Assembly: GCA_000818095.1 (NCBI GenBank)
Contig: CP009416.1
Coordinates: 2,216,501 to 2,280,500 of the forward strand
Source of the DNA: Jeotgalibacillus malaysiensis
Lineage (GTDB): Bacteria > Bacillota > Bacilli > Bacillales > Jeotgalibacillaceae
Length of the DNA: 64,000 nucleotides
Reading direction: 5' to 3'
Shown: positions 1 through 64,000 of the stretch, piece after piece
How positions within the stretch are numbered: the first letter of the stretch is position 1
Layout of the letters: every line of letters starts with the position of its first letter
Made by a program: the position numbers and the translations under genes
The notes under the pieces: generated by a model
The model's database searches: none
The model's input: the letters and a program-made list of their open reading frames with translations, nothing else
Told to the model about the DNA's origin: nothing

Positions 1-182
1 TCACTCTCAAGGTGATGGCGCTCCACCTCAAGCCACAATATATTATACAAACTAATTGCGTCGGCCCCGAGCAGCGGCTGATATAAAAAGGACACCAGCT
101 CTCTGTCATGCTCGCTTAGCTGACCGTTCAGCTGAATTTTATATTCATCTGAAGGCTGTATTTCTTTCCATAAATTCGTCAT
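1..182 (-). CDS. dnaB: DnaB, replication initiation and membrane attachment protein (5' part only)
   Basis: The reverse strand reads from an ATG at 182 off the left edge, giving about 60 residues starting MTNLWKEIQPSDEYKIQLNG and continuing with LSEHDRELVSFLYQPLLGAD. This resembles the amino end of Firmicutes DnaB, which with DnaD and DnaI loads the replicative helicase at origins and stalled forks. This DnaB is not the helicase itself. The upstream neighbour is nrdR on the same strand, the usual Bacillus order nrdR-dnaB-dnaI. The rest of the gene lies outside the window, so integrity cannot be judged. The identification rests on a short stretch plus synteny. Confidence 0.8.
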   Translation of the reverse strand, partial: MTNLWKEIQPSDEYKIQLNGQLSEHDRELVSFLYQPLLGADAISLYNILWLEVERHHLES

Positions 183-212
183 AAGCTCAGACCTTTCATC
201 TATCCGAATCTA

Positions 213-238
213 CAAAAAAAGAGCAGCTGACTGCTCTT
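213..238 (-). terminator. Intrinsic terminator downstream of nrdR
   Basis: On the reverse strand an 8-bp stem (AAGAGCAG/CTGCTCTT) with a TCAG loop runs straight into a T tract. It overlaps the nrdR stop codon and separates nrdR from dnaB. Confidence 0.85.
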
Positions 239-699
239 TATTTTCTTTCTTTATTCAACAGTTCTTTCATTTCTTCTATAAATACATTTAAATCTTTGAA
301 TTCACGGTATACAGACGCAAACCTTACGTATGCAACTTCATCGACTGATGAAAGTCTGTCCATGACCATTTCTCCGATATCAACAGACGGGATTTCAGAA
401 ATTCCCTGACTGCGGAGTTCACGTTCAATATCAGAAGCAATCTGTTCAAGCTTTTCAAATGGTACAGGCCGTTTTTCGCAGGCTTTGATCAGACCGCGCA
501 GAATTTTATCTCTGCTGAATTGTTCTCTGATGCCATCTCTTTTTACAACAATCAGCGGAATTTCCTCCACTTTTTCAAATGTAGTAAAACGGTACTGACA
601 ATCTTCACATTCTCTTCTGCGCCGGATCGATTTCCCATCATCTACTTGTCTTGAATCAATTACCCTTGTTGCGTTTTCATGGCAGGATGGACATTTCAT
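238..699 (-). CDS. nrdR: NrdR, transcriptional repressor of ribonucleotide reductase genes
   Basis: This 153-residue protein has the NrdR architecture. A zinc ribbon at the amino end uses Cys3, Cys6, Cys31 and Cys34 (MKCPSC and CEDC). An ATP-cone domain follows from about residue 49 ([11 protein letters not shown]). NrdR senses (d)ATP through the ATP-cone and represses ribonucleotide reductase operons through NrdR boxes. The length equals the family norm. The ATG start has a GGTGA ribosome binding site. It lies just upstream of dnaB, as in B. subtilis, linking dNTP supply with replication initiation. No NrdR box was recognised in the window. Confidence 0.97.
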
Positions 700-770
700 T
701 TCACCAGCTCCACATCGAATCTATTTCTTCTAATGATACTGAAAAAAAGCTTAAACCACAAGGCTTCCTC

Positions 771-1154
771 TTACTTTTCAGCTTCTCTCATTTCTTTTGC
801 GAGTGCCTGATAGCAGGCAGAAATTTCTTCCTTCAGTTTCGGATAAGCCCCGCCGACAACCATTTGGTCAGTTGATGCTTTTAAATCGAGCGCTGTATGC
901 ATCGGTCTTGTACTGACAACGGTTGCAATTAAAAACATTTTAGGACTCTTTGTGCGGGTGATCATAATTTCCCCGTGATCTTTTGATTCTGACGAAATCT
1001 CGTATCCATCACCGGAAAAGTAGCGTTTTACTTCATCGTATACTTTATCGAATGATACTTTGTAATAGCGTGTTTCGAGCTCTTTTTCCTGATGTTTATC
1101 AGCCGTTTCGCATTCCTGGCTGAAGCGTTTGAAAACTCCTTTTAACTTGGCCAA
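771..1154 (-). CDS. Conserved hypothetical small cytosolic protein
   Basis: This 127-residue protein starts at a TTG with a good GAGGAGG site seven bases upstream. It has no signal peptide, membrane segment or zinc motif. Charged helices at both ends flank a predicted beta-rich centre (YYKVSFDKVYDEVKRYF, then GEIMITRTKSPKMFLIATVV). The pattern of a repeated basic/aromatic strand resembles small ligand-binding folds, but I recognise no named family. It sits between speD and nrdR on the same strand. No function is assigned; gene reality is supported by the ribosome binding site, clean frame and synteny-compatible position. Confidence 0.75.
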   Translation of the reverse strand: MAKLKGVFKRFSQECETADKHQEKELETRYYKVSFDKVYDEVKRYFSGDGYEISSESKDHGEIMITRTKSPKMFLIATVVSTRPMHTALDLKASTDQMVVGGAYPKLKEEISACYQALAKEMREAEK

Positions 1155-1208
1155 CGTGATTCCTCCTCGAGTGTCTATATCCTTAGTTTATCAGATTATG
1201 TAGAAAAT

Positions 1209-1237
1209 AAAAAAAGAGATGCGAAAATGCATCTCTT
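1209..1237 (-). terminator. Intrinsic terminator of speD
   Basis: A 9-bp perfect stem (AAGAGATGC/GCATCTCTT, 1214-1222 with 1229-1237) has a 6-nt loop and is followed on the reverse strand by seven T residues. It ends the speD transcript just after the stop codon. Confidence 0.9.
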
Positions 1238-1245
1238 ATGTCATA

Positions 1246-1626
1246 TTAACCTGCGTGAACAGTTGATTGTGGTACTTTAACAGGTCCCATACCACGCGGC
1301 ACTTCAATTGTTTCACGAGTCTCAGCACCAAGTGATTCAGCGATATGATTCGCCGCAACATTTGGATCAAGATCTCCGCATGTATATACATCTATACTCG
1401 CATAGCCGTGTTCAGGGAAGCTGTGAATCGTTAAGTGTGATTCTGAAATAATCACCACTCCACTTACACCCTGCGGCGCAAATTTATGAAATGCAACTTC
1501 TCTTACCTCAGCACCTGATTTCAGTGCTGCATCTACGAATGTTTGTTCAATTAATTCCATGCTGTTTAACTTTTCAAAGTCACAGCCCCATAGTTCCGCT
1601 ATTACATGACGACCCATTGTTTCCAT
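1246..1626 (-). CDS. speD: S-adenosylmethionine decarboxylase proenzyme, prokaryotic class
   Basis: SpeD decarboxylates S-adenosylmethionine to supply aminopropyl groups for spermidine. The 126 residues match the usual length of the small bacterial form. The self-processing site is visible in SESHLTIHS: cleavage between Glu62 and Ser63 turns Ser63 into the pyruvoyl cofactor. His68 and Cys83 match conserved active-site positions of the family. The ATG start is preceded by an AAGGGGGAA ribosome binding site. That site is complementary to a stretch in the 5' leader (see the leader entry), suggesting translational control. No speE lies nearby. Confidence 0.97.
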
Positions 1627-1759
1627 TGATCGTTCCCCCTTACTGAAAATTTGAACTTACCCGGTTGATCAGACCCTGCTGCCACGGGGGAAAGTTAGTC
1701 CAATGAGGTCCTAACCCTTTAAGCAGAAGTTATGTTGTGTGAACCGGAATAAGATCACG
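1627..1759 (-). ncRNA. Structured speD 5' leader, candidate translational riboswitch
   Basis: The reverse-strand leader can form three nested helices. P1 pairs CCGGUU (1747-1742) with AACCGG (1666-1661). P2 pairs CUGCU (1726-1722) with AGCAG (1680-1676). P3 pairs GUUAG (1715-1711) with CUAAC (1698-1694), extended by wobble pairs. Between P3 and the P2 3' arm lies UUCCCCC (1692-1686), a perfect 7-nt complement of the speD ribosome binding site GGGGGAA (1639-1633). That pairing would form a pseudoknot hiding the site. I recognise no known riboswitch class. The pairings are seen directly; regulation is inferred, with S-adenosylmethionine or a polyamine as plausible ligand. Confidence 0.5.
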
Positions 1760-1765
1760 AAAATC

Positions 1766-1794
1766 AGTATAAGGTTTTTTGAATGATTTTGCAA
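1766..1794 (-). promoter_or_regulatory. Sigma-A type promoter of speD
   Basis: The reverse strand has TTGCAA (1794-1789), a 17-bp spacer and TATACT (1771-1766). Transcription would start near 1759, giving a leader of about 130 nt. Confidence 0.7.
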
Positions 1795-1835
1795 TGATTT
1801 GTTTTTATTTAGAGATATTTCAGCTCTTATGAAGT

Positions 1836-1954
1836 GTCCGGGTGACCTACGCGCCAGGCGGACGCTTTCCGCGGCCGGGCGGTGAGCCCCTCCGGCTTCG
1901 CCGTATGGTCTCACCTGTCCCTTTCCGCGAGACGCCCTCTGATCCGGTCACCCT
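1836..1954 (+). repeat. Dispersed GC-rich intergenic repeat, copy A
   Basis: This copy carries the family core GGCGGACGCTTTCCGCGG, then GGTGAGCC and GTCTCACCTGTCC. It is bounded by an inverted 8-mer, GGGTGACC at 1840 and GGTCACCC at 1946. The 3' half is diverged from other copies. No gene is supported in 1760-2152. Confidence 0.75.
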
Positions 1955-2025
1955 GATTGTAAATTCAACTAAGTTAAAACAACAGGCATTTTTACTCTGA
2001 CTCTCATTTTTACAGAGTACTATCT

Positions 2026-2152
2026 AAGTGTAACGAAGCGTAAGACGGCGACTCCGGGACGATTAGTGGGAAGCTGAGACCCCGCAACCGAAGGTGAGGA
2101 GGCTCAGCAACCACCGTCCGGAAAGCGTCCGTTTGAAGCGTAGTGAAACGAT
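2026..2152 (-). repeat. Dispersed GC-rich intergenic repeat, copy B (reverse orientation)
   Basis: Read on the reverse strand it contains GGACGCTTTCCGGACGGTGG, then TTGCTGAGCCTCCTCA and CGGAGTCGCCG. It is nearly identical to copy D near 12.6 kb. The gapB terminator hairpin abuts its left end. Confidence 0.9.
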
Positions 2153-2183
2153 TAAAAAAGACCAGAACATGTTGTCCCGGTCT
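2153..2183 (-). terminator. Intrinsic terminator of gapB
   Basis: A stem AGACC/GGTCT (2179-2183 with 2159-2163) is extended by pairing of GGACA with TGTTC. Six T residues follow on the reverse strand, and repeat copy B begins immediately after. Confidence 0.8.
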
Positions 2184-2203
2184 ACATTTATTATATCTGT
2201 TTA

Positions 2204-3241
2204 TTAAGAAGCCGTTACTTCTCTCTGGGATTGTTCCATCTGGTTGGCAAGGTGCTGAACAAGATCTACTACGCGGCATGAGTAGCCCCACTCGTTGTCA
2301 TACCATGCAAGGACTTTTACTTTAGTAGCACCCATAACCATTGTTGATAGTCCGTCAACGATCGCTGAGCTTGGGTTTGTATTGAAATCGATTGACACTA
2401 AAGGTTCCGTTGTGTATGACACAATTCCATTCATTTCGTTTTCAGCCGCTTTTCTAAACGCGTTGTTGACTTCTTCAACTGTTACTTCGCGTTTCACATC
2501 TACGACAAGGTCGACTAATGATACATTTGGTGTTGGAACGCGCAGTGCCATTCCGTGCAGCTTACCCTGCAAGTTAGGCAGAACCTTACCAAGCGCCTTA
2601 GCTGCACCGGTAGAAGTCGGAATGATTGATTGTCCGCATGAACGTGCGCGGCGCAGGTCTTTATGCGGGTTATCAATATTTTTCTGGTCATTCGTATATG
2701 CGTGCACTGTTGTCATTAATCCATTTTCGATGCCAAATTCCTGATCAAGAATTTTAGCAACCGGTGCCAGACAGTTTGTCGTACAAGATGCGTTAGAGAT
2801 CACATCATGCTTTTCGACATTCAGATCCTTTTCGTTAACGCCCATTACAATCATCACATCTTCCTGTTTACCAGGCGCTGTGAGTACGACTTTTTTCGCC
2901 CCGGCTTCAAGGTGAAGCGCTGCTTTGTCACGCGCGTTAAATTTACCGGTAGCTTCAATGACAATATCAATATTCATTGATGCCCATGGCAGGTTTGCAG
3001 GATCTCTGTCACTGACAAGTTTGATTTCTTTTCCATTGACAATTAATGCATCCTCTTTCGCAATCACTTCTGCAGCAAATGCGCCATGAGTAGAGTCATA
3101 TTTAATCAGGTGAGCCAGTGTTTCAGGCGGGTAGCTCGCATTGATGGCTACAATATTAAGTGTGTCTTCCATTACCGCTTTTCTAAACACCATACGGCCG
3201 ATTCGGCCAAACCCGTTGATTGCAATGTTAGTCTTGTTCAT
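2204..3241 (-). CDS. gapB: Glyceraldehyde-3-phosphate dehydrogenase, gluconeogenic (GapB type)
   Basis: This 345-residue enzyme interconverts glyceraldehyde-3-phosphate and 1,3-bisphosphoglycerate. The Rossmann motif NGFGRIGR is at 10-17, and the catalytic cysteine is Cys153 in SNASCTTNC. In place of the Asp that makes glycolytic GapA NAD-specific it has NASYPPETLAHLIKYDS at 34-50, as in B. subtilis GapB, which favours NADP and works in gluconeogenesis. An AGGGGG site precedes the ATG. It stands alone rather than in a pgk operon, as expected for GapB. The upstream region carries CcpN-type boxes, consistent with repression during glycolysis. Confidence 0.95.
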   Translation of the reverse strand: MNKTNIAINGFGRIGRMVFRKAVMEDTLNIVAINASYPPETLAHLIKYDSTHGAFAAEVIAKEDALIVNGKEIKLVSDRDPANLPWASMNIDIVIEATGKFNARDKAALHLEAGAKKVVLTAPGKQEDVMIVMGVNEKDLNVEKHDVISNASCTTNCLAPVAKILDQEFGIENGLMTTVHAYTNDQKNIDNPHKDLRRARSCGQSIIPTSTGAAKALGKVLPNLQGKLHGMALRVPTPNVSLVDLVVDVKREVTVEEVNNAFRKAAENEMNGIVSYTTEPLVSIDFNTNPSSAIVDGLSTMVMGATKVKVLAWYDNEWGYSCRVVDLVQHLANQMEQSQREVTAS

Positions 3242-3256
3242 GAGGATCCCCCTAAT

Positions 3257-3316
3257 AATGTTATACTTAATTTCAAATTAACTAGCATTAGTATAACATA
3301 TTAAAAGCGTTTGCAA
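3257..3316 (-). promoter_or_regulatory. gapB control region: CcpN-type boxes, promoter and cre-like site
   Basis: TATGTTATACT on the reverse strand (3300-3290) fits the B. subtilis CcpN box as I recall it, TRTGHYATAYW. An oppositely oriented AATGTTATACT (3257-3267) differs at one position. Together they form a 9-bp inverted repeat about 22 bp apart. The first box covers a TATACT -10, with TTGCAA at 3316-3311 as a -35 at a short 15-bp spacing. A cre-like 15-mer (TTGCAAACGCTTTTA, 3316-3302) overlaps the -35 and misses one consensus base. Confidence 0.6.
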
Positions 3317-3340
3317 ATACATAATGACATTTTTTCAATA

Positions 3341-3371
3341 AAAAAGGATGGACAAATTGTCACATCCTTTT
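3341..3371 (-). terminator. Intrinsic terminator downstream of coaE
   Basis: AAAAGGATG and CATCCTTTT arms enclose GACAA-TTGTC. T tracts occur on both sides, so it could work in both directions. On the reverse strand it ends coaE transcription after repeat copy C. Confidence 0.75.
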
Positions 3372-3507
3372 AATCGTTTCGCTGTGCTTAAGGCGGACGC
3401 TTTCCCCGGGGACGGCGCTGAGCCTCCTCGGGCTTCGCCCTGTGGGGTCTCAGCTGTCCGTCACATCCCGGTGGAGTCGCCGCCTTACGCTCCGCTGCAC
3501 TTAGATT
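3371..3507 (+). repeat. Dispersed GC-rich intergenic repeat, copy C
   Basis: It contains AATCGTTTCGCTGTGCTTAA, GCGGACGCTTTCC, CTGAGCCTCCTCGGGC, GGGGTCTCAGCTGTCC and GAGTCGCCGCCTTACG in that order. It is full-length and directly abuts the terminator at 3341-3371. Confidence 0.92.
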
Positions 3508-3558
3508 CTCATCTAGATATTATTATTTTTTTAGAACTTCCTCTTATTAACCCTCTAT

Positions 3559-4155
3559 TCAGGGTCTTAATTGCCAGTCTTTGATTAATTGATTCAGTTG
3601 CTCAATAGATTGTTCTACCGTTCCACTGTTATCAATGACAGCGTCTGCCTGTTCACGCTTTTGCTCCACCGGGATTTGTGATGCAATTCTTGAAGCTGCT
3701 TCTTCCTCGCTGAAGTCATTACGTTTCATCAGACGATCTTTCTGAAGGTCTGCAGGTGCGTAGACAACGAGTACTTTTTCCACCATCCATTGCAGCCCGC
3801 TTTCAAAGAGGAGCGGGATATCCAGAAATACGGTCTGTTTTCCGTTCTCAAAAGCCTGATCTTTCTGCGCGAGCATGTCAGCTCGGACAGCAGGATGAAC
3901 TATTCCATTAAGCTGCTTACGTTTTTCTTCATCATTAAAGATGATTTCACCTAGCTTAGGCCTGTCGAGATGACCATCTTTAGTGAACACTTCATCTCCG
4001 AATACTTCTCTGATCTTTACGTTTGCCTCTTCCCCCGGTTCAACGACTTTACGCGCTGACTGATCGGCGTCAATTACTGTATATCCTAAATCAATCAGTT
4101 CTTTGGCAATGGTACTCTTACCTGTAGCAATACTGCCTGTTAACCCGATAATCAT
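3559..4155 (-). CDS. coaE: Dephospho-CoA kinase
   Basis: CoaE phosphorylates the 3'-hydroxyl of dephospho-CoA, the last step of coenzyme A synthesis. The 198-residue protein has a P-loop at 7-14 (GSIATGKS) right after the first strand MIIGLT, and the family's FLDIPLLFESG segment in the middle. The start is the ATG at 4155 with an AGGGG site upstream; the open frame continues further upstream into mutM but has no matching site there. mutM ends 10 bases before this start, so the two are probably co-transcribed. The ytaF gene that lies between them in B. subtilis is absent. Confidence 0.95.
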   Translation of the reverse strand: MIIGLTGSIATGKSTIAKELIDLGYTVIDADQSARKVVEPGEEANVKIREVFGDEVFTKDGHLDRPKLGEIIFNDEEKRKQLNGIVHPAVRADMLAQKDQAFENGKQTVFLDIPLLFESGLQWMVEKVLVVYAPADLQKDRLMKRNDFSEEEAASRIASQIPVEQKREQADAVIDNSGTVEQSIEQLNQLIKDWQLRP

Positions 4156-4165
4156 ATAAGTCCCC

Positions 4166-5038
4166 TTACTTTTGACATGTTGTGCAGTAATGTGAAGTCC
4201 GGCCTCCGACAACTGCTTTTTTAACCGCTGAACCACAGACTGGGCAGGTAGATTTCGCATACATTTGCAGGCGCTCCTGCATACCGCCAGCCTCTCCGTT
4301 TACGTTTCTATAATCAGAGATGCTGCTTCCCCCGGCTGCAATCCCTTCTTTCAAAACGTCTACAATATGGTGAAATAGCTCTCTTTTCTTTTTCAGGCTA
4401 AGCCTGTCAGTTCTTCTTTTAGGGCTGACGCCGGCTCTGAACAGTGCCTCTGTTGCATAGATATTGCCGCAGCCCGCGATGACACTATGATGCATAATGG
4501 ATTCTTTAATCGGCTTCCTCGAGAACTTAGGAAGCATTAAAGTAGCTAGAAATCTGAACTCTGCATCTTCATCAAAAGGCTCCGGGCCGATCTCAGCTAA
4601 AGGCGGATGTGCTTCTTCAGAGGGAAGAAACCTCATTTCACCGAATCTGCGAATATCGGAATACACAAGCTTCTGCCCATTTGATAAATGAAAAATGACG
4701 TGGACATGGTTACGGAATCTGTCTTCAAGTATTTCTCCGAGTTCATTGACTACAAACCACGCACCTGTCATACCAAGGTGTGACAGAATTAGCATCTCAT
4801 CTTCTGATTGACCGAGGCGGAACAAAAGATACTTGCTTCTGCGATCTATTGCTGAGATTTCTTTTTGAGTAACTGCAAACTTAAAGACATCCAGCCCTCC
4901 TCCTTTTACAACCGCTTTTCTACCGGCTTTATGGGCCTTGATGATTGTATCAGAAAAGGTTACCTGCTCTATGATCAGTCCTTCAACCTTTGGAGAGAGA
5001 CCCCTTTTCACGTGCTCTACTTCCGGTAATTCAGGCAT
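4166..5038 (-). CDS. mutM: Formamidopyrimidine-DNA glycosylase
   Basis: MutM (Fpg) excises 8-oxoguanine and formamidopyrimidines and nicks the abasic site. The start at 5038 gives MPELPEVEHVKRG, placing the catalytic Pro2 and Glu3 at the mature end; an ATG nine bases upstream would bury Pro2 and is rejected. The protein has 290 residues and ends with the Fpg zinc finger (Cys265, Cys268, Cys285, Cys288, in CPVC and CTTC). The segment SVIAGCGNIYATEALF before the finger is the conserved helix-two-turn-helix. It lies between polA and coaE in a repair-related run. Confidence 0.96.
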   Translation of the reverse strand: MPELPEVEHVKRGLSPKVEGLIIEQVTFSDTIIKAHKAGRKAVVKGGGLDVFKFAVTQKEISAIDRRSKYLLFRLGQSEDEMLILSHLGMTGAWFVVNELGEILEDRFRNHVHVIFHLSNGQKLVYSDIRRFGEMRFLPSEEAHPPLAEIGPEPFDEDAEFRFLATLMLPKFSRKPIKESIMHHSVIAGCGNIYATEALFRAGVSPKRRTDRLSLKKKRELFHHIVDVLKEGIAAGGSSISDYRNVNGEAGGMQERLQMYAKSTCPVCGSAVKKAVVGGRTSHYCTTCQK

Positions 5039-5055
5039 GCCTCTCATCTCCTCTC

Positions 5056-7689
5056 TTACTTCGCATCATACCAGGTGTCACCGTAAGAGTAATCGACCTT
5101 AAGCGGTACTGATAACGCTACTGCAGATTCCATCACTTCCGGTACGATCTTTTCAAGCTTTTCAATTTCATCTTTCGGGCACTCGAAAATCAGTTCATCG
5201 TGCACCTGAAGCAGCATACGCGTTTGCAGTTTTTCAGCCTTCAGACGTTCCGCCATTTCAATCATCGCCTTCTTAATAATATCAGCAGCTGTTCCCTGAA
5301 TCGGGGTATTCATAGCTGTACGTTCAGCAAACCCTCTCAGATTAAAGTTTCTGCTTGTGATCTCAGGAATATATCTGCGGCGGTGCAGCAATGTTTCCAC
5401 ATAGCCTTTCTGCTTTGCCTCATGAATGATATCATCCATATATTCTTTTACCTTAGGATAGCTGTCGAGATATTTTTTAATAAACTCTGCTGCTTCTTTC
5501 CTTGTAATGTCAAGACTCTGAGACAAACCGTAATCACTGATACCATAAACGATACCAAAGTTAACTGCTTTCGCATGCCTTCTCATACCCGAAGTGACAT
5601 CTTCTTTTTCAACTCCGAAAACATCCATTGCAGTTTTCGTATGCACATCCATTCCTTTGTGGAAGGCTTCTTTTAACCCTTCATCCTCAGAAATGTGTGC
5701 GAGGACTCTCAGCTCGATCTGTGAGTAGTCCGCTGCAAACATTACCCAGTCTTTTTCAGACGGTATGAATGCCTGACGGATTTTACGGCCTTCTTCTAGT
5801 CTGATCGGAATGTTTTGGAGATTAGGGTCAGTTGAGCTTAAGCGCCCAGTCTGGGTGAGTACCTGATTATATCTTGTATGAATTTTATTCGAGTCGTCAT
5901 GGATCACTTTCAGCAGTCCTTCAATATAGGTGGACTGCAGTTTACCAAGCTGTCTGAAATGTAAAATATGATCAATAATTTCATGCTCAGGCTTTAATTT
6001 TTCTAAAATGTCTGCTGAAGTTGAATAGCCTGTTTTTGTTTTTTTCAACACAGGCAGCTGCAGGGTTTCAAATAAAATCACACCGAGCTGCTTAGGCGAA
6101 TTAATATTAAATTCTTCACCGGCAATTCTGTAAATATCAGACTGAATTTCTTCAAGCCTTTTCTTCAGTTCGATCCCCATATCCTTCAAACGGTCAATAT
6201 CCACCTGCACGCCCATTCGTTCCATTTCAGCAAGGACGGTGGCAAGCGGCAGTTCAAGCTTTTCAAAAAGCTCAAGTTGTTCATTCTTTTCAAGGGAAGC
6301 AATACAGGTTTCTTTAATCGCATGAATTGTTGCTGCTTTTCTGGCTGTATGCTGCGCGAGATCGTAATGTTCAGGAACCTTTTTCTTAGCGCCTTTTCCA
6401 TACACAGACTCATCTGTCGGTACCGCGTCGGCCCCATGTCTTTTCGCAATTGAAGCAAAATCATCCGCTGCTTCAGAAGCATCGATCACGTAAGAAGCAA
6501 TCAGCAGGTCGAAATCTATCCCTTTTAACTCCATACCAAGACGGGCAAATGCAACAATTGACGCCTTCGCGTCATAGACAGATTTCGAGTTCGTTTCATC
6601 TTCTATCCACTGTTTAAATGTCTCAGACTTTGCAGCATTGTCAGGTGTTATAAAATACGTTTTCTGATCAGCGTGGACAGCAATACCTAGAATATCAGCT
6701 GTATGATAATTCACATCATATAGTTCTACATAGAGTCCAGCATCTGATGGAAGCTGCTCCGGTGTAAAGTCTGTCACTTCTTCCCATTCGATATCTTTCA
6801 GCTCGATCTCTTCCTCTTCACCGTCCAGCTTATCGAGCAGTGAGTTGAATCCGAGTTCTTTGTAAAGCTTAGTCAATTTATCATAATCAGCTTCCTGTTT
6901 TTCAAGCTCGTCCAGTTTAACAGTCACAGGAGCCGTTCTTGTGATCGTCGCAAGCTTCTTACTCATCTCAGCCAGCTGCTTATTTTCTTCAAGTCTTTCT
7001 TTCAGTTTTTTACCGCTCACTTGATCGATGGAATCCAGAACATTTTCAAGTGTACCGAACTCCTTCAGCAGCTTAATCGCCGTTTTCTCCCCAACGCCCG
7101 GAACCCCAGGTATGTTATCTGAAGAATCTCCCATTAACCCCTTCATATCAATAATCTGATCAGGTGTGAGACCATACTTTTCTTCAATATGAGCAGGCGT
7201 GTATTTCTCAAGATCAGTAATACCTTTTTTAGTGATATCCACCCGGATTTTTTCTGAAGCGAGCTGAGTTAAATCTTTATCACCAGAAATAACGACTGTC
7301 TCAAAGCCGTCTTTTTCAGCCTGTGTGCTTAATGTGCCGATAATATCGTCCGCTTCATACTGATCAAGCTCATAGTATTTTATGTTATGTGCATTCAGTA
7401 AATCCCGAATAAACGGAAACTGCTCTGAAAGCTCAGGCGGCGTTTTTTGTCTGCCACCTTTATAATCTTCAAATGTTTTATGACGGAAAGTTGTTTTCCC
7501 CGCGTCAAAAGCAACCATCAGATGTGTCGGTTTCTCCTCATCAAGCAGCTTCATCAGCATAGTGGTAAATCCGTAAATCGCATTTGTATGAATGCCTTTA
7601 TCGTTGTTCAGTAATGGCAGTGCAAAAAAAGCACGGTAGGCTATACTGTTCCCATCGATCAGCATTAATTTTTTCGGCAAACCGTTCAT
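5056..7689 (-). CDS. polA: DNA polymerase I
   Basis: This 877-residue enzyme fills repair gaps and removes RNA primers. The 5'-nuclease domain covers about 1-290, with MLIDGNSIAYRAFF at the start and the helix-hairpin-helix GVPGVGEKTA. The middle domain lacks the acidic 3'-5' exonuclease motifs and is probably inactive for proofreading, as in other Bacillus enzymes. The polymerase domain has motif A DYSQIELR near 655, motif B RRHAKAVNFGIVYG and motif C QVHDELIFE near 830. The stop lies 17 bases before mutM. Just upstream, TTAGCG and CGCTAA (7710-7733) flank a run of seven G residues and could form a leader hairpin. Confidence 0.97.
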   Translation of the reverse strand: MNGLPKKLMLIDGNSIAYRAFFALPLLNNDKGIHTNAIYGFTTMLMKLLDEEKPTHLMVAFDAGKTTFRHKTFEDYKGGRQKTPPELSEQFPFIRDLLNAHNIKYYELDQYEADDIIGTLSTQAEKDGFETVVISGDKDLTQLASEKIRVDITKKGITDLEKYTPAHIEEKYGLTPDQIIDMKGLMGDSSDNIPGVPGVGEKTAIKLLKEFGTLENVLDSIDQVSGKKLKERLEENKQLAEMSKKLATITRTAPVTVKLDELEKQEADYDKLTKLYKELGFNSLLDKLDGEEEEIELKDIEWEEVTDFTPEQLPSDAGLYVELYDVNYHTADILGIAVHADQKTYFITPDNAAKSETFKQWIEDETNSKSVYDAKASIVAFARLGMELKGIDFDLLIASYVIDASEAADDFASIAKRHGADAVPTDESVYGKGAKKKVPEHYDLAQHTARKAATIHAIKETCIASLEKNEQLELFEKLELPLATVLAEMERMGVQVDIDRLKDMGIELKKRLEEIQSDIYRIAGEEFNINSPKQLGVILFETLQLPVLKKTKTGYSTSADILEKLKPEHEIIDHILHFRQLGKLQSTYIEGLLKVIHDDSNKIHTRYNQVLTQTGRLSSTDPNLQNIPIRLEEGRKIRQAFIPSEKDWVMFAADYSQIELRVLAHISEDEGLKEAFHKGMDVHTKTAMDVFGVEKEDVTSGMRRHAKAVNFGIVYGISDYGLSQSLDITRKEAAEFIKKYLDSYPKVKEYMDDIIHEAKQKGYVETLLHRRRYIPEITSRNFNLRGFAERTAMNTPIQGTAADIIKKAMIEMAERLKAEKLQTRMLLQVHDELIFECPKDEIEKLEKIVPEVMESAVALSVPLKVDYSYGDTWYDAK

Positions 7690-7749
7690 CTCCTCTATCT
7701 TAAATTAACTTAGCGGGGGGGTCTGATCGCTAAAGTTTCGTTCTTTACA

Positions 7750-7806
7750 TAAAAAAGCTGTTTTCCCTCTTCATTTTAGCATGTCCAAAATGAAAGGGAA
7801 AACAGC
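7750..7806 (-). terminator. Intrinsic terminator of hflC
   Basis: A stem of about 20 bp pairs 7757-7777 (GCTGTTTTCCC at its outer end) with 7787-7806. Six T residues follow on the reverse strand. It begins six bases after the hflC stop codon. Confidence 0.9.
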
Positions 7807-7811
7807 GGGCA

Positions 7812-8768
7812 TTATTCTGTGATACCTTGTAGCAGTGATGCATAAGGTGAATCAGATGGCAGAATAATCATTGTCTCATCGTTTACCGTTTTCTTATAGG
7901 ATTCTAGTGTTCTGTATAGCTCGTAAAACTCAGGATCAGCTGAAAATGCCTCATTATACATTCTTGCCGCTTCTGCTTCACCTTCAGCACGGATTACATC
8001 AGCGTCAGCATTTGCTGTTGAAAGGAGCTCTCTTACTTCACGGTCTGTATTTGCTTCAATCCTGTTTTTGTTGGCATCACCTGTAGAAAGATAATCCTGT
8101 GCAGTCGCTTCACGTTCTGAAATCATGTTCGTATAGACCGCTTGTTCATTTTCCTCAGGCAGATTCGTCTGCTTCATTCGGACATCTACTACCTCAATCC
8201 CAAACTCTTCCTGGCTGAGCAGTTCATTGACACGCTCAGTTATACGATCATTCAGGCTTCCGCGTGATGACTTTTCATCATTAATAATCTGATCGTAATC
8301 AAACTGACCAAGCTCAGATCTCACTACTGAATAAATATATTCTTCCATGCGCGCTTCTGCATTGATCATGGTTCCGGCATTAGAAATCATCTGTACCGGA
8401 TCAGTAATGCGCCATACTGAATAATTATCAATGATCAGCCTCTTTTTGTCCTTTGTATTGATTTCAGCTTCTGATACATCATACGTCATTTGATATTTAG
8501 GAAGCGTCGTCACCGATTGTACAAACGGAATCTTCGCATTTAAGCCTGGTTCGTCAATGATCTTAACAACCTCACCAAACTGTCTGACAACCCGGTATTC
8601 ACCTTCTTTCACAATAAACACATTTAATAATGCCGTAATTAAAAGGAATAGCAGCAAACCGATCAGGATAAAGGCTTTGGTGAACTTTCTCCACTCAATA
8701 TCTGCTTTTGGTTTGTTTGTTTTCGGTTTTTTATTAAATTCAAAGATTTTATTCTGATCATTGTCCAT
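7812..8768 (-). CDS. hflC: HflC, SPFH-domain modulator of the FtsH protease
   Basis: The protein of 318 residues has a basic cytoplasmic head, one membrane segment (FILIGLLLFLLITALLNVFIV) and a band-7/SPFH domain beginning EGEYRVVRQFGEVVKI. A charged coiled-coil with TGDANKNRIEANTDREV and NADADVIRAEGEAEAARMYN follows. HflC pairs with HflK to form a membrane cage around FtsH. The ATG at 8768 has AGGAA eight bases upstream and overlaps the hflK stop, typical of translational coupling; a GTG at 8783 is less well placed. These genes are not present at this locus in B. subtilis. Confidence 0.93.
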   Translation of the reverse strand: MDNDQNKIFEFNKKPKTNKPKADIEWRKFTKAFILIGLLLFLLITALLNVFIVKEGEYRVVRQFGEVVKIIDEPGLNAKIPFVQSVTTLPKYQMTYDVSEAEINTKDKKRLIIDNYSVWRITDPVQMISNAGTMINAEARMEEYIYSVVRSELGQFDYDQIINDEKSSRGSLNDRITERVNELLSQEEFGIEVVDVRMKQTNLPEENEQAVYTNMISEREATAQDYLSTGDANKNRIEANTDREVRELLSTANADADVIRAEGEAEAARMYNEAFSADPEFYELYRTLESYKKTVNDETMIILPSDSPYASLLQGITE

Positions 8769-9726
8769 TTGCAGATTCCTCACTTTCCTCAGTTGCTGGT
8801 GGCTGCTGCTGGCGTTCAGGCTGCAAAGGAAGATATTTCATCGTATCTCCGTCATCATTCATAATGTAAAGCTTTGTGCCTGGAAGGACTTCTTCAAGAG
8901 TTTCAAGAATTAGTCGTTCACGTGTAATTTCAGGGTTACTTTGATATTCCGTTAAAATTTCGTTGAATACAGCAATGTCTCCGCGGGCCTGCTCAATTCG
9001 AGAAGCTCTTTCCCCCTGCGCCCTTGATTCAATTGCGTCAACTTCACCTTCTGCCTCATTCATTTTCTGACTGCGGTATTTCTTTGCTTCGTTTTCTTTT
9101 GTAATCGCGCCTTCACGTGCATCTGTTACCGCCGTAAATGCCTGACGTACTTCTGCGTTAGGGAGTTCAACGTCCTGCAGCTGAACAGCCTGCACGGAAA
9201 TGCCAACTTCATATTTTTCAATGAGCGTAGCGAGCAGCTCTCTCGTTTCAGCTTCAATTTCCGCTTTTCCCGATGTCAGCGCATCATCAATTGTAGAGCT
9301 TCCGATAATACTTCGGATTGATGCAGATGTCGCATCGTATAACACTTCCTGAGGATCCTCGGCATTAAATAAATAATCTTTAGGTTCAGTAATTTTCCAC
9401 TGGACAACAAGGTCTGCGAGCACTATGTATTCATCTCCGGTGATCATTACTGTTTCTTCAGGAAATGACTTTATTTCTCCGTCTTCCTCTTCATAACCAA
9501 ACTGTAAACTGAATGTTTCCTTTGATAAAATTTCTACCTGTTGTATTGGCCAGGGCAGCTTAAATTTCAGCCCGGATTCTGTGATTGTTTCATTGGCTTC
9601 ACCGAAAGTCAGAACAAGTGCCTGCTCTGATTCGTCTACTGTGTACCATGATGTAAAAAGAACAACTAATAAAATTGCAGAACCAACAACGATACCAATA
9701 CCAGCCATAATACGCCTGATACTCAT
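8758..9726 (-). CDS. hflK: HflK, SPFH-domain modulator of the FtsH protease
   Basis: This 322-residue protein has a membrane segment near the amino end (IMAGIGIVVGSAILLVVLFTSWYTV) and an SPFH domain (DESEQALVLTFGEA onward, then FKLPWPIQQVEILS). A long charged helix containing QKMNEAEGEVDAIESRAQGE follows, and a Gln/Glu/Pro-rich tail. LPWPIQ is typical of HflK. It is the first gene of a two-gene operon with hflC, overlapping it by 11 bases. The ATG has an AGGAAGA site. The upstream gap to phoR (217 bp) holds the phoR terminator and presumably the promoter. Confidence 0.93.
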   Translation of the reverse strand: MSIRRIMAGIGIVVGSAILLVVLFTSWYTVDESEQALVLTFGEANETITESGLKFKLPWPIQQVEILSKETFSLQFGYEEEDGEIKSFPEETVMITGDEYIVLADLVVQWKITEPKDYLFNAEDPQEVLYDATSASIRSIIGSSTIDDALTSGKAEIEAETRELLATLIEKYEVGISVQAVQLQDVELPNAEVRQAFTAVTDAREGAITKENEAKKYRSQKMNEAEGEVDAIESRAQGERASRIEQARGDIAVFNEILTEYQSNPEITRERLILETLEEVLPGTKLYIMNDDGDTMKYLPLQPERQQQPPATEESEESANGQ

Positions 9727-9805
9727 GCATATCTTCCTTTCTATATGTATTAACTTATATACGTCAAATATTACAAAAAGGTTTCAATTTGTTTTAATTC
9801 CAATA

Positions 9806-9840
9806 GAAAAAGCGTGAACGGGGTCTGTTCACGCTTTTTC
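9806..9840. terminator. Bidirectional terminator between phoR and hflK
   Basis: A 14-bp perfect stem (9806-9819 with 9827-9840, GAAAAAGCGTGAAC) encloses a 7-nt loop. A and T tracts at the stem base would serve either strand; phoR is the natural user, 100 bp upstream on the reverse strand. Confidence 0.85.
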
Positions 9841-9943
9841 ATGGGGTTCCCTGGATGAAGGGGTTTTCACTTAGTATCTTATCAATGAAATATTAAGTCA
9901 CTGTCTTGCGAGTGTAAATTTCATGTAAAGATTCACATTCCTA

Positions 9944-11713
9944 CTACTTATTCACTTTAATAGGTAATGTGATGGTGAAAACTGTACCTTTTTCAGGCTC
10001 GCTCTCTACAGCGATTTCCCCGTTATGGACTTCAATAATATGTTTTACGATCGCAAGTCCAAGCCCGGTCCCGCCTGAATTTCTGCTGCGGGCTTTATCA
10101 ACTCTGTAAAAACGCTCAAAAATCCTTGAAAGTTCTTCTTTCTCCATGCCAATCCCCTGGTCAATAAACTGGAGCTGAATTTTATTTTTCAGCTTTTTGG
10201 ATTTTACGACAATATCTTGACCGGCATAAGAGTAGGTTAAAGCATTTGTCAGCAGGTTTATAAATACCTGCTTCAGACGGTCTGCATCGCCTTCAATTAC
10301 TAGCGGTGTCTCAAGATCCAGCTGAATAGAAGCATTTTTCTGATCAGCTTTCTGCTCAAGCATTACAGCGACATCATTTAACGTTTCTACAATATCAACC
10401 TGACCCAGGTTTAGTTTGAAGCCCTGCTGTTCAACTCTTGAAAGCTCCAGAAGATCCTGGATCAGCATCTGAAGCCTGTCACTTTCCTTGGCTATAATCT
10501 GCAGGAAGGATTCAAGCGCCCCTTTATCATTCATTGCCCCATCAAGAAGTGTTTCTGTAAAACCTTTAATTGATGTGATCGGTGTTTTTACTTCGTGCGA
10601 TACATTTGCCACGAAATCCTTACGCATCTGTTCAAGCTTCTTTAACTCTGATATATCATGAAAAACGAGTACGATTCCCTGCCACGCACTCCGTTCACCA
10701 ATAATGGGGGCACCGTATACTTCGAGGTGCTTTTGCGGGAATGCTTCTTCAATCAGAATCTGCTTTCTGACACGCTGTTCTGTTAAAAAAACCTCTTCAG
10801 CAAGCGCATTAACCTGCTTGTTTTTAAAAACGGATACATAACTCTCATTCAGAACATCCTCCAGGTCTGAATGAAAGAAATTCAGAAACGGGCGGTTGAC
10901 CAGTACGATATACCCCTGTTTGTCAATCATGATCAGGCCGCTCCCCATATTCTCGATCAGTGTTTTCAAGCGGTCCTGCTGAACTGACTGCTCACTGACC
11001 ATTTCCTGAAGGTTTCGGGCCAGAATATTAATGGCGTTACTGAGCATCCCCGTTTCATCGGCTCTATCTTCAAATGTACGTGCCTTATAATTTCCTTTAG
11101 CCAGTTGAATCGCGACCTCAGTTGCTGATTCAATCGGCTTCGTATATTGATTTGTGATTCTTGCACCAATATATATGATCATCCCAAGTGCTGCTCCGAG
11201 TGTAATCGCAAGGATCAGCCAGATTTGACGGTATACATTTTCAAGATTATCAAACGCAGCAGCAAGCACGACATATCCACTTTCAGACCCTGTCTGCACG
11301 TTGCTGATATAATAAAAGCTTGTGTCATCTGTGTCTGCCGGAAATCTGACAATTCCGTTTGATGGTCCGGGCAGTGACTGGTCGATTTCATCAAGCATCA
11401 GGTCATGATTCACATCGGAAACGGCCTGTCCGGAATCATATACAATATCCGTATCCTCATTTAAAATTGTAATTCTCGTCTCGAGTACATCGCTCAGTTC
11501 ATCAAACAATTCAGATCTGAGCTCATTAAATGAGGGTTCCCGTTCTGTCTGGTTAATCACAATGTTCATTTCTTTTTCAATACGTGAATGAAGTGCATTC
11601 AGATAGTACGATTTCACCAGTTCTCCAATAATGATACCAAGACCTACTAGTACCAGTACGATTAGTGTAATTAACGCAAATAATAGACGGCCTTTAAATG
11701 ATGTCAGCCTCAC
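9944..11713 (-). CDS. phoR: PhoR, phosphate-limitation sensor histidine kinase
   Basis: PhoR phosphorylates PhoP when phosphate or wall teichoic acid intermediates are limiting. In order: first membrane segment about 10-32, extracytoplasmic PAS-like domain about 35-160, second membrane segment about 164-184, HAMP, cytoplasmic PAS about 251-352, HisKA with phospho-acceptor His373 in NVSHEVKTP, and a HATPase domain (NLLTNA, DQGIGM, GGTGLGLAIV). The 589 residues suit the family. Translation starts at a GTG whose GTGA overlaps the phoP stop, so the pair is coupled. Confidence 0.95.
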   Translation of the reverse strand: MRLTSFKGRLLFALITLIVLVLVGLGIIIGELVKSYYLNALHSRIEKEMNIVINQTEREPSFNELRSELFDELSDVLETRITILNEDTDIVYDSGQAVSDVNHDLMLDEIDQSLPGPSNGIVRFPADTDDTSFYYISNVQTGSESGYVVLAAAFDNLENVYRQIWLILAITLGAALGMIIYIGARITNQYTKPIESATEVAIQLAKGNYKARTFEDRADETGMLSNAINILARNLQEMVSEQSVQQDRLKTLIENMGSGLIMIDKQGYIVLVNRPFLNFFHSDLEDVLNESYVSVFKNKQVNALAEEVFLTEQRVRKQILIEEAFPQKHLEVYGAPIIGERSAWQGIVLVFHDISELKKLEQMRKDFVANVSHEVKTPITSIKGFTETLLDGAMNDKGALESFLQIIAKESDRLQMLIQDLLELSRVEQQGFKLNLGQVDIVETLNDVAVMLEQKADQKNASIQLDLETPLVIEGDADRLKQVFINLLTNALTYSYAGQDIVVKSKKLKNKIQLQFIDQGIGMEKEELSRIFERFYRVDKARSRNSGGTGLGLAIVKHIIEVHNGEIAVESEPEKGTVFTITLPIKVNK

Positions 11714-12420
11714 GTTACTTTTGGCTTCTCCATTTTATAGCCAAGGCCTCTGATTGTTTTAATATAGATCGGTTTTTTTGTGTTATCTTCAATCTTTTCA
11801 CGCAAATGACTGATATGAACATCCACAATACGTGTATCACCTGCAAAGTCATAATTCCATACCGTTTGCAGCAGCTGATCTCTTGTTAGCACACGGCCTT
11901 TATTTTCTATTAAATAAACGAGCAGTTCAAATTCTTTTGGCGTAAGATCAATTGATTCGCCTTTATAATAAGCTTCATATTGTTCAGGATAAACTCTCAC
12001 TTCCCCAAGCTCGATAAAATCTTCTTCCACTTCAGGTTCCTTCATTTCTACACGTCCCGATCTGCGCAGGATTGCTTTCACCCTGGCAACTACTTCACGT
12101 GGACTGAATGGTTTTGTCATATAATCGTCGGCTCCAAGTTCCAGGCCAAGTACCTTATCGAACTCTTCATCTTTTGCAGTAAGCATAATGATTGGAATGT
12201 GGATTTGCTTTTGTCGAAGCTGCTTACACACTTCAATTCCGTCCATTACAGGCAGCATTAGATCAAGCACGAGCAGATCGGGCTGCTCACTTTCAACAAG
12301 TGCAATCCCTTCTGCACCGTCATATGCTGTTAATACTTCGTAGCCTGACTGCTCTAAGTTATACTTTAACAATGTTGCGATTGATTGTTCGTCATCTACA
12401 ACCAGTACTTTTTTCTTCAT
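11710..12420 (-). CDS. phoP: PhoP, phosphate response regulator (OmpR family)
   Basis: This 236-residue regulator has a receiver domain (Asp9, Asp10, phospho-acceptor Asp53 in LVLDLMLP, Lys103 in MTKPFSPRE). The carboxy-terminal winged helix contains DLTPKEFELLVYLIENKG and TRDQLLQTVWNYDF, then DTRIVDVHISHLREKIE. It controls the Pho regulon: phosphatases, phosphate uptake and teichuronic acid synthesis. A GGAGGG site precedes the ATG. A TATAAT at 12466-12471 (reverse) with a poor -35 could be an activator-dependent promoter, in line with PhoP autoregulation. In B. subtilis phoP directly follows mdh; here a maoC-like gene and a repeat intervene. Confidence 0.96.
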   Translation of the reverse strand: MKKKVLVVDDEQSIATLLKYNLEQSGYEVLTAYDGAEGIALVESEQPDLLVLDLMLPVMDGIEVCKQLRQKQIHIPIIMLTAKDEEFDKVLGLELGADDYMTKPFSPREVVARVKAILRRSGRVEMKEPEVEEDFIELGEVRVYPEQYEAYYKGESIDLTPKEFELLVYLIENKGRVLTRDQLLQTVWNYDFAGDTRIVDVHISHLREKIEDNTKKPIYIKTIRGLGYKMEKPKVT

Positions 12421-12540
12421 TTTAACCCTCCAGAAGCTAGTATTAACCCCAGATCATCCGATTCCATTATAGTACATATTCATTAGGGATGGCGATTTTA
12501 TTATGTGAATAGTAAAGTTTAAATGGACCGCTGCTGATCT

Positions 12541-12652
12541 CCACTTCAGGCGGACGCTTTCCGGACGGTGGTTGCTGAGCCTCCTCAACGCTGCGCGTCT
12601 GCGGGGTCTCAGCTTCCCACTAATCGTCCCGGAGTCGCCGCCTTACGCTACA
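12541..12652 (+). repeat. Dispersed GC-rich intergenic repeat, copy D
   Basis: It has GGCGGACGCTTTCCGGACGG, TTGCTGAGCCTCCTCA, GCGGGGTCTCAGCTTCCC and GGAGTCGCCGCCTTACGC in order, almost identical to copy B near 2.1 kb. It lies between the maoC-like gene and phoP. Confidence 0.92.
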
Positions 12653-12698
12653 ATCATCAGCTAAGTAAAAATAAATTTATACTGAATTTCTCCAAAAT

Positions 12699-12721
12699 AA
12701 AAAGACCATAAAGGCCTTTTT
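12699..12721 (-). terminator. Probable terminator of the maoC-like gene
   Basis: On the reverse strand AAAAGGCC and GGTCTTTTT form an 8-bp stem with one mismatch and a 5-nt loop, followed by T residues. It overlaps the stop codon of the gene. Confidence 0.6.
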
Positions 12722-13196
12722 AAAAGTTATCCAGTGCTGAGCTGTTGAATTTTTGGAGTTTGTCGGGCGGACATACGACGACTGTGCCTTCGATGACTGT
12801 ATCTCCGCTTTCGTCTGTGCCGCGTACACTGATTTCTACTTCTGATTTTGGACGGTCGATTGATTTGATTTCAAAGACATAATCCACTGTAGCGTAATGA
12901 TATAGCGGTTTTGGAAAGTTCAGGTGGTGACTCTTGATGTGTGAGCCTGGTCCCGGCATGTATTTTGAAACGGCTGACGTCACGAAACCTGTCAGCATAA
13001 TCGTTGGGACGATTGGTTTTTTATAGGATGTTTGTGATGCATAATCGTGCTGAATATAAAGTGGATTTGAATCGTTCGTTAAGCCAAGGAATAAGAGCAG
13101 GTCCTTGTCTTCTATTTTTTCAGTCAGTGTTAATTTTTCCCCGATTGACATATCTTCTATCTGACGCCCGATCTTTCTTTTCTTACCCAATAACAT
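12720..13196 (-). CDS. MaoC-like hot-dog fold protein, probable hydratase/dehydratase
   Basis: The 158-residue protein matches a single hot-dog domain of the MaoC/R-hydratase type. The segment FLGLTNDSNPLYIQHDYA at about 36-53 resembles the hydratase signature in which Asp and His act on an enoyl-CoA; here the Asp (NDSNP) is kept and the nearby His follows in QHDYA. Downstream, KKPIVPTIMLTGFVTSAVSKYM fits the helix that follows. The substrate is unknown. It stands between mdh and phoP with its own terminator and a good GGGGGAG site, so is probably monocistronic. Confidence 0.75.
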   Translation of the reverse strand: MLLGKKRKIGRQIEDMSIGEKLTLTEKIEDKDLLLFLGLTNDSNPLYIQHDYASQTSYKKPIVPTIMLTGFVTSAVSKYMPGPGSHIKSHHLNFPKPLYHYATVDYVFEIKSIDRPKSEVEISVRGTDESGDTVIEGTVVVCPPDKLQKFNSSALDNF

Positions 13197-13307
13197 ATTG
13201 TCTCCCCCTTGATGACTTTGATCATAACCCCTGTTTTTTCATTTGTGCCTATCTGTCTTTATTATAAAGGAATACCCTTATAATAAAGAAGTGTTTTATA
13301 TTGCTTT

Positions 13308-13340
13308 GAAAAAAGGAACTGCCTGAATCAGCAGTTCCTT
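13308..13340 (-). terminator. Intrinsic terminator of the citZ-icd-mdh operon
   Basis: A 10-bp stem AAGGAACTGC/GCAGTTCCTT (13313-13322 with 13331-13340) is followed by six T residues on the reverse strand, just after the mdh stop. Confidence 0.92.
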
Positions 13341-13347
13341 CTAGCAA

Positions 13348-14292
13348 TTACGTTGATGATAATGCGCTCATCACACTGCGTACTGAATCTGCAGATTTCT
13401 GAAGCTGTGATTTTTCGTCGTCTGTCAGATCAAGCTCCATGATTTTTTCGATGCCATTGCCGCCAAGTACGGTTGGAACTCCAAGATAAATACCATCGAA
13501 TCCATATTCACCTTCGAGATAAGCCACCGATGGCAGGACACGCTTCTGATCTTTTAAGATCGCTTCAGTCATTTCCATCAGTGCGGCAGCAGGTGCGTAA
13601 TAAGCTGAACCGTTACCAAGCAGGGCTACAATTTCACCGCCGCCTTTTCTTGTGCGTTCAATGATTTCATCGAGACGGTCTTTTGGAATCAGCTTTTCAA
13701 GCGGAACACCACCTGCGCTCGAGTAGCGGGTCAATGGTACCATATCGTCTCCGTGACCTCCGAGTACAAACCCCTGAATATCCATTACAGATAATCCAAG
13801 CTCCTCCGCGACAAATGTATTAAATCTTGCTGTATCAAGAACGCCGGACTGTCCAATTACACGCTCTTTTGGAAAGCCGGACGCTTTGAAGACAGTATAC
13901 GTCATGGCATCTACCGGATTAGATAGAACCAGAATCGTTGTGTCAGGAGAATGCTTCACAATCTCAGCTGTCACTGATTTCATGATTTTCTCGTTCGTCT
14001 GTACAAGGTCATCACGGCTCATACCAGGTTTTCTTGGCAGACCGGCAGTGATGATTACAACATCTGAACCCACTGTATCAGCGTAGTCTGATGTACCTTT
14101 GATTGTTACATCATAACCAAAGACAGGACCCGCTTCTAGCATATCAAGCGCCTTGCCTTTTGTTGGTCCTTCATTTTGAGGAATGTCTACAAGCACAATA
14201 TCTCCGAGTTCTTTTTGAGCTAAAAACAATGCAGTTGTTGCACCGGTAAATCCTGCTCCAACCACTGAGATCTTTTTTCGTGTGAATGCCAT
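13348..14292 (-). CDS. mdh: Malate dehydrogenase
   Basis: MDH oxidises malate to oxaloacetate with NAD. The 314-residue protein has GAGFTG at 12-17, Asp36 for the NAD ribose, the substrate loop [11 protein letters not shown] at 83-93 whose arginines select malate over lactate, and the proton-relay pair Asp153 and His180 (GGHGDD). The start at 14292 (MAFTRKK) has GGAGGA upstream; a longer frame lacks a site. It is the last gene of citZ-icd-mdh, as in B. subtilis. A GC-rich hairpin lies in the 62-bp gap after icd. Confidence 0.97.
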
Positions 14293-14327
14293 TTCTAATT
14301 CCTCCCAGTCAAAAATGATGTAGTTAA

Positions 14328-14347
14328 AGGCCGGCAAATGCCGGCCT
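14328..14347 (-). other. Intercistronic hairpin between icd and mdh
   Basis: AGGCCGGC and GCCGGCCT form an 8-bp GC stem around AAAT. No T tract follows on the reverse strand, so termination is unlikely. A role in mRNA processing or in protecting the upstream message is inferred. Confidence 0.6.
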
Positions 14348-14354
14348 GATTGTC

Positions 14355-15623
14355 TTACATATTTTCAATTAGTGCAGTTCCGAATTCAGAGCACTTCACT
14401 TCTGTAGCGCCATCCATCAGACGTGCAAAGTCGTATGTTACAACTTTAGATGCAATTGTTTTCTCCATTGATTTTGAGATCAGGTTTGCAGCTTCATTCC
14501 AGCCAAGGTGCTCAAGAAGCAGTACGCCTGAAAGAATCACTGAAGACGGGTTAACTTTATCAAGTCCAGCATACTTTGGAGCAGTTCCGTGCGTTGCTTC
14601 AAAGATCGCATGTCCTGTGTCGTAGTTAATGTTAGCACCAGGTGCGATTCCGATACCGCCAACCTGAGCTGCAAGTGCGTCAGAGATATAGTCTCCGTTA
14701 AGGTTCATTGTTGCTACTACATCGAACTCAGCAGGACGAGTAAGGATCTGCTGAAGGAAGATATCTGCAATAGAATCCTTTACGATGATTTTTCCAGCTG
14801 CTTCAGCATCACTCTGTGCTTTATTCGCAGCGTCTGTTCCCTGCTCATCTTTAATCTGATCATACTGATTCCATGTGAATACTTTATCTCCGAACTCACG
14901 CTCAGCAAGATCGTAACCCCAGCGCTTGAAAGCACCTTCAGTAAACTTCATGATGTTACCTTTGTGCACAAGTGTTACTGACTTACGGCCTTCAGTCAGT
15001 GCATAGTTAATCGCCGCACGCACAAGACGCTCAGTACCTTCTTTTGATACAGGCTTTACACCAATACCAGCAGTATCAGGGAAGCGGATATTTGTCGCAC
15101 CCATTTCATCCTGAAGGAAATTGATGAGCTTTTTCACTTCATCTGATCCTTCAGCAAATTCGATACCTGCATAGATATCCTCAGTGTTTTCACGGAAGAT
15201 CACCATATCTGTGTCTTCAGGACGCTTTACTGGTGAAGGTACACCTTCAAAGTAACGTACTGGACGCAGGCAAGTAAATAGGTCAAGCTGTTGACGAAGT
15301 GCCACGTTTAATGAACGGATTCCTCCGCCGATTGGTGTTGTAAGAGGCCCTTTGATCGCAATGAAATACTCGTTGATTGCATCAAGGGTAGCCTGTGGAA
15401 GCCATTCACCAGTCTGATCGAACGCTTTTTGACCAGCAAGTACTTCTTTCCACTCAATTTTCTTTTCTCCGTTATATGCTTTTTCAACAGCTGCATCTAA
15501 TACGCGCTGTGCAGAAGCCCAGATGTCCGGACCTGTACCGTCACCTTCAATAAAAGGTACGATTGGATTGTTTGGCACCTGAAGATTGCCGTTTGATACT
15601 GAAATTTTTTCACCTTGTGTCAT
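14355..15623 (-). CDS. icd: Isocitrate dehydrogenase (NADP-dependent)
   Basis: ICDH converts isocitrate to 2-oxoglutarate with NADPH. The 422-residue sequence has the substrate-binding loop [13 protein letters not shown] with Ser104, the residue phosphorylated in the E. coli enzyme, and the metal-binding carboxylate region [35 protein letters not shown] near 320-345 is the NADP adenosine loop. Length matches B. subtilis Icd. It lies between citZ and mdh in one operon. No icd kinase gene is visible. Confidence 0.97.
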
Positions 15624-15652
15624 AAGTCTTTCCCTCCAAATATCATTGGCCG

Positions 15653-15677
15653 GGGACTGACGGAGTCCGTCAGTCCC
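15653..15677 (-). other. Intercistronic hairpin between citZ and icd
   Basis: GGGACTGACGGA and TCCGTCAGTCCC are a perfect 12-bp inverted repeat around one base; the real loop is probably larger. No T tract follows on the reverse strand. It lies 30 bases upstream of the icd start. Confidence 0.7.
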
Positions 15678-15735
15678 TCAGGCTTTAGTTACTATTACAT
15701 CAGTTATCTGTCAGTTTGTAAAATGTTCTGTGAAA

Positions 15736-16851
15736 TTAGCGCTTTTCTACCGGTACATATTCCTGCATGCCAGGACCAGTATATTCAGCTCTCGGACGGA
15801 TCAGGCGGTTGTTTGAATACTGCTCAAGAATATGAGCCAGCCAGCCTGATACACGGCTCACTGCGAAAATTGGTGTGAACAGGTCATGGTCAATACCAAG
15901 GCTGTGGTAGACAGACGCTGAATAGAAATCCACGTTCGGTGGAAGTTTCTTTTCAGATGTTACGATTTCCTCGATCTTAACAGACATTTCATACCATTTT
16001 GACTCTCCGCGAAGCTCAGTCAGCTTTTTAGACATTTCACGCAGGTGCTTTGCACGAGGGTCTCCCTGCTGGTATACGCGGTGACCGAAGCCCATGATTT
16101 TTTCTTTGTTTTCAAGTTTCTTACGAATAACAGATTCAACGTTTTCAACTGAACCGATCTCAGTTAACGTCTTCATAACCTGCTCATTTGCTCCACCATG
16201 AAGAGGACCTTTAAGTGCACCGATTGCAGCAGTCACACCTGAATAAACATCAGATAATGTCGCTACACATACGCGTGCTGTGAATGTAGAAGCATTCAGT
16301 TCGTGGTCTGCATGAAGAACAAGCGCTTTATTCATTGCTTCAACTTCAATGTCTTCAGGCATTTCGCCATTCATCATATAAAGGAAGTTCGCTGCAAAGC
16401 TCAGGTCAGCCTTAGGTGCAACCGGCTCCTGTCCTTTTCGGATACGTGCAAAAGCAGTTACGATTGTAGCAATCTTCGCCTGAAGACGCACTGCTTTACG
16501 GTAATTTGCTTCCTCTTCCATTACATCAGCTTCTTCGTCAAACAGTCCAAGCGCTGAAACTGCTGTACGGACAGCTGCCATTGGATGCACTTTATCTACA
16601 GGCATCGCCTTGATTTGTGCAATCACTTCATCAGGAATGGCCATATTATCTGCAAGCTGTTGTTCAAGTTCTGCTAGCTCGTCTTCTTTTGGCAGACGTA
16701 AGTGCCAAAGCAGATAAATAATTTCTTCGAAGCTCGCATTTTCAGTTAGGTCGTCGATGTTATAACCAACGTATGTAAGAGTGTCATCAATTATTGAGCT
16801 GATCGATGAAGTAGTTGCTACAACGTTTTCTAAACCTCTCGTTGCTGTCAT
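15736..16851 (-). CDS. citZ: Citrate synthase
   Basis: Citrate synthase condenses oxaloacetate and acetyl-CoA. The protein of 371 residues starts MTATRGLENVVATTSSISSI, close to B. subtilis CitZ, and contains the active-site histidines in HGGANE and GFGHRVYQQGDPRAK and the catalytic aspartate in DFYSASVYHSLG. The ATG at 16851 follows a GGAGAGA site; the frame extends six bases to a TTG that is not used. It is the first gene of the citZ-icd-mdh operon. Its promoter, a cre-like site and a leader hairpin are described separately. Confidence 0.96.
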   Translation of the reverse strand: MTATRGLENVVATTSSISSIIDDTLTYVGYNIDDLTENASFEEIIYLLWHLRLPKEDELAELEQQLADNMAIPDEVIAQIKAMPVDKVHPMAAVRTAVSALGLFDEEADVMEEEANYRKAVRLQAKIATIVTAFARIRKGQEPVAPKADLSFAANFLYMMNGEMPEDIEVEAMNKALVLHADHELNASTFTARVCVATLSDVYSGVTAAIGALKGPLHGGANEQVMKTLTEIGSVENVESVIRKKLENKEKIMGFGHRVYQQGDPRAKHLREMSKKLTELRGESKWYEMSVKIEEIVTSEKKLPPNVDFYSASVYHSLGIDHDLFTPIFAVSRVSGWLAHILEQYSNNRLIRPRAEYTGPGMQEYVPVEKR

Positions 16852-16927
16852 AAACAAATCTCTCCTTTTAATCTTAGTCTTGTATTTAAAGCCTTTACCG
16901 GCGTTTAAAATACGGGATTGTCATCAC

Positions 16928-16951
16928 ATAAAAACTGAGCGATTGCTCAGT
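16928..16951 (-). promoter_or_regulatory. Terminator-like hairpin in the citZ leader
   Basis: On the reverse strand ACTGAGC, loop AATC, GCTCAGT runs into TTTTTA. It lies downstream of the citZ promoter and about 80 bases before the start codon, where it could attenuate transcription. It might instead end read-through from ytwI. Confidence 0.5.
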
Positions 16952-16998
16952 CAGCTGACAGAATGGAATTCGTCATTTCGGATGCGCTTACATTGTCC

Positions 16999-17041
16999 AT
17001 TATAATCAATAATCAGAACTTTGTGAATGAAAACGCATTAA
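16999..17041 (-). promoter_or_regulatory. citZ promoter with cre-like site
   Basis: On the reverse strand TTCACA (17027-17022), 17 bp, TATAAT (17004-16999) is a good sigma-A promoter. A 15-mer at 17027-17041 (forward ATGAAAACGCATTAA) fits the CcpA cre consensus WTGNAANCGNWNNCW except one base and touches the -35. CcpA repression is a reasonable inference. Confidence 0.6.
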
Positions 17042-17080
17042 TTTGCCGGGATTAATTTAATTTGCCGAAATTTGACATCC

Positions 17081-17551
17081 TCAAAACACCTTTGAAGCCC
17101 ACTCGAAAATCTTCATCGCACTGTAGGCGATCCCCGCTCCAATTAACGGACCTACTGCAATCCCATTAAATAAAGCAACCGCGAGAATCGTTCCGAAAAC
17201 TAGCGCCACTGTAATATGGGGATCCTCCTGAAGCAGTGAAATACCGCCTTTTGCAATCAAAGCAACAGCAATTCCTGAAGCAAGTGCCACCCAGGCATAT
17301 GGTGACTTTACCGCATCTGTGAGTTCTTTAAACCCGATTGCGCCGCTTGCGATCGGTGCAAGCACTGCAATTGTGATAATGGTTACTCCCCAGTTAATCC
17401 CCTTCCCCTGAATAAAAGCAAAAATCTTTTCATCAGCACCTGCTACTTTTAATAGGATAAGAAAAAGAACTGCAATCATCAGCGAATTGTTTTTAGCAAA
17501 AAAACCGATCGCCAGTAATAAAATTAAAAAGATCATTGCCGGATTAATCAT
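17081..17551 (-). CDS. ytwI: DUF441 family membrane protein (YtwI-like)
   Basis: This 156-residue hydrophobic protein has four or five predicted membrane segments (AMIFLILLLAIGFFA, MIAVLFLILLKVAG, GVTIITIAVLAPIASG, AWVALASGIAVALIA, VALVFGTILAVALFNGIAVG). It resembles B. subtilis YtwI in length, position and the GPLIGAGIAYSAMKIFEW ending. No catalytic motif is seen and the function is unknown. It lies upstream of citZ on the same strand and diverges from ytvI, with start codons 46 bp apart. Confidence 0.85.
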   Translation of the reverse strand: MINPAMIFLILLLAIGFFAKNNSLMIAVLFLILLKVAGADEKIFAFIQGKGINWGVTIITIAVLAPIASGAIGFKELTDAVKSPYAWVALASGIAVALIAKGGISLLQEDPHITVALVFGTILAVALFNGIAVGPLIGAGIAYSAMKIFEWASKVF

Positions 17552-17597
17552 GTATTATCCCTCCATTTTCATTTTGACTATACAGGAGGACAGGCCC

Positions 17598-18665
17598 GTG
17601 ATAAAACGCTCTATCCATATTTTAATCATTCTGCTGCTGGTTCTGATCACGGTCCGCACTATCCTTGTTTACTTTTTGCCATTTACAGCGGGCGCACTGG
17701 TTGCCGTACTTTTATATCCGTTAGTCAATCTGCTATTTCATCAAGTGAAAATTCCTTACAAACTGAGTGTACTGCTGGGAATGATTCTGCTTTTAATTAC
17801 GGGTCCGCTGATTCTGACGGGCTGCTATGTATTATTAAAAAATGAAATCCTGTATTTATTAAACCGTCTACCAGACTACACTTCATGGATACTGCATTTT
17901 ACCCAGAATACTGTGCAGACCTTCCCGTCCTTTCTGCATGACCTTACACATCCATATCTGACCCACAGTCATTTATCGATGCTATTAAAAGAAATAGAAC
18001 AGCTTCTCTTACATACAGGAAAAGAGCTGATCAGTGAGATCTCAAAAACTGCCGGCAACCTGCCTTCTGTCTTATTTTCTATGGGTATGATGCTCATTGC
18101 TGCTTATTATATACTTGCAGACTTTCAATCCTGGAAGCACAAACTGCCTCCTGAATTCATCAAACAGCTCGATCAGATCCGGTCATTGGGTTTTCGCGAG
18201 GCGGGGGCATATTTTCTGTCTCAGCTATTGCTCGCACTGTTAACCTTTATGATTACATTAACAGGTTTGCTGCTGCTTTGTATGCCTCATCCATTTTTCT
18301 TTGCGCTGCTGTCTGCAGCACTTGACTTTGTTCCACTTGCAAGCTCTTTGCTGCTATTTTTGCCGCTGACGATTTATTATTGGATGCAGGCAGGACCTGC
18401 ACACGCAGCTGGTACTGCCTTCATCTACATCCTGATCGTAGGGGTTAGACAGATCACTGAACCTAAAATCGTTGGTGACAGAATGGGGTTGCACCCTCTG
18501 GCGGCTCTGATTGTTCTGTATGCGTCAGTCAGCCTGCTTGGATTAAAAGGACTTTTGCTGACTCCGCTTTTTATGATCATGACTGCTGTTATGATTAAAA
18601 TCAGGCTGCTGAATGTAATCTGGCGTTATATTTCCACAGGGGACAGTCCTTTTAACAGACTATGA
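17598..18665 (+). CDS. ytvI: YtvI-like polytopic membrane protein, AI-2E/PerM family
   Basis: The GTG at 17598 has an excellent AGGAGGA site seven bases upstream; the frame runs further upstream over ytwI but without a site. The 355-residue product has about seven membrane segments: two at the amino end (ILIILLLVLITVRTILVYFLPF and a second), a soluble region, then paired segments. The family motif LIVGVRQITEPKIVGDRMGLHP is near 290. In B. subtilis this protein is annotated with sporulation; its exact role is unclear. The family is otherwise known for export-type transporters. Confidence 0.88.
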   Translation: MIKRSIHILIILLLVLITVRTILVYFLPFTAGALVAVLLYPLVNLLFHQVKIPYKLSVLLGMILLLITGPLILTGCYVLLKNEILYLLNRLPDYTSWILHFTQNTVQTFPSFLHDLTHPYLTHSHLSMLLKEIEQLLLHTGKELISEISKTAGNLPSVLFSMGMMLIAAYYILADFQSWKHKLPPEFIKQLDQIRSLGFREAGAYFLSQLLLALLTFMITLTGLLLLCMPHPFFFALLSAALDFVPLASSLLLFLPLTIYYWMQAGPAHAAGTAFIYILIVGVRQITEPKIVGDRMGLHPLAALIVLYASVSLLGLKGLLLTPLFMIMTAVMIKIRLLNVIWRYISTGDSPFNRL

Positions 18666-18668
18666 TGT

Positions 18669-18696
18669 AAAAAACACACAGCGGCTGCTGTGTGTT
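18669..18696 (-). terminator. Intrinsic terminator of fxsA
   Basis: A 10-bp stem AACACACAGC/GCTGTGTGTT with loop GGCT overlaps the fxsA stop codon, and a T tract follows on the reverse strand. It lies seven bases beyond the ytvI stop on the other strand. Confidence 0.85.
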
Positions 18697-19084
18697 ATGG
18701 TCTGTGAATGATTACATTGCCATTTCTCATTTTTCTTTGAATCCATTTATAGATCAGCGGTTTCACTAATTTTCTTGTTGCAGGGATCAGCAGAAAGAAA
18801 CCGATCGCATCTGTAATAAACCCTGGTGTCAGCAATACGACACCACCAATTAAAATACATAATCCATCTATGACAGCATCACCCGGTCCACCATCAAAAA
18901 CCGTCATATTCTGTACTTTTTTCAAGGCCTGCAGCCCCTGGGACTTGGCCAGATATGCACCCAGGACCCCAGTTAAGATAATCAGGAGAACTGTGGGTAT
19001 AACACCAATCAGGTTGCCGGCACTGATCAGGATTGCGATCTCAAGTGCAGGAACCACGATAATTAAAAGCATGAGCCATTTCAC
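18695..19084 (-). CDS. fxsA: FxsA family cytoplasmic membrane protein
   Basis: The protein has 129 residues with four hydrophobic segments (LMLLIIVVPALEIAILI, GVIPTVLLIILTGVLGAYLA, GLCILIGGVVLLTPGFITDAIGFFLL). The motif LLTPGFITDAIGFFLLIPATRK is diagnostic of FxsA. E. coli FxsA affects exclusion of phage T7 by the F plasmid; its normal function is unknown. The tail is basic (KWIQRKMRNGNVIIHRP). It follows pyk on the same strand, as in B. subtilis, but the pyk terminator separates them. Confidence 0.92.
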   Translation of the reverse strand: MKWLMLLIIVVPALEIAILISAGNLIGVIPTVLLIILTGVLGAYLAKSQGLQALKKVQNMTVFDGGPGDAVIDGLCILIGGVVLLTPGFITDAIGFFLLIPATRKLVKPLIYKWIQRKMRNGNVIIHRP

Positions 19085-19146
19085 AAGAAAGATCTCCTTT
19101 CAACATTACGCGCTACCTTTATTTTAGCACATTCTGAATCAGATTA

Positions 19147-19178
19147 AAAAAACCTGAACGGAATCCGCTCAGGTTTTT
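19147..19178 (-). terminator. Intrinsic terminator of pfkA-pyk
   Basis: AAAAACCTGA and TCAGGTTTTT (19147-19156 with 19169-19178) form a 10-bp stem flanked by A and T tracts, ten bases after the pyk stop codon on the reverse strand. Confidence 0.92.
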
Positions 19179-19187
19179 CAATCATTC

Positions 19188-20948
19188 TTATAGTACGCTT
19201 GCGTGTCCGTTATAGACAACACCGCGCTCAGCGTCAACTGTTACTTCCTGTCCATCTGTAAATGTAGCAATTGCGTTATCCACGCCAACGATTACAGGCA
19301 GTCCAAGATTTAGACCAACAACCGCAGCATGACTTGTTAACCCGCCTTCTTCAACGATCAGCGCAGAGCACTTTTCGATTGCAGGCATCATTTCTTTGTC
19401 AGTACCGATTGTAACAAGAATTGAACCTTCTGTTACTTTATCTAGTGCTTCTTTTGCATTTGAAGCTGTTACAACTTTACCGAATCCTGACTTACGTCCG
19501 ATTCCCTGACCCTTTGCAAGTACGTCACCTACAATATGAATCTTCATCAGGTTTGTTGTACCAGATTCACCAACTGGAACGCCAGCCGTGATGACAACGA
19601 GGTCACCATGCTTCACGCAGCCGCTGTTTAAGCTCTCTGTTACTGCCATATCAAGCATTTCATCCGTAGTTTCAGTTTTCTCTCCAACCTGAGGGTATAC
19701 GCCCCATACAAGTGCAAGACGTCTTGATACAGATGAATCAGCTGTAACCGCAACAATTGTCGCTTCCGGACGGTATTTAGAAATCATTTTAGCCGTGTGA
19801 CCACTTTCAGTTGGCGCGATGATCGCGTTCACTTCAAGATTTAATGCTGTGTGTGCAACAGCCTGACCGATTGCATCTGTCATATTACGCTCAAAACGCT
19901 TGCTGCGCTTAGAAAGGATCGCTTTATAATCAAGTGCTTCTTCAGCTCTTGAAGCAATGTTGTTCATTGTTTGAACTGATTCTACTGGGTAGTCCCCGGC
20001 AGCCGTTTCACCTGAAAGCATGATTGCATCAGTGCCATCAAAGATTGCGTTAGCTACGTCAGATGCTTCAGCACGTGTCGGACGAGGGTTACGCTGCATT
20101 GAATCAAGCATTTGAGTAGCTGTGATCACAGGCTTTCCTACAGCGTTACACTTACGGATCAGCTGCTTTTGAACGAGTGGTACTTCTTCAGCAGGAATTT
20201 CAACGCCAAGGTCACCACGTGCAACCATCAGACCATCAGAAACCTGAAGAATCTCATCAATGTTATCTACACCTTCCTGATTTTCGATCTTCGGAATGAT
20301 GTTGATTTTTGGAGATCCGTTCTTTTCAAGCAGCTCACGGATTTCCATTACATCTGATGCACGACGCACGAATGAAGCAGCGATAAAGTCAACGCCCTGC
20401 TCAATTCCAAACAGAATGTCATTTGCATCTTTATCAGTAATACCAGGCAGGTTTACTGATACGCCTGGTACGTTAACACCTTTTTTGTTTTTCAGTGTGC
20501 CTGTATTCATGATTTTCGTTCTGATTTCACCTGCATTCTTATCAATAGAAAGCACTTCAAGTCCGATCAGACCGTCATCAAGAAGAATTTTTGACCCTTC
20601 ATGTACATCGTTTACAAGGTCGCTGTAAGTGATTGAAAACTTTTCAGTCGTTCCAACTACTTCTTCCATTGATACGATGATTTCGTTACCTGCAACAAGT
20701 TCAATTGCACCGTTTTCCATCGTGTTCGTACGGATCTCAGGGCCTTTTGTATCTAAAAGAATCCCGATATTTTTACCAAGCTTTGCTGCAGCTTCACGGA
20801 TATTTTTGATTCTTGCACCATGCTCATCAAAGTCTCCGTGTGAGAAGTTCAGTCGTGCTACGTTCATTCCAGCTTCCATTAGCTGTGTCAGCTTTTCAAT
20901 ACTTTCACTGGCAGGGCCAATCGTACATACAATTTTAGTTTTTCTCAT
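19188..20948 (-). CDS. pyk: Pyruvate kinase with extra carboxy-terminal domain
   Basis: Pyk transfers phosphate from phosphoenolpyruvate to ADP. The start at 20948 ([14 protein letters not shown]) has GGAGGT upstream. The barrel contains RLNFSHG, the metal motif [12 protein letters not shown] and the Lys region [12 protein letters not shown]. At 586 residues it is about 110 longer than E. coli PykF because of the Bacillus-type extra domain, related to the PEP-synthase phosphohistidine domain ([20 protein letters not shown]). Its histidine is visible in TSHA. It follows pfkA by 21 bases in one operon. Confidence 0.97.
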
Positions 20949-20969
20949 TAGTTTACCTCCTGAAATCAA

Positions 20970-21962
<993 letters not shown>

Positions 21963-22096
21963 TTAACTATTTCACAGAAATAGTGTTCCGAAGTTGGATG
22001 TACAAGTTCGTTTTCATCCTTTTAAAAATAACATGAAGATCTTTTGTTCTCAATCATAAGCTTAAGGTCTCACACATTCTTCTTAAGGGAATATTC

Positions 22097-22111
22097 ATGT
22101 AAACGCTTAAA
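22097..22111 (+). promoter_or_regulatory. cre-like CcpA site upstream of pfkA
   Basis: ATGTAAACGCTTAAA matches WTGNAANCGNWNNCW at all but one position. It lies about 170 bp upstream of the pfkA start. On the reverse strand an extended -10 (TGTGTACAAT) lies about 15 bp upstream of it, and TTGAGA-17-TATTTT lies downstream. The promoter actually used is unclear; the rest of 21930-22187 shows nothing else but an 8-bp hairpin near 21965-21983. Confidence 0.5.
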
Positions 22112-22187
22112 TATTCATTATTGTACACATTTTAGACACATAATAACCTGAATGTTCCTTTCTTCTATTGTTTACACATCTCACAAA

Positions 22188-22226
22188 AGAAAAAACCTCT
22201 TCAGAAAAGATCTGAAAAGGTTTTTT
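22188..22226. terminator. Terminator of accA (bidirectional form)
   Basis: AAAAAACCT and AGGTTTTTT arms, extended by TTCAGA/TCTGAA, form a stem-loop with T tracts on both strands. It lies directly after the accA stop on the reverse strand. Confidence 0.9.
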
Positions 22227-22228
22227 GG

Positions 22229-23191
22229 TTATACCGTTTCTTTCGTAAACTCCCCGATTGACTGGAATTTATCATAGCGCTGGGCTACTAATGACGCTTC
22301 GTCTAATTGGGATAATTCTTTCAATGACTGAAGCAGGATCTGATCAATCGCTGATGCCTGCTGTTTAATATCTCTATGTGCCCCGCCTTTAACTTCAGGA
22401 ATAATTTCATCGATAATACCCATTCCCTTTAGGTCGGGCGCTGTAATTTTCATTGATTCTGCTGCCTGTTTTGCAAGACCTGCATCCTTCCATAGAATAG
22501 ATGCTGCTCCCTCAGGTGAAATAACAGAGTAAGTAGAGTTCTCAAGCATATGCAGATGATTACCTACACCAAGTGCCAGCGCACCACCGCTGCCTCCTTC
22601 ACCAATCACGATGCAGATCACCGGTACAGTGAGTCCTGCCATCTCAAACAGATTACGTGCGATTGCTTCACTCTGACCACGCTCTTCAGCTGCTTTACCA
22701 GGGTATGCACCCTTTGTATCGATAAAGCAGATAATCGGACGCTTAAACTTCTCAGCCTGCTTCATCAGGCGAAGTGCTTTGCGGTATCCTTCAGGATGTG
22801 GCATACCGAAATTCCGCTTAATATTTTCTTTTGTATCCTTCCCTCTCTGATGGCCGATCACTGTGACAGGATTTCCTTTATAGCTTGCAATCCCGCCAAC
22901 AATTGCATGATCATCTCCATACAGTCGGTCACCGTGCATTTCCATAAAGTTTTCAAATAGCACTTCTATGTACTCAAGCGCTGTCGGACGTTCCGGATGA
23001 CGCGCAAGCTGTACACGGTCCCATGGTTGGATCGAGGAATAGACATCCGCTTCAAGACGCGCAAGACGCTCTTCAAGCTTTGCAATTTCCTCGCTCAGAT
23101 CAACTTCCGAGTCAGCAGTAAATGCTTTCAGTTCATTGATTTTTTCACGCAGCTGATTCAACGGCTTTTCAAATTCAAGTTCATTTACCAT
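22229..23191 (-). CDS. accA: Acetyl-CoA carboxylase, carboxyltransferase subunit alpha
   Basis: AccA and AccD transfer carboxyl from biotin carboxyl carrier protein to acetyl-CoA, making malonyl-CoA for fatty acid synthesis. The 320-residue sequence has the crotonase-like core with [40 protein letters not shown], and [20 protein letters not shown], which forms the oxyanion hole. The amino-terminal helices (1-60) pack against AccD. The ATG overlaps the end of accD by 7 bases, so the subunits are translationally coupled. The pair lacks accBC here, as is normal in Bacillus. Confidence 0.97.
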
Positions 23192-24066
23192 GATGCCCCT
23201 CCTTTTTTATGCAGAGATAGCAGCACACTTAATTTTTCTTTCATCTCAAGTCTTGAGATCACCTGATCAAGCTGACCATGCTCCATCAGAAATTCCGCTG
23301 TCTGAAAATCTTCAGGGAGCTTTTCTCTGATTGTCTGCTCAATAATTCGTCGACCTGCGAAACCGATCAGTGCACCCGGCTCAGCAAAATTATAGTCTCC
23401 AAGTGAAGCAAAGCTCGCTGAGACACCGCCTGTCGTTGGATGTGTCATAAAGGAGATAATCAGGCCGCCTTTATCACTAAAGCGCTTAAGTGCTGTACTG
23501 GTTTTTGCCATTTGCATTAAAGACAGTACGCCTTCCTGCATTCTGGCACCGCCGCTTGCTGTAAAAATAATAAAAGGAAGGTTTTTCTCCTCAGCCACTC
23601 TGACAGCTTCAGCAATTTTCTCTCCAACAACAGAACCCATACTGCCCATTCTGAAAGTAGAGTCCATAATGGTAAGCACTGCCTCATTACCATCGATCGA
23701 ACAGGTTCCGGTCACGACTGCCTCATTTAAGCCGGTCTTTTTCTTGTCCTTCTCAAGCTTTTCAAGGTAATCAGGAAATTCCAGCGGATTTTCAGAAGAC
23801 AGCTGCTGGTTAAATTCTTTAAAAGAACCTTCATCAGCCAGACATTCGATTCTCTCAGCCGCATTCATTGGATGATGATAACCACACTGCAGACATACCT
23901 TTTTATTCTTATAGATTTCTTTCGTGTAAATAATCTTTTTACATTTAGGACACTTGGTTAATATTCCTTCCGGGACATCATTTTTATCATGTTCAGATGG
24001 AATCGTTGCGTACTTTTTCTTTTTTGCAAATATATCCTTCAGCAACCGGTCTTCCTCCCTAGTCAT
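23185..24066 (-). CDS. accD: Acetyl-CoA carboxylase, carboxyltransferase subunit beta
   Basis: AccD is the other half of the carboxyltransferase. The 293-residue protein begins with a zinc ribbon using Cys39, Cys42, Cys58 and Cys61 (CPKC and CLQC), which in E. coli binds nucleic acid and the accD/accA messages. The crotonase-like core includes [20 protein letters not shown] and [20 protein letters not shown]. The start overlaps the end of the upstream GntR regulator gene by 8 bases and the stop overlaps accA, so regulator and both subunits are read from one message. Confidence 0.97.
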
Positions 24067-24673
24067 TATCTATATTTTTGATCAGCTTTAAAGGCTGCTC
24101 AGTATCTTCTGAAAACAAATGTTCATGAAAACGTTCCATTATCTCATCTGTCAGTGGCACCTGCATTTTGTCTTCTGCATGATAAAAATCATTAAGAATC
24201 AGCCATATTCTTGTATAAAGCTGATTGCCGCCCGCTTCAACAAGCTCTCTTTTCAGATGAGTCAATAAAGTCAGCTCTGATTGCCTGTATTGATTTAATA
24301 CGTGCTCATATAAATGCAGCTTATCTACTTCAGGCAGCGCCGACACTCTTCTTATAGCGTCTTCTTCAAGCCATGCTTTCACTTCAGCGACATCACTGAC
24401 AGCACGGCTCTCCTGGAGAATAAACATACCTAACAGATCAATCAGGTGATGATCCCTGAAATCTCTCAGGAATGTACCCTCGCCTCTTCTCGTTTCAATT
24501 AGTCCAAGCAGCTCAAGCGCTCTTAACGCCTCGCGCACAGAAGAGCGTGCAACGCCGAATCGCTCCGACAGTTCACGCTCTGATGGGATTCTGTTGCCGG
24601 CTGTCAGACGGTCTTCCCTGATCATATCCCTGATCTGGTGGACAACAGATATATATCTTTTATGTTCATTCAA
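24059..24673 (-). CDS. GntR/FadR-family transcriptional regulator
   Basis: The 204-residue protein has an amino-terminal winged helix of GntR type ([42 protein letters not shown], about 28-69). The helical carboxy-terminal domain resembles FadR-type effector domains, but I see no clear metal-binding histidine set. A TTG start lies 7 bases after the malic enzyme stop with GAGTGA upstream; the start is not certain. It is sandwiched between the malic enzyme gene and accD and overlaps accD. A role in controlling malate/pyruvate flux or fatty acid synthesis is inferred from context only. Confidence 0.85.
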
Positions 24674-24680
24674 ATGTCTG

Positions 24681-25919
24681 TCACTCGCTTTTTCCGATTT
24701 GGGATAAGCGTGCAGTTTTTTCTCTCACTTCTTCAGGATCCACTTTAATTCTTGCTACACCTGTTTCCATGGCAGCATTTGCTACACGTGAAGCGACAGC
24801 AGGTGCTACTCTTGGATCAAATGGAGCAGGGATGACATAATCTGCATTCAGTTCGTCCTCAGAGATTAATGAAGCAATCGCTTCTACTGCAGCAATCTTC
24901 ATTTTTTCGTTAATATGTGTTGCTCTAACATCGAGTGCCCCTCTGAAAATACCCGGGAATGCAAGCACATTATTAACCTGGTTAGGAAAATCTGAGCGTC
25001 CTGTTCCGACAACACTCGCTCCGTTTGCCTTAGCAAGTGCCGGCATAATCTCAGGTACTGGGTTAGCCATTGCAAAAATAATCGAATCCTGGTTCATTTT
25101 CTGAACCATCTCTTCAGTCAGTGCACCTGCAACTGATACACCAATAAACACGTCTGCGCCTTCAATCACATCATCAAGTGATCCATCAAGACGCTCTCTG
25201 TTCGTGATTTTTGCTACATTATGCTTAACCTCATTCATGCCATAAGGCCGGCCCTCATAGATCGCACCCTTAGAATCACACATAATGATATCTCTTACAC
25301 CATAGCTGTATAACAGCTTAATAATCGCAATGCCGGCTGCTCCTGCTCCGTTCATTACAACCCTGATTGAAGAGAACTCTTTATTTGTAATCTTAAGAGC
25401 ATTCACAAGACCTGCCACCGTCACAATAGCTGTTCCGTGCTGATCATCATGAAAGATCGGTATGTTTGTTTCTTTTTTCAGACGCTCTTCAATTTCAAAG
25501 CATCTTGGTGCAGCGATATCCTCAAGGTTAACGCCGCCAAAAGTCGGCTCCATCAGCTTCACGGTTTCTACGATTTTATCAATCTCTGTTGTGTTCAGGC
25601 AGATTGGAAAAGCATCTACCCCGGCAAAGCTTTTAAATAGAACAGCTTTCCCTTCCATAACAGGCAGTGAAGCTTCCGGTCCGATATTTCCAAGACCGAG
25701 GACAGCTGTACCATCAGATACGACGGCAACCATGTTCCCCTTCATTGTATAATCATATACCGTCTCCGGTTTATCATAAATTTCTTTACATGGTTCTGCT
25801 ACACCAGGTGAATATGCGAGACTGAGCTCCTCTGCATTTCTTACTAGTACTTTTGATTTTGACTCCAGTTTCCCCTGATTCACTCTGTGCATATGCAGTG
25901 CTTCATCTCGTAATGACAA
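24681..25919 (-). CDS. ytsJ: Malic enzyme (YtsJ type)
   Basis: This enzyme decarboxylates malate to pyruvate; in B. subtilis YtsJ is the main, NADP-preferring form. The 412-residue sequence begins with a TTG start and AGGAGTG site. The catalytic Tyr/Lys region includes [14 protein letters not shown] and [19 protein letters not shown], the metal site [18 protein letters not shown], and the nucleotide-binding fold [17 protein letters not shown]. It lacks the phosphotransacetylase-like extension of longer forms. It is followed by the GntR regulator and accDA on the same strand, a suggestive order because malic enzyme can supply NADPH for fatty acid synthesis. Confidence 0.94.
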
Positions 25920-26016
25920 AGAACTTCACTCCTATTTTTTGGGTTACCCCTTTATTTAACAATTGGTCAGACCACATTCTTATTCACTATAACAAAAACA
26001 ATTCAACATTTGCAAT

Positions 26017-29000
26017 TTATTGTTCGACGACATTTTCATTTCCAAGCAGCTGAATTAGCCTGTCTAATAGCGCATTAGCAGGGTTAATGCTGATGCTGAG
26101 CTTCTGCTTACTGCCGGATTCTGCATCATATACAACAACCGGCATTTCACCTGCAAATTTTCTGCAGAACTGATCAATCATGTTAAAAGTATCCTTCGTA
26201 TCCATTGATTCGGGAATTCTTAAAAAAAGGGTTTTTATGCGATCCGCCCCTTTATACTGATCCGCAGGGACCGCATGCTGAACGACAAACTGATTTTTCC
26301 TATTGCGTTCTTCTGTTTTTCCTGACAGCACGAGTGTCATCCCTTTTTGAATAATAGGGGACTGTTTTCTGAAAACATCCGGAAACACGACACCATCCAT
26401 ATCCCCTGACTCATCGCTCAAGGTAACAAAACTCATATTCTCACCCTTTTTTGTCCTGATCACACGCACTTCGGTTAAAAGTGCACCAACCATTCCTTTC
26501 ACCCCAGGCCTGATCTCATCAATTCTGAGTGCCCCTGAGCCTGTCAGCCTGTCCCGGTAGACGGACACAGGATGTGAGGATAAGTAAACACCGAGTACTT
26601 CTTTTTCATGAGCCAGCTTCTGTTCATCCGGCATAGGTGAAGCTTTAGCGTGCTTAGGCTTAATATCAAGATCCTCAAACAAGCTGCCTTCTCCCTGCAC
26701 CAGTCCTGCATGATTAATTGCCACTTCAATCGAGGCAAGCAGTACAGAGCGGTCCTGACCAAAGCTGTCGAGTGCACCTGAAAAGATCAGCGGTTCAAGC
26801 AGCTTTCTGTTAACAAGCTTCGGATTCAGCCTGCTGCAGAGATCAAAAAAGTCGCGGAAGGGCTGTTCTTGCCTGACAGTGATAATGTTTTCAGCCGCCG
26901 CTTTATTTACACCTTTTATTGCACTAAGACTGTAGATGATTTCACCTTTTTCACCTTTAAAGTACCGCATACTTTTATTAATATCAGGCGGCTGTACTGT
27001 AATAGAAAGGTTTCTGCATTCCTTTATATACTGTGCTGTTTTATCTTCGTTTCCTGTCGCAGTGGTCATCAGTGCCGCCATAAATGAAACCGGGTAGTGT
27101 GCTTTCAGGTAGGCAAGCTGATAACCAATCTTACTGTAAGCAACAGCGTGACTCCGGTTAAAACCATAATCAGCAAATCTGACAATCAGATCATACAGTT
27201 CATTAGCTGCTTCACTTGAATAGCCTTTTTTAACAGCACCTTCAGTAAATCTCTTTCGTTCACGGTCAAGGTCCTGCTTTTTCTTCTTACTGACTGCTCT
27301 TCTCAGTACATCTGCCTGCCCGAGTGAGAATCCTGCGAACCTTGAAGCAATCTCCATGATCTGCTCCTGATAGACAATAATGCCATACGTTGAGGATAAA
27401 ACAGGTTCAAGGTCCTGATGAATATAAGGAACCTTTTCGTGACCATATTTTCTCTTTATATATTGAGGAATAAATTCCATTGGTCCCGGACGGTTTAACG
27501 CGTTGACTGCCACAAGATCTTCAAACTCTGACGGCTTCATTGTCATCAGTACTTTTGTAACACCTTCTGCTTCAAATTGAAAAATACCACTTGTCCAGCC
27601 TTTGCCGAGCAGCTCAAACGTTTCCTTGTCATCTTCAGGGATCTTTTCGATATCAAATGAAGGTTCACTCTGTCTGACTGACTGGATGACCCGGTGTAAG
27701 ATCGTCAGGTTCCTGAGCCCCAGGTAATCCATCTTTAAAAGTCCAATCTCCTCTAAAGCGCCCATCGGCCATTGAGTAATATGGGCATAGTCCGTGCCTT
27801 TTTGAAGCGGTACAACTTCTGCAAGCGGGACGTCACTGATTATTACGCCTGCTGCGTGAACAGATGTATGTCGCGGAAGCCCTTCAAGCTTCATAGCCGT
27901 TTTGAACCAGTCCTTATACCGCGCTGACTGATTCACAAAGCGTTTAAGCGATTCCGACTGCTCGTATGCTTCTTTCAGTGTAATCCCGTGAAGAGATGGA
28001 ATTGATTTTGAGATCACTTCCATTTCCCCGGTAGTCATGCCGTAAACCCTTGCCATATCACGTGCCACAGCTTTTGCAGAAAGTGTTCCAAACGTTGCTA
28101 TCTGCGCTACTTTCTTTCTGCCGTATTTCTCAGCTGTATATTGAATCACTTCATCACGGCGGTCATCCGGAAAATCAAGATCAATATCCGGAAGCGTGAC
28201 ACGTTCAGGATTTAAAAAACGTTCAAACAGTAAGTGATGTTCGATCGGATCCACGTGTGTAATAAATAACGCATAAGCGGTTAAAGATCCTGCGGCCGAT
28301 CCACGACCGGGCCCTGCTAAAATATGCTGTTCACGCGCAAACTTCATCACGTCCCAGATAATCAGGAAATAATCATTAAAGCCCATCTGATCAATGATTT
28401 GCAATTCGTATTTAAGACGCTCGCGATAGACATCTGTTACCTGGTCCACGCGCTTTTTAAGTCCTTCTTCACAAAGGTAGGCAAGTACTTCCTTTTGCGT
28501 CACATCATCCGGCACTGGAAAAACAGGCAGGTGTGAGGCAGAAAAATCAATATTTACCCGGCAGCGCTCAGCAATTCTGTATGTATTTTCAATCGCTTCG
28601 GGCGTATCTGAGAGCTGACTTTCAACCTCATCAGCTGATCGGAAATGATAGCTCCCGTCAGCTTTTACTTCATCTACTGATAAACCGTCTCTAAGAGCAA
28701 CCAGCGCTTCATAAGCGGTCTGATCGGCAGGCTCGCTATATTTCACTTCAGCGGTAGCCGCCATAGGGAGGTTTGCCTCTGAGGAAAGGGACTGTATTAA
28801 CGAGTGAAGCGCTGGATCATCAGGCCGGTTCAGACGAGATAACCCCAGATAAAACCGGTCTTTTCCCATCATCTGCATGAGCTGATCTGCCCGTGACTCG
28901 GCTGTATCAATCTGTCCATTTAGCAAAAGACGTTCAATTTCACCATCAGGACCGGGTGTGATAGCGATTAATCCTCCTGCGTATGACTTGAGCCACTTTT

Positions 29001-29322
29001 CAGGAAGCGGCTTTGCTGTCGTTGAGATTGCGCTAGAAATTTTGATCAGATTCTGATAGCCTTCATTCGTTTCAGCTAGCAGGATCAATGGGAATGCCTG
29101 ATCATCATTTCCGCTGATATCAGCAGTCAGACCAATAATCGGTTTGATCCCTTCTTTTATACAGGCTTTGTAAAAGGGGATCACACCGTACATTGTATTA
29201 TGATCTGTCAGCGCAAGTGCAGGCAGCTTCTCGCGTTTAGCCTGTGCGACCAATTCAGCGACTGTCATTGTGCCGCTCAGCAGGCTGTATGCACTTGTGA
29301 CCTGTAAATGTGTAAATGCCAT
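26017..29322 (-). CDS. dnaE: DNA polymerase III alpha subunit, DnaE type
   Basis: In Bacillus DnaE extends RNA primers before handing over to PolC. The 1101-residue protein has an amino-terminal PHP domain (ALTDHNTMYGVIPFYKAC), then the palm with the catalytic aspartates in LPDIDLDFPDDRR and the preceding GPGRGSAAGSLTAYAL. Helix-hairpin-helix and OB-fold regions follow (VRVIRTKKGENMSFVTLSDE). No 3'-5' exonuclease insertion is present, as expected for DnaE rather than PolC. In B. subtilis ytrI and ytrH lie beside dnaE; they are missing here, and nrnA follows after 25 bp. Confidence 0.97.
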   Translation of the reverse strand: MAFTHLQVTSAYSLLSGTMTVAELVAQAKREKLPALALTDHNTMYGVIPFYKACIKEGIKPIIGLTADISGNDDQAFPLILLAETNEGYQNLIKISSAISTTAKPLPEKWLKSYAGGLIAITPGPDGEIERLLLNGQIDTAESRADQLMQMMGKDRFYLGLSRLNRPDDPALHSLIQSLSSEANLPMAATAEVKYSEPADQTAYEALVALRDGLSVDEVKADGSYHFRSADEVESQLSDTPEAIENTYRIAERCRVNIDFSASHLPVFPVPDDVTQKEVLAYLCEEGLKKRVDQVTDVYRERLKYELQIIDQMGFNDYFLIIWDVMKFAREQHILAGPGRGSAAGSLTAYALFITHVDPIEHHLLFERFLNPERVTLPDIDLDFPDDRRDEVIQYTAEKYGRKKVAQIATFGTLSAKAVARDMARVYGMTTGEMEVISKSIPSLHGITLKEAYEQSESLKRFVNQSARYKDWFKTAMKLEGLPRHTSVHAAGVIISDVPLAEVVPLQKGTDYAHITQWPMGALEEIGLLKMDYLGLRNLTILHRVIQSVRQSEPSFDIEKIPEDDKETFELLGKGWTSGIFQFEAEGVTKVLMTMKPSEFEDLVAVNALNRPGPMEFIPQYIKRKYGHEKVPYIHQDLEPVLSSTYGIIVYQEQIMEIASRFAGFSLGQADVLRRAVSKKKKQDLDRERKRFTEGAVKKGYSSEAANELYDLIVRFADYGFNRSHAVAYSKIGYQLAYLKAHYPVSFMAALMTTATGNEDKTAQYIKECRNLSITVQPPDINKSMRYFKGEKGEIIYSLSAIKGVNKAAAENIITVRQEQPFRDFFDLCSRLNPKLVNRKLLEPLIFSGALDSFGQDRSVLLASIEVAINHAGLVQGEGSLFEDLDIKPKHAKASPMPDEQKLAHEKEVLGVYLSSHPVSVYRDRLTGSGALRIDEIRPGVKGMVGALLTEVRVIRTKKGENMSFVTLSDESGDMDGVVFPDVFRKQSPIIQKGMTLVLSGKTEERNRKNQFVVQHAVPADQYKGADRIKTLFLRIPESMDTKDTFNMIDQFCRKFAGEMPVVVYDAESGSKQKLSISINPANALLDRLIQLLGNENVVEQ

Positions 29323-29347
29323 AAAGGATCCCCTTTCATCAAATGTT

Positions 29348-30283
29348 TTATTGTTTACAAATGGCTTCCAGCTTTTCTATTACTTCTTCTGCTTCAGACC
29401 ATTTATATATAGATGCTCCTGCAGCTACCGGGTGACCGCCGCCGTTATACTGCTTGGCAAGCTCATTAACGATCGGTCCCTTCGATCTGAGCCGTACACG
29501 GATTTCCTTTTCCTCTTCAATGAAAAATACCCATGCACGAATGCCTTTGACGCTTCCAAGCGTACTGACCAGTAAAGATGCTTCTGATGGGACAACATTA
29601 AACTCAGCAAGCTTTTCTTTCGTTATTTTTATGTGAGCTGCCCCATTCTCAGACATATAAAAGTTCTGCAGTACATACCCCTGCAACTTCAGTACTTCAG
29701 CATCCATTTCGTACAGTGCGTTATACAGCGCTGATCTGTCAAAATCATATTTAATCAGTTCACCGGCATAGTCAAAAGTTTTTTGTGTCGTACTCGGGTA
29801 TAAAAAGCGCCCGGTATCTCCAACAATCCCTCCATAGATCAGCCGTGCTGCAGCGTCTGACATCTTCAGTCCATCTGCTTTCCCGCTCAGATATAATTCA
29901 TATATCATTTCACTTGCTGAGCTCGCAGATGTATCGACCCATAACAGATCTCCGTAAGGATCTTCATTAGGATGGTGGTCAATCTTAATTAATTTACTGC
30001 CGTTTTTATAGCGCTGATCATCAATTCTGTCAGTGTTAGCTGTATCACAGACAATGATGAGTGCTCCCTCAAAATCTTCATCCTTTAATTCATCAAGTTT
30101 ATATAGAAAGCTAAGCGTCGGCTCCTCTGTTCCGGTAGTATAGACTTGCTTTTCAGGAAAAGAAGCCTTAATCACCTCTGCAAGTCCGGCCTGTGACCCG
30201 TATGCATCCGGATCCGGTCTGACATGTCTATGTAAAATAATTTTGTCATATTGCTTAATTTGTTCAATGATTTGCTCTTTCAA
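29348..30283 (-). CDS. nrnA: NrnA, oligoribonuclease and pAp phosphatase
   Basis: This DHH/DHHA1 phosphoesterase degrades 2-5 nt RNA fragments and removes the 3'-phosphate of pAp. The 311-residue protein shows the metal motifs HRHVRPDPDAYGSQ, VCDTANTDRID and KIDHHPNEDPYGD (the DHH motif), and the carboxy-terminal DHHA1 glycine motif YNGGGHPVAAGASI. A TTG start is preceded by GGGAG. It lies immediately upstream of dnaE on the same strand and diverges from ytpI. Family assignment is firm. Confidence 0.95.
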   Translation of the reverse strand: MKEQIIEQIKQYDKIILHRHVRPDPDAYGSQAGLAEVIKASFPEKQVYTTGTEEPTLSFLYKLDELKDEDFEGALIIVCDTANTDRIDDQRYKNGSKLIKIDHHPNEDPYGDLLWVDTSASSASEMIYELYLSGKADGLKMSDAAARLIYGGIVGDTGRFLYPSTTQKTFDYAGELIKYDFDRSALYNALYEMDAEVLKLQGYVLQNFYMSENGAAHIKITKEKLAEFNVVPSEASLLVSTLGSVKGIRAWVFFIEEEKEIRVRLRSKGPIVNELAKQYNGGGHPVAAGASIYKWSEAEEVIEKLEAICKQ

Positions 30284-30363
30284 TGTGTGTCACTCCCTGA
30301 ATTAGTGGAATTTCCTCTGATAAGCCTTTACAATAATAGTAGTTTATTATTGGAGGAATCAAA

Positions 30364-30684
30364 ATGGCAATATTAGTGTTTCTAATCATTATGTCCGGCG
30401 TTGCTTATCTCTATTTTAAGACGAAGCAGATCCGCACGCCCCGTCCTGTTGAAAAGGCCTGGCAGAAAAGCCGTGCCGGAATCGCACTTGGCGCAGGAAT
30501 GGGATTAATCGGGCTGAATACCCTTTTTCTTTTTAACTTTGAGCTTGCAACAGATCTGATCTTCACTTATATCATCGCACTTGTTTTTATCATTATCGGA
30601 TTTTCAAGTGCATGGATTCGATATAAAGCTTATAAACATTATACGCCTTTACTGGCTGAAGAAGAGAATAAATGGAATAACTAA
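30364..30684 (+). CDS. ytpI: YtpI-like small membrane protein
   Basis: The 106-residue protein has three hydrophobic segments (ILVFLIIMSGVAYLYF, GIALGAGMGLIGLNTLFLF, LIFTYIIALVFIIIGFSSAWI) and a short charged tail. Size, position between nrnA and ytoI and topology match B. subtilis YtpI, which has no known function. The ATG has a strong TTGGAGGAA site. It is a single gene ended by its own terminator. Confidence 0.88.
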   Translation: MAILVFLIIMSGVAYLYFKTKQIRTPRPVEKAWQKSRAGIALGAGMGLIGLNTLFLFNFELATDLIFTYIIALVFIIIGFSSAWIRYKAYKHYTPLLAEEENKWNN

Positions 30685-30714
30685 TATTATTTAAAAAGCA
30701 TGCGGCAAACAACT

Positions 30715-30756
30715 AAGAGGATGGGACATTCAAAACAGTCCCATCCTCTTTTTTAT
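30715..30756 (+). terminator. Intrinsic terminator of ytpI
   Basis: AAGAGGATGGGAC and GTCCCATCCTCTT (30715-30727 with 30738-30750) form a 13-bp stem followed by a T tract on the forward strand. It overlaps the end of the convergent ytoI. Confidence 0.92.
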
Positions 30757-32063
30757 TTTTCAAGCAGCTGACACATCATCATGGCTTTCCCCACGAGATT
30801 GCCATCACTAAACACTTCCACATCTACCTTACCGAACTTACGACCGACATCAAGAAGCTTCGGCACAACCTCAAGCGTACTTTCCATCTGGACCGGCTTA
30901 ATAAAATAAATCGTGATATTTTCCACGACAAGGTCACTGCGCTTATATTCTTTCAGCAGCTGGTTCGCTGACTCAGTCACAAGCGTTGTAAATACTCCAT
31001 AGGAAATTGCACCGAGGTGGTTTGTCATCTGTGGAGTGACCTGGAAGATCTGACGTTTGTTTTCATTCTTTTCAACCTGCAGTTCTTTTAATATCAGGTC
31101 ATCGATGGTTTCTCCCATCTGTGGCTGCCGCTGGATCATCTGGAGCGCTTTTAATACATCCTGTCTGCTGATAACACCCTGGAGCTGATGTGATTCGTTA
31201 ACAACAGGCAGCAGTTCAATCCCTTCCCAGATCATGATATGGGCTGCTGAAGCAACGCTTGTCTTTGCATTCACTGTCAGCGGATATTTTGTCATCACTT
31301 TTTCAAGCAGTTCATCTTTAGCACGACCGATAATGTCTTTAGCAGTAACCATTCCTGTCACTTTCAAAGATGAGGCGTCCACTACCGGAAAACGGCTGTG
31401 GTGTGTGTCTTTATTCAAATCTTCCCAGTCTTCAATTGTGGACTTTGAATGTAAATAATATGACTGTTCAAGCGGGATCAGAATATCATCAACCAGAACA
31501 ATTTCTTTCTTAATCATCTGGTCATAAATCGCCCGGTTAATCATCGCAGCTACTGTAAATGTATCATAACTCGTTGAGATCACCGGCAGTTCGAGCTCAT
31601 CGGCGAGTTTTTTTACAGGCTCTTCTGCATCAAACCCTCCTGTAATCAAAACAGCTGCACCGGCATTTAACGCGTATTCATGTGCTTTTGTTCTGTTTCC
31701 TACGATTAAAAGGTTGCCGGCTTCTGTATATCTCATCATGGCTTCAAGCTTCATCGCCCCGATTACAAACTTGTTAAGGGTTTTATGAAGACCGGTTCTG
31801 CCGCCGACTACGTGACCGTCTACGATATTGACTACTTCTGCATAGGTAAGGCGTTCTATATTTTCACGGATCTTTTTCTCAATTCTGATTGTACCAACCC
31901 GTTCAATGGTACTGACCATCCCTTTGTTTTCTGCTTCTTTTATCGCCCGGTAGGCTGTACCTTCGCTGACAGACATATGTTTTGCTACCTGTCTTACGGA
32001 AATTTTGTTTCCGACAGGCAGGGATTCTATATGCTGTAGTATTTGTTCATGTTTTGTCGCCAA
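30753..32063 (-). CDS. ytoI: YtoI-like regulator: winged helix, DRTGG, CBS pair and hot-dog domains
   Basis: The protein of about 436 residues combines four modules. A helix-turn-helix (SVSEGTAYRAIKEAENKGMV) occupies about 20-60, a DRTGG domain about 80-180, two CBS domains about 185-305 (FPVVDASSLKVTGMVTAKDI, LPVVNESHQLQGVISRQDVL) and a thioesterase-like hot-dog domain the rest. CBS pairs often bind adenine nucleotides, so a sensor of energy state is plausible. I chose the TTG at 32063 with GGGGA upstream; an ATG at 32093 lies only a few bases from the predicted transcription start and lacks a site. DNA target unknown. Confidence 0.9.
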   Translation of the reverse strand: MATKHEQILQHIESLPVGNKISVRQVAKHMSVSEGTAYRAIKEAENKGMVSTIERVGTIRIEKKIRENIERLTYAEVVNIVDGHVVGGRTGLHKTLNKFVIGAMKLEAMMRYTEAGNLLIVGNRTKAHEYALNAGAAVLITGGFDAEEPVKKLADELELPVISTSYDTFTVAAMINRAIYDQMIKKEIVLVDDILIPLEQSYYLHSKSTIEDWEDLNKDTHHSRFPVVDASSLKVTGMVTAKDIIGRAKDELLEKVMTKYPLTVNAKTSVASAAHIMIWEGIELLPVVNESHQLQGVISRQDVLKALQMIQRQPQMGETIDDLILKELQVEKNENKRQIFQVTPQMTNHLGAISYGVFTTLVTESANQLLKEYKRSDLVVENITIYFIKPVQMESTLEVVPKLLDVGRKFGKVDVEVFSDGNLVGKAMMMCQLLEK

Positions 32064-32103
32064 TCGATAATCCCCGCTTTCTCGTTCCTGCATGTGTTCT
32101 TTT

Positions 32104-32133
32104 ATTATAACCGCAGTGGTAAGAAAGGTTCAA
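32104..32133 (-). promoter_or_regulatory. Sigma-A type promoter of ytoI
   Basis: On the reverse strand TTGAAC (32133-32128), 18 bp, TATAAT (32109-32104). A start near 32097 favours the TTG at 32063 over the upstream ATG as ytoI start. Confidence 0.65.
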
Positions 32134-32150
32134 ATCGAGTTTAAATTGCA

Positions 32151-32184
32151 GAAAAAAGAGACAGCGACAAGTTGTCTCTGTCTC
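32151..32184 (-). terminator. Intrinsic terminator of ytkL
   Basis: GAGACAG and CTGTCTC arms enclose GACAA-TTGTC; six T residues follow on the reverse strand. Repeat copy E separates it from the ytkL stop. Confidence 0.85.
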
Positions 32185-32187
32185 AGT

Positions 32188-32313
32188 AACCGGCTCACTG
32201 CGTTTCAGGCGGACGCTTTCCGCAGCCGGGCGGTGAGCCTCCTCAGCTTCGCTTCCGGGGTCTCACCTGTCCCTTTTCCGCTGCTGGAGTCGCCGCCTTC
32301 CACTCCGTTCCCC
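32188..32313 (+). repeat. Dispersed GC-rich intergenic repeat, copy E
   Basis: It contains TTTCAGGCGGACGCTTTCCG, GGCGGTGAGCCTCCTCAG, GGGGTCTCACCTGTCCC and GGAGTCGCCGCCTTCC. It lies between ytkL and its terminator. Confidence 0.92.
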
Positions 32314-32354
32314 TGAATAAAACTGTTTCAATTAAGAATACAATTTAACTTATT

Positions 32355-33035
32355 TTATAATTCTACGATGTCCCCGGCGTGCATCATTTTGCCTTGTCCA
32401 CCTTTTAGCATGTTGATGAATTTTTCCGGGTCCTGTTTGATTGGCGGGAATGTGTTGTAGTGAATCGGGACGACGTGTGTGGCCTGGAGGAGTTCTGCTG
32501 CATATGCTGCATCTTCAGGTCCCATTGTAAAGTTGTCGCCAATTGGCAGAAATGCGATATCAATCGGGTGTCTGTCACCAATCAGTTTCATATCACCAAA
32601 TAGTGCTGTGTCCCCTGCGTGATAAACCGTTTTTCCTTCTGCCATAAATAAAATTCCAGCCGGCATGCCAGTATAGATAATCTGGTTATCCTCGGTTGTG
32701 TATGATGAGCCGTGGAAGGCCTGTGTGAATTTCACTTTACCAAAATCGAATTCATAGGCACCGCCTATATGCATCGGGTGCGTGTTCAGCCCCTGCATTT
32801 CCATGTAATTTGCCAGTTCAAATGGCGCTACGACCAGTGCATTACTGCGTTTAGCAATTGCGACTGTATCTCCTACGTGATCGTTGTGTCCATGTGTGAG
32901 CAGGATTACATCCGGGTTCTGATCATCAGCATTCAGATCCGTTTGTTCATTTCCATTGATAAATGGATCTACAAGAATTGTTTTGCCGTTTGTTTCAATT
33001 TTAATAATTGAATGTCCATGGTAAGAAATTTTCAT
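32355..33035 (-). CDS. ytkL: UPF0173 metal-dependent hydrolase (YtkL-like)
   Basis: This 226-residue protein of the metallo-beta-lactamase fold has the metal motif [11 protein letters not shown] near 50 and further ligands in [13 protein letters not shown] and [10 protein letters not shown]. It lacks a signal peptide and is cytoplasmic. Substrates of this family are not known. I chose the ATG at 33035, which is seven bases from GGAGG; an ATG six bases upstream is too close. It diverges from the M24 peptidase gene. Confidence 0.92.
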
Positions 33036-33095
33036 TTTCATTCCTCCTAGGTTACAATCTCACTCAAGTTTTCCCTTCCTGCAGGTCATGAAACA

Positions 33096-33124
33096 TTTAC
33101 ATGTGCAAAAGATAGTGATAATTT
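33096..33124 (+). promoter_or_regulatory. Probable promoter of the M24 peptidase gene
   Basis: TTTACA (33096-33101), 17 bp, TAATTT (33119-33124), about 30 bp upstream of the start codon. Confidence 0.45.
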
Positions 33125-33155
33125 TGAACTGACTGAAATTGAAAGGATGACAATA

Positions 33156-34229
33156 ATGATCGGAAAAATTCAGGCTTACTTAAAATCAGAACAGGTTGAT
33201 GGTGCTTTATTAACTTCTGTTGAAAATGTTACATATACGACCGGATTCAGAAGTGATCCGCACGAAAGATGGCTTGCTGTATGGATTCCTGCTGAAGGTG
33301 AGGCGATCTTAATCTGCCCGGGTATGGAAACATCGGATGCAAAAGCTGCGGGATGGCACGGGAAAATTATTGGCTATAGTGACACTCAGAGCCCGCTTGA
33401 ACTATTAAAGAACGAAATTGGAGCTTTAAATAGTCTTGCGGTAGAAAAAAATCACCTGACAATAGATCGAATGGAATTAATTAGTCAGGTATTTGGCGAG
33501 TGCAGGATGACTGCTGCTGAACATTTCCTAAATGACCTGCGCGTGGTAAAAACAAAATCTGAAATTGAACTGCTGAAGGAAGCTGCTGCGCTTGCGGATT
33601 TTGCGATTGAAACCGCCTGCAGTGAGCTTGAAGAAGGAAAATCTGAACTTGAGGTACTGGCAAAAGTTGAATATGAGTTAAAGAAAAAAGGAATTACTGA
33701 AATGTCTTTCTCTACAATGGTACTGACAGGCGAAAATGCATCATCCCCTCACGGCACACCGGGTCAGACAAAGATTAAGAAGGGTGACCTTGTCCTATTT
33801 GACCTTGGGGTTGTTTATCAGGGTTATTGTTCTGATATCACACGCACAGTGGCTTTCGGTGAGATTACAGACCGGCAGCGTGAAATATATGACACCGTGT
33901 TGAAAGCAGAAATGACTGCACTTGCAATGGTAAAACCGGGTGTTAAATCAAGTGAACTTGACCTTGCTGCCCGTAAAGTGATTGAAGATGCAGGATACGG
34001 TGAATACTTCCCGCACAGACTGGGTCATGGACTTGGGTTGAACGTACATGAGTACCCATCCATTACTTCAGAAAGCGACATTACCCTTCAGGCAGGAATG
34101 ACATTTACAATTGAACCTGGTATTTACGTGCCGGGTGTCGCAGGTGTCAGAATTGAAGATGATGTACTTGTGACTGAAAATGGCTATGAAACGCTGACGA
34201 AATTCCCGAAAACGCTGCAGACCTTCTGA
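33156..34229 (+). CDS. Xaa-Pro dipeptidase-like M24B metallopeptidase
   Basis: The 357-residue protein has the amino-terminal creatinase-like domain and a pita-bread catalytic domain. Metal ligands are visible: two aspartates in LVLFDLGVVYQGYCSDITRTV, His in HRLGHGLGLNVHE, and glutamates in FTIEPGIYVPG and VRIEDDVLVT. Such enzymes release the first residue from Xaa-Pro peptides. The ATG at 33156 is nine bases from GAAAGGA; the ATG at 33147 overlaps that site and is rejected. Close paralogues exist in Bacillus (YpdF/YqhT/YkvY types), so no symbol is given. Confidence 0.93.
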   Translation: MIGKIQAYLKSEQVDGALLTSVENVTYTTGFRSDPHERWLAVWIPAEGEAILICPGMETSDAKAAGWHGKIIGYSDTQSPLELLKNEIGALNSLAVEKNHLTIDRMELISQVFGECRMTAAEHFLNDLRVVKTKSEIELLKEAAALADFAIETACSELEEGKSELEVLAKVEYELKKKGITEMSFSTMVLTGENASSPHGTPGQTKIKKGDLVLFDLGVVYQGYCSDITRTVAFGEITDRQREIYDTVLKAEMTALAMVKPGVKSSELDLAARKVIEDAGYGEYFPHRLGHGLGLNVHEYPSITSESDITLQAGMTFTIEPGIYVPGVAGVRIEDDVLVTENGYETLTKFPKTLQTF

Positions 34230-34252
34230 TAAAATAGTTTTTCTTCTTCAAC

Positions 34253-34289
34253 AAAAAACGTCCGGCCACTAGTGTGATCGGACGTTTTT
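34253..34289. terminator. Bidirectional terminator between the peptidase gene and ald
   Basis: AAAAACGTCCG and CGGACGTTTTT (34254-34264 with 34279-34289) form an 11-bp stem with A and T tracts on both sides, placed between convergent genes. Confidence 0.93.
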
Positions 34290-34301
34290 ATATGACTATT
34301 A

Positions 34302-35420
34302 TTAAGCTAGCAGCAGTTCTCTCACGTTTGCGTACTCCAAACCGTGCGCTTCAGCTACTGCATTGTATGTGACAAAACCGTCAAGTGTATTGATTCCGCT
34401 CATTAATGCTTCGTTATCGATACATGCCTGGCGATATCCTTTGTTCGCAATCTGGATACCATACGGAACAGTTACATTTGTCAGTGCAATTGTAGATGTT
34501 CTCGGTACTGCACCCGGCATATTCGCTACAGCGTAATGCACGACGCCGTGCTTTGTATAAGTAGGGTTATCATGTGTTGTAATCTTGTCAGTCGTCTCAA
34601 AAATACCACCCTGATCAATTGCAATATCAACTACAACTGCTCCTGGTTTCATTGCTTTAATCATTTCTTCGCTGACTAACTTAGGTGCCTTTGCACCAGG
34701 GATCAGTACTGCCCCGATGACAAGATCAGCTTCTGCTACACTTTCAGCAATGTTCAGCGGGTTAGACATGAGCGTTGTCACATCTTTCCCAAAAAGATCA
34801 TCAAGCTGACGCAGTCTTTCCGGATTCAAGTCAAGAATTGTTACATCTGCTCCAAGACCCACTGCCATTTTAGCTGCATTCGTTCCAGCTACGCCACCAC
34901 CGATTACCGTTACTTTACCTCTGGCTACTCCTGGTACACCTGCAAGCAGAATGCCCATACCACCATGAATTTTTTCGAGGAATTGCGCGCCAATCTGTGT
35001 GGACATTCTGCCCGCTACTTCACTCATCGGCGTTAGTAATGGAAGTGAACCATTTGGAAGCTGTACTGTTTCATAAGCAATTGATACAACTTTGTGATCA
35101 ATCAGTGCCTTTGTCAGTTCCGGCTCCGGTGCAAGGTGCAGGTATGTGAATAGAATTAATCCTTCATGAAAATAACCATACTCACTTGCAATCGGTTCTT
35201 TTACTTTCATCACCATTTCACAGGACCACGCATCAGCTGCTGTGGATGCGATTTGTGCACCTGCTGCTGTGTAATCTTCATTTGTAAATCCAGAACCAAT
35301 TCCGGCTCCATCTTCAACAAGGACTTCATGTCCCTGATTCACGAAATGATAAACCCCTGATGGTGTAATCGCTACACGATTCTCATTATTCTTTATCTCT
35401 TTTGGAATCCCGACACGCAT
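34302..35420 (-). CDS. ald: Alanine dehydrogenase
   Basis: Ald interconverts L-alanine and pyruvate plus ammonia with NAD. In Bacillus it allows use of alanine as carbon source and is needed for normal sporulation and germination. The 372-residue sequence starts [20 protein letters not shown], has active-site Lys74 (MKVKEP) and His95 (TYLHLAP) and the Rossmann motif [16 protein letters not shown] clear AGGAGG site precedes the ATG. It is monocistronic and converges with the M24 peptidase gene. Confidence 0.97.
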
Positions 35421-35610
35421 TATATATTCCTCCTAAATCCAGAAAATTTTAACTACCCTTTATGCAGTTCCATTTTAACAAATCGCCTAACCCTTGTCCT
35501 TACTTATTTTCCACTTCTGAATTGATTAATAATTCGCACATTTTGAAACCGTTTTCGCTATTACGCTAATGTGTTAAAATGACACTATTCAATTGACAGG
35601 AGAATTTCTC

Positions 35611-36942
35611 ATGACAAATGCAATGAGTAAAAAAAGAATTCAAATCGAAACAATCGGTCTCTCTGAAGTACCTGAATCTGAAAAACAGACGAGATGGTTC
35701 GATTATGCGTTTATCCAGATGGCCTTTTCAGTTAATACAGGAAATGTGCTGGTTCCTGCTCTTGCAGTCACTGCAGGCGGACTATCTGCCGGTGCTGCAA
35801 TCACCTCAACGCTAATTGGCGCAATACTGGCATTTTTATTGGTTTCAATTCTGGCGCTGCCTGGTGCAAGGTATGGACTGCCTGCACAATATGTAATCAG
35901 AACAATGATCGGAAGTAAGCTGTCTATGTATTTTGCTTCACCTGTAAGATCACTTACTTCATTATATTGGTTCGCGGTTCAGACCATTGGCGGCTCGATC
36001 GTCGTACAATTTTTACTGAATGAGTTTGCAGGGCTTACAGTTTCTTTATATGTGTTGGCACCACTGTTTTCTATCGTAATGGCAGTGCTCGCACTCATTG
36101 GCTTTGAAGCGGTAAAAAAAGTGATTAAATGGTTTATTCCATTTTTGTTTCTAAGCCAGCTGTTAATGATCTATTTAATTACAGACCTGATTATAAAAGA
36201 TACAAGTATACTGACTCAGGGTGAATTTTCTCTTAGCACCTGCTTTTTTTACGGCAGCCTTGCATTTATGCAATATGTTTCCGGTGTAAGTGCATCTTCT
36301 GATATTACCCGTTATGCAAAGTCTCCTAAAGAAGGCTTTTTTGGTGTACTGGCAGGCAATATTGCAGGCTTTACAGTTGTAGCCGTTCTTGGTGCACTGT
36401 TCGCCTCTGCGCTGAATTCAGTTAACCCATTTGTATCTGCAAGCCTGCTGACAGATTCCAATGCTGCAATTGCAATCATAGCGGCCGGTGCGATCATTTC
36501 AATGATCTCAATCAATCTTAGCAACGCCTATACAGGCGGATACAGCCTGTTAAATGCACTGCCCTCGCTCGGACGTGTAAAGAGTGCCATAGTTTTTGGG
36601 ATCGCAGCAACTTCACTCAGCCTGTTCCCACGAATTGTAGAAGAAGCGGAAACATATATTTCACTGCTCGGTGCTGCCATCGTTCCTTTGTCTGCTGTGA
36701 TTATTACTGATTATGTGATTGTTAAAAAGATGGCGATTACAAAAGATCACCTGACACGTTTAACAACCGGCATGCACTCAGCAAATACTGCTGCTTTATG
36801 TACAGTCATTTTGTTTCTTCCAGTTTACTTTATCATTCCTGATTTCTTGTCACCCGGCCTGATTGTATTTACAGCCGCTTGTGCCTTTTATACTGTTTTT
36901 CAAAAAATAGTCACAAACCGGTCAGAAATTTCTCACAATTAG
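35611..36942 (+). CDS. NCS1-family nucleobase/cation symporter (CodB-like)
   Basis: The 443-residue protein has about twelve membrane segments. The amino-terminal part ETIGLSEVPESEKQTRWFDY, followed by FIQMAFSVNTGNVLVPALAV, is typical of cytosine/purine permeases of the NCS1 family. GYSLLNALPSLGR near 310 fits a later loop. Substrate could be cytosine, a purine or hydantoin; no enzyme gene nearby narrows it. The start at 35611 has an AGGAGAA site. A probable extended -10 (TGTTAAAAT, 35572-35580) lies 30 bp upstream. Cytosine deaminase is absent from the window. Confidence 0.85.
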   Translation: MTNAMSKKRIQIETIGLSEVPESEKQTRWFDYAFIQMAFSVNTGNVLVPALAVTAGGLSAGAAITSTLIGAILAFLLVSILALPGARYGLPAQYVIRTMIGSKLSMYFASPVRSLTSLYWFAVQTIGGSIVVQFLLNEFAGLTVSLYVLAPLFSIVMAVLALIGFEAVKKVIKWFIPFLFLSQLLMIYLITDLIIKDTSILTQGEFSLSTCFFYGSLAFMQYVSGVSASSDITRYAKSPKEGFFGVLAGNIAGFTVVAVLGALFASALNSVNPFVSASLLTDSNAAIAIIAAGAIISMISINLSNAYTGGYSLLNALPSLGRVKSAIVFGIAATSLSLFPRIVEEAETYISLLGAAIVPLSAVIITDYVIVKKMAITKDHLTRLTTGMHSANTAALCTVILFLPVYFIIPDFLSPGLIVFTAACAFYTVFQKIVTNRSEISHN

Positions 36943-36994
36943 CAGGAATATTGACACGATTCGGTGTAATATATAAGTAAAGGAGGCGATCAAA

Positions 36995-37465
36995 ATGACA
37001 TTAAGCTATGACCACATTCTAGTTGCCGTAGACGGCTCTAAAGAAGCGGAGTGGGCATTTAAAAAGTCAATTGATATCGCGAAAAGAAATGATGCAACGC
37101 TGAACCTGCTTCATGTAATCGACACCAGATCTTTTGCGGTTGTTGAAGCATACGACAGAAGTGTTGCAAAGAGAGCAGAAACTTTTGCTGAAGAAATGCT
37201 GAACGATTACAAGAAAGAAGCAGAAAACAAAGGTGTTGGAAAGGTTAATGTATTTGTAGAATACGGTTCTCCTAAAGTGCTTGTCCCGAAGGAATTCGCA
37301 CAAAAAGTTGAAGCCGACCTCATCATTTGTGGCGCGACTGGTCTCAATGCGATGGAGCGCTTCCTGATCGGAAGTATCTCTGAACATATCGTGCGGGCAG
37401 CGAAGTGTGATGTACTTGTTGTACGTACTGACCAGCCTCCGGAAAAAGAAGCGAAGGATATTTAA
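36995..37465 (+). CDS. Universal stress protein (UspA family)
   Basis: The 156-residue protein has the single-domain UspA fold with ILVAVDGSKEAEWAFKKSI at the amino end. The ATP-binding signature GATGLNAMERFLIGSISEHIV at about 112-132 follows the G-2x-G-9x-G-(S/T) pattern, so it probably binds ATP. It has a strong AAAGGAGG site. TTGACA at 36951 with TATAAG 15 bp later is a possible, short-spaced promoter. It follows the permease gene by 52 bp and ends at a perfect palindromic terminator. Stress regulation is expected from the family but not shown here. Confidence 0.93.
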   Translation: MTLSYDHILVAVDGSKEAEWAFKKSIDIAKRNDATLNLLHVIDTRSFAVVEAYDRSVAKRAETFAEEMLNDYKKEAENKGVGKVNVFVEYGSPKVLVPKEFAQKVEADLIICGATGLNAMERFLIGSISEHIVRAAKCDVLVVRTDQPPEKEAKDI

Positions 37466-37471
37466 CAATGT

Positions 37472-37507
37472 AAAAGGGTAAGACATTTTAAAATGTCTTA
37501 CCCTTTT
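37472..37507. terminator. Palindromic bidirectional terminator between usp and argH
   Basis: An 18-bp perfect inverted repeat (AAAAGGGTAAGACATTTT with its complement) has no spacer. Runs of A and T at its ends serve both the usp gene and the convergent argH. Confidence 0.9.
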
Positions 37508-37508
37508 T

Positions 37509-37592
37509 AAATCGTTTCGCTACACTTAAGGCGGATTCTTTCCGGACGGCGGTCGCTGAGTCACCGCCTTACGCTCCGCTGCACTTAAGATT
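37509..37592 (+). repeat. Dispersed GC-rich intergenic repeat, copy F (internally deleted)
   Basis: It starts like copy C (AAATCGTTTCGCTACACTTA, then GCGGATTCTTTCCGGACGGC) and ends CACCGCCTTACGCTCCGC. It lacks the middle part with GGGGTCTCA and is about 84 bp instead of about 130. Confidence 0.88.
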
Positions 37593-37631
37593 AAAATTAC
37601 TTAACCTGATTTTTTTAATTGTCATAGTCCA

Positions 37632-39020
37632 TCATGCATTTACATGATTTTTGATAATATCTTCTGCTTTTTTAATCTGATTTTTTACCTGTTCAAATCC
37701 TGTTCCGCCTTCTGATTCCCGGCGTTTAACGGCCTGTGCCGGTTCAAGCACATGATAGATATCCTCTTCGATCAGTGATGAAGCAGCTGTCATTTCACTC
37801 AGCGGTAAGTCTTTCAGATAAATACCCTGATTAATACACGTCAGCACAAGCTTCCCGACGACTTCATGCGCTTCACGGAACGGCATTCCTTTTGATGCAA
37901 GGTAATCTGCCAGCTCAGTAGCATTTGAGAAGTCTTCATTGACCGCTTTTTCCAGCTGATCTGTTTTGACTTTCATTGTATTGATCATACCTGCGAAGAT
38001 TTTTAAAGATCCCATCAGCGTATGAACTGTATCAAACATACCCTCTTTATCTTCCTGCATATCTTTATTGTAAGCAAGCGGAAGTCCTTTTAAGACAGTC
38101 AGCATAGAGACTAAATGTCCAAATACTCTTCCTGTTTTTCCTCTCACAAGCTCTGCCATATCAGGGTTCTTTTTCTGCGGCATAATACTGCTGCCTGTAG
38201 AGAAAGCATCAGCGAGTTCGATAAACTGGAACTCCTGGCTGGACCAGATAATCATTTCCTCTGAAAATCTTGAGAGGTGCATAATTGTCATTGATGCATT
38301 GGATAAAAATTCAACGATAAAATCCCGGTCACTTACTGCATCCATGCTGTTTTCGTAAATGTCAGAGAATCCAAGCAGCTCTGCAGAACGTTTTCTGTTA
38401 ATTGGAAAAGTCGTTCCTGCGAGTGCGCCTGCTCCAAGTGGAGACACATCGATTCTTTTCAGTGAATCCTGAAAACGCTGCGCGTCTCTTTCAAGCATCC
38501 AGAAGTAAGCCATCAGATGATGAGCAAAAGAAACAGGCTGTGCGCGCTGAAGATGTGTATATCCAGGTGCAATCGTTTCTACATGCTGCTCTGCCTGCTT
38601 GACAATCGCCTTCTGAACAGCACGGATCAGTTCTACAATTTCAATGACTCTGTTTTTAAGATACAGGTGCATATCTGTTGCAACCTGATCGTTTCTGCTT
38701 CTTCCTGTATGAAGCTTTCCACCGACCTGACCGATTTCCTGAATCAGAAAATGCTCCAGGTTTAAGTGAATATCTTCATTTTGAACTGAATAAGGCAGGT
38801 CACCCTTTTGCGCTTTTTCCTTCAGTACAGACAGACCTGATAAAATCTGCTTTACTTCAGAAGGTTCAAGAATTCCGCACTCTCCAAGCATCGTCACGTG
38901 AGCAACTGATCCTTCAAGATCTTCCATTACTAAATTCTGATCAAACCCGATGGAGGCGTTGAACTCGTCAACCCACTCCTCGGGTGATTGTGAAAAACGT
39001 CCTCCCCAAAGTTTGCTCAT
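37632..39020 (-). CDS. argH: Argininosuccinate lyase
   Basis: ArgH splits argininosuccinate into arginine and fumarate, the last arginine step. The 462-residue protein starts [20 protein letters not shown] and contains the superfamily signature [11 protein letters not shown], whose serine is the catalytic base in this superfamily. [18 protein letters not shown] forms part of the substrate site. The ATG at 39020 overlaps the argG stop (ATGA), so an argG-argH operon with coupled translation is clear. The frame is open a further 21 codons upstream inside argG, which I do not count. Confidence 0.97.
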
Positions 39021-40234
39021 GAAGTCGTCACACCTTTTGATTCCTTCTGAACCATTGAATGAACTTTTGTTGGAAGACCCCATAGCTTGATGAAGCCTAC
39101 TGCTGCACCGTGGTCAAATTCATCATCAGAAGTATAAGTTGCAAGCTTTTCGTTATAAAGTGAATTTGGTGAAGTTCTTCCTTCAACAATTGCATGTCCC
39201 TTGAACAGCTTCACTCTTGCTACACCATTTACATACTGCTGTGTTTCTTCAAGGAATGATTTCAGTGCATCAGTCAGCGGTGAGAACCAGAGACCTTCAT
39301 AGATCATCTCAGTCAGTTTTTTCTCAATCACCGGCTTAAAGTGAGCCATCTCTTTTACAAGTGTCAGGTCTTCAAGTTCCTTGTGCGCTTTCATCAGTGT
39401 CACTGCACCCGGGCACTCATATACTTCTCTTGATTTAATTCCAACAAGACGGTTTTCAACATGATCGATTCTTCCGACACCGTGTTTTCCGGCAATGTCA
39501 TTTAGCTTCAAAATCATATCTGAAAGCTTCATTCCCTGACCATTCAATGCAACAGGTACACCTTTTTCAAATGTGATTTCAATTGTTTCCGGTGAGTTTG
39601 GTGTTGTTTCAAGTGATGCAGTCAGGTCATATGCACCCTCCGGTGGTGCAGCCCATGGATCTTCAAGAATGCCGCACTCATTACTTCTTCCCCAAAGGTT
39701 CTGGTCAATTGAGTACGGGCTATCAAGATTGATTGGGATCGGAATGTTATGCTTTTTCGCGTAGTCAATTTCTTCTTCTCTTGACCAGCCCCACTCACGT
39801 ACAGGCGCCAGTACTTCAAGTTCAGGATTTAGTCCATTGATCGCTACTTCAAAACGTACCTGATCATTCCCTTTACCAGTACAGCCGTGTGCTACTGCTG
39901 TAGCTCCTGCTTTTTCAGCTACTTCAACCAGCTTCTTCGCAATCAGTGGTCTTGATAATGCTGAAACCAGTGGATATTTCCCTTCATACATTGTATGTGC
40001 CTGAAGTGCGATTAGCGCAAAGTCCTGCGCGAACTCTTCTTTTGCATCAATCACGTAGCTGTCAACAGCACCAACTGTCAGTGCTTTCTCTTTCACAAAA
40101 TCAAGGTCTTTCCCTTCGCCAACGTCTAAGCAGCAAGCTACAACTGCGTATCCCTGATCCTTTAACCATTGAATCGCCACTGATGTATCAAGTCCGCCTG
40201 AATATGCTAAAACTACCTTTTTATTTTGTGTCAT
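39017..40234 (-). CDS. argG: Argininosuccinate synthase
   Basis: ArgG joins citrulline and aspartate with ATP. The 405-residue protein begins [20 protein letters not shown], with the PP-loop SGGLDTS, and has [13 protein letters not shown] near 118 and the citrulline-binding [19 protein letters not shown]. The ATG at 40234 follows a GAGG site; an upstream TTG in frame is less likely. It leads the argGH operon. Arginine repressor (AhrC) control is expected, and a candidate box lies downstream of the promoter at 40300-40328. Confidence 0.97.
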
Positions 40235-40268
40235 GTGTACCAACCTCTTTCGTATTTTTATAAATTGT

Positions 40269-40328
40269 TTTGTATATTTATTCTTTATATGATGAATGTA
40301 TCATAACAGGCTCTTTATAAAGATGCAA
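40269..40328 (-). promoter_or_regulatory. argG promoter with ARG-box-like sequence
   Basis: On the reverse strand TTGCAT (40328-40323), 17 bp, TATGAT (40305-40300). About 15 bases downstream is AAAGAATAAATATACAAA (40286-40269), which shares the GAATAAA-AT-CAA pattern with the AhrC consensus as I recall it, with several mismatches. Confidence 0.55.
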
Positions 40329-40500
40329 CACTTCTCTATGAAAAAAATAAAGATTAAATATTCTGATTTTATTCACAGCATTGGTTTTTTGGTTTTCTTG
40401 TAAAAGGCCTGATCATTGAGCTGATCAGATAAAAAGCGCTTACACAAATAGAGAGAGTGCTGTTTTTCCATTAGCTCTATTAAAGATCAATGTTGTTTTT

Positions 40501-40650
40501 GCACAGCTGGTGATTGGAGTGGAAGGGGGGGACTCCAGCAGGAGAAGCGTGACAGGTGAAACCCCGCAGACACAAAGCTTCGAGGAGGCGGGGATGGCGC
40601 CACAAAACGGCGCACCTGCTAAAAAGCGTCCCCCTGAAGCGGAAATCAAC
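40501..40650 (-). repeat. Dispersed GC-rich intergenic repeat, copy G (reverse orientation)
   Basis: Forward text GCACAGCTGGTGATTGGAGT, GACTCCAGCAGGAGAAGCGT, GACAGGTGAAACCCCGCAG and GCGTCCCCCTGAAGCGG is a reverse copy of the family, with a diverged centre around GGCGCCACAAAACGGCGC. The remainder of 40244-40690 holds only the argG promoter and a terminator. Confidence 0.85.
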
Positions 40651-40677
40651 AGCCCACTTTAATAAAGCCTTTCCATT

Positions 40678-40705
40678 AAAAAAGAACAGCCTCAACTGTT
40701 CTTTT
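40678..40705 (-). terminator. Intrinsic terminator of the EcsC-family gene
   Basis: A 10-bp stem AAAAGAACAG/CTGTTCTTTT with a 6-nt loop overlaps the stop codon; T residues follow on the reverse strand. Confidence 0.88.
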
Positions 40706-41525
40706 CAATCAGATAGCGATATTGATAAAATCGCTCTGCATATTCGGTTACGTTTCTTGTGAGCTGATAGTTGGCAGTTGCGCCGATTGCCATTGAGATG
40801 ACAGGATAGCCGCCTGCCCGCTTATTTTTAAACATCCTGATTGCGAGAGTTTTGAACAGCTGAAGTCCCGGACCTTCAAGCCAGCGCTCATTGGTTAGCT
40901 GATCATTCCCATTAAAGAAATAGTCGCTTTGTACGTTATTCAAAGTGTTCTCAAGTTCATCCCAGGCTTCAGCTTGAAATTTCCTCGGCAGTGTCGCTGC
41001 ATGAAATAACTTGAGCGCAATCGTCATCTCATAAGGTGTATGTACGTCCCGTCCGTATGCAGCCGCTGTGAATTGAATCGCTCTGATATTGATTAGCAGT
41101 AATGCAAGCAGGTCGCTGAGGAAAGCTGCAGTTCCAACTGACCCCGCTATACCGCCTTGCACAAATGAATATAATCGATGTCTGCCGCTCTGCTGCAAGG
41201 ACATATAATTGAGCTGATCAATACTTAACTTCCGTATATCTTCAATCTGTATAATTGAATCATCAAACGCTTTTGCTGTTCTTAATATATTCTCACGCGC
41301 ATCCTGCTGAAGCTGAAACCCCTGCATGGTACTATGTATATGAAACAGTGATGTGTCGATATGAGAAAAAATTTCTGTTTTTAATTCTTCCGGTAAAAGT
41401 GAAAATGAACGTTCAATCCATTTTGAATAGACGTTTGTCAGGTCATTTCCTGATACTTCATTCAGTGATTGTTTCCATAAGCGGATTTCGTTATAGACTT
41501 CCTCGTCTCTTTCAGACCAATTCAC
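40692..41525 (-). CDS. EcsC family protein
   Basis: The 277-residue protein matches the EcsC family in its central part: QGGIAGSVGTAAFLSDLLALLLINIRAIQFTAAAYG forms two hydrophobic helices that may touch the membrane, followed by a helical region ending with a conserved tyrosine-rich tail. EcsC is named from the third gene of the B. subtilis ecs operon; its function is unknown, and no ecsAB transporter genes are near. The GTG start has a GGGGTGA site. It is a single gene between ackA and argG. Confidence 0.82.
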   Translation of the reverse strand: MNWSERDEEVYNEIRLWKQSLNEVSGNDLTNVYSKWIERSFSLLPEELKTEIFSHIDTSLFHIHSTMQGFQLQQDARENILRTAKAFDDSIIQIEDIRKLSIDQLNYMSLQQSGRHRLYSFVQGGIAGSVGTAAFLSDLLALLLINIRAIQFTAAAYGRDVHTPYEMTIALKLFHAATLPRKFQAEAWDELENTLNNVQSDYFFNGNDQLTNERWLEGPGLQLFKTLAIRMFKNKRAGGYPVISMAIGATANYQLTRNVTEYAERFYQYRYLIEKNS

Positions 41526-41589
41526 TTAATCACCCCACTCTTCTTTCCTTTATTATACTATTGTTATTATGATGATTGCATAAGGAATT

Positions 41590-41627
41590 AAAAAACACTG
41601 CTTATCCTAAAAAAGGAGTAAGCAGTG
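41590..41627 (-). terminator. Intrinsic terminator of ackA
   Basis: CACTGCTTATCCT pairs with AGGAGTAAGCAGTG with one bulge; six T residues follow on the reverse strand. It begins about 17 bases after the ackA stop. Confidence 0.88.
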
Positions 41628-41643
41628 CCTTGGCATGTTTAAA

Positions 41644-42828
41644 TTAAGTTAAGCGCGTAACGTCACGTGCGATCATCACTTCTTCATCAGTCGGAATGAC
41701 GATTACTTTAACCGGTGAGTGAGGGTAGTTAATAAATGCTTCCTCACCGCGTGTTTTATTAAGTGCAGGGTCCCAGTATACGCCCATGAATTCCAGGCCT
41801 TTTAATACTTCAGCGCGGATCACATCACTATTTTCACCGATACCTGCTGTAAAAATAATTGCGTCAACACCGTTCATGCGTGCTGCATATGAACCGATAT
41901 ATTTGTGAATGCGGTTTGAGAATACATCAAGCGCAAGACGTGCACGCTCATTACCTTCTGCTGATTGAACTTCAATATCACGAAGGTCACTTGAGAAACC
42001 TGATACACCAAGCATACCTGACTGCTTATTTAGTACGTTCAGAACGCCTTCAGCTGTCAGATTTGTTTTTTCCATGATAAATGGAATCAGTGCAGGGTCA
42101 ATGTTACCGCTTCGCGTGCCCATTGTTACGCCTGCAAGCGGTGTGAAGCCCATTGAAGTATCAATAGAATTACCGCCTTCAATCGCAGCAATACTTGCGC
42201 CGTTCCCTAGGTGACATGAGATCAGACGAAGCTGTTCAAGCGGACGGCCGAGCATTTCTGATGCACGCTGAGATACATACTTGTGTGATGTACCGTGGAA
42301 ACCATACTTACGGATCCCGAAGTCTTTGTAGTAATCATATGGAAGACTGTATAAGAATGAACTTTCAGGCATTGTCTGATGGAACGCTGTGTCAAAAACT
42401 GCTACTGCAGGTACATTCGGTAATACGTTCTGGAATGCCTTGATACCCGTAATGTTAGCCGGGTTATGCAGTGGTGCAAGTTCAGACAGTTCTTCAAACT
42501 TAGCAATTGCATCATCTGTGATGACAACTGAATCGCTGAATACTTCTCCGCCGTGAACGACACGGTGACCTACACCGTTGATCTCATCAAGTGAATTGAT
42601 AATGCCTGCAGAAGTTAGCTTATCAAGAAGCAGCTTAACTGCTACTTCATGGTTTGGAATATCCGTCACTTCTTTTTGCTTCTCCCCATCAACAGAGATC
42701 GTGAATACACTATTGTCTAACCCGATTCGTTCGATTAGACCTTTTGTAATGACTTCCTCTTCCGGCATTTCGAAAAGCTGAAATTTCAGTGAAGAGCTTC
42801 CTGCGTTAATTGCAATGACTTTAGTCAT
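41644..42828 (-). CDS. ackA: Acetate kinase
   Basis: AckA makes ATP and acetate from acetyl phosphate during overflow metabolism. The 394-residue sequence has the ASKHA-fold signatures [16 protein letters not shown] at the start, [10 protein letters not shown] near 87, [11 protein letters not shown] with the catalytic aspartate, [11 protein letters not shown] and [13 protein letters not shown]. Size and all signatures are normal. It is followed by an EcsC-family gene and preceded by ytxK, matching the B. subtilis ytxK-ackA order. A consensus cre upstream predicts CcpA activation. Confidence 0.97.
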
Positions 42829-42904
42829 AAATTTATTCGCTCCTTTTATATGAAAACATAAGTATTACCTTTATACCCTGTTAAACAATTTACTATCCAT
42901 GTTC

Positions 42905-42962
42905 ATTTAATCACTCTCTCTGATTGTCTTCAAGGGAAAGCTTGCAGTGGCAACGTTTTCAT
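42905..42962 (-). promoter_or_regulatory. ackA promoter with consensus cre upstream
   Basis: On the reverse strand ATGAAAACGTTGCCA (42962-42948) fits the cre consensus WTGNAANCGNWNNCW at every defined base. The promoter TTGAAG (42933-42928), 17 bp, TTAAAT (42910-42905) follows, placing the cre centre about 57 bp upstream of the predicted start. An upstream cre is the arrangement known for CcpA activation of ackA in B. subtilis. Confidence 0.7.
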
Positions 42963-42993
42963 GTAAAAGTGTTTATTTTCAGAATACAATATT

Positions 42994-43025
42994 AGAAAAA
43001 GACTGAAACAATTTGTCTCAGTCTA
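42994..43025 (-). terminator. Intrinsic terminator of ytxK
   Basis: AGACTGA and TCAGTCT arms enclose ACAA-TTGT; five T residues follow on the reverse strand. Repeat copy H separates it from the ytxK stop. Confidence 0.82.
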
Positions 43026-43026
43026 G

Positions 43027-43162
43027 GTAATCGTTCCACTTCGCTTCAGGCGGACGCTTTCCACGCGGCCGGCGGTGAGCCTCCTCGGACGCTTCGCACC
43101 TGCGGGGTCTCACCTGTCCGGCTTCTCGCGTTGGAGTCGCCGCCGTACGCTCCGCTGCACTC
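43027..43162 (+). repeat. Dispersed GC-rich intergenic repeat, copy H
   Basis: It contains AATCGTTCCACTTCGCTTCA, GGCGGACGCTTTCCACGCGG, CGGTGAGCCTCCTCGGACGC, GCGGGGTCTCACCTGTCC and GGAGTCGCCGCCGTACGC. Together with the adjacent terminator it forms the same composite unit as copies B, C and E. Confidence 0.93.
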
Positions 43163-43209
43163 AATTTCATTTAACACATTTTTTTATTTTTTATATTTCA
43201 AATCTAAAC

Positions 43210-44190
43210 TTACTTGTTTTCTTTCATCCACTGCTGAATTTTTGTCATCATGTTCTGCACTGCAGGACCATTTGATAACTTTGGCATTTCTGCGAGGAGT
43301 ACCTGCTTTGGCGGTTTTGTATTTTCGCCCTGCTTTTGAAGGATCAGGATACTTTTTGCAGATTGTTCGTTTTTAAATAGTGACTGCGGCAGTTTGATGA
43401 GACCCTGAATATGCGCTTCGTCTTTCAGAAATTCATGCAGCTGTCCTGATAGCGGAGATTCAAATAAACCGTTCGGTACAAGGAAAAACAGGTAGCCGCT
43501 ATTCTTTACATGCTTCAGTGACTGCTCGATAAACAGGTGATGGGCATATGAGTGGCCTTCTTCTGCCTGGAGCTTATAGTCAGCTGCGCGCACGTCGTTT
43601 GGATAATATCCGACAGGCAGGTCGCTGACAACTGCATCGGCAGGGTCAATGAATAAAGGTTCAAGTGAATCCTGCGTATAGAGATGGATTGGCTGTTCTG
43701 AAAGATTTGCTCCTGTGTATGCAAGTCTGATTAGAACTTCATCAATTTCAACTCCGTGCGACACTTCCACTTTCCCGTTCAGCTGGTTCATAATTGAAAG
43801 AACCAGGTTTCCTGTACCAAGTGCCGGATCAAGCAGTGTGATTTTTTCCTGATCATGTGTGAATTTTTCAAGAAGGTAGCCAATGACCATCGCAATCGAA
43901 TCAGGTGTCATCTGATGATTAGGCTGTGTATGCTCTTTCATTCCCTTAAGCACTGCAAGCTGAAATGCTTTTCTTCTGTCATCCTGAGAGAAAGACTCGA
44001 GCTGAAGTGTTGCATAGCGGTCTTCAAGCTTTCTTTTCAGTGCAGGATCAGTTTCTTCCACTGTGCCTGTAAACCAGTGCTCCCCTGATTCTGCCAGTGC
44101 TTCTAAATATGATAGAGAATGTGCACGCTGAATCTCTTCAGCTGTTTCATTCAGTAATGTAAAAATGGATTCTACAGGTGATATGCTCAT
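43210..44190 (-). CDS. ytxK: YtxK-like class I methyltransferase (N6-adenine DNA methylase fold)
   Basis: The 326-residue protein has the SAM-binding motif LLDPALGTGNLVLSIMN and, in place of the DNA methylase NPPY, the variant SDLPVGYYPND. A short helical domain precedes the catalytic part, but there is no target-recognition domain and no restriction gene nearby. A modification role for DNA is therefore uncertain; RNA or protein could be the substrate. The ATG at 44190 has AGGAGG upstream. It lies between tpx and ackA, as B. subtilis ytxK does. Confidence 0.88.
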   Translation of the reverse strand: MSISPVESIFTLLNETAEEIQRAHSLSYLEALAESGEHWFTGTVEETDPALKRKLEDRYATLQLESFSQDDRRKAFQLAVLKGMKEHTQPNHQMTPDSIAMVIGYLLEKFTHDQEKITLLDPALGTGNLVLSIMNQLNGKVEVSHGVEIDEVLIRLAYTGANLSEQPIHLYTQDSLEPLFIDPADAVVSDLPVGYYPNDVRAADYKLQAEEGHSYAHHLFIEQSLKHVKNSGYLFFLVPNGLFESPLSGQLHEFLKDEAHIQGLIKLPQSLFKNEQSAKSILILQKQGENTKPPKQVLLAEMPKLSNGPAVQNMMTKIQQWMKENK

Positions 44191-44240
44191 AATGTCGTGC
44201 CTCCTGTTTAACTTTTGACGCTTCATTTTAACATGTATAT

Positions 44241-44269
44241 AAAAAAAAGAAAGCCATGACGGCTTTCTT
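44241..44269 (-). terminator. Intrinsic terminator of tpx
   Basis: A 9-bp stem AAGAAAGCC/GGCTTTCTT with a 5-nt loop is followed by eight T residues on the reverse strand, just beyond the tpx stop. Confidence 0.92.
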
Positions 44270-44274
44270 ACTTA

Positions 44275-44775
44275 TTACTCTGCTTTTTTCGCTGCATTAA
44301 TCGCTGCGTCGTAGTCCGGGTGATTTGTTGCTTCTGATACATATTCAACGTAAGTAACTTTATCGTTTGTATCAATAACAAACACAGCACGTGCAAGAAG
44401 ACGCATTTCTTCAATTGCTACACCGTACGCCTTACCGAATGACAGGTCACGGTGGTCAGATAGTGTAATCACTTCTTCAAGACCACTGTCCCCGCACCAG
44501 CGTTTCTGTGCAAATGGAAGATCAACAGAAATGGTTAAAACCTCTGCGTTATTAAGCTTTGACGCTTCTTCATTAAACTTACGTGTCTGCGCGTCACATA
44601 CGCCTGTATCAAGTGATGGTACAACACTGATAATTTTTACTTTTTCTGCAGAGTCTTTCAGATGAAAAGGTGAAAGATCGTTTTTAAGCACTGTAAATTC
44701 AGGTGCCTGATCTCCAACTTTCACTTCATCGCCAAGCAGTGTCACCGGATTATTTTTGAATGTAATAGAAGCCAT
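44275..44775 (-). CDS. tpx: Thiol peroxidase (atypical 2-Cys peroxiredoxin)
   Basis: Tpx reduces hydroperoxides using thioredoxin. The 166-residue protein has the peroxidatic Cys60 in [12 protein letters not shown] and the resolving Cys94 in KRWCGDSG, the spacing typical of Tpx. The amino end [20 protein letters not shown] is also characteristic. A strong GAAGGAGG site lies six bases upstream of the ATG; that site is inside one arm of a 13-bp inverted repeat that also covers the probable promoter (separate entry). It follows ytfJ on the same strand. Confidence 0.97.
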
Positions 44776-44781
44776 GAAAAT

Positions 44782-44838
44782 CCTCCTTCAGTATATGTAT
44801 TCACTTTCATCATACTGAAAGGAGGACGCGGCAATCAA
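44782..44838 (-). promoter_or_regulatory. tpx promoter and inverted repeat containing the ribosome binding site
   Basis: CCTCCTTCAGTAT (44782-44794) and ATACTGAAAGGAGG (44812-44825) are inverted copies with one extra A. The left arm holds the tpx ribosome binding site on the reverse strand; the right arm overlaps TATGAT (44814-44809) of a promoter with TTGATT (44838-44833) at 18 bp. It may be a protein-binding site, or a hairpin hiding the site on read-through mRNA. Confidence 0.5.
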
Positions 44839-45219
44839 CTAATATGATTCTTCCTGGCGAAAGACATCTGAAATTCTGCTGACTGCATCAGGGGCCATAT
44901 CCATCAACTTCTCAAGCAGGTGTGCACCTTCATTCATATGATGAAGCCTGATGCCATCTTTTCCTACGATTAAAAATGCAACAGGTGTAATTGATACACC
45001 TCCGCCACTCCCGCCGCCAAAAGGAAGCTCAGGGGCTGCTTCGTATGAAGTCTGATAATCACTGCCTCCCGCCGCGTAACCGAAGCGGACGCGTGATACT
45101 GTCATGATCGTACTGCCATCAGCCGTTTCCACCGGGTCCCCGATAATTGTATTGACATCTACCATTTCCTTAAGCTGCTCCATTGCCGTTGTCATTACAC
45201 CTTCAATTAGATGCTCCAA
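44839..45219 (-). CDS. ytfJ: YtfJ/GerW-family sporulation protein
   Basis: The 126-residue protein belongs to the GerW family: DVNTIIGDPVETADGSTIMTV followed by the glycine-rich LPFGGGSGGGVSITPVAFLIV. GerW-like proteins are made in the developing spore; in B. subtilis this family is linked to spore germination. I chose the TTG at 45219 (giving MEHLIEGVMTTAMEQLKEM) because GGGGAG lies eight bases upstream; the GTG at 45228 is too close to that site. The start overlaps the end of ytfI, so the two are coupled. Confidence 0.92.
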   Translation of the reverse strand: MEHLIEGVMTTAMEQLKEMVDVNTIIGDPVETADGSTIMTVSRVRFGYAAGGSDYQTSYEAAPELPFGGGSGGGVSITPVAFLIVGKDGIRLHHMNEGAHLLEKLMDMAPDAVSRISDVFRQEESY

Positions 45220-45814
45220 GTAAGTCACTCCCCGTTCTTTTATAATTAGCCATTCTTCTTATCAAAAGCATGACACCTGCTTTTATAAGGTGTGCAATCG
45301 ATACGGAAATTATACAGTGACAGACAACTGTTAACTGCGACCGGCTGAACACCGGTTTGATCATCAGCTTGGGAGGTGATGTCAATCTGATATATCTTGA
45401 GAGCTGCTGAACAATTAATGCCTGAATCAGACCGATTCCTCCATTCAGCAATGCACTGAGGTCAGGGCTATTCGTTCCAACTCCGGCTGTCAGGTAAAGC
45501 GATTCAATAGAGAAACCCTGCAGTGTCTTTTTTAGCCAGCTATTTAACCGGACTACTTTTTCTTTTATTTTATTAAGCTGTAATTTTAATTTTTGTAAAT
45601 CGCTTTTTGTTAACTTCTTCGGCTTACGATTTATTTTATACTCAGGCTCAGGAGCCAGCTCAACCGGTATCATGTATCGTTTAACGTGAACACCTGCAAT
45701 TTTCACAACAATTGTAAACTGAATGTTTTTACCCTTCCACTCAATATCAATCATACATTTGCATTTTAAAAACAGCAGCAGTGGCAAACATAATAAAAAG
45801 AGCAGCTTAATCAT
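45203..45814 (-). CDS. ytfI: DUF2953 membrane-anchored protein (YtfI-like)
   Basis: The protein of 203 residues begins with a hydrophobic segment (MIKLLFLLCLPLLLFLKCKC), probably an uncleaved anchor, followed by a strand-rich region and a basic stretch (NRKPKKLTKSDLQKLKLQLN). A second hydrophobic region lies near 120-190. The DUF2953 assignment rests on the position beside ytfJ and the overall pattern. It overlaps the ytfJ start. Sporulation involvement is inferred from the partner; no enzyme motif is seen. Confidence 0.85.
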   Translation of the reverse strand: MIKLLFLLCLPLLLFLKCKCMIDIEWKGKNIQFTIVVKIAGVHVKRYMIPVELAPEPEYKINRKPKKLTKSDLQKLKLQLNKIKEKVVRLNSWLKKTLQGFSIESLYLTAGVGTNSPDLSALLNGGIGLIQALIVQQLSRYIRLTSPPKLMIKPVFSRSQLTVVCHCIISVSIAHLIKAGVMLLIRRMANYKRTGSDLLGASN

Positions 45815-45854
45815 CAAATCCACCTCAATGATAAACTGCCCTTTTCCTATTTAT

Positions 45855-46361
45855 TTATACTTTTACAGTTTCTGCTCTCACAACCGTTCGTTCGTGAATC
45901 ACTGTCGTGTCAGCGAACAGATCATGAATAGCCTGCTTTTTCGGCGTAAAAGCTGCCACCACATACAAGATAGCGAGAAACGGCAATCCAAAAAATGTGA
46001 TTGATGTATAGATATAACGACCTGCCAGCTCTCTGATCAATACTGCAATCCACCCCGGTCTTTCACCGTCTGCAGATACAACTTTTAAGCCAAATATCAT
46101 TTTTCCAAGCGTCTGTCCGAAGAATTTAGTCATTAAGACAAAGTAAGCAAAGAAGATGATCCCTGTTGCGATATTGATACCGCTGAACATACCGCTTCCC
46201 ATTTCAAGTCCGCTTAATCTGAACACAGGATAGATCAGCAGTCCATTCAGAGCTGCAATCACCATGAGGTCGAATAAAAACGCACATACTCTGATCCAGA
46301 AACCGCCGAAGTGAGGCAGGAAAGCCGGTCTTTCGATTGTGTTTGTTTCATTTGTTTCCAT
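45855..46361 (-). CDS. yteJ: RDD family integral membrane protein (YteJ-like)
   Basis: The 168-residue protein has three or four membrane helices (FWIRVCAFLFDLMVIAALNGLLIYPVF, IATGIIFFAYFVLMTKFFGQTLGKMIFGLKVV, YIYTSITFFGLPFLAILYVVAAF). The R-x-x-A-F-x-x-D motif in the first helix and GQTLGKMIFGLKV are typical of the RDD domain. Some RDD proteins act in sodium/proton exchange or as partners of SppA. An AGGAGG site precedes the ATG. It lies 14 bases after sppA on the same strand, as in B. subtilis sppA-yteJ. Confidence 0.92.
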   Translation of the reverse strand: METNETNTIERPAFLPHFGGFWIRVCAFLFDLMVIAALNGLLIYPVFRLSGLEMGSGMFSGINIATGIIFFAYFVLMTKFFGQTLGKMIFGLKVVSADGERPGWIAVLIRELAGRYIYTSITFFGLPFLAILYVVAAFTPKKQAIHDLFADTTVIHERTVVRAETVKV

Positions 46362-46375
46362 ACAGCTTCCTCCTT

Positions 46376-47374
46376 TTAATCAGCATATAAGTACATCGGG
46401 CGTGGGCCGCCTGTATGACTTATGACTTCTGACAGAATCTGACCTTCAAGACCGCCAAACGTTTTTTGCACCTGAAGTGACAGCAGTGAGCTTAAATCAT
46501 TCGGCATCCCGTAATGAATAACAGATGCATTTTCAAGTTCAAGGTCAGTTTTGATTGCACTGATCACATCTTCCTCATAACCAAACTCATCAATTAAATC
46601 AAGCTCAAGTGCCTGAACACCATTGTAAATACGGCCATCAGCAATTTCTCTGACGCGGTCTTCAGGAAGATCACGTCCATTTGCGATAACATCTACAAAC
46701 CCGTCATAAGAGTCGTTTAAAATACTGCGTACGATTTCTAAATCCTCTTCACGCACTTCCTCAGCCGGATTCAGCATATCCTTGAACTCTCCGGAAGTAA
46801 CTGTCACAAATTCCACACCGTAATTATCAGCAAGCTCACCAAAGTTGATGCTTTGCAGAATAACGCCAAGTGAACCTGTCATCGTTTCTCTGCTTGCGTA
46901 AATTTTATCAGCAGGAGCTGCCACGTAGTAGCCGCCTGAAGTTGCCTGGGCACCCATTGATACATACACAGTCTTACCAGCTTCCTGAATTTCAAGAATT
47001 TTATCGTGGATCTGGGCGCTTTCCACAACGCCGCCACCAGGTGTATTTACACTGAGCACGACGCCCTTAATGGTGCCATCATCTTTTACCTGATTCAGCT
47101 GGTTCATGAAGTGAGTGTGATTATAGCCGGCTGCGCCAAGCAAGCCACCTGTTTCACCCGTGTCCTGAATCGTACCATTCAAATCAATGACAGCAATTCT
47201 GTCTGTTGTACTGCCTGTTTCGATCACTTCTTCAGACAAACCTGATGTTGTTTCAAAAGAAGAAAACATCTCATCAAAATTAGTTGAGAGTGCTGCAGTT
47301 GCAAAGTTAATACCGGCTGATACGATAAACAAAACGCCCGCAATGCCGATTGCAATCCACCTTTTTGTATTCAT
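46376..47374 (-). CDS. sppA: Signal peptide peptidase SppA
   Basis: SppA digests leftover signal peptides in the membrane. The 332-residue protein has one amino-terminal membrane segment (WIAIGIAGVLFIVSAGINFATA) and the short Bacillus-type catalytic domain. Ser146 in GAQATSGGYYVAAP is the predicted nucleophile and Lys198 in SGEFKDMLNP the general base, one residue off B. subtilis numbering. It is probably co-transcribed with yteJ; in B. subtilis this pair is linked to lantibiotic and lysozyme resistance. Confidence 0.96.
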   Translation of the reverse strand: MNTKRWIAIGIAGVLFIVSAGINFATAALSTNFDEMFSSFETTSGLSEEVIETGSTTDRIAVIDLNGTIQDTGETGGLLGAAGYNHTHFMNQLNQVKDDGTIKGVVLSVNTPGGGVVESAQIHDKILEIQEAGKTVYVSMGAQATSGGYYVAAPADKIYASRETMTGSLGVILQSINFGELADNYGVEFVTVTSGEFKDMLNPAEEVREEDLEIVRSILNDSYDGFVDVIANGRDLPEDRVREIADGRIYNGVQALELDLIDEFGYEEDVISAIKTDLELENASVIHYGMPNDLSSLLSLQVQKTFGGLEGQILSEVISHTGGPRPMYLYAD

Positions 47375-47511
47375 TTTTAAAAACCTCCTCGTAATATCTC
47401 TCTTGTCTATACGTTCTACTTTCAGATATGTTTCATTTCATGATACACTTTAATCAATCTTTTATTGTGTTGTATTTTCAAAATTTTCGTGAAAGACCTG
47501 GAGGGATTCAT

Positions 47512-48312
47512 ATGACTGAAAGAAGAAATATTTATTTTTATGCACGTAAAACTGAACAGGCAAAGGAACATTTGCGTATGCTTGAAGAGCTTGCAGAGCG
47601 CTATCAGTTCAATGTCGTTCAGGATTTTAAAAAAGCAAATATCATTGTCAGCCTCGGTGGTGACGGTGCATTTCTTCAGGCTGTCAGAAAAACCGGATTC
47701 AGACAGGATTGCCTGTATGCCGGCGTCTCAGACTCAGGTAAGAAAAGCCTGTACTGCGACTTCCATGTAGATGATGTATCTTCAATGATTGACGCAATGA
47801 CGCAGGACCAGATTGAAGTAAGAAAATACCCGACAATCGAGGTCACTGTTGATGATGAGACAAGCTTCCTTTGTCTGAATGAATTCAGCATCCGTTCGGG
47901 AATCATTAAAACCTTCGTTATGGATGTACATATCGACGACCTTCACTTCGAAACATTCCGCGGTGACGGCATGATTATCTCAACACCAACAGGCAGCTCA
48001 GCTTATAATAAATCCGTTGGCGGAGCAGTCGTGGATCCAATGCTTCCATGTATGCAGGTGAGTGAGCTTGCTTCAGTGAACAGCAACCGTTTCCGTACGC
48101 TCGGTTCTTCATTTATCCTGAGTGGCCAGCGCAAACTTCGCCTGACTGTCACGCAGGACGGCAATGACTATCCGGTGATGGGACTTGATAACGAAGCACT
48201 GGGAATCAGCCACGTTCATCACGTAGACCTTGAACTGAGCGAAAATATCGTGAAAACTGTTAAATTGAAAGATAATTCCTTCTGGGAAAAAGTAAAAAGA
48301 ACATTTCTTTAA
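47512..48312 (+). CDS. nadF: NAD kinase (second Bacillus type, NadF/YtdI)
   Basis: The enzyme phosphorylates NAD to NADP. The 266-residue protein has VSLGGDGAFLQAV near 45 (GGDG, the catalytic aspartate) and ISTPTGSSAYNKSVGG near 160. At 266 residues it equals B. subtilis NadF in size and neighbours. The ATG at 47512 has GGAGGGA seven bases upstream; an upstream in-frame ATG has no site. It diverges from sppA and converges with rarD, ending in its own terminator. Confidence 0.95.
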   Translation: MTERRNIYFYARKTEQAKEHLRMLEELAERYQFNVVQDFKKANIIVSLGGDGAFLQAVRKTGFRQDCLYAGVSDSGKKSLYCDFHVDDVSSMIDAMTQDQIEVRKYPTIEVTVDDETSFLCLNEFSIRSGIIKTFVMDVHIDDLHFETFRGDGMIISTPTGSSAYNKSVGGAVVDPMLPCMQVSELASVNSNRFRTLGSSFILSGQRKLRLTVTQDGNDYPVMGLDNEALGISHVHHVDLELSENIVKTVKLKDNSFWEKVKRTFL

Positions 48313-48317
48313 AAGAG

Positions 48318-48345
48318 AAGCTGCGGATGATCCGCAGCTTTTTTA
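48318..48345 (+). terminator. Intrinsic terminator of nadF
   Basis: A 10-bp stem AAGCTGCGGA/TCCGCAGCTT with a 3-nt loop and T tract follows the nadF stop. It touches the end of the convergent rarD reading. Confidence 0.92.
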
Positions 48346-49244
48346 TTTTAGCCTGACCTTTCTCGCCATTCTCATTCTTGAGTATGTAAAAACAGTAAGG
48401 CTGAGCCATATAAAAATAAATGAAATCAGATCAATCACACTGAACGGTTCCCCGTATAGAAACACACCGAGAATCAGTGTGAGAGTCGGTGCGATATATT
48501 GTAAAAACCCGACCATAAAGAGTGGAATCCGCTGTGCTCCATTTGCAAATAATAAAAGCGAGATCGCGGTAGCAGCACCCGCCCCACTAACAAAATATCT
48601 GTTGTGAGTGATACATGAAATAATGACAGGCTGCCTGTTCCCTGCAAATAGCCAAGATAAATTAGTGCAATCGGCATAATCGTCAGTGTCTCAAGTGTCA
48701 GCCCAATCGCTGCGTTCACGCGAAGCATCTTCTTCACCAGCCCGTAAAAACCAAACGAAAAAGCAAGTGCAAATGCAATCCACGGAAAGCTTCCATAAGA
48801 AATCGTTAAAATTAATACGCCGACCAATGCGAGTATAAAAGATAAAACCTGCGCTTTTGATAATACTTCCTTTAGTACAAAAACCCCGAGCAATACAGAA
48901 ACGAGCGGATTTATATAGTATCCAAGACTCGCTTCTACCATTTGTTCAGAATTAACTGCCCAAATATAAACAAACCAATTAATACTGATCAGTACTGAAG
49001 CTGCAACCAGCGCCGCAAAAAGTTTAGGTCTTCTGAAAAGAGACAATGCTTCTTTTTTAAATTGACCAAATTGCCGCATAGCGATCAGTAAGATGAGCAT
49101 AAACCAGAACGACCAGAATACTCTGTTCGCCAAAATCTCATCTGCCGGCACATGCTGAACAAGCTTCCAGTATACCGGGAGCAGTCCCCAAAGTGTATAG
49201 GCCAGGGCAGTATAAATAATACCCAATCTTTCTTCGTTTTCCAT
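48343..49244 (-). pseudogene. rarD: RarD-like EamA transporter with a 1-nt frameshift
   Basis: The start at 49244 (MENEERLGIIYTALAYTLWG) has a GGGGCGG site. The product reads as a typical multi-helix RarD/EamA exporter until LTTDILLVG. There the frame shifts at a run of four C (48582-48585, forward). One added base would restore GAGAATAISLLLFANGAQ, then PLFMVGFLQYIAPTLTLILG and LISFIFIWLSLTVFTYSRM to a stop at 48343, about 300 residues in all. As written, a truncated 256-residue product with a foreign tail (GRVLLPRSRFYYLQMEHSG) ends at 48474. Recent mutation, phase variation or sequencing error are all possible. Confidence 0.85.
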
Positions 49245-49322
49245 TTCACCGCCCCGTTCTTTCCCATAGAAATGCTGATGACTTCTGGATAAGGCAGAAA
49301 CCATCAGCTGATTAATCATATG

Positions 49323-50915
49323 TTAGCTTCGTGTATAAACCGTTTTCCCATCAACAATCGTCCGCTCAACTTTCATTGTGAGCAGTTCATCCGGATCTTT
49401 TTTAAATGGATCTGCTTCAAGCACCGTAAAGTCTGCTGCAAATCCAGGCTTGATCACACCCCGGTCATGTTCATGGTGACATGCATAGGCACTGCATTTA
49501 GTAAATAATGAAATCCCTTCATACATACTCAACTTTTCACTCTCACCATACACTGTTTTATCCGGGTCATCCGGCTTTGTTCTTGTTACAGCAGCATGAA
49601 TACCAAGCAGCGGATCCACCGGTTCAATCGGTGCATCTGATCCACCGGCACAGGCAATCCCTCTGTCCATGAGCGTTTTCCAAGCGTAATTCCATTGCAT
49701 ACGGTCTTTTCCAATACGGTCCTGCACCCATGGGAAATCAGATGGCACAAACCTTGGCTGAATATCAAGAACAATCGGAAGTTTCTCAGCACGCTGAATC
49801 AGCTCTTCATCCAGAATTTGAGCGTGAATCAGTCTATCCCGCTCTCCGTTTGATGGATAAGCTTCGATCGCATCCAGCATATATTCAAATGCCTGATCAC
49901 CAATTGTATGCACAGCCACAGCCATATCATATTGTCTTGCTTTCCATACGAGCTGCTTTAATTTTTCAGGCGAATGGATTGCTACCCCTTTTTCACCCGG
50001 CATATCAGCATAGCCATTTTTAAGCAGTGCAGTCCGGCCACCGAGTGCACCATCAGCAAATATTTTCATCGCACCAAATTCAACATAGCGTGACCCTGAT
50101 AAAAATGAGTGCCCCTGTCTGTGCCAGTCTTCAATTACATGATGATGCACAAGCAGGTGGGCCCTGAACGGACGGCCGTCTTCTTCAATCACCTTTTGAA
50201 AAGCACGGTAGGTTCTTGTAAAATCACCATAATAGCTCAGGTCTTCAGTGTGTCCCCCGGTTAATCCAAGAGACCACGCATGCTCAAGCGCCGTTTTTAA
50301 AGATTTCTGGATATATTCATCCTCAATTGGCGGCAGTGCCGGAATCATTAAGTCCTGAGCCGTATCCTTCAGCTGTCCTGTAAGTTTCCCTTCAAATTTC
50401 TCAATAACCCCTCCTTCAGGATCAGGTGTCTTGTCATCAATTCTTGCGAGAAAAAGCGCAAATGAATTTACAACGACAGCGTGTCTGCAAATTCTTTTTA
50501 GAATGACAGGATGATCAGGTGCTACAGCATCCAGCTCTTCAGCAGTCGGTACTGACGCATCTTCCCACTGATTCTCGTTCCAGCCGTCACCCTGAATCCA
50601 TTCACCCTTAGGCAATTCAGCCGCTTTTTTCGCAACTGCATCGATTACTTCCTGCTTTGATTTCATTTCAGATAAATCCAGTCTAAGCAGCGTCTCCCCT
50701 ACTCCGACAATATGTAAGTGGCTATCTACAAAACCAGGGAACATGGTTTTGCCTTTGAGATCAACCGTTGTAACCTCTTCATTGCCTGCAGATGATAAAC
50801 ATTCATCCTCAGTTCCAACTGCTTTAATCTTGCCGTTACTAGTCAAAACAGCTTCTACAGTCGAACCTTCTTCTTCCATTGTATAGATTGTTCCATTTTT
50901 AAATAGCTGCAGCAT
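49323..50915 (-). CDS. YtcJ-like metal-dependent amidohydrolase
   Basis: The 530-residue protein is a composite-domain amidohydrolase of the YtcJ type. The metal motif GFVDSHLHIVG is near 60; GDGWNENQWEDASVPTAEEL and DLSYYGDFTRTYRAFQKVIE follow. GGSDAPIEPVDPLLGIHAAV holds the last metal ligand. A carboxy-terminal beta-sandwich closes the protein (GFAADFTVLEADPFKKDPDE). Substrates of this family are largely unknown; exoenzyme-like N-acyl amino acid or formamide hydrolysis have been suggested for relatives. No signal peptide. Close to B. subtilis YtcJ in length, but the symbol is withheld. Confidence 0.88.
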   Translation of the reverse strand: MLQLFKNGTIYTMEEEGSTVEAVLTSNGKIKAVGTEDECLSSAGNEEVTTVDLKGKTMFPGFVDSHLHIVGVGETLLRLDLSEMKSKQEVIDAVAKKAAELPKGEWIQGDGWNENQWEDASVPTAEELDAVAPDHPVILKRICRHAVVVNSFALFLARIDDKTPDPEGGVIEKFEGKLTGQLKDTAQDLMIPALPPIEDEYIQKSLKTALEHAWSLGLTGGHTEDLSYYGDFTRTYRAFQKVIEEDGRPFRAHLLVHHHVIEDWHRQGHSFLSGSRYVEFGAMKIFADGALGGRTALLKNGYADMPGEKGVAIHSPEKLKQLVWKARQYDMAVAVHTIGDQAFEYMLDAIEAYPSNGERDRLIHAQILDEELIQRAEKLPIVLDIQPRFVPSDFPWVQDRIGKDRMQWNYAWKTLMDRGIACAGGSDAPIEPVDPLLGIHAAVTRTKPDDPDKTVYGESEKLSMYEGISLFTKCSAYACHHEHDRGVIKPGFAADFTVLEADPFKKDPDELLTMKVERTIVDGKTVYTRS

Positions 50916-50975
50916 GTTAAAACCCTCTTTTCTTTCGACACATTTATACTCAGTGTACAGAAAATATTTCGAAAG

Positions 50976-51318
50976 ATGAAGTGGTTTGACCTAGAAAAGT
51001 GGAGCGGGTGACCTTTCCCGTTTATCGCTTTGTGGCTTATGATTCGAGGACCTGCTTGCTGGAACTGGACACCCAGTAAAGTGGAAGGCACTTGGTCAGC
51101 TCCGACAGACATGAGGTGCGAAGCGAAAAATGGCATGGTGATTTTTTTGTGACCTAAAAATTTTTGGAGGTGACCTTAGATTGTTTGGAGGTGACCGCAA
51201 ATCTGCCGTCGATGACCCGAAATTTCACCTTTTAAAATTTTGTGACCCGAGTTTATTAGAAGGTGACCGCAAAATTTTCGAAGGTGACCGGAAATCCTGT
51301 GAATATGACCGGAGATAA
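50976..51318 (+). repeat. 21-bp periodic TGACC repeat region
   Basis: TGACC begins at 51150, 51171, 51192, 51213, 51243, 51264, 51285 and 51306: seven steps, six of exactly 21 bp and one of 30. An earlier pair at 50987 and 51009 is 22 bp apart. Flanking text is often GGAGG or GAAGG before TGACC and AAATTT after it. All steps in the main block are multiples of three and leave the frame at GAC open, giving heptads DLKIFGG, DLRLFGG, DRKSAVD, DRKIFEG, DRKSCEY. The 514-bp gap between the amidohydrolase and SASP genes holds nothing else but the SASP terminator. Confidence 0.85.
51181..51318 (+). CDS. Possible 45-residue heptad-repeat peptide
   Basis: A TTG at 51181 is preceded at seven bases by GGAGGTGA, an excellent ribosome binding site. 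The frame then reads MFGGDRKSAVDDPKFHLLKF, CDPSLLEGDRKIFEGDRKS and CEYDRR to a TAA at 51318. The repeated unit is GDRK plus three residues. The product would be charged and soluble with no known fold. Caution: GGAGGTGA is itself part of the repeat (it encodes Gly-Gly), so the site may be accidental. A related short reading at 50976 (MKWFDLEKWSG) ends by a frame slip. It may be a decayed gene. Confidence 0.3.
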   Translation: MFGGDRKSAVDDPKFHLLKFCDPSLLEGDRKIFEGDRKSCEYDRR

Positions 51319-51383
51319 ACTATTGCTCCGGCACACTCAAATCTGGTTTCACCTCAATTCCTAGGATATCCCCCCACATTCGC

Positions 51384-51421
51384 AAAAAACAGCAGGCGCC
51401 TCAATTAAGCACCTGCTGTTT
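51384..51421 (-). terminator. Intrinsic terminator of the SASP gene
   Basis: AAACAGCAGGCGC and GCACCTGCTGTTT (one wobble) form a 13-bp stem with a 9-nt loop; a T tract follows on the reverse strand. Confidence 0.9.
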
Positions 51422-51429
51422 CTTCATTA

Positions 51430-51630
51430 TTATTTCTGGTATCCGCTAAGCTGTTGTTCAGCCATCTGAACTAGACGCTTAGTGATTTCTCCACCTACTG
51501 AACCGTTTGCGCGTGCTGTAGAATCAGCTCCAAGCTGTACGCCGAATTCAGTAGCAATTTCGTATTTCATCTGATCAAGAGCTTGTTCTACACCTGGAAC
51601 AACAAGCTGATTTGAGCTTCTGTTTGCCAT
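51430..51630 (-). CDS. Alpha/beta-type small acid-soluble spore protein
   Basis: The 66-residue protein is a typical alpha/beta SASP: it coats spore DNA and protects it from UV and heat, then is degraded at germination. The germination-protease site is in [10 protein letters not shown] (after Glu24), and the DNA-binding part is [23 protein letters not shown] strong AAGGAGGTGAT site precedes the ATG. Its place beside thiI matches B. subtilis sspA, but paralogues differ little, so the exact symbol is left open. Forespore sigma-G expression is expected. Confidence 0.95.
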
Positions 51631-51733
51631 GTGCTATCACCTCCTTGTGAATATAGAATGTGCAATAACACACGGCTTATTAATGGTAAATGTTCCTAAC
51701 AAATTTAGAACCACATTTATCAGAAACCCGTAT

Positions 51734-52945
51734 TTAAAATAAGTCCAGTTCCTCAATATCATCTGTTCGATATCCGGGCTTCAGCGTAATCGTTTCAGTC
51801 TTCTCTACTGATTCACGGATCATTTCTTCAAAATCGATAAAGCTTTCATAAAAAGCAACTTTTTCTGTTTTTGGTCTTGTCTTTGGCGCTGCAGGAGTAA
51901 AGATTGTACAGCAGTCTTCATAAGGCAGAATCGACGTTTCATAAGTGCCGATTTCTTTTGCAATATCAATAATGTCCGTTTTATCTGATGCGATGAGCGG
52001 ACGCAGTACTGGTGTATTTGTCACCGCGTTGATGGCTTCCATGCTTTCTAACGTCTGACTGGCTACCTGCCCTAAGCTTTCACCTGTTACGATCGCCTTT
52101 GCACCGGTTTTATTTTTAAGTTCATCTGCGATACGTAGCATCATTCTTCTGGTTGATGTCATTGTATAATTTTCAGGCACCTGCTGATGAATCGTCTGCT
52201 GAATGTTTGTAAAAGGAACGATATGAAGCTTTACTGATCCTGAAAATCCTGCAAGTTCAGAAGCCAGCTGCTTTACTTTTTCTTTTGATTTTTCGCTTGT
52301 AAATGGCGGACTGAAGAAGTGAACGGCTTCTAGTTCCACGCCTCTTTTCATCATCTGATAACCTGCAACCGGGCTATCAAGTCCGCCTGAGAGCATCAGT
52401 ACTGCTTTATTTCCTGATCCGATCGGCATGCCGCCTGCTCCCTGGATTGTCTCAGCTGACAGATATACAGCTTCGCTTCGTACTTCAACTGTCAGTTCAA
52501 CTTCAGGTTTTCTCATTTCGACTTTTAACCCTGGCACCTGTCTTAGCACGTGTGAGCCGATTTCATAATTTAATTCGGTCGTATCGAGCGGATAATTTTT
52601 ATCGGCACGTCTTGCTTTTACTTTAAATAATGTACCCTCTTTTGCAATTGACTTCACCAGCTCAGCTGCGTGTTGCTTCACTTCATCAAGCGCTCTGTCG
52701 GACTTTACAACAGGGCTGAATGACTGGATGCCAAAGATCAGCTTAAGTCTATCCATTACCTGATCAGCTTCTTTCGGTTCATTCAGTTCAAGGTGCATTC
52801 TGTCTCTGCCTGATTCAATATGAAATGAACTGAGATCAGCACAGGCATCTGTAATGTTCTGCTGAAGCCGTTTAATAAATTTGTTCCGGTTTCTTCCTTT
52901 AGTGGAGATCTCGCCGTAGCGGATTAATATTCTATCGATTTGCAT
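51734..52945 (-). CDS. thiI: ThiI, tRNA 4-thiouridine and thiazole sulfurtransferase
   Basis: ThiI moves sulfur to tRNA U8 and to thiamine precursors. The 403-residue protein starts MQIDRILIRYGEISTKGRNR, followed by a THUMP domain (about 60-165) and the PP-loop SGGLDSPVAGYQMMKRG, then the conserved cysteine in ILPYEDCCTIFTP. There is no carboxy-terminal rhodanese domain, as in B. subtilis, so another sulfur carrier is needed. The ATG at 52945 is ten bases from GGAG; an ATG nine bases upstream is too close to that site. It lies five bases after the cysteine desulfurase gene. Confidence 0.96.
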   Translation of the reverse strand: MQIDRILIRYGEISTKGRNRNKFIKRLQQNITDACADLSSFHIESGRDRMHLELNEPKEADQVMDRLKLIFGIQSFSPVVKSDRALDEVKQHAAELVKSIAKEGTLFKVKARRADKNYPLDTTELNYEIGSHVLRQVPGLKVEMRKPEVELTVEVRSEAVYLSAETIQGAGGMPIGSGNKAVLMLSGGLDSPVAGYQMMKRGVELEAVHFFSPPFTSEKSKEKVKQLASELAGFSGSVKLHIVPFTNIQQTIHQQVPENYTMTSTRRMMLRIADELKNKTGAKAIVTGESLGQVASQTLESMEAINAVTNTPVLRPLIASDKTDIIDIAKEIGTYETSILPYEDCCTIFTPAAPKTRPKTEKVAFYESFIDFEEMIRESVEKTETITLKPGYRTDDIEELDLF

Positions 52946-52950
52946 TGTGC

Positions 52951-54081
52951 TCATACTCCTTTCAGTAAAGGCGGAATCACTTCCTGCCAGATCCTGATGA
53001 ATTGTTTTATCTCATTTAACGTCTGATCTGTTCCGAGGCTGATTCTAACCGCTCCTCTAATATCACGGTCACTTAGGCCGCATGCAGTCAGCACGTGACT
53101 TTTCTTATTTGTTTTTGACGAGCAGGCACTTGAGGTTGTTATAAATACATCCTTTTTGGCTAAAGCATGCACAACCACTTCTCCTGTCAGTTTTGGCACA
53201 GTAACAGACAGGATATGAGGTGCAGCATTTTCTGTGGAAATCATTTTTACTTCTTCTCTATTGTAGAAGAATTCTCTCAGCAGCCGCTGACAGTCAAGTA
53301 ATGTTTCATACGCTTTTGGCTGATGTTCAGACGCGAGGCGCATTGCTTTTGCAAGAGATACTGCTCCGGCCGTGTTAACTGTACCGCTTCTAATGCCATC
53401 CTGCTGCCCGCCTCCCCTGATTTCCGGAGTAAGCTTAAGATCCTTTCTAACCGCTAATAAACCGGATCCCTTCAGCCCGTTAAATTTATGAGCTGATAGC
53501 GTTACCAGATCAAGCGTGTTAAAATCGGTGGTCAGCTTTCCATAAGCCTGTACTGCATCTGAATGAAAGCGGGCATTTGAAAGTGATTTAATGATATGTC
53601 CGGCTTCAGTGATTGGCTGGACGCTGCCGATCTCATTGTTCACATACATGATTGAAACAAGGATTGTATCTTTTCTAAGCGCTGCCTTCAGATCGTCTAA
53701 AGATATTTCACCACTTTGTCCAACAGAGAGATACGTTACCTCAAACCCTTCTTCTTCAAGACCTTTGAACACTTCCAGCACAGATGGATGCTCGATCGCA
53801 GTTGTGATCAGATGCTTTCCTTTATGCTGTAGTGAATAAGCAGTCCCTTTGATCGCCAGGTTGTTTGATTCTGTTCCGCCTGATGTAAAAATGATGCTGC
53901 TGTCAGACATACCTGAGAGCTCCTTGCACTGCTGCTTGGCTTTTTGGAAAAGTGAAGAAGCTTTTTCGCCAAATGTATGAATGGAAGAAGGATTACCATA
54001 AAACTGCTCGTTTACCTTTATATATGAAGAAACTACGTACGGGTGTGGTTTTGTCGTTGCACTGTTATCCAGATAAATCAT
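52951..54081 (-). CDS. nifZ: Cysteine desulfurase partner of ThiI (NifZ type)
   Basis: The 376-residue PLP enzyme takes sulfur from cysteine and passes it to ThiI. It starts MIYLDNSATTKPHPYVV, carries the PLP lysine in TLSAHKFNGLKGSG and the catalytic cysteine in TSSACSSKTNKKSH. The close coupling to thiI (5-bp gap) and the B. subtilis gene order support the NifZ assignment over IscS/SufS. The frame extends upstream to an ATG at 54120, but the ATG at 54081 has the AGAGTGATC site and fits the family start. Confidence 0.93.
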   Translation of the reverse strand: MIYLDNSATTKPHPYVVSSYIKVNEQFYGNPSSIHTFGEKASSLFQKAKQQCKELSGMSDSSIIFTSGGTESNNLAIKGTAYSLQHKGKHLITTAIEHPSVLEVFKGLEEEGFEVTYLSVGQSGEISLDDLKAALRKDTILVSIMYVNNEIGSVQPITEAGHIIKSLSNARFHSDAVQAYGKLTTDFNTLDLVTLSAHKFNGLKGSGLLAVRKDLKLTPEIRGGGQQDGIRSGTVNTAGAVSLAKAMRLASEHQPKAYETLLDCQRLLREFFYNREEVKMISTENAAPHILSVTVPKLTGEVVVHALAKKDVFITTSSACSSKTNKKSHVLTACGLSDRDIRGAVRISLGTDQTLNEIKQFIRIWQEVIPPLLKGV

Positions 54082-54415
54082 ACTGATCACTCTTTCATTT
54101 ATTTCTTTAACGCTTAGCATTCCTCTAAAATTGTATCATTTAAAAACTGTAGCTTAATGTTATTTCAGCTGACTCCTGTACTGAAGGAGAAAGGCTGATA
54201 TTGAAAATTCTGCAGGTTGATTCTGCACTTAATTAGATTTCTTTTTAAACCTTCATTATCCTAACACATCTCAAGAAATAATGTTATTTGTTGAAATTTA
54301 ATCGTATAAAAGACACAATTTTCTCTTTATTTAGACTTTTGCTATTTTCGACAAATTTCAACTTTTCTATGATATGATGTTGCGGTAAAACTTAGAACAA
54401 TCGGTGGAGGGTATT

Positions 54416-55750
54416 ATGAATAGCAATAAAATAACATTTGGTAGCGTTTTCACGGTTGGCCTGATGCTCTTTGCACTTTTCCTTGGTGCCGGGAACATGA
54501 TCTTCCCTCCTTTGCTTGGACAGCAGTCCGGAGATAGCAGCTGGGTCGCGATCGCAGGATTTCTTCTGACCGGCGTAGGACTTCCTTTATTAGGTGTCAT
54601 TGCAATTGCAAAGTCTGGCGGTAGCCCGATGGACCTGGCAAGTCGTGTACACCCAATTTTCGGAATAATCTTTACAATCATCCTGTACCTGGCAATCGGA
54701 CCTTTCTTTGGTATTCCGAGAACTGCAACTGTGTCTTACGAAATCGGAATTTTGCCATTTTTAGCACAGGAATCAGCAGGTGGCTGGACGTTACTATTAT
54801 TTTCAATACTATTTTTCGCCATTACGGCTTGGTTATCTTTAAATCCGGCAAAGCTGGTTGACCGGATCGGAAAAATTTTAACACCAGTATTACTCGTTAT
54901 TTTAGCAGTCTTGGTGGGTGGTGCCTTTATTAATCCGATGGGCGAACCTGGTCAGCCTGTTGCAGGGTATGCGGATTCCCCGTTTATTACAGGATTTTTG
55001 GAAGGTTACCTGACACTTGATGCCATTGCTGCACTTGTGTTTGCGATTGTGATTATCTCTGCTATTCAGAATAAAGGTGTGACAGATCGCAAGCAGGTGG
55101 TAAGAGCCGCTATTTATGCAGGATTAATTGCCGCATCAGGTCTTGCAGCGGTCTATATCTCGCTTAGCTATCTCGGTGCCACAAGCTTAAATGCAGTTGG
55201 TGTTCAGGGTAATGGTGGAGCACTGCTTTCTGCATCTGCTAATTACCTTTACGGATCATCAGGTGCTGTCATATTAGGAATTGCAATTGGCGCGGCGTGT
55301 CTGACTACTTCAATCGGACTCGTTTCTGCGACTTCATCTTATTTTTCAAGAACGTTTCCGAATATTTCTTACAGTAAATTTGTCATTGTGTTTTCTGTTT
55401 TCAGTATGATGATTGCAAATATTGGCCTGGCTCAGCTAATCGCTGTTTCGGTTCCTGTTCTTGTGATGATCTATCCAATGACAATTGTTCTGATTATACT
55501 GTCATTCCTTGATAAAACAATTAAAGGAAAACAGGCTGTTTACGTTGGTGCGATTATCCCTACGTTTGTATTAGGTGTGAGCGATGGACTTGCAGCTGCA
55601 GGCTTTACAGCGTTCGCATCCGCATTTTCATTCCTGCCGCTGATGGATCAAAGCCTTGGATGGATTATACCCGCTATTGCTGGGGGAGTGATCGGCTTAT
55701 TCATTCCCGCAGGATCTGGGTCTACTGCTTCTGTGAAGACTACAAATTAA
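54416..55750 (+). CDS. brnQ: Branched-chain amino acid:cation symporter (LIVCS family, BrnQ/BraB)
   Basis: The 444-residue protein has about twelve membrane segments. TVGLMLFALFLGAGNMIFPP at the amino end is the signature of LIVCS transporters, which take up Leu, Ile and Val with sodium or protons. IGPFFGIPRTATVSYEIGI follows. A GGAGGG site precedes the ATG. The 295-bp upstream region is AT-rich; a possible promoter is TTCGAC-17-TGATAT near 54345-54373. CodY control would be expected; I see only CodY-like sequences with about four mismatches. Paralogues (BraB, BrnQ) cannot be told apart here. Confidence 0.92.
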   Translation: MNSNKITFGSVFTVGLMLFALFLGAGNMIFPPLLGQQSGDSSWVAIAGFLLTGVGLPLLGVIAIAKSGGSPMDLASRVHPIFGIIFTIILYLAIGPFFGIPRTATVSYEIGILPFLAQESAGGWTLLLFSILFFAITAWLSLNPAKLVDRIGKILTPVLLVILAVLVGGAFINPMGEPGQPVAGYADSPFITGFLEGYLTLDAIAALVFAIVIISAIQNKGVTDRKQVVRAAIYAGLIAASGLAAVYISLSYLGATSLNAVGVQGNGGALLSASANYLYGSSGAVILGIAIGAACLTTSIGLVSATSSYFSRTFPNISYSKFVIVFSVFSMMIANIGLAQLIAVSVPVLVMIYPMTIVLIILSFLDKTIKGKQAVYVGAIIPTFVLGVSDGLAAAGFTAFASAFSFLPLMDQSLGWIIPAIAGGVIGLFIPAGSGSTASVKTTN

Positions 55751-55758
55751 ATGACAGC

Positions 55759-55797
55759 AAAAAAGCAGTACTTCTCACCGAGAAAGTACTGCTTTTT
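55759..55797. terminator. Bidirectional terminator between brnQ and ezrA
   Basis: AAAAAGCAGTACTT and AAGTACTGCTTTTT arms, extended by TCTC/GAGA, lie between convergent genes, with A and T tracts on both sides. Confidence 0.93.
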
Positions 55798-55806
55798 ATA
55801 TAGAGA

Positions 55807-57483
55807 TTACAATGCATCAATCTTTTTAAGGGCACCTGGCTCAATTTTTTCAATTGATTCTGCAGCCTGTTCAAGTGCATTCTGGTAATCACCGTTTCTA
55901 AACATCAGCTCCGCTTCATTTAATCCAATAAAGACTGTTTCATGACGGCTTCTGTAGCGATTACCGTATTGAATCACCTTTTCAGCCTGTTCGGCAGCCT
56001 GAATCATTTCATCTGTATTTTCTGTAAAGGTTTCAATCATCTTTTCTGTTGTCATTGTATGCTGATTGATCGCCTTCATATTCATCGGGCGTTCTGCAAG
56101 GTAGGAATCGAGCGCTTCGATCTGTCTGATAATGTCCTTCCGCTCAAGAAACCAGAATTCAGGGATCTTAGGCAGATTTGCACTATCTACAACTTTTTCC
56201 TGATCTCTTACAGCTCTGATCTGGTACTCCTGCTGTTCGCGCGCAGCCATTTCATCACTTCTCAGCTGGTCAAGCTCTGCTGCATAGTTTTTATGTTCTT
56301 CATCAATCTGTTTCAGCTCAGCTTCAATCTTTTCTGTCTCGTTTAATACAGATGTGTAAGGTTCAAGCTGTTTTTCCATCTGCGTTTTTTGATGCTCAAA
56401 TGCTTCAGACAGCTTCTCAAGCTGAGTTTCTTTGTCTTTAGGCAGGTCAAGATCCTGCTGGTCAAGCTGATATCCCTGGCGAACGTAATCCATTTCACGG
56501 ATCAGCTCTTTGTTACGAATTTTTAATGCTTCAAGCAGTTTGGTTACATTTGATATTTTAGCTGGAAGCTCAGTTCTTGCATTCACTTCATCTTCAAGTG
56601 CAATAAATGCTTCATCAATTTCTTTTTTAGCATTTACGCGCAGCTCTTCAGCTTCTGTAAGTTCAAGTCTAATCAGATGCTTTTCAGCTTCTTTCAGACT
56701 GTTTTCAAGTGCCAGACAGCCTTCTTCAAGATTTAAATGATGAATCGGATACTGCTGCTCATTCATTTCCCTGCAGGCTTCTTTTAACTCGTTCAGATCT
56801 TTTGGCAGCTCTTCAAGCAGATCATCTGCAAGTCCTGGTGCACTCTCAATCATTGTGCTGATCTCATTCATTTCAGCTGTCAGGTAAATCACAATTTCCC
56901 TTGCCTGAAGATAATTCCCTTCAGCTGTCAGGTGATGATATTCATCGAGTTTCGGTTCAAGCGCCAAAATTTTACGCTCAATCGGTTCAGCCGTCTTACT
57001 GAACTGAGATCGCCTGTTACGCAGCAGTGAAGCAGCATCTTTGTAATCTGACTCTACTAACTTGATTTCTTCTCTGTTTTTTTCGTCACTGCCCATCAGT
57101 TCTTCAAGCTCTGACAAAATCTCATTCATATGCTCTTCAGCTTTATTTAGTTCTACAGCTATTTCTTCTCTGATTTTACGTGACTTTTTAAAACGGAACT
57201 TATCAATAGCCTCTTCAGCATCAAAAAGCATCGTGTCAACTTCAGCTAATTGTTTATCCACAATATTGTTCCAGGAGTTTCTCCATTTTTCGAAAAGCTC
57301 CTCAGTCTGACCATTCATATTCAGCTGTTTTACTTTTGTCATTTCTTCAAGAACAGGTCTGTGCTGAATATCTAGCTTCTGTTCCTCAAGTTTATCTACT
57401 TCTTTATACTGCTTCTTTCTGATAACGAAAGCAGTAATGATTAATATAATGATTAAAATGACGGATCCAATTATGTACTCCAT
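55807..57483 (-). CDS. ezrA: EzrA, septation ring formation regulator
   Basis: EzrA inhibits FtsZ assembly away from midcell and links the ring to wall synthesis. The 558-residue protein has one amino-terminal membrane segment (YIIGSVILIIILIITAFVI) and a long, charged, helical cytoplasmic part made of spectrin-like coiled-coil repeats. The family's short QNR-type patch is not evident at the carboxy end as I read it (RNGDYQNALEQAAESIEKIE is the closest). The ATG at 57483 has AGGAGG upstream. It converges with brnQ and diverges from hisJ. Confidence 0.95.
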   Translation of the reverse strand: MEYIIGSVILIIILIITAFVIRKKQYKEVDKLEEQKLDIQHRPVLEEMTKVKQLNMNGQTEELFEKWRNSWNNIVDKQLAEVDTMLFDAEEAIDKFRFKKSRKIREEIAVELNKAEEHMNEILSELEELMGSDEKNREEIKLVESDYKDAASLLRNRRSQFSKTAEPIERKILALEPKLDEYHHLTAEGNYLQAREIVIYLTAEMNEISTMIESAPGLADDLLEELPKDLNELKEACREMNEQQYPIHHLNLEEGCLALENSLKEAEKHLIRLELTEAEELRVNAKKEIDEAFIALEDEVNARTELPAKISNVTKLLEALKIRNKELIREMDYVRQGYQLDQQDLDLPKDKETQLEKLSEAFEHQKTQMEKQLEPYTSVLNETEKIEAELKQIDEEHKNYAAELDQLRSDEMAAREQQEYQIRAVRDQEKVVDSANLPKIPEFWFLERKDIIRQIEALDSYLAERPMNMKAINQHTMTTEKMIETFTENTDEMIQAAEQAEKVIQYGNRYRSRHETVFIGLNEAELMFRNGDYQNALEQAAESIEKIEPGALKKIDAL

Positions 57484-57623
57484 CTTATGCCTCCTGTTCA
57501 AGCAGCCCATGTCTATGTCAATATGAAAAATGTATTGACTTTATGATACCATGTAACAAATGAGATTTCTTGTTTTTTCTTGAATTTTTGACACGACTTT
57601 TTTCGTATGCGAAAGGACTGGAC

Positions 57624-58430
57624 ATGATGATTACCAGAGATGGACATATTCATACGCCATATTGCCCTCACGGCTCAAAGGATCAGTTTTCATTATATGT
57701 TGAAAAAGCCATTAATGCAGGGCTCAAAGAAATCACGTTTACTGAGCATGCTCCCTTACCTGAAGGCTTTACCGATACGGTACCCGATCAGGATAGCGGA
57801 ATGAAGCCAGGTGACCTCGAGCACTATCTGAAAGATGTTGAAGAAGTAAAGCGCGCATATCAAAAAGACCTGCGCATTAACACAGGTCTTGAAGTTGATT
57901 ATATTGAAGGTTTTGAAAAGCAGACCCGAGAGTTTCTGGATCAATATGGCCCTTCACTGGATGATTCAATTCTTTCAGTCCATTTTTTAAAAGCTGCTGA
58001 GCGCTATATTTGTCTGGACTTCAGCCCAGATGCTTTTCAGGAACTGATTTCGTTAACAGGTTCTGCTGATGCTGTGCACGCTCTTTATTACAAAACTGTT
58101 ATTCAATCAGCTCTCTCTGACCTTGGTAATTATAAACCGAATAGAATCGGTCATATCACACTGGCTAGAAAATTTCAGCGTCTTTTTCCGGCACTCGAAT
58201 CTCATGAAGCTGAGATTCAACAATTGTTAAATGTGATAAAATCCCGGAAACTTGAGCTTGATTACAATGGAGCCGGAACTGTAAAACCTTATTGTCAGGA
58301 AACTTACCCCTCCCCTGCGATTGCCTCAGCAGCGCTCAAACTGGGGATTCCGCTTATTTACGGGTCAGATGCCCATGCAGCAAACGGACTGATGCAGGGA
58401 GCAGATCAGCTAATTGCGCTTAACCCGTAG
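57624..58430 (+). CDS. hisJ: Histidinol-phosphatase, PHP type
   Basis: HisJ removes phosphate from histidinol phosphate in histidine synthesis. The 268-residue protein matches B. subtilis HisJ in length and has the PHP motifs DGHIHTPYCPHG, FTEHAPLP, SVHFLK and YGSDAHAANG, which bind three metals. The ATG at 57624 is six bases from AAAGGA. The longer frame upstream has no site. It is away from the other his genes, as in B. subtilis. Its end overlaps the convergent refZ by 25 bp. Confidence 0.95.
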   Translation: MMITRDGHIHTPYCPHGSKDQFSLYVEKAINAGLKEITFTEHAPLPEGFTDTVPDQDSGMKPGDLEHYLKDVEEVKRAYQKDLRINTGLEVDYIEGFEKQTREFLDQYGPSLDDSILSVHFLKAAERYICLDFSPDAFQELISLTGSADAVHALYYKTVIQSALSDLGNYKPNRIGHITLARKFQRLFPALESHEAEIQQLLNVIKSRKLELDYNGAGTVKPYCQETYPSPAIASAALKLGIPLIYGSDAHAANGLMQGADQLIALNP

Positions 58431-59029
58431 CAGGAAGTGACGCTGTTGAACCACGTTTCCACTGTTTCGATATACTGCTTCGTGAAATACGGATCAGCTG
58501 TATTCATATGCCACAGCTCTCTGACAGTCTGACTTTGCAAAAAAGGTGTAGTGATCATTGAGTTCAGCTGAATCAGAAAAAAGGATGGGGACAGCTTAAA
58601 GCTGTGCCCTTTTTCTATATCCTCAGCCATCAGCATTTTCCACAGATATCTTTCTTTCCTTAAATAACAGGCCGTCATCTCCCTGATCAGCTGGTGATCA
58701 AGTGTGATCTCACGCCAGGCAACCCTTGCAAAACGGTGATGCTGCTGCTGAAACCGGATAATATTACAGGCAGCACTCATCACAGCACTCTTTTGACGCT
58801 TACCATCATTTAACGATTTTTCAAGCACATTCAGATATGGTTCAAAAAATGCAATCAGACATTCTTCCAGCAATCCTTTTTTCCCGGCAAAATAATATGA
58901 TACTGTCCCTACGTTCACCCCTGCTGACGCTGAGATCTCTCTAATACTTGTCCCGTGAAACCCTTTTGTATAAAACAGATCCACTGCTGTTGTCATGACT
59001 TCGGATTTTGTTTCGCGCCGCCCATTCAT
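58406..59029 (-). CDS. refZ: RefZ-like TetR-family DNA-binding protein
   Basis: The 207-residue protein has a TetR-type helix-turn-helix (TSIREISASAGVNVGTVSYYFAGKKGLLEECL, about 26-57) and an all-helical carboxy-terminal domain. Position between hisJ and ytsP equals B. subtilis refZ (yttP), whose product binds sites near the origin side of the chromosome and tunes FtsZ-ring placement at the start of sporulation. Sequence similarity outside the helix-turn-helix was judged by eye only. The ATG has an AGGGTGA site. Confidence 0.85.
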   Translation of the reverse strand: MNGRRETKSEVMTTAVDLFYTKGFHGTSIREISASAGVNVGTVSYYFAGKKGLLEECLIAFFEPYLNVLEKSLNDGKRQKSAVMSAACNIIRFQQQHHRFARVAWREITLDHQLIREMTACYLRKERYLWKMLMAEDIEKGHSFKLSPSFFLIQLNSMITTPFLQSQTVRELWHMNTADPYFTKQYIETVETWFNSVTSCYGLSAIS

Positions 59030-59191
59030 TTGTCTTCACCCTTTCAAATGATTGCTTCAAGTGCCATGCTGTGTTATACCTGTATTATTCTAATGATTAT
59101 ATTCGGGGTGCTGCGGCAGCCTTCCTTTAAAAAGCGTTCTTCAAATTACGCACCTAAAAGGAAAAATCAAATCAATTAAGCGGGTGATATG

Positions 59192-59671
59192 ATGTTTAAT
59201 GTCGAAACGTATAAAGGCAGTAGAGAAAAACAATATGAAATGGTTCATAAACAACTTCGGGCTTTACTTGAAGATGAACCAAACAAGATCGCAAACCTCA
59301 GTAATGCATCTGCGCTGCTGAATCAGTTTCTTGATGAAACGAACTGGGTAGGATTTTACCTGATGGAGGATGGAGAGCTGGTTCTCGGACCATTCCAGGG
59401 ACTTCCGGCATGCGTGAGAATTCCGCTCGGAAAAGGTGTCTGTGGAACATCTGCCGGAGAAAATAAGACAATGCGCGTCGATGATGTGCACGCATTCCCG
59501 GGACATATTGCATGCGATGCAGCCTCCCAGTCTGAAATCGTCGTGCCACTTGTAAAAGCTGGTGAAGTAATCGGGGTACTTGATATTGATAGCCCGGTTA
59601 AAAGCCGCTTTGATGAAGAGGATCAAAAAGGACTTGAAATATTCGCAGCTATTTTAACTGAATATATCTAA
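59192..59671 (+). CDS. ytsP: GAF-domain free methionine-R-sulfoxide reductase (YtsP-like)
   Basis: The 159-residue protein is a single GAF domain of the fRMsr type. Three cysteines sit at the family positions: Cys74 in LPACVRIPLG, Cys84 in GKGVCGTSA and Cys108 in HIACDAASQSE, which form the redox relay. The enzyme reduces free methionine-R-sulfoxide with thioredoxin. I chose the second of two adjacent ATGs because GGGTGA is too close to the first; spacing is short in both cases. It is convergent with a methionine gamma-lyase-like gene. Confidence 0.92.
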   Translation: MFNVETYKGSREKQYEMVHKQLRALLEDEPNKIANLSNASALLNQFLDETNWVGFYLMEDGELVLGPFQGLPACVRIPLGKGVCGTSAGENKTMRVDDVHAFPGHIACDAASQSEIVVPLVKAGEVIGVLDIDSPVKSRFDEEDQKGLEIFAAILTEYI

Positions 59672-59672
59672 G

Positions 59673-59708
59673 ATAAAGGCCATACGCTGATCAGCGTATG
59701 GCCTTTAT
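59673..59708. terminator. Perfect 36-bp palindrome between ytsP and the gamma-lyase gene
   Basis: ATAAAGGCCATACGCTGA and its exact complement are joined without spacer. It lies between convergent stops, so a bidirectional terminator is likely, though T tracts are only three long. Confidence 0.7.
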
Positions 59709-59714
59709 GAGTGA

Positions 59715-60932
59715 TCAACTCTCCTGTTTCATCGCTGCACTTTCCTCCATTTTTGCAAACGCCTGGTCAAGATCATCTTTAATATCTTCCCATGATTCAA
59801 GTCCCACTGATAGTCTGAGCAGTGTATCACTAATCCCCATAGCCGCTCTGACCTTTTCAGGTACAACTGAATGCGTCATTGAAGCAGGGTGCTGAATCAG
59901 CGTTTCTGCATCTCCCAGACTCACAGCAATTTTAATTAGCTGCAACTCATCCATAAAGGACTGAGCCATTTCCTTTGTTCCATTAAAATCAAAGGAAATC
60001 AACCCTCCCCATCTGCTCATCTGCTTCGCAGCGATGCCATGTGACTGGTGATCTTTGTCGCCAGGGAAATAAATATTTCTGACAAACGGATGCGCTTTAA
60101 GATAAGCTGCAATTTTCTCAGCATTATCACAGTGACGATCGAGCCTGACAGCGAGCGTTTTCAGCCCTCTGAGCAATAGCCATGCATCAAATGGTGACAT
60201 AATCCCGCCAATATCCTTTTGCGTTGTCATCCTGATCTCAGCAATCGCTTCCGCTGATTTTGCTACAAGCAATCCACCAATGACATCACCGTGACCGCCA
60301 ATATATTTTGTGGCACTGTGAAGGACAAAGTCTGCGCCAAGCTTCAATGGGTTCTGCAGGTATGGTGAGCTGAATGTGTTATCTACTACTACCGGTATCC
60401 CTTTTTCATTCGCTACGCGGCATACAAGCTCCAGATCAATAATTTCCATCGTAGGATTAATTGGTGTTTCAACATATAAACATGCCGTATCCGGTAAGAT
60501 CGATTGTAAAATCGATTCCTCCGTTGAAAGATCTGCAAACTCATGCGTAATGTTAAATTTCTCTTCCATCATTTCAAGCAAACCAAATGTACAGCCATAT
60601 ACGCCTTTTGAGCAGATTACGTGATCTCCTGATTTTAATAAATGGAACAGAATTGCCGATACAGCAGCCATACCAGAACCAAATGCCAAAGCAGCTTCTC
60701 CGCCCTCGATTGCAGTCATCCGGTCTTCAAGTACCTTAACTGTCGGATTTCCAAGACGTGAGTAAATATAACCTTCCTCATCTCCCGCAAATCGTCTTTC
60801 CCCTTCTGCAGCATGAGCAAATGTGTAGGTTGACGTCTGAAAAAGCGGAGGCGTCAGTGAACCTTCATATTTTTTTGAATCATACCCGCTATGAATGACC
60901 TCAGTTTCAAATCTCTTTTTCTCTCTTGACAT
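59715..60932 (-). CDS. Methionine gamma-lyase-like PLP enzyme
   Basis: The 405-residue protein belongs to the Cys/Met-metabolism PLP family. PLP Lys209 is in HSATKYIGGHGDVIGG; SRLGNPTVKVLED and the active-site tyrosine region YIYSRLGNPT are present. Cys114 in GVYGCTFGLLE corresponds to the cysteine typical of methionine gamma-lyase, which makes methanethiol, ammonia and 2-oxobutyrate. Cystathionine gamma-synthase or -lyase usually have Gly or Ser there, so the lyase reading is preferred. The ATG at 60932 has AAGGGGAG upstream. Confidence 0.85.
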   Translation of the reverse strand: MSREKKRFETEVIHSGYDSKKYEGSLTPPLFQTSTYTFAHAAEGERRFAGDEEGYIYSRLGNPTVKVLEDRMTAIEGGEAALAFGSGMAAVSAILFHLLKSGDHVICSKGVYGCTFGLLEMMEEKFNITHEFADLSTEESILQSILPDTACLYVETPINPTMEIIDLELVCRVANEKGIPVVVDNTFSSPYLQNPLKLGADFVLHSATKYIGGHGDVIGGLLVAKSAEAIAEIRMTTQKDIGGIMSPFDAWLLLRGLKTLAVRLDRHCDNAEKIAAYLKAHPFVRNIYFPGDKDHQSHGIAAKQMSRWGGLISFDFNGTKEMAQSFMDELQLIKIAVSLGDAETLIQHPASMTHSVVPEKVRAAMGISDTLLRLSVGLESWEDIKDDLDQAFAKMEESAAMKQES

Positions 60933-61012
60933 CGCAAGCTCCCCTTGTTTTGTAATCGCTTTCATAACCTATTTTACTTGATTTTGTAATAATTTCAATG
61001 GACCTTTCCAAT

Positions 61013-61043
61013 TTAAAAAGGACTGCTGTTAAACAGTCCTTTT
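61013..61043 (-). terminator. Intrinsic terminator of dgcP
   Basis: A 10-bp stem AAAAGGACTG/CAGTCCTTTT with T residues on the reverse strand overlaps the dgcP stop codon. Confidence 0.9.
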
Positions 61044-62883
61044 AAGAGCGCATAATCTGATCTGATTCTCTTTTTAGCCAGACAACACGGTTTTTCCCGG
61101 TGTTTTTTGCTTTATATAACGCAATATCAGCACGCCTGACCAGACTGATCATCTGGTCGGGATCTTCTTCTGACCAGCTTGAGACGCCGCAGGAAATGGT
61201 TACTTGCGGATCCGTTACATGAAGGACAGACTCTCTCAGATTCTCTGTCAATGCGATGCCTTCATGCAGGGACATATTGCTGAAGTAAATAGCCAGTTCT
61301 TCCCCGCCCCATCTCGCAGCAACACTAGCCTCATTCTCATAGGACATCAGGTGCTTTGACACCTGGATAATGACCTGATCACCTACCTGATGACCATGTG
61401 TGTCATTCACCTGTTTGAAGTCATCTATATCGATCAGGATAAACACACCATGTTGGTCCTTTGCCATAGATGCTTCGACGAATTGATCGAGATAAAGCCG
61501 TGCATAAAGGCCTGTCATATGATCGCGGTTAATCATTTCCTCCATTTCAACGCGCAGCATTGCATTCACAAGCGCCAGTGCTGAATGGTGAACAATTGAT
61601 TTGAAAAGCTTATACATCTCAAATGAGAATGCATATGAATCACGGTGCAGCACGATACAAAATCCCTTTAATTGATCGTGATGAATCATCGGCACAGCGA
61701 TTAACGAACGATATCCTGCTTCAAGCTCACAGTCAGACATATATACGCTATCCGTTCCTTCAAGAAGCTGCTGTTTTACATTTTCAATATATACCCTGCC
61801 AGCTTCTGTCTTGAAAAAAGGCGTGCTTCCTTCAACGATCTGCCATTGGTCCTGATCCACCCAGATAAAGCCCGTTTCATCGGGGGCTAAAGCTTTTTGG
61901 ATCTGAACTGTTAAGACGCTCATCATATCCTTCATATTCAGATTTGCATTCAGCTCATGTGACAGATCATTAATGAGCTTAAGGTCATTGATCAGCTGCC
62001 TTGATTGCATATAAAGTTTGGCATTCTCAAGTGCATGTCCGGCAGTTGTTGAAAGTACTTTAATAAATTCAATTTCATGCTTTTTCAGCGCTTTATCTGT
62101 TTTTCCTTCCGTCTTGAGCAGACCGTACACTCCCTGCTTCCCTTTTAAAGGAGAGTACATGATCGTCTCGCTCCCCTGATCGTCAATCGTTACTTCAGAG
62201 GAAACAAACGCATGTAATAATGCTTCATTATCTGATTGATAATCCAGATATTCGATCGGCAGTCCTTTTTCAACTCCCTGGTCATCCGATAAGATTAAAG
62301 TAAATGTATAATGAGAGAACGTGTTTTTCAGTGAAAGGATAATCTTCGCCAGCACCTGCGTCACATTCATATGCGAGTTGAACGCTTTTGTCACATCAAA
62401 CAATTCATGATATCTTTTTCTTTCCTCAGCTGTAATCAGCATTTTTCTGACATTCTGATAAAGAACTGCAGTATCGCACGCTAAAACAGAAACCATTACT
62501 TCATCCTGTGCCCACATTGCCCCTGGGAGCGGTCTGATGACGATAAAACCCATAAGGTCTGTTTTTTCATAGCACGGGATTAGCAGATCCCCCTGCTTTA
62601 GAAATAACTGATCTTCTTTTAACACTTGATAAGGCTCATGATGAAAATCTTTCATGATTGGCAGCTCAAGCGGCTCTTGCTTATTCAAAGATTCATCATA
62701 TTGATACAGATGTACCCCATCCTTATATAAATAGAAGGTTTCCTCCACATTAAAGTGTTCTTTTAAAAGGATAGATAACTGACGATACCAGTGCCTGATC
62801 GAGCTTTCACCTGACATTGAATGTGCCAGAATATCAAATACCCCGGCTTTAAAACGGTCCATAAACGGTTTCAGCGAATCCAT
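61042..62883 (-). CDS. dgcP: Diguanylate cyclase with GAF domains (DgcP/YtrP-like)
   Basis: The 613-residue cytoplasmic protein makes cyclic di-GMP. Two or three GAF-like sensor domains fill about 1-440. A GGDEF domain starts at MTGLYARLYLDQFVEA with the metal-binding FILIDIDDFKQVNDTHGHQVGD and the active site RWGGEELA (GGEE at 526-529). The inhibitory RxxD site five residues before GGEEL is absent (NEAS instead), so product inhibition is probably lost. No EAL domain. Length and place between ytsP and rpsD match B. subtilis YtrP. The ATG has GAAGGTG upstream. Confidence 0.93.
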   Translation of the reverse strand: MDSLKPFMDRFKAGVFDILAHSMSGESSIRHWYRQLSILLKEHFNVEETFYLYKDGVHLYQYDESLNKQEPLELPIMKDFHHEPYQVLKEDQLFLKQGDLLIPCYEKTDLMGFIVIRPLPGAMWAQDEVMVSVLACDTAVLYQNVRKMLITAEERKRYHELFDVTKAFNSHMNVTQVLAKIILSLKNTFSHYTFTLILSDDQGVEKGLPIEYLDYQSDNEALLHAFVSSEVTIDDQGSETIMYSPLKGKQGVYGLLKTEGKTDKALKKHEIEFIKVLSTTAGHALENAKLYMQSRQLINDLKLINDLSHELNANLNMKDMMSVLTVQIQKALAPDETGFIWVDQDQWQIVEGSTPFFKTEAGRVYIENVKQQLLEGTDSVYMSDCELEAGYRSLIAVPMIHHDQLKGFCIVLHRDSYAFSFEMYKLFKSIVHHSALALVNAMLRVEMEEMINRDHMTGLYARLYLDQFVEASMAKDQHGVFILIDIDDFKQVNDTHGHQVGDQVIIQVSKHLMSYENEASVAARWGGEELAIYFSNMSLHEGIALTENLRESVLHVTDPQVTISCGVSSWSEEDPDQMISLVRRADIALYKAKNTGKNRVVWLKRESDQIMRS

Positions 62884-63080
62884 TTTTTCACCTTCGTCTC
62901 TTATGTATTAATATAACTGTTTCATTATATAATTTTCAGATATTTACAAATATTAATTATAGCATAATGCATCTTATTTACTATACTGAGAGCACCCTTT
63001 TCGTCACACATATTTCAGCAATTATTTCTGCAGGATATGTCATTTATAAAATTAGCTATGTAAAGACTGAGGTTGTTTTA

Positions 63081-63134
63081 GCACAGCTGTTGATTGTAGC
63101 GGATAGGGCGACTCAGCAGGAAAAGCGTGACAGA
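63081..63134 (-). repeat. Dispersed GC-rich intergenic repeat, copy I (truncated remnant)
   Basis: GCACAGCTGTTGATTGTAGC, GGCGACTCAGCAGGAAAAGC and GTGACAG align base for base with the first 55 bp of copy G near 40.5 kb, with a few changes; the rest is missing. The surrounding 62884-63160 shows no gene. Confidence 0.75.
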
Positions 63135-63160
63135 TGTATAATCCATATTAGAAATAACGG

Positions 63161-63189
63161 TTGACAGAACACCTTATAAATTGTATGAT
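63161..63189 (+). promoter_or_regulatory. Sigma-A promoter of rpsD
   Basis: TTGACA (63161-63166), 17 bp, TATGAT (63184-63189). This is the strongest promoter match in the window and predicts a start near 63196. Confidence 0.85.
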
Positions 63190-63195
63190 ATTCTT

Positions 63196-63376
63196 TGTGT
63201 AAAATAATGCAGCCTTTTGTGAACACATGAATGTCTCATTTTGTTCCTATTGTTTGTAGGTGCATCGTGTAACCCCTGCTGCAGGGCGATGGTGCAAGAT
63301 AACAAAATGGGTGTTGATGGTTTATCACATGGTTTTTATTTTACAACAAAATAAAAACACAAGGAGGAGTCAAATT
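63196..63376 (+). ncRNA. rpsD leader, probable S4 autoregulatory RNA
   Basis: The 180-nt untranslated leader can fold: GTGCATCG pairs with CGATGGTGC (63258-63294) around an inner CCCTGC/GCAGGG stem, and a 9-bp hairpin TTTTATTTT/AAAATAAAA lies just before the ribosome binding site AAGGAGGAG. In B. subtilis S4 protein binds the rpsD leader and blocks translation. The length, position and stems agree; the exact S4-binding pseudoknot was not verified. Confidence 0.6.
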
Positions 63377-63979
63377 ATGGCTCGTTATACAGGTCCATCT
63401 TGGAAACTGTCTCGTCGTCTTGGTGTTTCACTAAGCGGCACTGGTAAAGAATTAGAAAAGCGTCCTTACGCTCCGGGTCCACACGGTCCTACACAGCGTA
63501 AAAAACTATCTGAATATGGTCTTCAGCTTCAAGAGAAGCAGAAGCTTCGTCACACTTACGGCGTAACTGAGCGTCAGTTCCGTAACCTATTCGACAAAGC
63601 AGGTAAACTACCTGGACGTCACGGTGATAACTTCATGATCCTTCTTGAAGCTCGTCTTGACAACCTAGTATACCGTCTTGGTCTTGCTCGTACTCGTCGT
63701 CAGGCGCGTCAGCTTGTAAACCACGGCCACATTCTTGTTGATGGTTCACGCGTTGACATCCCGTCATACAGCGTAAAGCCAGGACAATCAATCAGCCTTC
63801 GTGAAAAGTCACAGAAGCTGAATATCGTTCAGGAAGCAGTTGAGCTTAACAGCTTCACTCCTGAGTATGTATCTTTTGATGCTGACAAGCTTGAAGGTAC
63901 TTTCACTCGTTTCCCTGAGCGTAATGAGCTTGCTGCTGATATCAATGAAGCATTGATCGTAGAATTCTACTCTCGTTAA
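63377..63979 (+). CDS. rpsD: Small ribosomal subunit protein S4
   Basis: S4 initiates 30S assembly by binding the 16S 5' domain and represses its own synthesis. The 200-residue protein begins [20 protein letters not shown] and has the S4 RNA-binding domain [20 protein letters not shown] with [19 protein letters not shown]. No zinc-binding cysteines are seen near the amino end; it is the cysteine-free form. The ATG at 63377 has AAGGAGGAG upstream; the frame extends upstream over the leader but is not translated. Codon use is strongly biased (CGT, GGT), as for a highly expressed gene. Confidence 0.98.
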
Positions 63980-64000
63980 TCTTTTTAGATGGCAGAGTAA

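Follow-up and report, generated by a model that had tools for sequence, protein, structure and literature searches.

The leader of speD in Jeotgalibacillus malaysiensis is probably a member of a widespread structured RNA class in Bacilli, which would act as a translational, riboswitch-like OFF switch for a ligand from the S-adenosylmethionine (SAM)/spermidine branch. SpeD consumes SAM and feeds spermidine synthesis. At the sequence level, we show that a C-rich strand of a conserved core is complementary to the speD Shine-Dalgarno (SD) sequence and that this core lies at speD in the loci examined. An initial annotation of the window, the 64,000-nucleotide stretch of J. malaysiensis DNA analyzed here, had proposed that the leader folds into nested helices with a pseudoknot that hides the ribosome binding site. 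Our results confirm that the element it noticed is real and support part of its interpretation.

Organization of the speD leader

All of the elements named in the initial annotation are present on the minus strand where it placed them. The leader of about 130 nt that it drew from a consensus promoter measures ~132 nt from an inferred start at ~1759.

1766..1794, minus strand: promoter, TTGCAA (1794-1789), 17-nt spacer and TATACT (1771-1766), from a sequence scan and conservation in near relatives
1627..1759, minus strand: speD leader RNA, inferred start CGUG (1759-1756)
1742..1757, minus strand: P1 5' arm, UGA (1757-1755), CUUA (1753-1750) and CCGGUU (1747-1742); duplex with the 3' arm, z = -2.65
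1652..1666, minus strand: P1 3' arm, AACCGG (1666-1661), UAAG (1659-1656) and UCA (1654-1652); from the duplex z and arm changes in relatives
1723..1726, minus strand: P2 5' arm CUGC, in the corrected register; two-sided changes in all 7 modelled P2 pairs
1679..1682, minus strand: P2 3' arm GCAG, directly after GUG; from covariation of P2
1716..1722, minus strand: joining strand UUAAAGG between P2 and P3; almost invariant in the core alignment
1711..1715, minus strand: P3 5' arm GUUAG, with inner CC at 1708-1707; no variation in near relatives, 4/7 pairs two-sided in wider relatives
1694..1698, minus strand: P3 3' arm CUAAC, with inner GG at 1701-1700; from covariation of P3
1686..1692, minus strand: anti-SD UUCCCCC, flanked by P3 and the P2 3' arm; CCCCC in 215/215 core loci
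1633..1639, minus strand: speD ribosome binding site GGGGGAA, putative pseudoknot partner of the anti-SD; GGGGG before speD in 215/215 loci
1246..1626, minus strand: speD coding sequence, 126 aa, AUG at 1626-1624; relatives at 98% identity
1214..1237, minus strand: terminator-like hairpin 3' of speD, from the window scan

The SpeD protein of the window shares 98% identity with its counterparts in J. terrae and J. alimentarius, and the frame at 3241-2204, upstream of speD, is presumably gapB, which it resembles. The promoter-like site alone is no evidence, because the window scan found 1 site of the TTGCAA-17-TATACT type and 1.8 are expected in shuffles. Among 91 distinct near-relative leaders, which were excised with a pattern demanding a -10-like hexamer before CGTG, TATACT is kept in 91, TTGCAA in 88 and the 17-nt spacing in 90, and CGTG follows the -10 element by 6 nt in 91/91. 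Since CGUG stands at a fixed distance from the -10, the predicted transcript 5' end belongs to P1.

Folding of the single window sequence was rejected as evidence: its energy is ordinary (z = -0.05 against dinucleotide shuffles; z = 0.71 in a second test) and no better than chance, so the case for a structured leader must be comparative. We also considered a transcription attenuator and set it aside for the window, where a scan of the leader detected no terminator-like hairpin between the promoter and speD. Because the leader holds no terminator-like site and its conserved output is masking of the SD, translation is the likely step of control.

Distribution and conservation in Bacilli

A scan for SpeD in genome contigs, from which the best 80 of 491 relative-encoding loci were kept, and a search of 61 whole genomes (57 with SpeD), which gave 30 further loci, together yielded 110 loci. 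A core around CUACUUAAAGGGUUAGGACCUC-NNN-GGACUAACUUUCCCCCGUGGUAG lies upstream of speD in 110/110 of them, some being the same place entered twice, and the relatives that carry it include the B. licheniformis group. With the covariation described below, this bears out the annotation's claim of a structured RNA leader at speD. We built R1, a 60-position covariance model of the core, and of 398 sampled Bacilli genomes 190 have a match to it, one each (E up to 0.1). SpeD is found in 275 of the same 398 genomes (E up to 1e-10), so that SpeD-bearing genomes outnumber R1-matched ones by 85. Occurrence as one copy per genome at speD agrees with feedback control. What we observed, a conserved and structured 5' leader at one gene, is one general mark of a riboswitch.

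The full set comprises 215 core loci with 175 distinct sequences, and speD follows directly downstream on the same strand in every one. SpeD led to 111 of these loci (the window included) and the motif to 104; the motif-reached loci comprise 95 distinct sequences, 86 of them absent from the SpeD-reached set. A pattern search allowing 2 mismatches matched 350 of 397 genomes of the order; the reversed control also matches often, and the search served for locus finding only. Because they are without the core, four of its hits (L115-L118) were excluded from the 215. When the phylum was searched with a second model, R2, 8 of 299 genomes matched, six of them Bacilli. Outside Bacilli, L256 is a member with SpeD. 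The match at L255 was discarded as an apparent false hit, with no SpeD and in GC-rich DNA.

Conservation extends beyond the paired positions: 38/60 core columns show no change across 58 leaders, unpaired strands included. The almost invariant joining strands suggest a putative binding site. These columns also bear on the idea that the leader is a static or physical element, that is, a fixed translational brake, an RNA thermometer or an mRNA stabilizer with no specific ligand. SD pairing alone would account for a brake, and the ordinary fold energy is in keeping with one. However, a brake or a thermometer needs pairing rather than fixed unpaired letters, and we regard a static element as improbable.

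Leaders of the speF type are controlled by the translation of an upstream open reading frame (uORF). For speD, a frame of at least 6 codons can be found in 90 of 91 distinct leaders, and 72 of 91 have a weak SD-like match under a lax rule. However, these frames share neither start nor length (the commonest kind, GTG with 9 codons, occurs in at most 19/91), the length of the variable loop differs by one base in L153, L157 and L199, and the conserved helices covary. Control by translation of such a frame was rejected as unsupported, since a conserved short frame with its own ribosome binding site was not found in the 91 distinct leaders, and we assign it very little probability.

Covariation of P1, P2 and P3

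The comparative data show P1, P2 and P3 to be a conserved RNA fold. Among 58 near relatives (57 in alignment A1, from which L005 was omitted for its long 5' segment), P2 varies yet pairs, with two-sided changes at 5 pairs, and P3 never varies. Across 86 distinct sequences from wider relatives, two-sided changes are found in 7/7 P2 pairs and 4/7 P3 pairs; in L213-L216, GUGGG/CUCAC replaces the GUUAG/CUAAC of P3. The P2/P3 covariation score is 0.401 compared with 0.170 (sd 0.009) in shuffles, 0/500 of which reach it with kinship ignored, and at most 0.096 in slid registers; the 86-sequence alignment was fitted to the proposed structure, which favors that structure, and alignments A2 and A4 were built by MAFFT. 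One leader, L201 (genome G416), carries a 52-nt insertion in the terminal loop of P3 that is itself predicted to fold into hairpins.

P2 had been drawn as CUGCU/AGCAG (1726-1722/1680-1676). Although these strings are present in the sequence, covariation rejects that register, which is three bases off: relatives back CUGC at 1726-1723 with GCAG at 1682-1679, the register in which all 7 pairs show two-sided changes. The proposal of three nested helices otherwise stands, with P1 longer than claimed.

The P1 duplex, formed by the 5' end and the segment after P2, has a mean z of -1.35 in the 58 near relatives; it falls below -1 in 38 of them and lies at or above 0, no better than shuffles, in 9. 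In relatives within Jeotgalibacillus, CCGGUU/AACCGG becomes UUGGUU/AACCAA or UUGGUU/AACCAG. We prepared 51 sequences of a tight family (UAGGAUC/GAUCCUA or UAGGAAC/GGUCCUA), with the duplicates L193 and L194 removed and L201 left out for its insertion, and aligned 46 of them as A4, omitting L152, L160, L161, L162 and L180 for their differing P1 flanks. Two-sided changes affect 3/6 P1 pairs in these 46 leaders, one P1 pair (columns 14-82) is not complementary in 25 of them, and the P1-P2-P3 covariation score is 0.192 against 0.104 when shuffled. The initial annotation had staked its proposal on compensatory changes in P1-P3, and two-sided changes occur in each of the three helices.

Conservation at the DNA level, as promoter or operator sequence with no RNA function, or conservation by chance, would agree with the conserved promoter and the ordinary fold energy. 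However, the promoter is upstream of the conserved block and the P2/P3 two-sided-change score exceeds 500/500 shuffles; helix covariation, both of P2/P3 and of P1-P2-P3, refutes this explanation and leaves it a negligible chance. RNAalifold points to a possible competing state of the fold in which GGG (1717-1715) would pair with CCC of the anti-SD.

Complementarity between the core and the SD

Every core locus (215/215) has CCCCC within its core and GGGGG ahead of speD. By a crude start-site rule applied to window and flanking ORFs, GGGGG is otherwise seldom the SD: it precedes 2 of 52 other ORFs of the window and, in 80 relatives, 11 of the 261 ORFs in the speD flanks, which have orthologues in common. 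With neither side varying, the anti-SD and the SD cannot covary in the window type, and we therefore read divergent speD leaders.

The first divergent set consisted of 26 genomes with SpeD and without an R1 match, in which 30 loci were read; 22 have a related leader (with a degenerate frame in L244) and 8 have none. Some of these 8 leaderless loci are extra speD copies, and no known Rfam family occupies the place of the leader in them (L219-L226). The second set, 32 further genomes of which two are R1-matched, gave another 30 loci, and the frame is present in 30/30. As side observations, L219 (G535) and L223 (G489) are leaderless copies in genomes with more than one SpeD-like match, and another SpeD-like copy in G535, L247, has the leader element. 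In G037, G040, G656 and G727 the SpeD-like matches sit in open frames that greatly exceed speD in length (436-452 aa), and longer or fused proteins seem likely there.

The divergent type keeps UAGGAACCAGGAUUCACU...AGUGAAUGACGUAGGUCCUAGC, with AGGAACC exact in 48/53 leaders, and a hairpin before the SD; the P3 domain is altered or replaced in many. Its apical strands complementary to the SD read CCCCC, UUCCCUC, CCCCU or UCUCCUC, and UCUCCUC occurs with the SDs AGGAGGGGGG, AGGAGAGGGGG or AGGGGAGGGG. An exception is L230, whose anti-SD is broken (UUACCUC). The P1 3' strand of several divergent families, CCUAGC, can alternatively pair with GCUAGG just before the SD (hairpin P4). P1 and P4 are mutually exclusive because the CCUAGC strand is common to both, and such a strand swap would fit a switch. 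The start codon in divergent families is enclosed by a hairpin (for example, CCGAAAG...CUUUCGG), which has at least 6 pairs in 48 of 52 distinct leaders and a mean of 6.85 pairs compared with 4.86 for shuffled 5' flanks (L283, L212 and L204, missed by the pattern, were skipped); its conservation is partly coding, as the 3' arm lies within codons. Our evidence for the alternative hairpins P4 and P5 comes from the divergent families.

In 53 divergent-type leaders, the longest Watson-Crick match between the apical strand and the leader's own SD averages 4.79, compared with 3.60 for shuffled apical strands (0/100 reach it). Exchanging the SDs among the same leaders gave 4.67 against 4.79 for their own, with 8/300 permutations as high and kinship ignored. 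An energy swap test, for which some apical segments were cut too long by the pattern, gave the own SD an advantage in the CUCCUC type alone. Taken as sequence, the anti-SD/SD complementarity is clearly kept, even where the apical domain appears to have been rebuilt; site-by-site covariation beyond shared G/C richness is apparently modest. For the SD-masking pseudoknot of the initial annotation, the complementarity held, base-level covariation was modest and masking is possible. The compensatory changes sought between anti-SD and SD are precluded by invariance in the window type (215/215), and divergent types keep the pairing by different sequences. The leaders would thus contain an expression platform able to hide or free the SD.

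Relation to known RNA families

The annotation had recognized no known class in the leader, and our searches agree. Rfam 15 (4227 families) gave no match in the speD leader of the window at curated thresholds, and with E up to 5 the window returned just hya and an IRES model, both weak and outside the leader. Curated thresholds likewise gave no speD-leader match in 24 relatives, where the hits were RNase P and Bacillaceae-1 elsewhere, and the leaders of L163 and L228 returned nothing with E up to 5. The SAM-I covariance model, which covers the test for the spermidine SAM-I variant, was unmatched in the window, the 24 relatives and the L163 and L228 leaders, and SAM-II, SAM-III, SAM-IV to VI, SAM/SAH, preQ1 and other Rfam riboswitches were unmatched in the speD leaders searched. 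The speD leader appears to represent a class unlisted in Rfam, of the known kind of translational, riboswitch-like leaders. Among the hits outside leaders, the Bacillaceae-1 RNA match of L241 (2387-2453) is nested in its RNase P RNA match (2125-2609).

The SAM-II, SAM-III/SMK and preQ1-II riboswitches are translational and mask the SD by a pseudoknot or by direct pairing. The speD element resembles them in that the SD would pair with part of the folded domain, which should place ribosome access under the control of folding; it differs in that it has no Rfam match and in its longer 5' helix, which begins at the inferred transcript end. Spermidine riboswitches, in the accessible text of the work describing them, are SAM-I variants with 13 examples, act as OFF switches and lie upstream of spermidine and cadaverine genes, speD among them, in Gram-positive genera (PMC10853860). 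The speD element is likewise a Gram-positive leader RNA on a polyamine gene, with a presumed OFF action, whereas it is unmatched to SAM-I, has a stacked P1-P2-P3 with a putative SD pseudoknot and is far commoner than the examples in that text. Descent from a known SAM or spermidine riboswitch family, with later divergence, would place the leader in the right pathway and would have precedent in those riboswitches upstream of polyamine genes in Gram-positive genera. However, Rfam matched neither the window, nor the 24 relatives, nor the two leaders at E up to 5. Such a reading is unlikely after these searches, and we give it hardly any weight.

Beyond one B. subtilis entry, our literature search, core strings included, found no description of the speD leader element; subscription papers, preprints and supplements lay outside its scope. 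That entry, in the accessible text of an Hfq study, is a 79-nt RNA between speD and gapB labeled "Unknown or speD leader region" (PMC3574147). Nearly all of the signal-responsive leaders enriched in the same pull-down are aptamer domains, and the authors suspect nonspecific association with Hfq (PMC3574147). The 79-nt RNA, recovered like known aptamer domains, is presumably the speD leader element; the accessible text gives no structure, conservation or function for it (PMC3574147). Two large motif surveys do not include speD in their main text (PMC8632094, PMC11109978). According to the accessible text of a further report, the S-box regulon is repressed in B. subtilis without speD, which its authors read as SAM excess (PMC5519356).

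A model for the control of speD

Our results suggest a model in which a ligand stabilizes the P1-P2-P3 fold and its almost invariant joining strands. In the stabilized fold, UUCCCCC would pair with the SD, ribosome binding would be blocked and SpeD synthesis would stop; without ligand, the SD would be free. The OFF direction of the switch is itself presumed. The ligand, which we propose with less assurance, would be a metabolite of the SAM/spermidine branch, with spermidine or decarboxylated SAM ahead of SAM or methylthioadenosine.

The same SD-masking fold could instead be stabilized by a protein, either SpeD or another RNA-binding regulator, with no direct metabolite binding. Sequence data cannot separate a protein from a metabolite ligand, and the conserved joining strands could be a protein site. 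Against this explanation, we know of no candidate protein for the speD leader, and the core is common to SpeD proteins that range from 98% to about 40% identity to that of the window, which makes SpeD itself less likely as the ligand. The B. subtilis leader RNA did come down with Hfq, although in the accessible text the authors suspect a nonspecific association (PMC3574147). Overall, we consider a protein ligand a less probable but not trivial alternative to a metabolite-sensing switch.

For the metabolite-sensing switch in its fullest form, the chances seem about even: a new and widespread riboswitch class of Bacilli, with a fold unrelated to SAM-I, that would sense spermidine, decarboxylated SAM or another SAM-branch metabolite and close a feedback loop on speD, and whose apical domain would have been rebuilt several times with the outer frame and the SD pairing kept. 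The literature found gives no account of how spermidine synthesis is tuned at speD in Bacillus-type bacteria, and a single-copy RNA that is absent from Rfam and occurs in almost half of the Bacilli genomes sampled (190/398) offers a directly testable answer. Next to the rare SAM-I variants, it may represent a second and unrelated RNA-based means of sensing polyamines or SAM-branch metabolites. How an output is retained while the sensor region changes could be learned from relatives in which the core is exchanged within a preserved frame.

Dispersed repeat near speD

Separately, we observed a GC-rich dispersed repeat holding GCGGACGCTTTCC, with 7 copies in the window at up to 2 mismatches compared with 0.70 expected. 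The copies lie at 1858-1870, 2120-2132, 3393-3405, 12550-12562, 32209-32221 and 43050-43062, and at 37531-37543 with 2 mismatches. Two of them fall between speD and the gapB-like gene.
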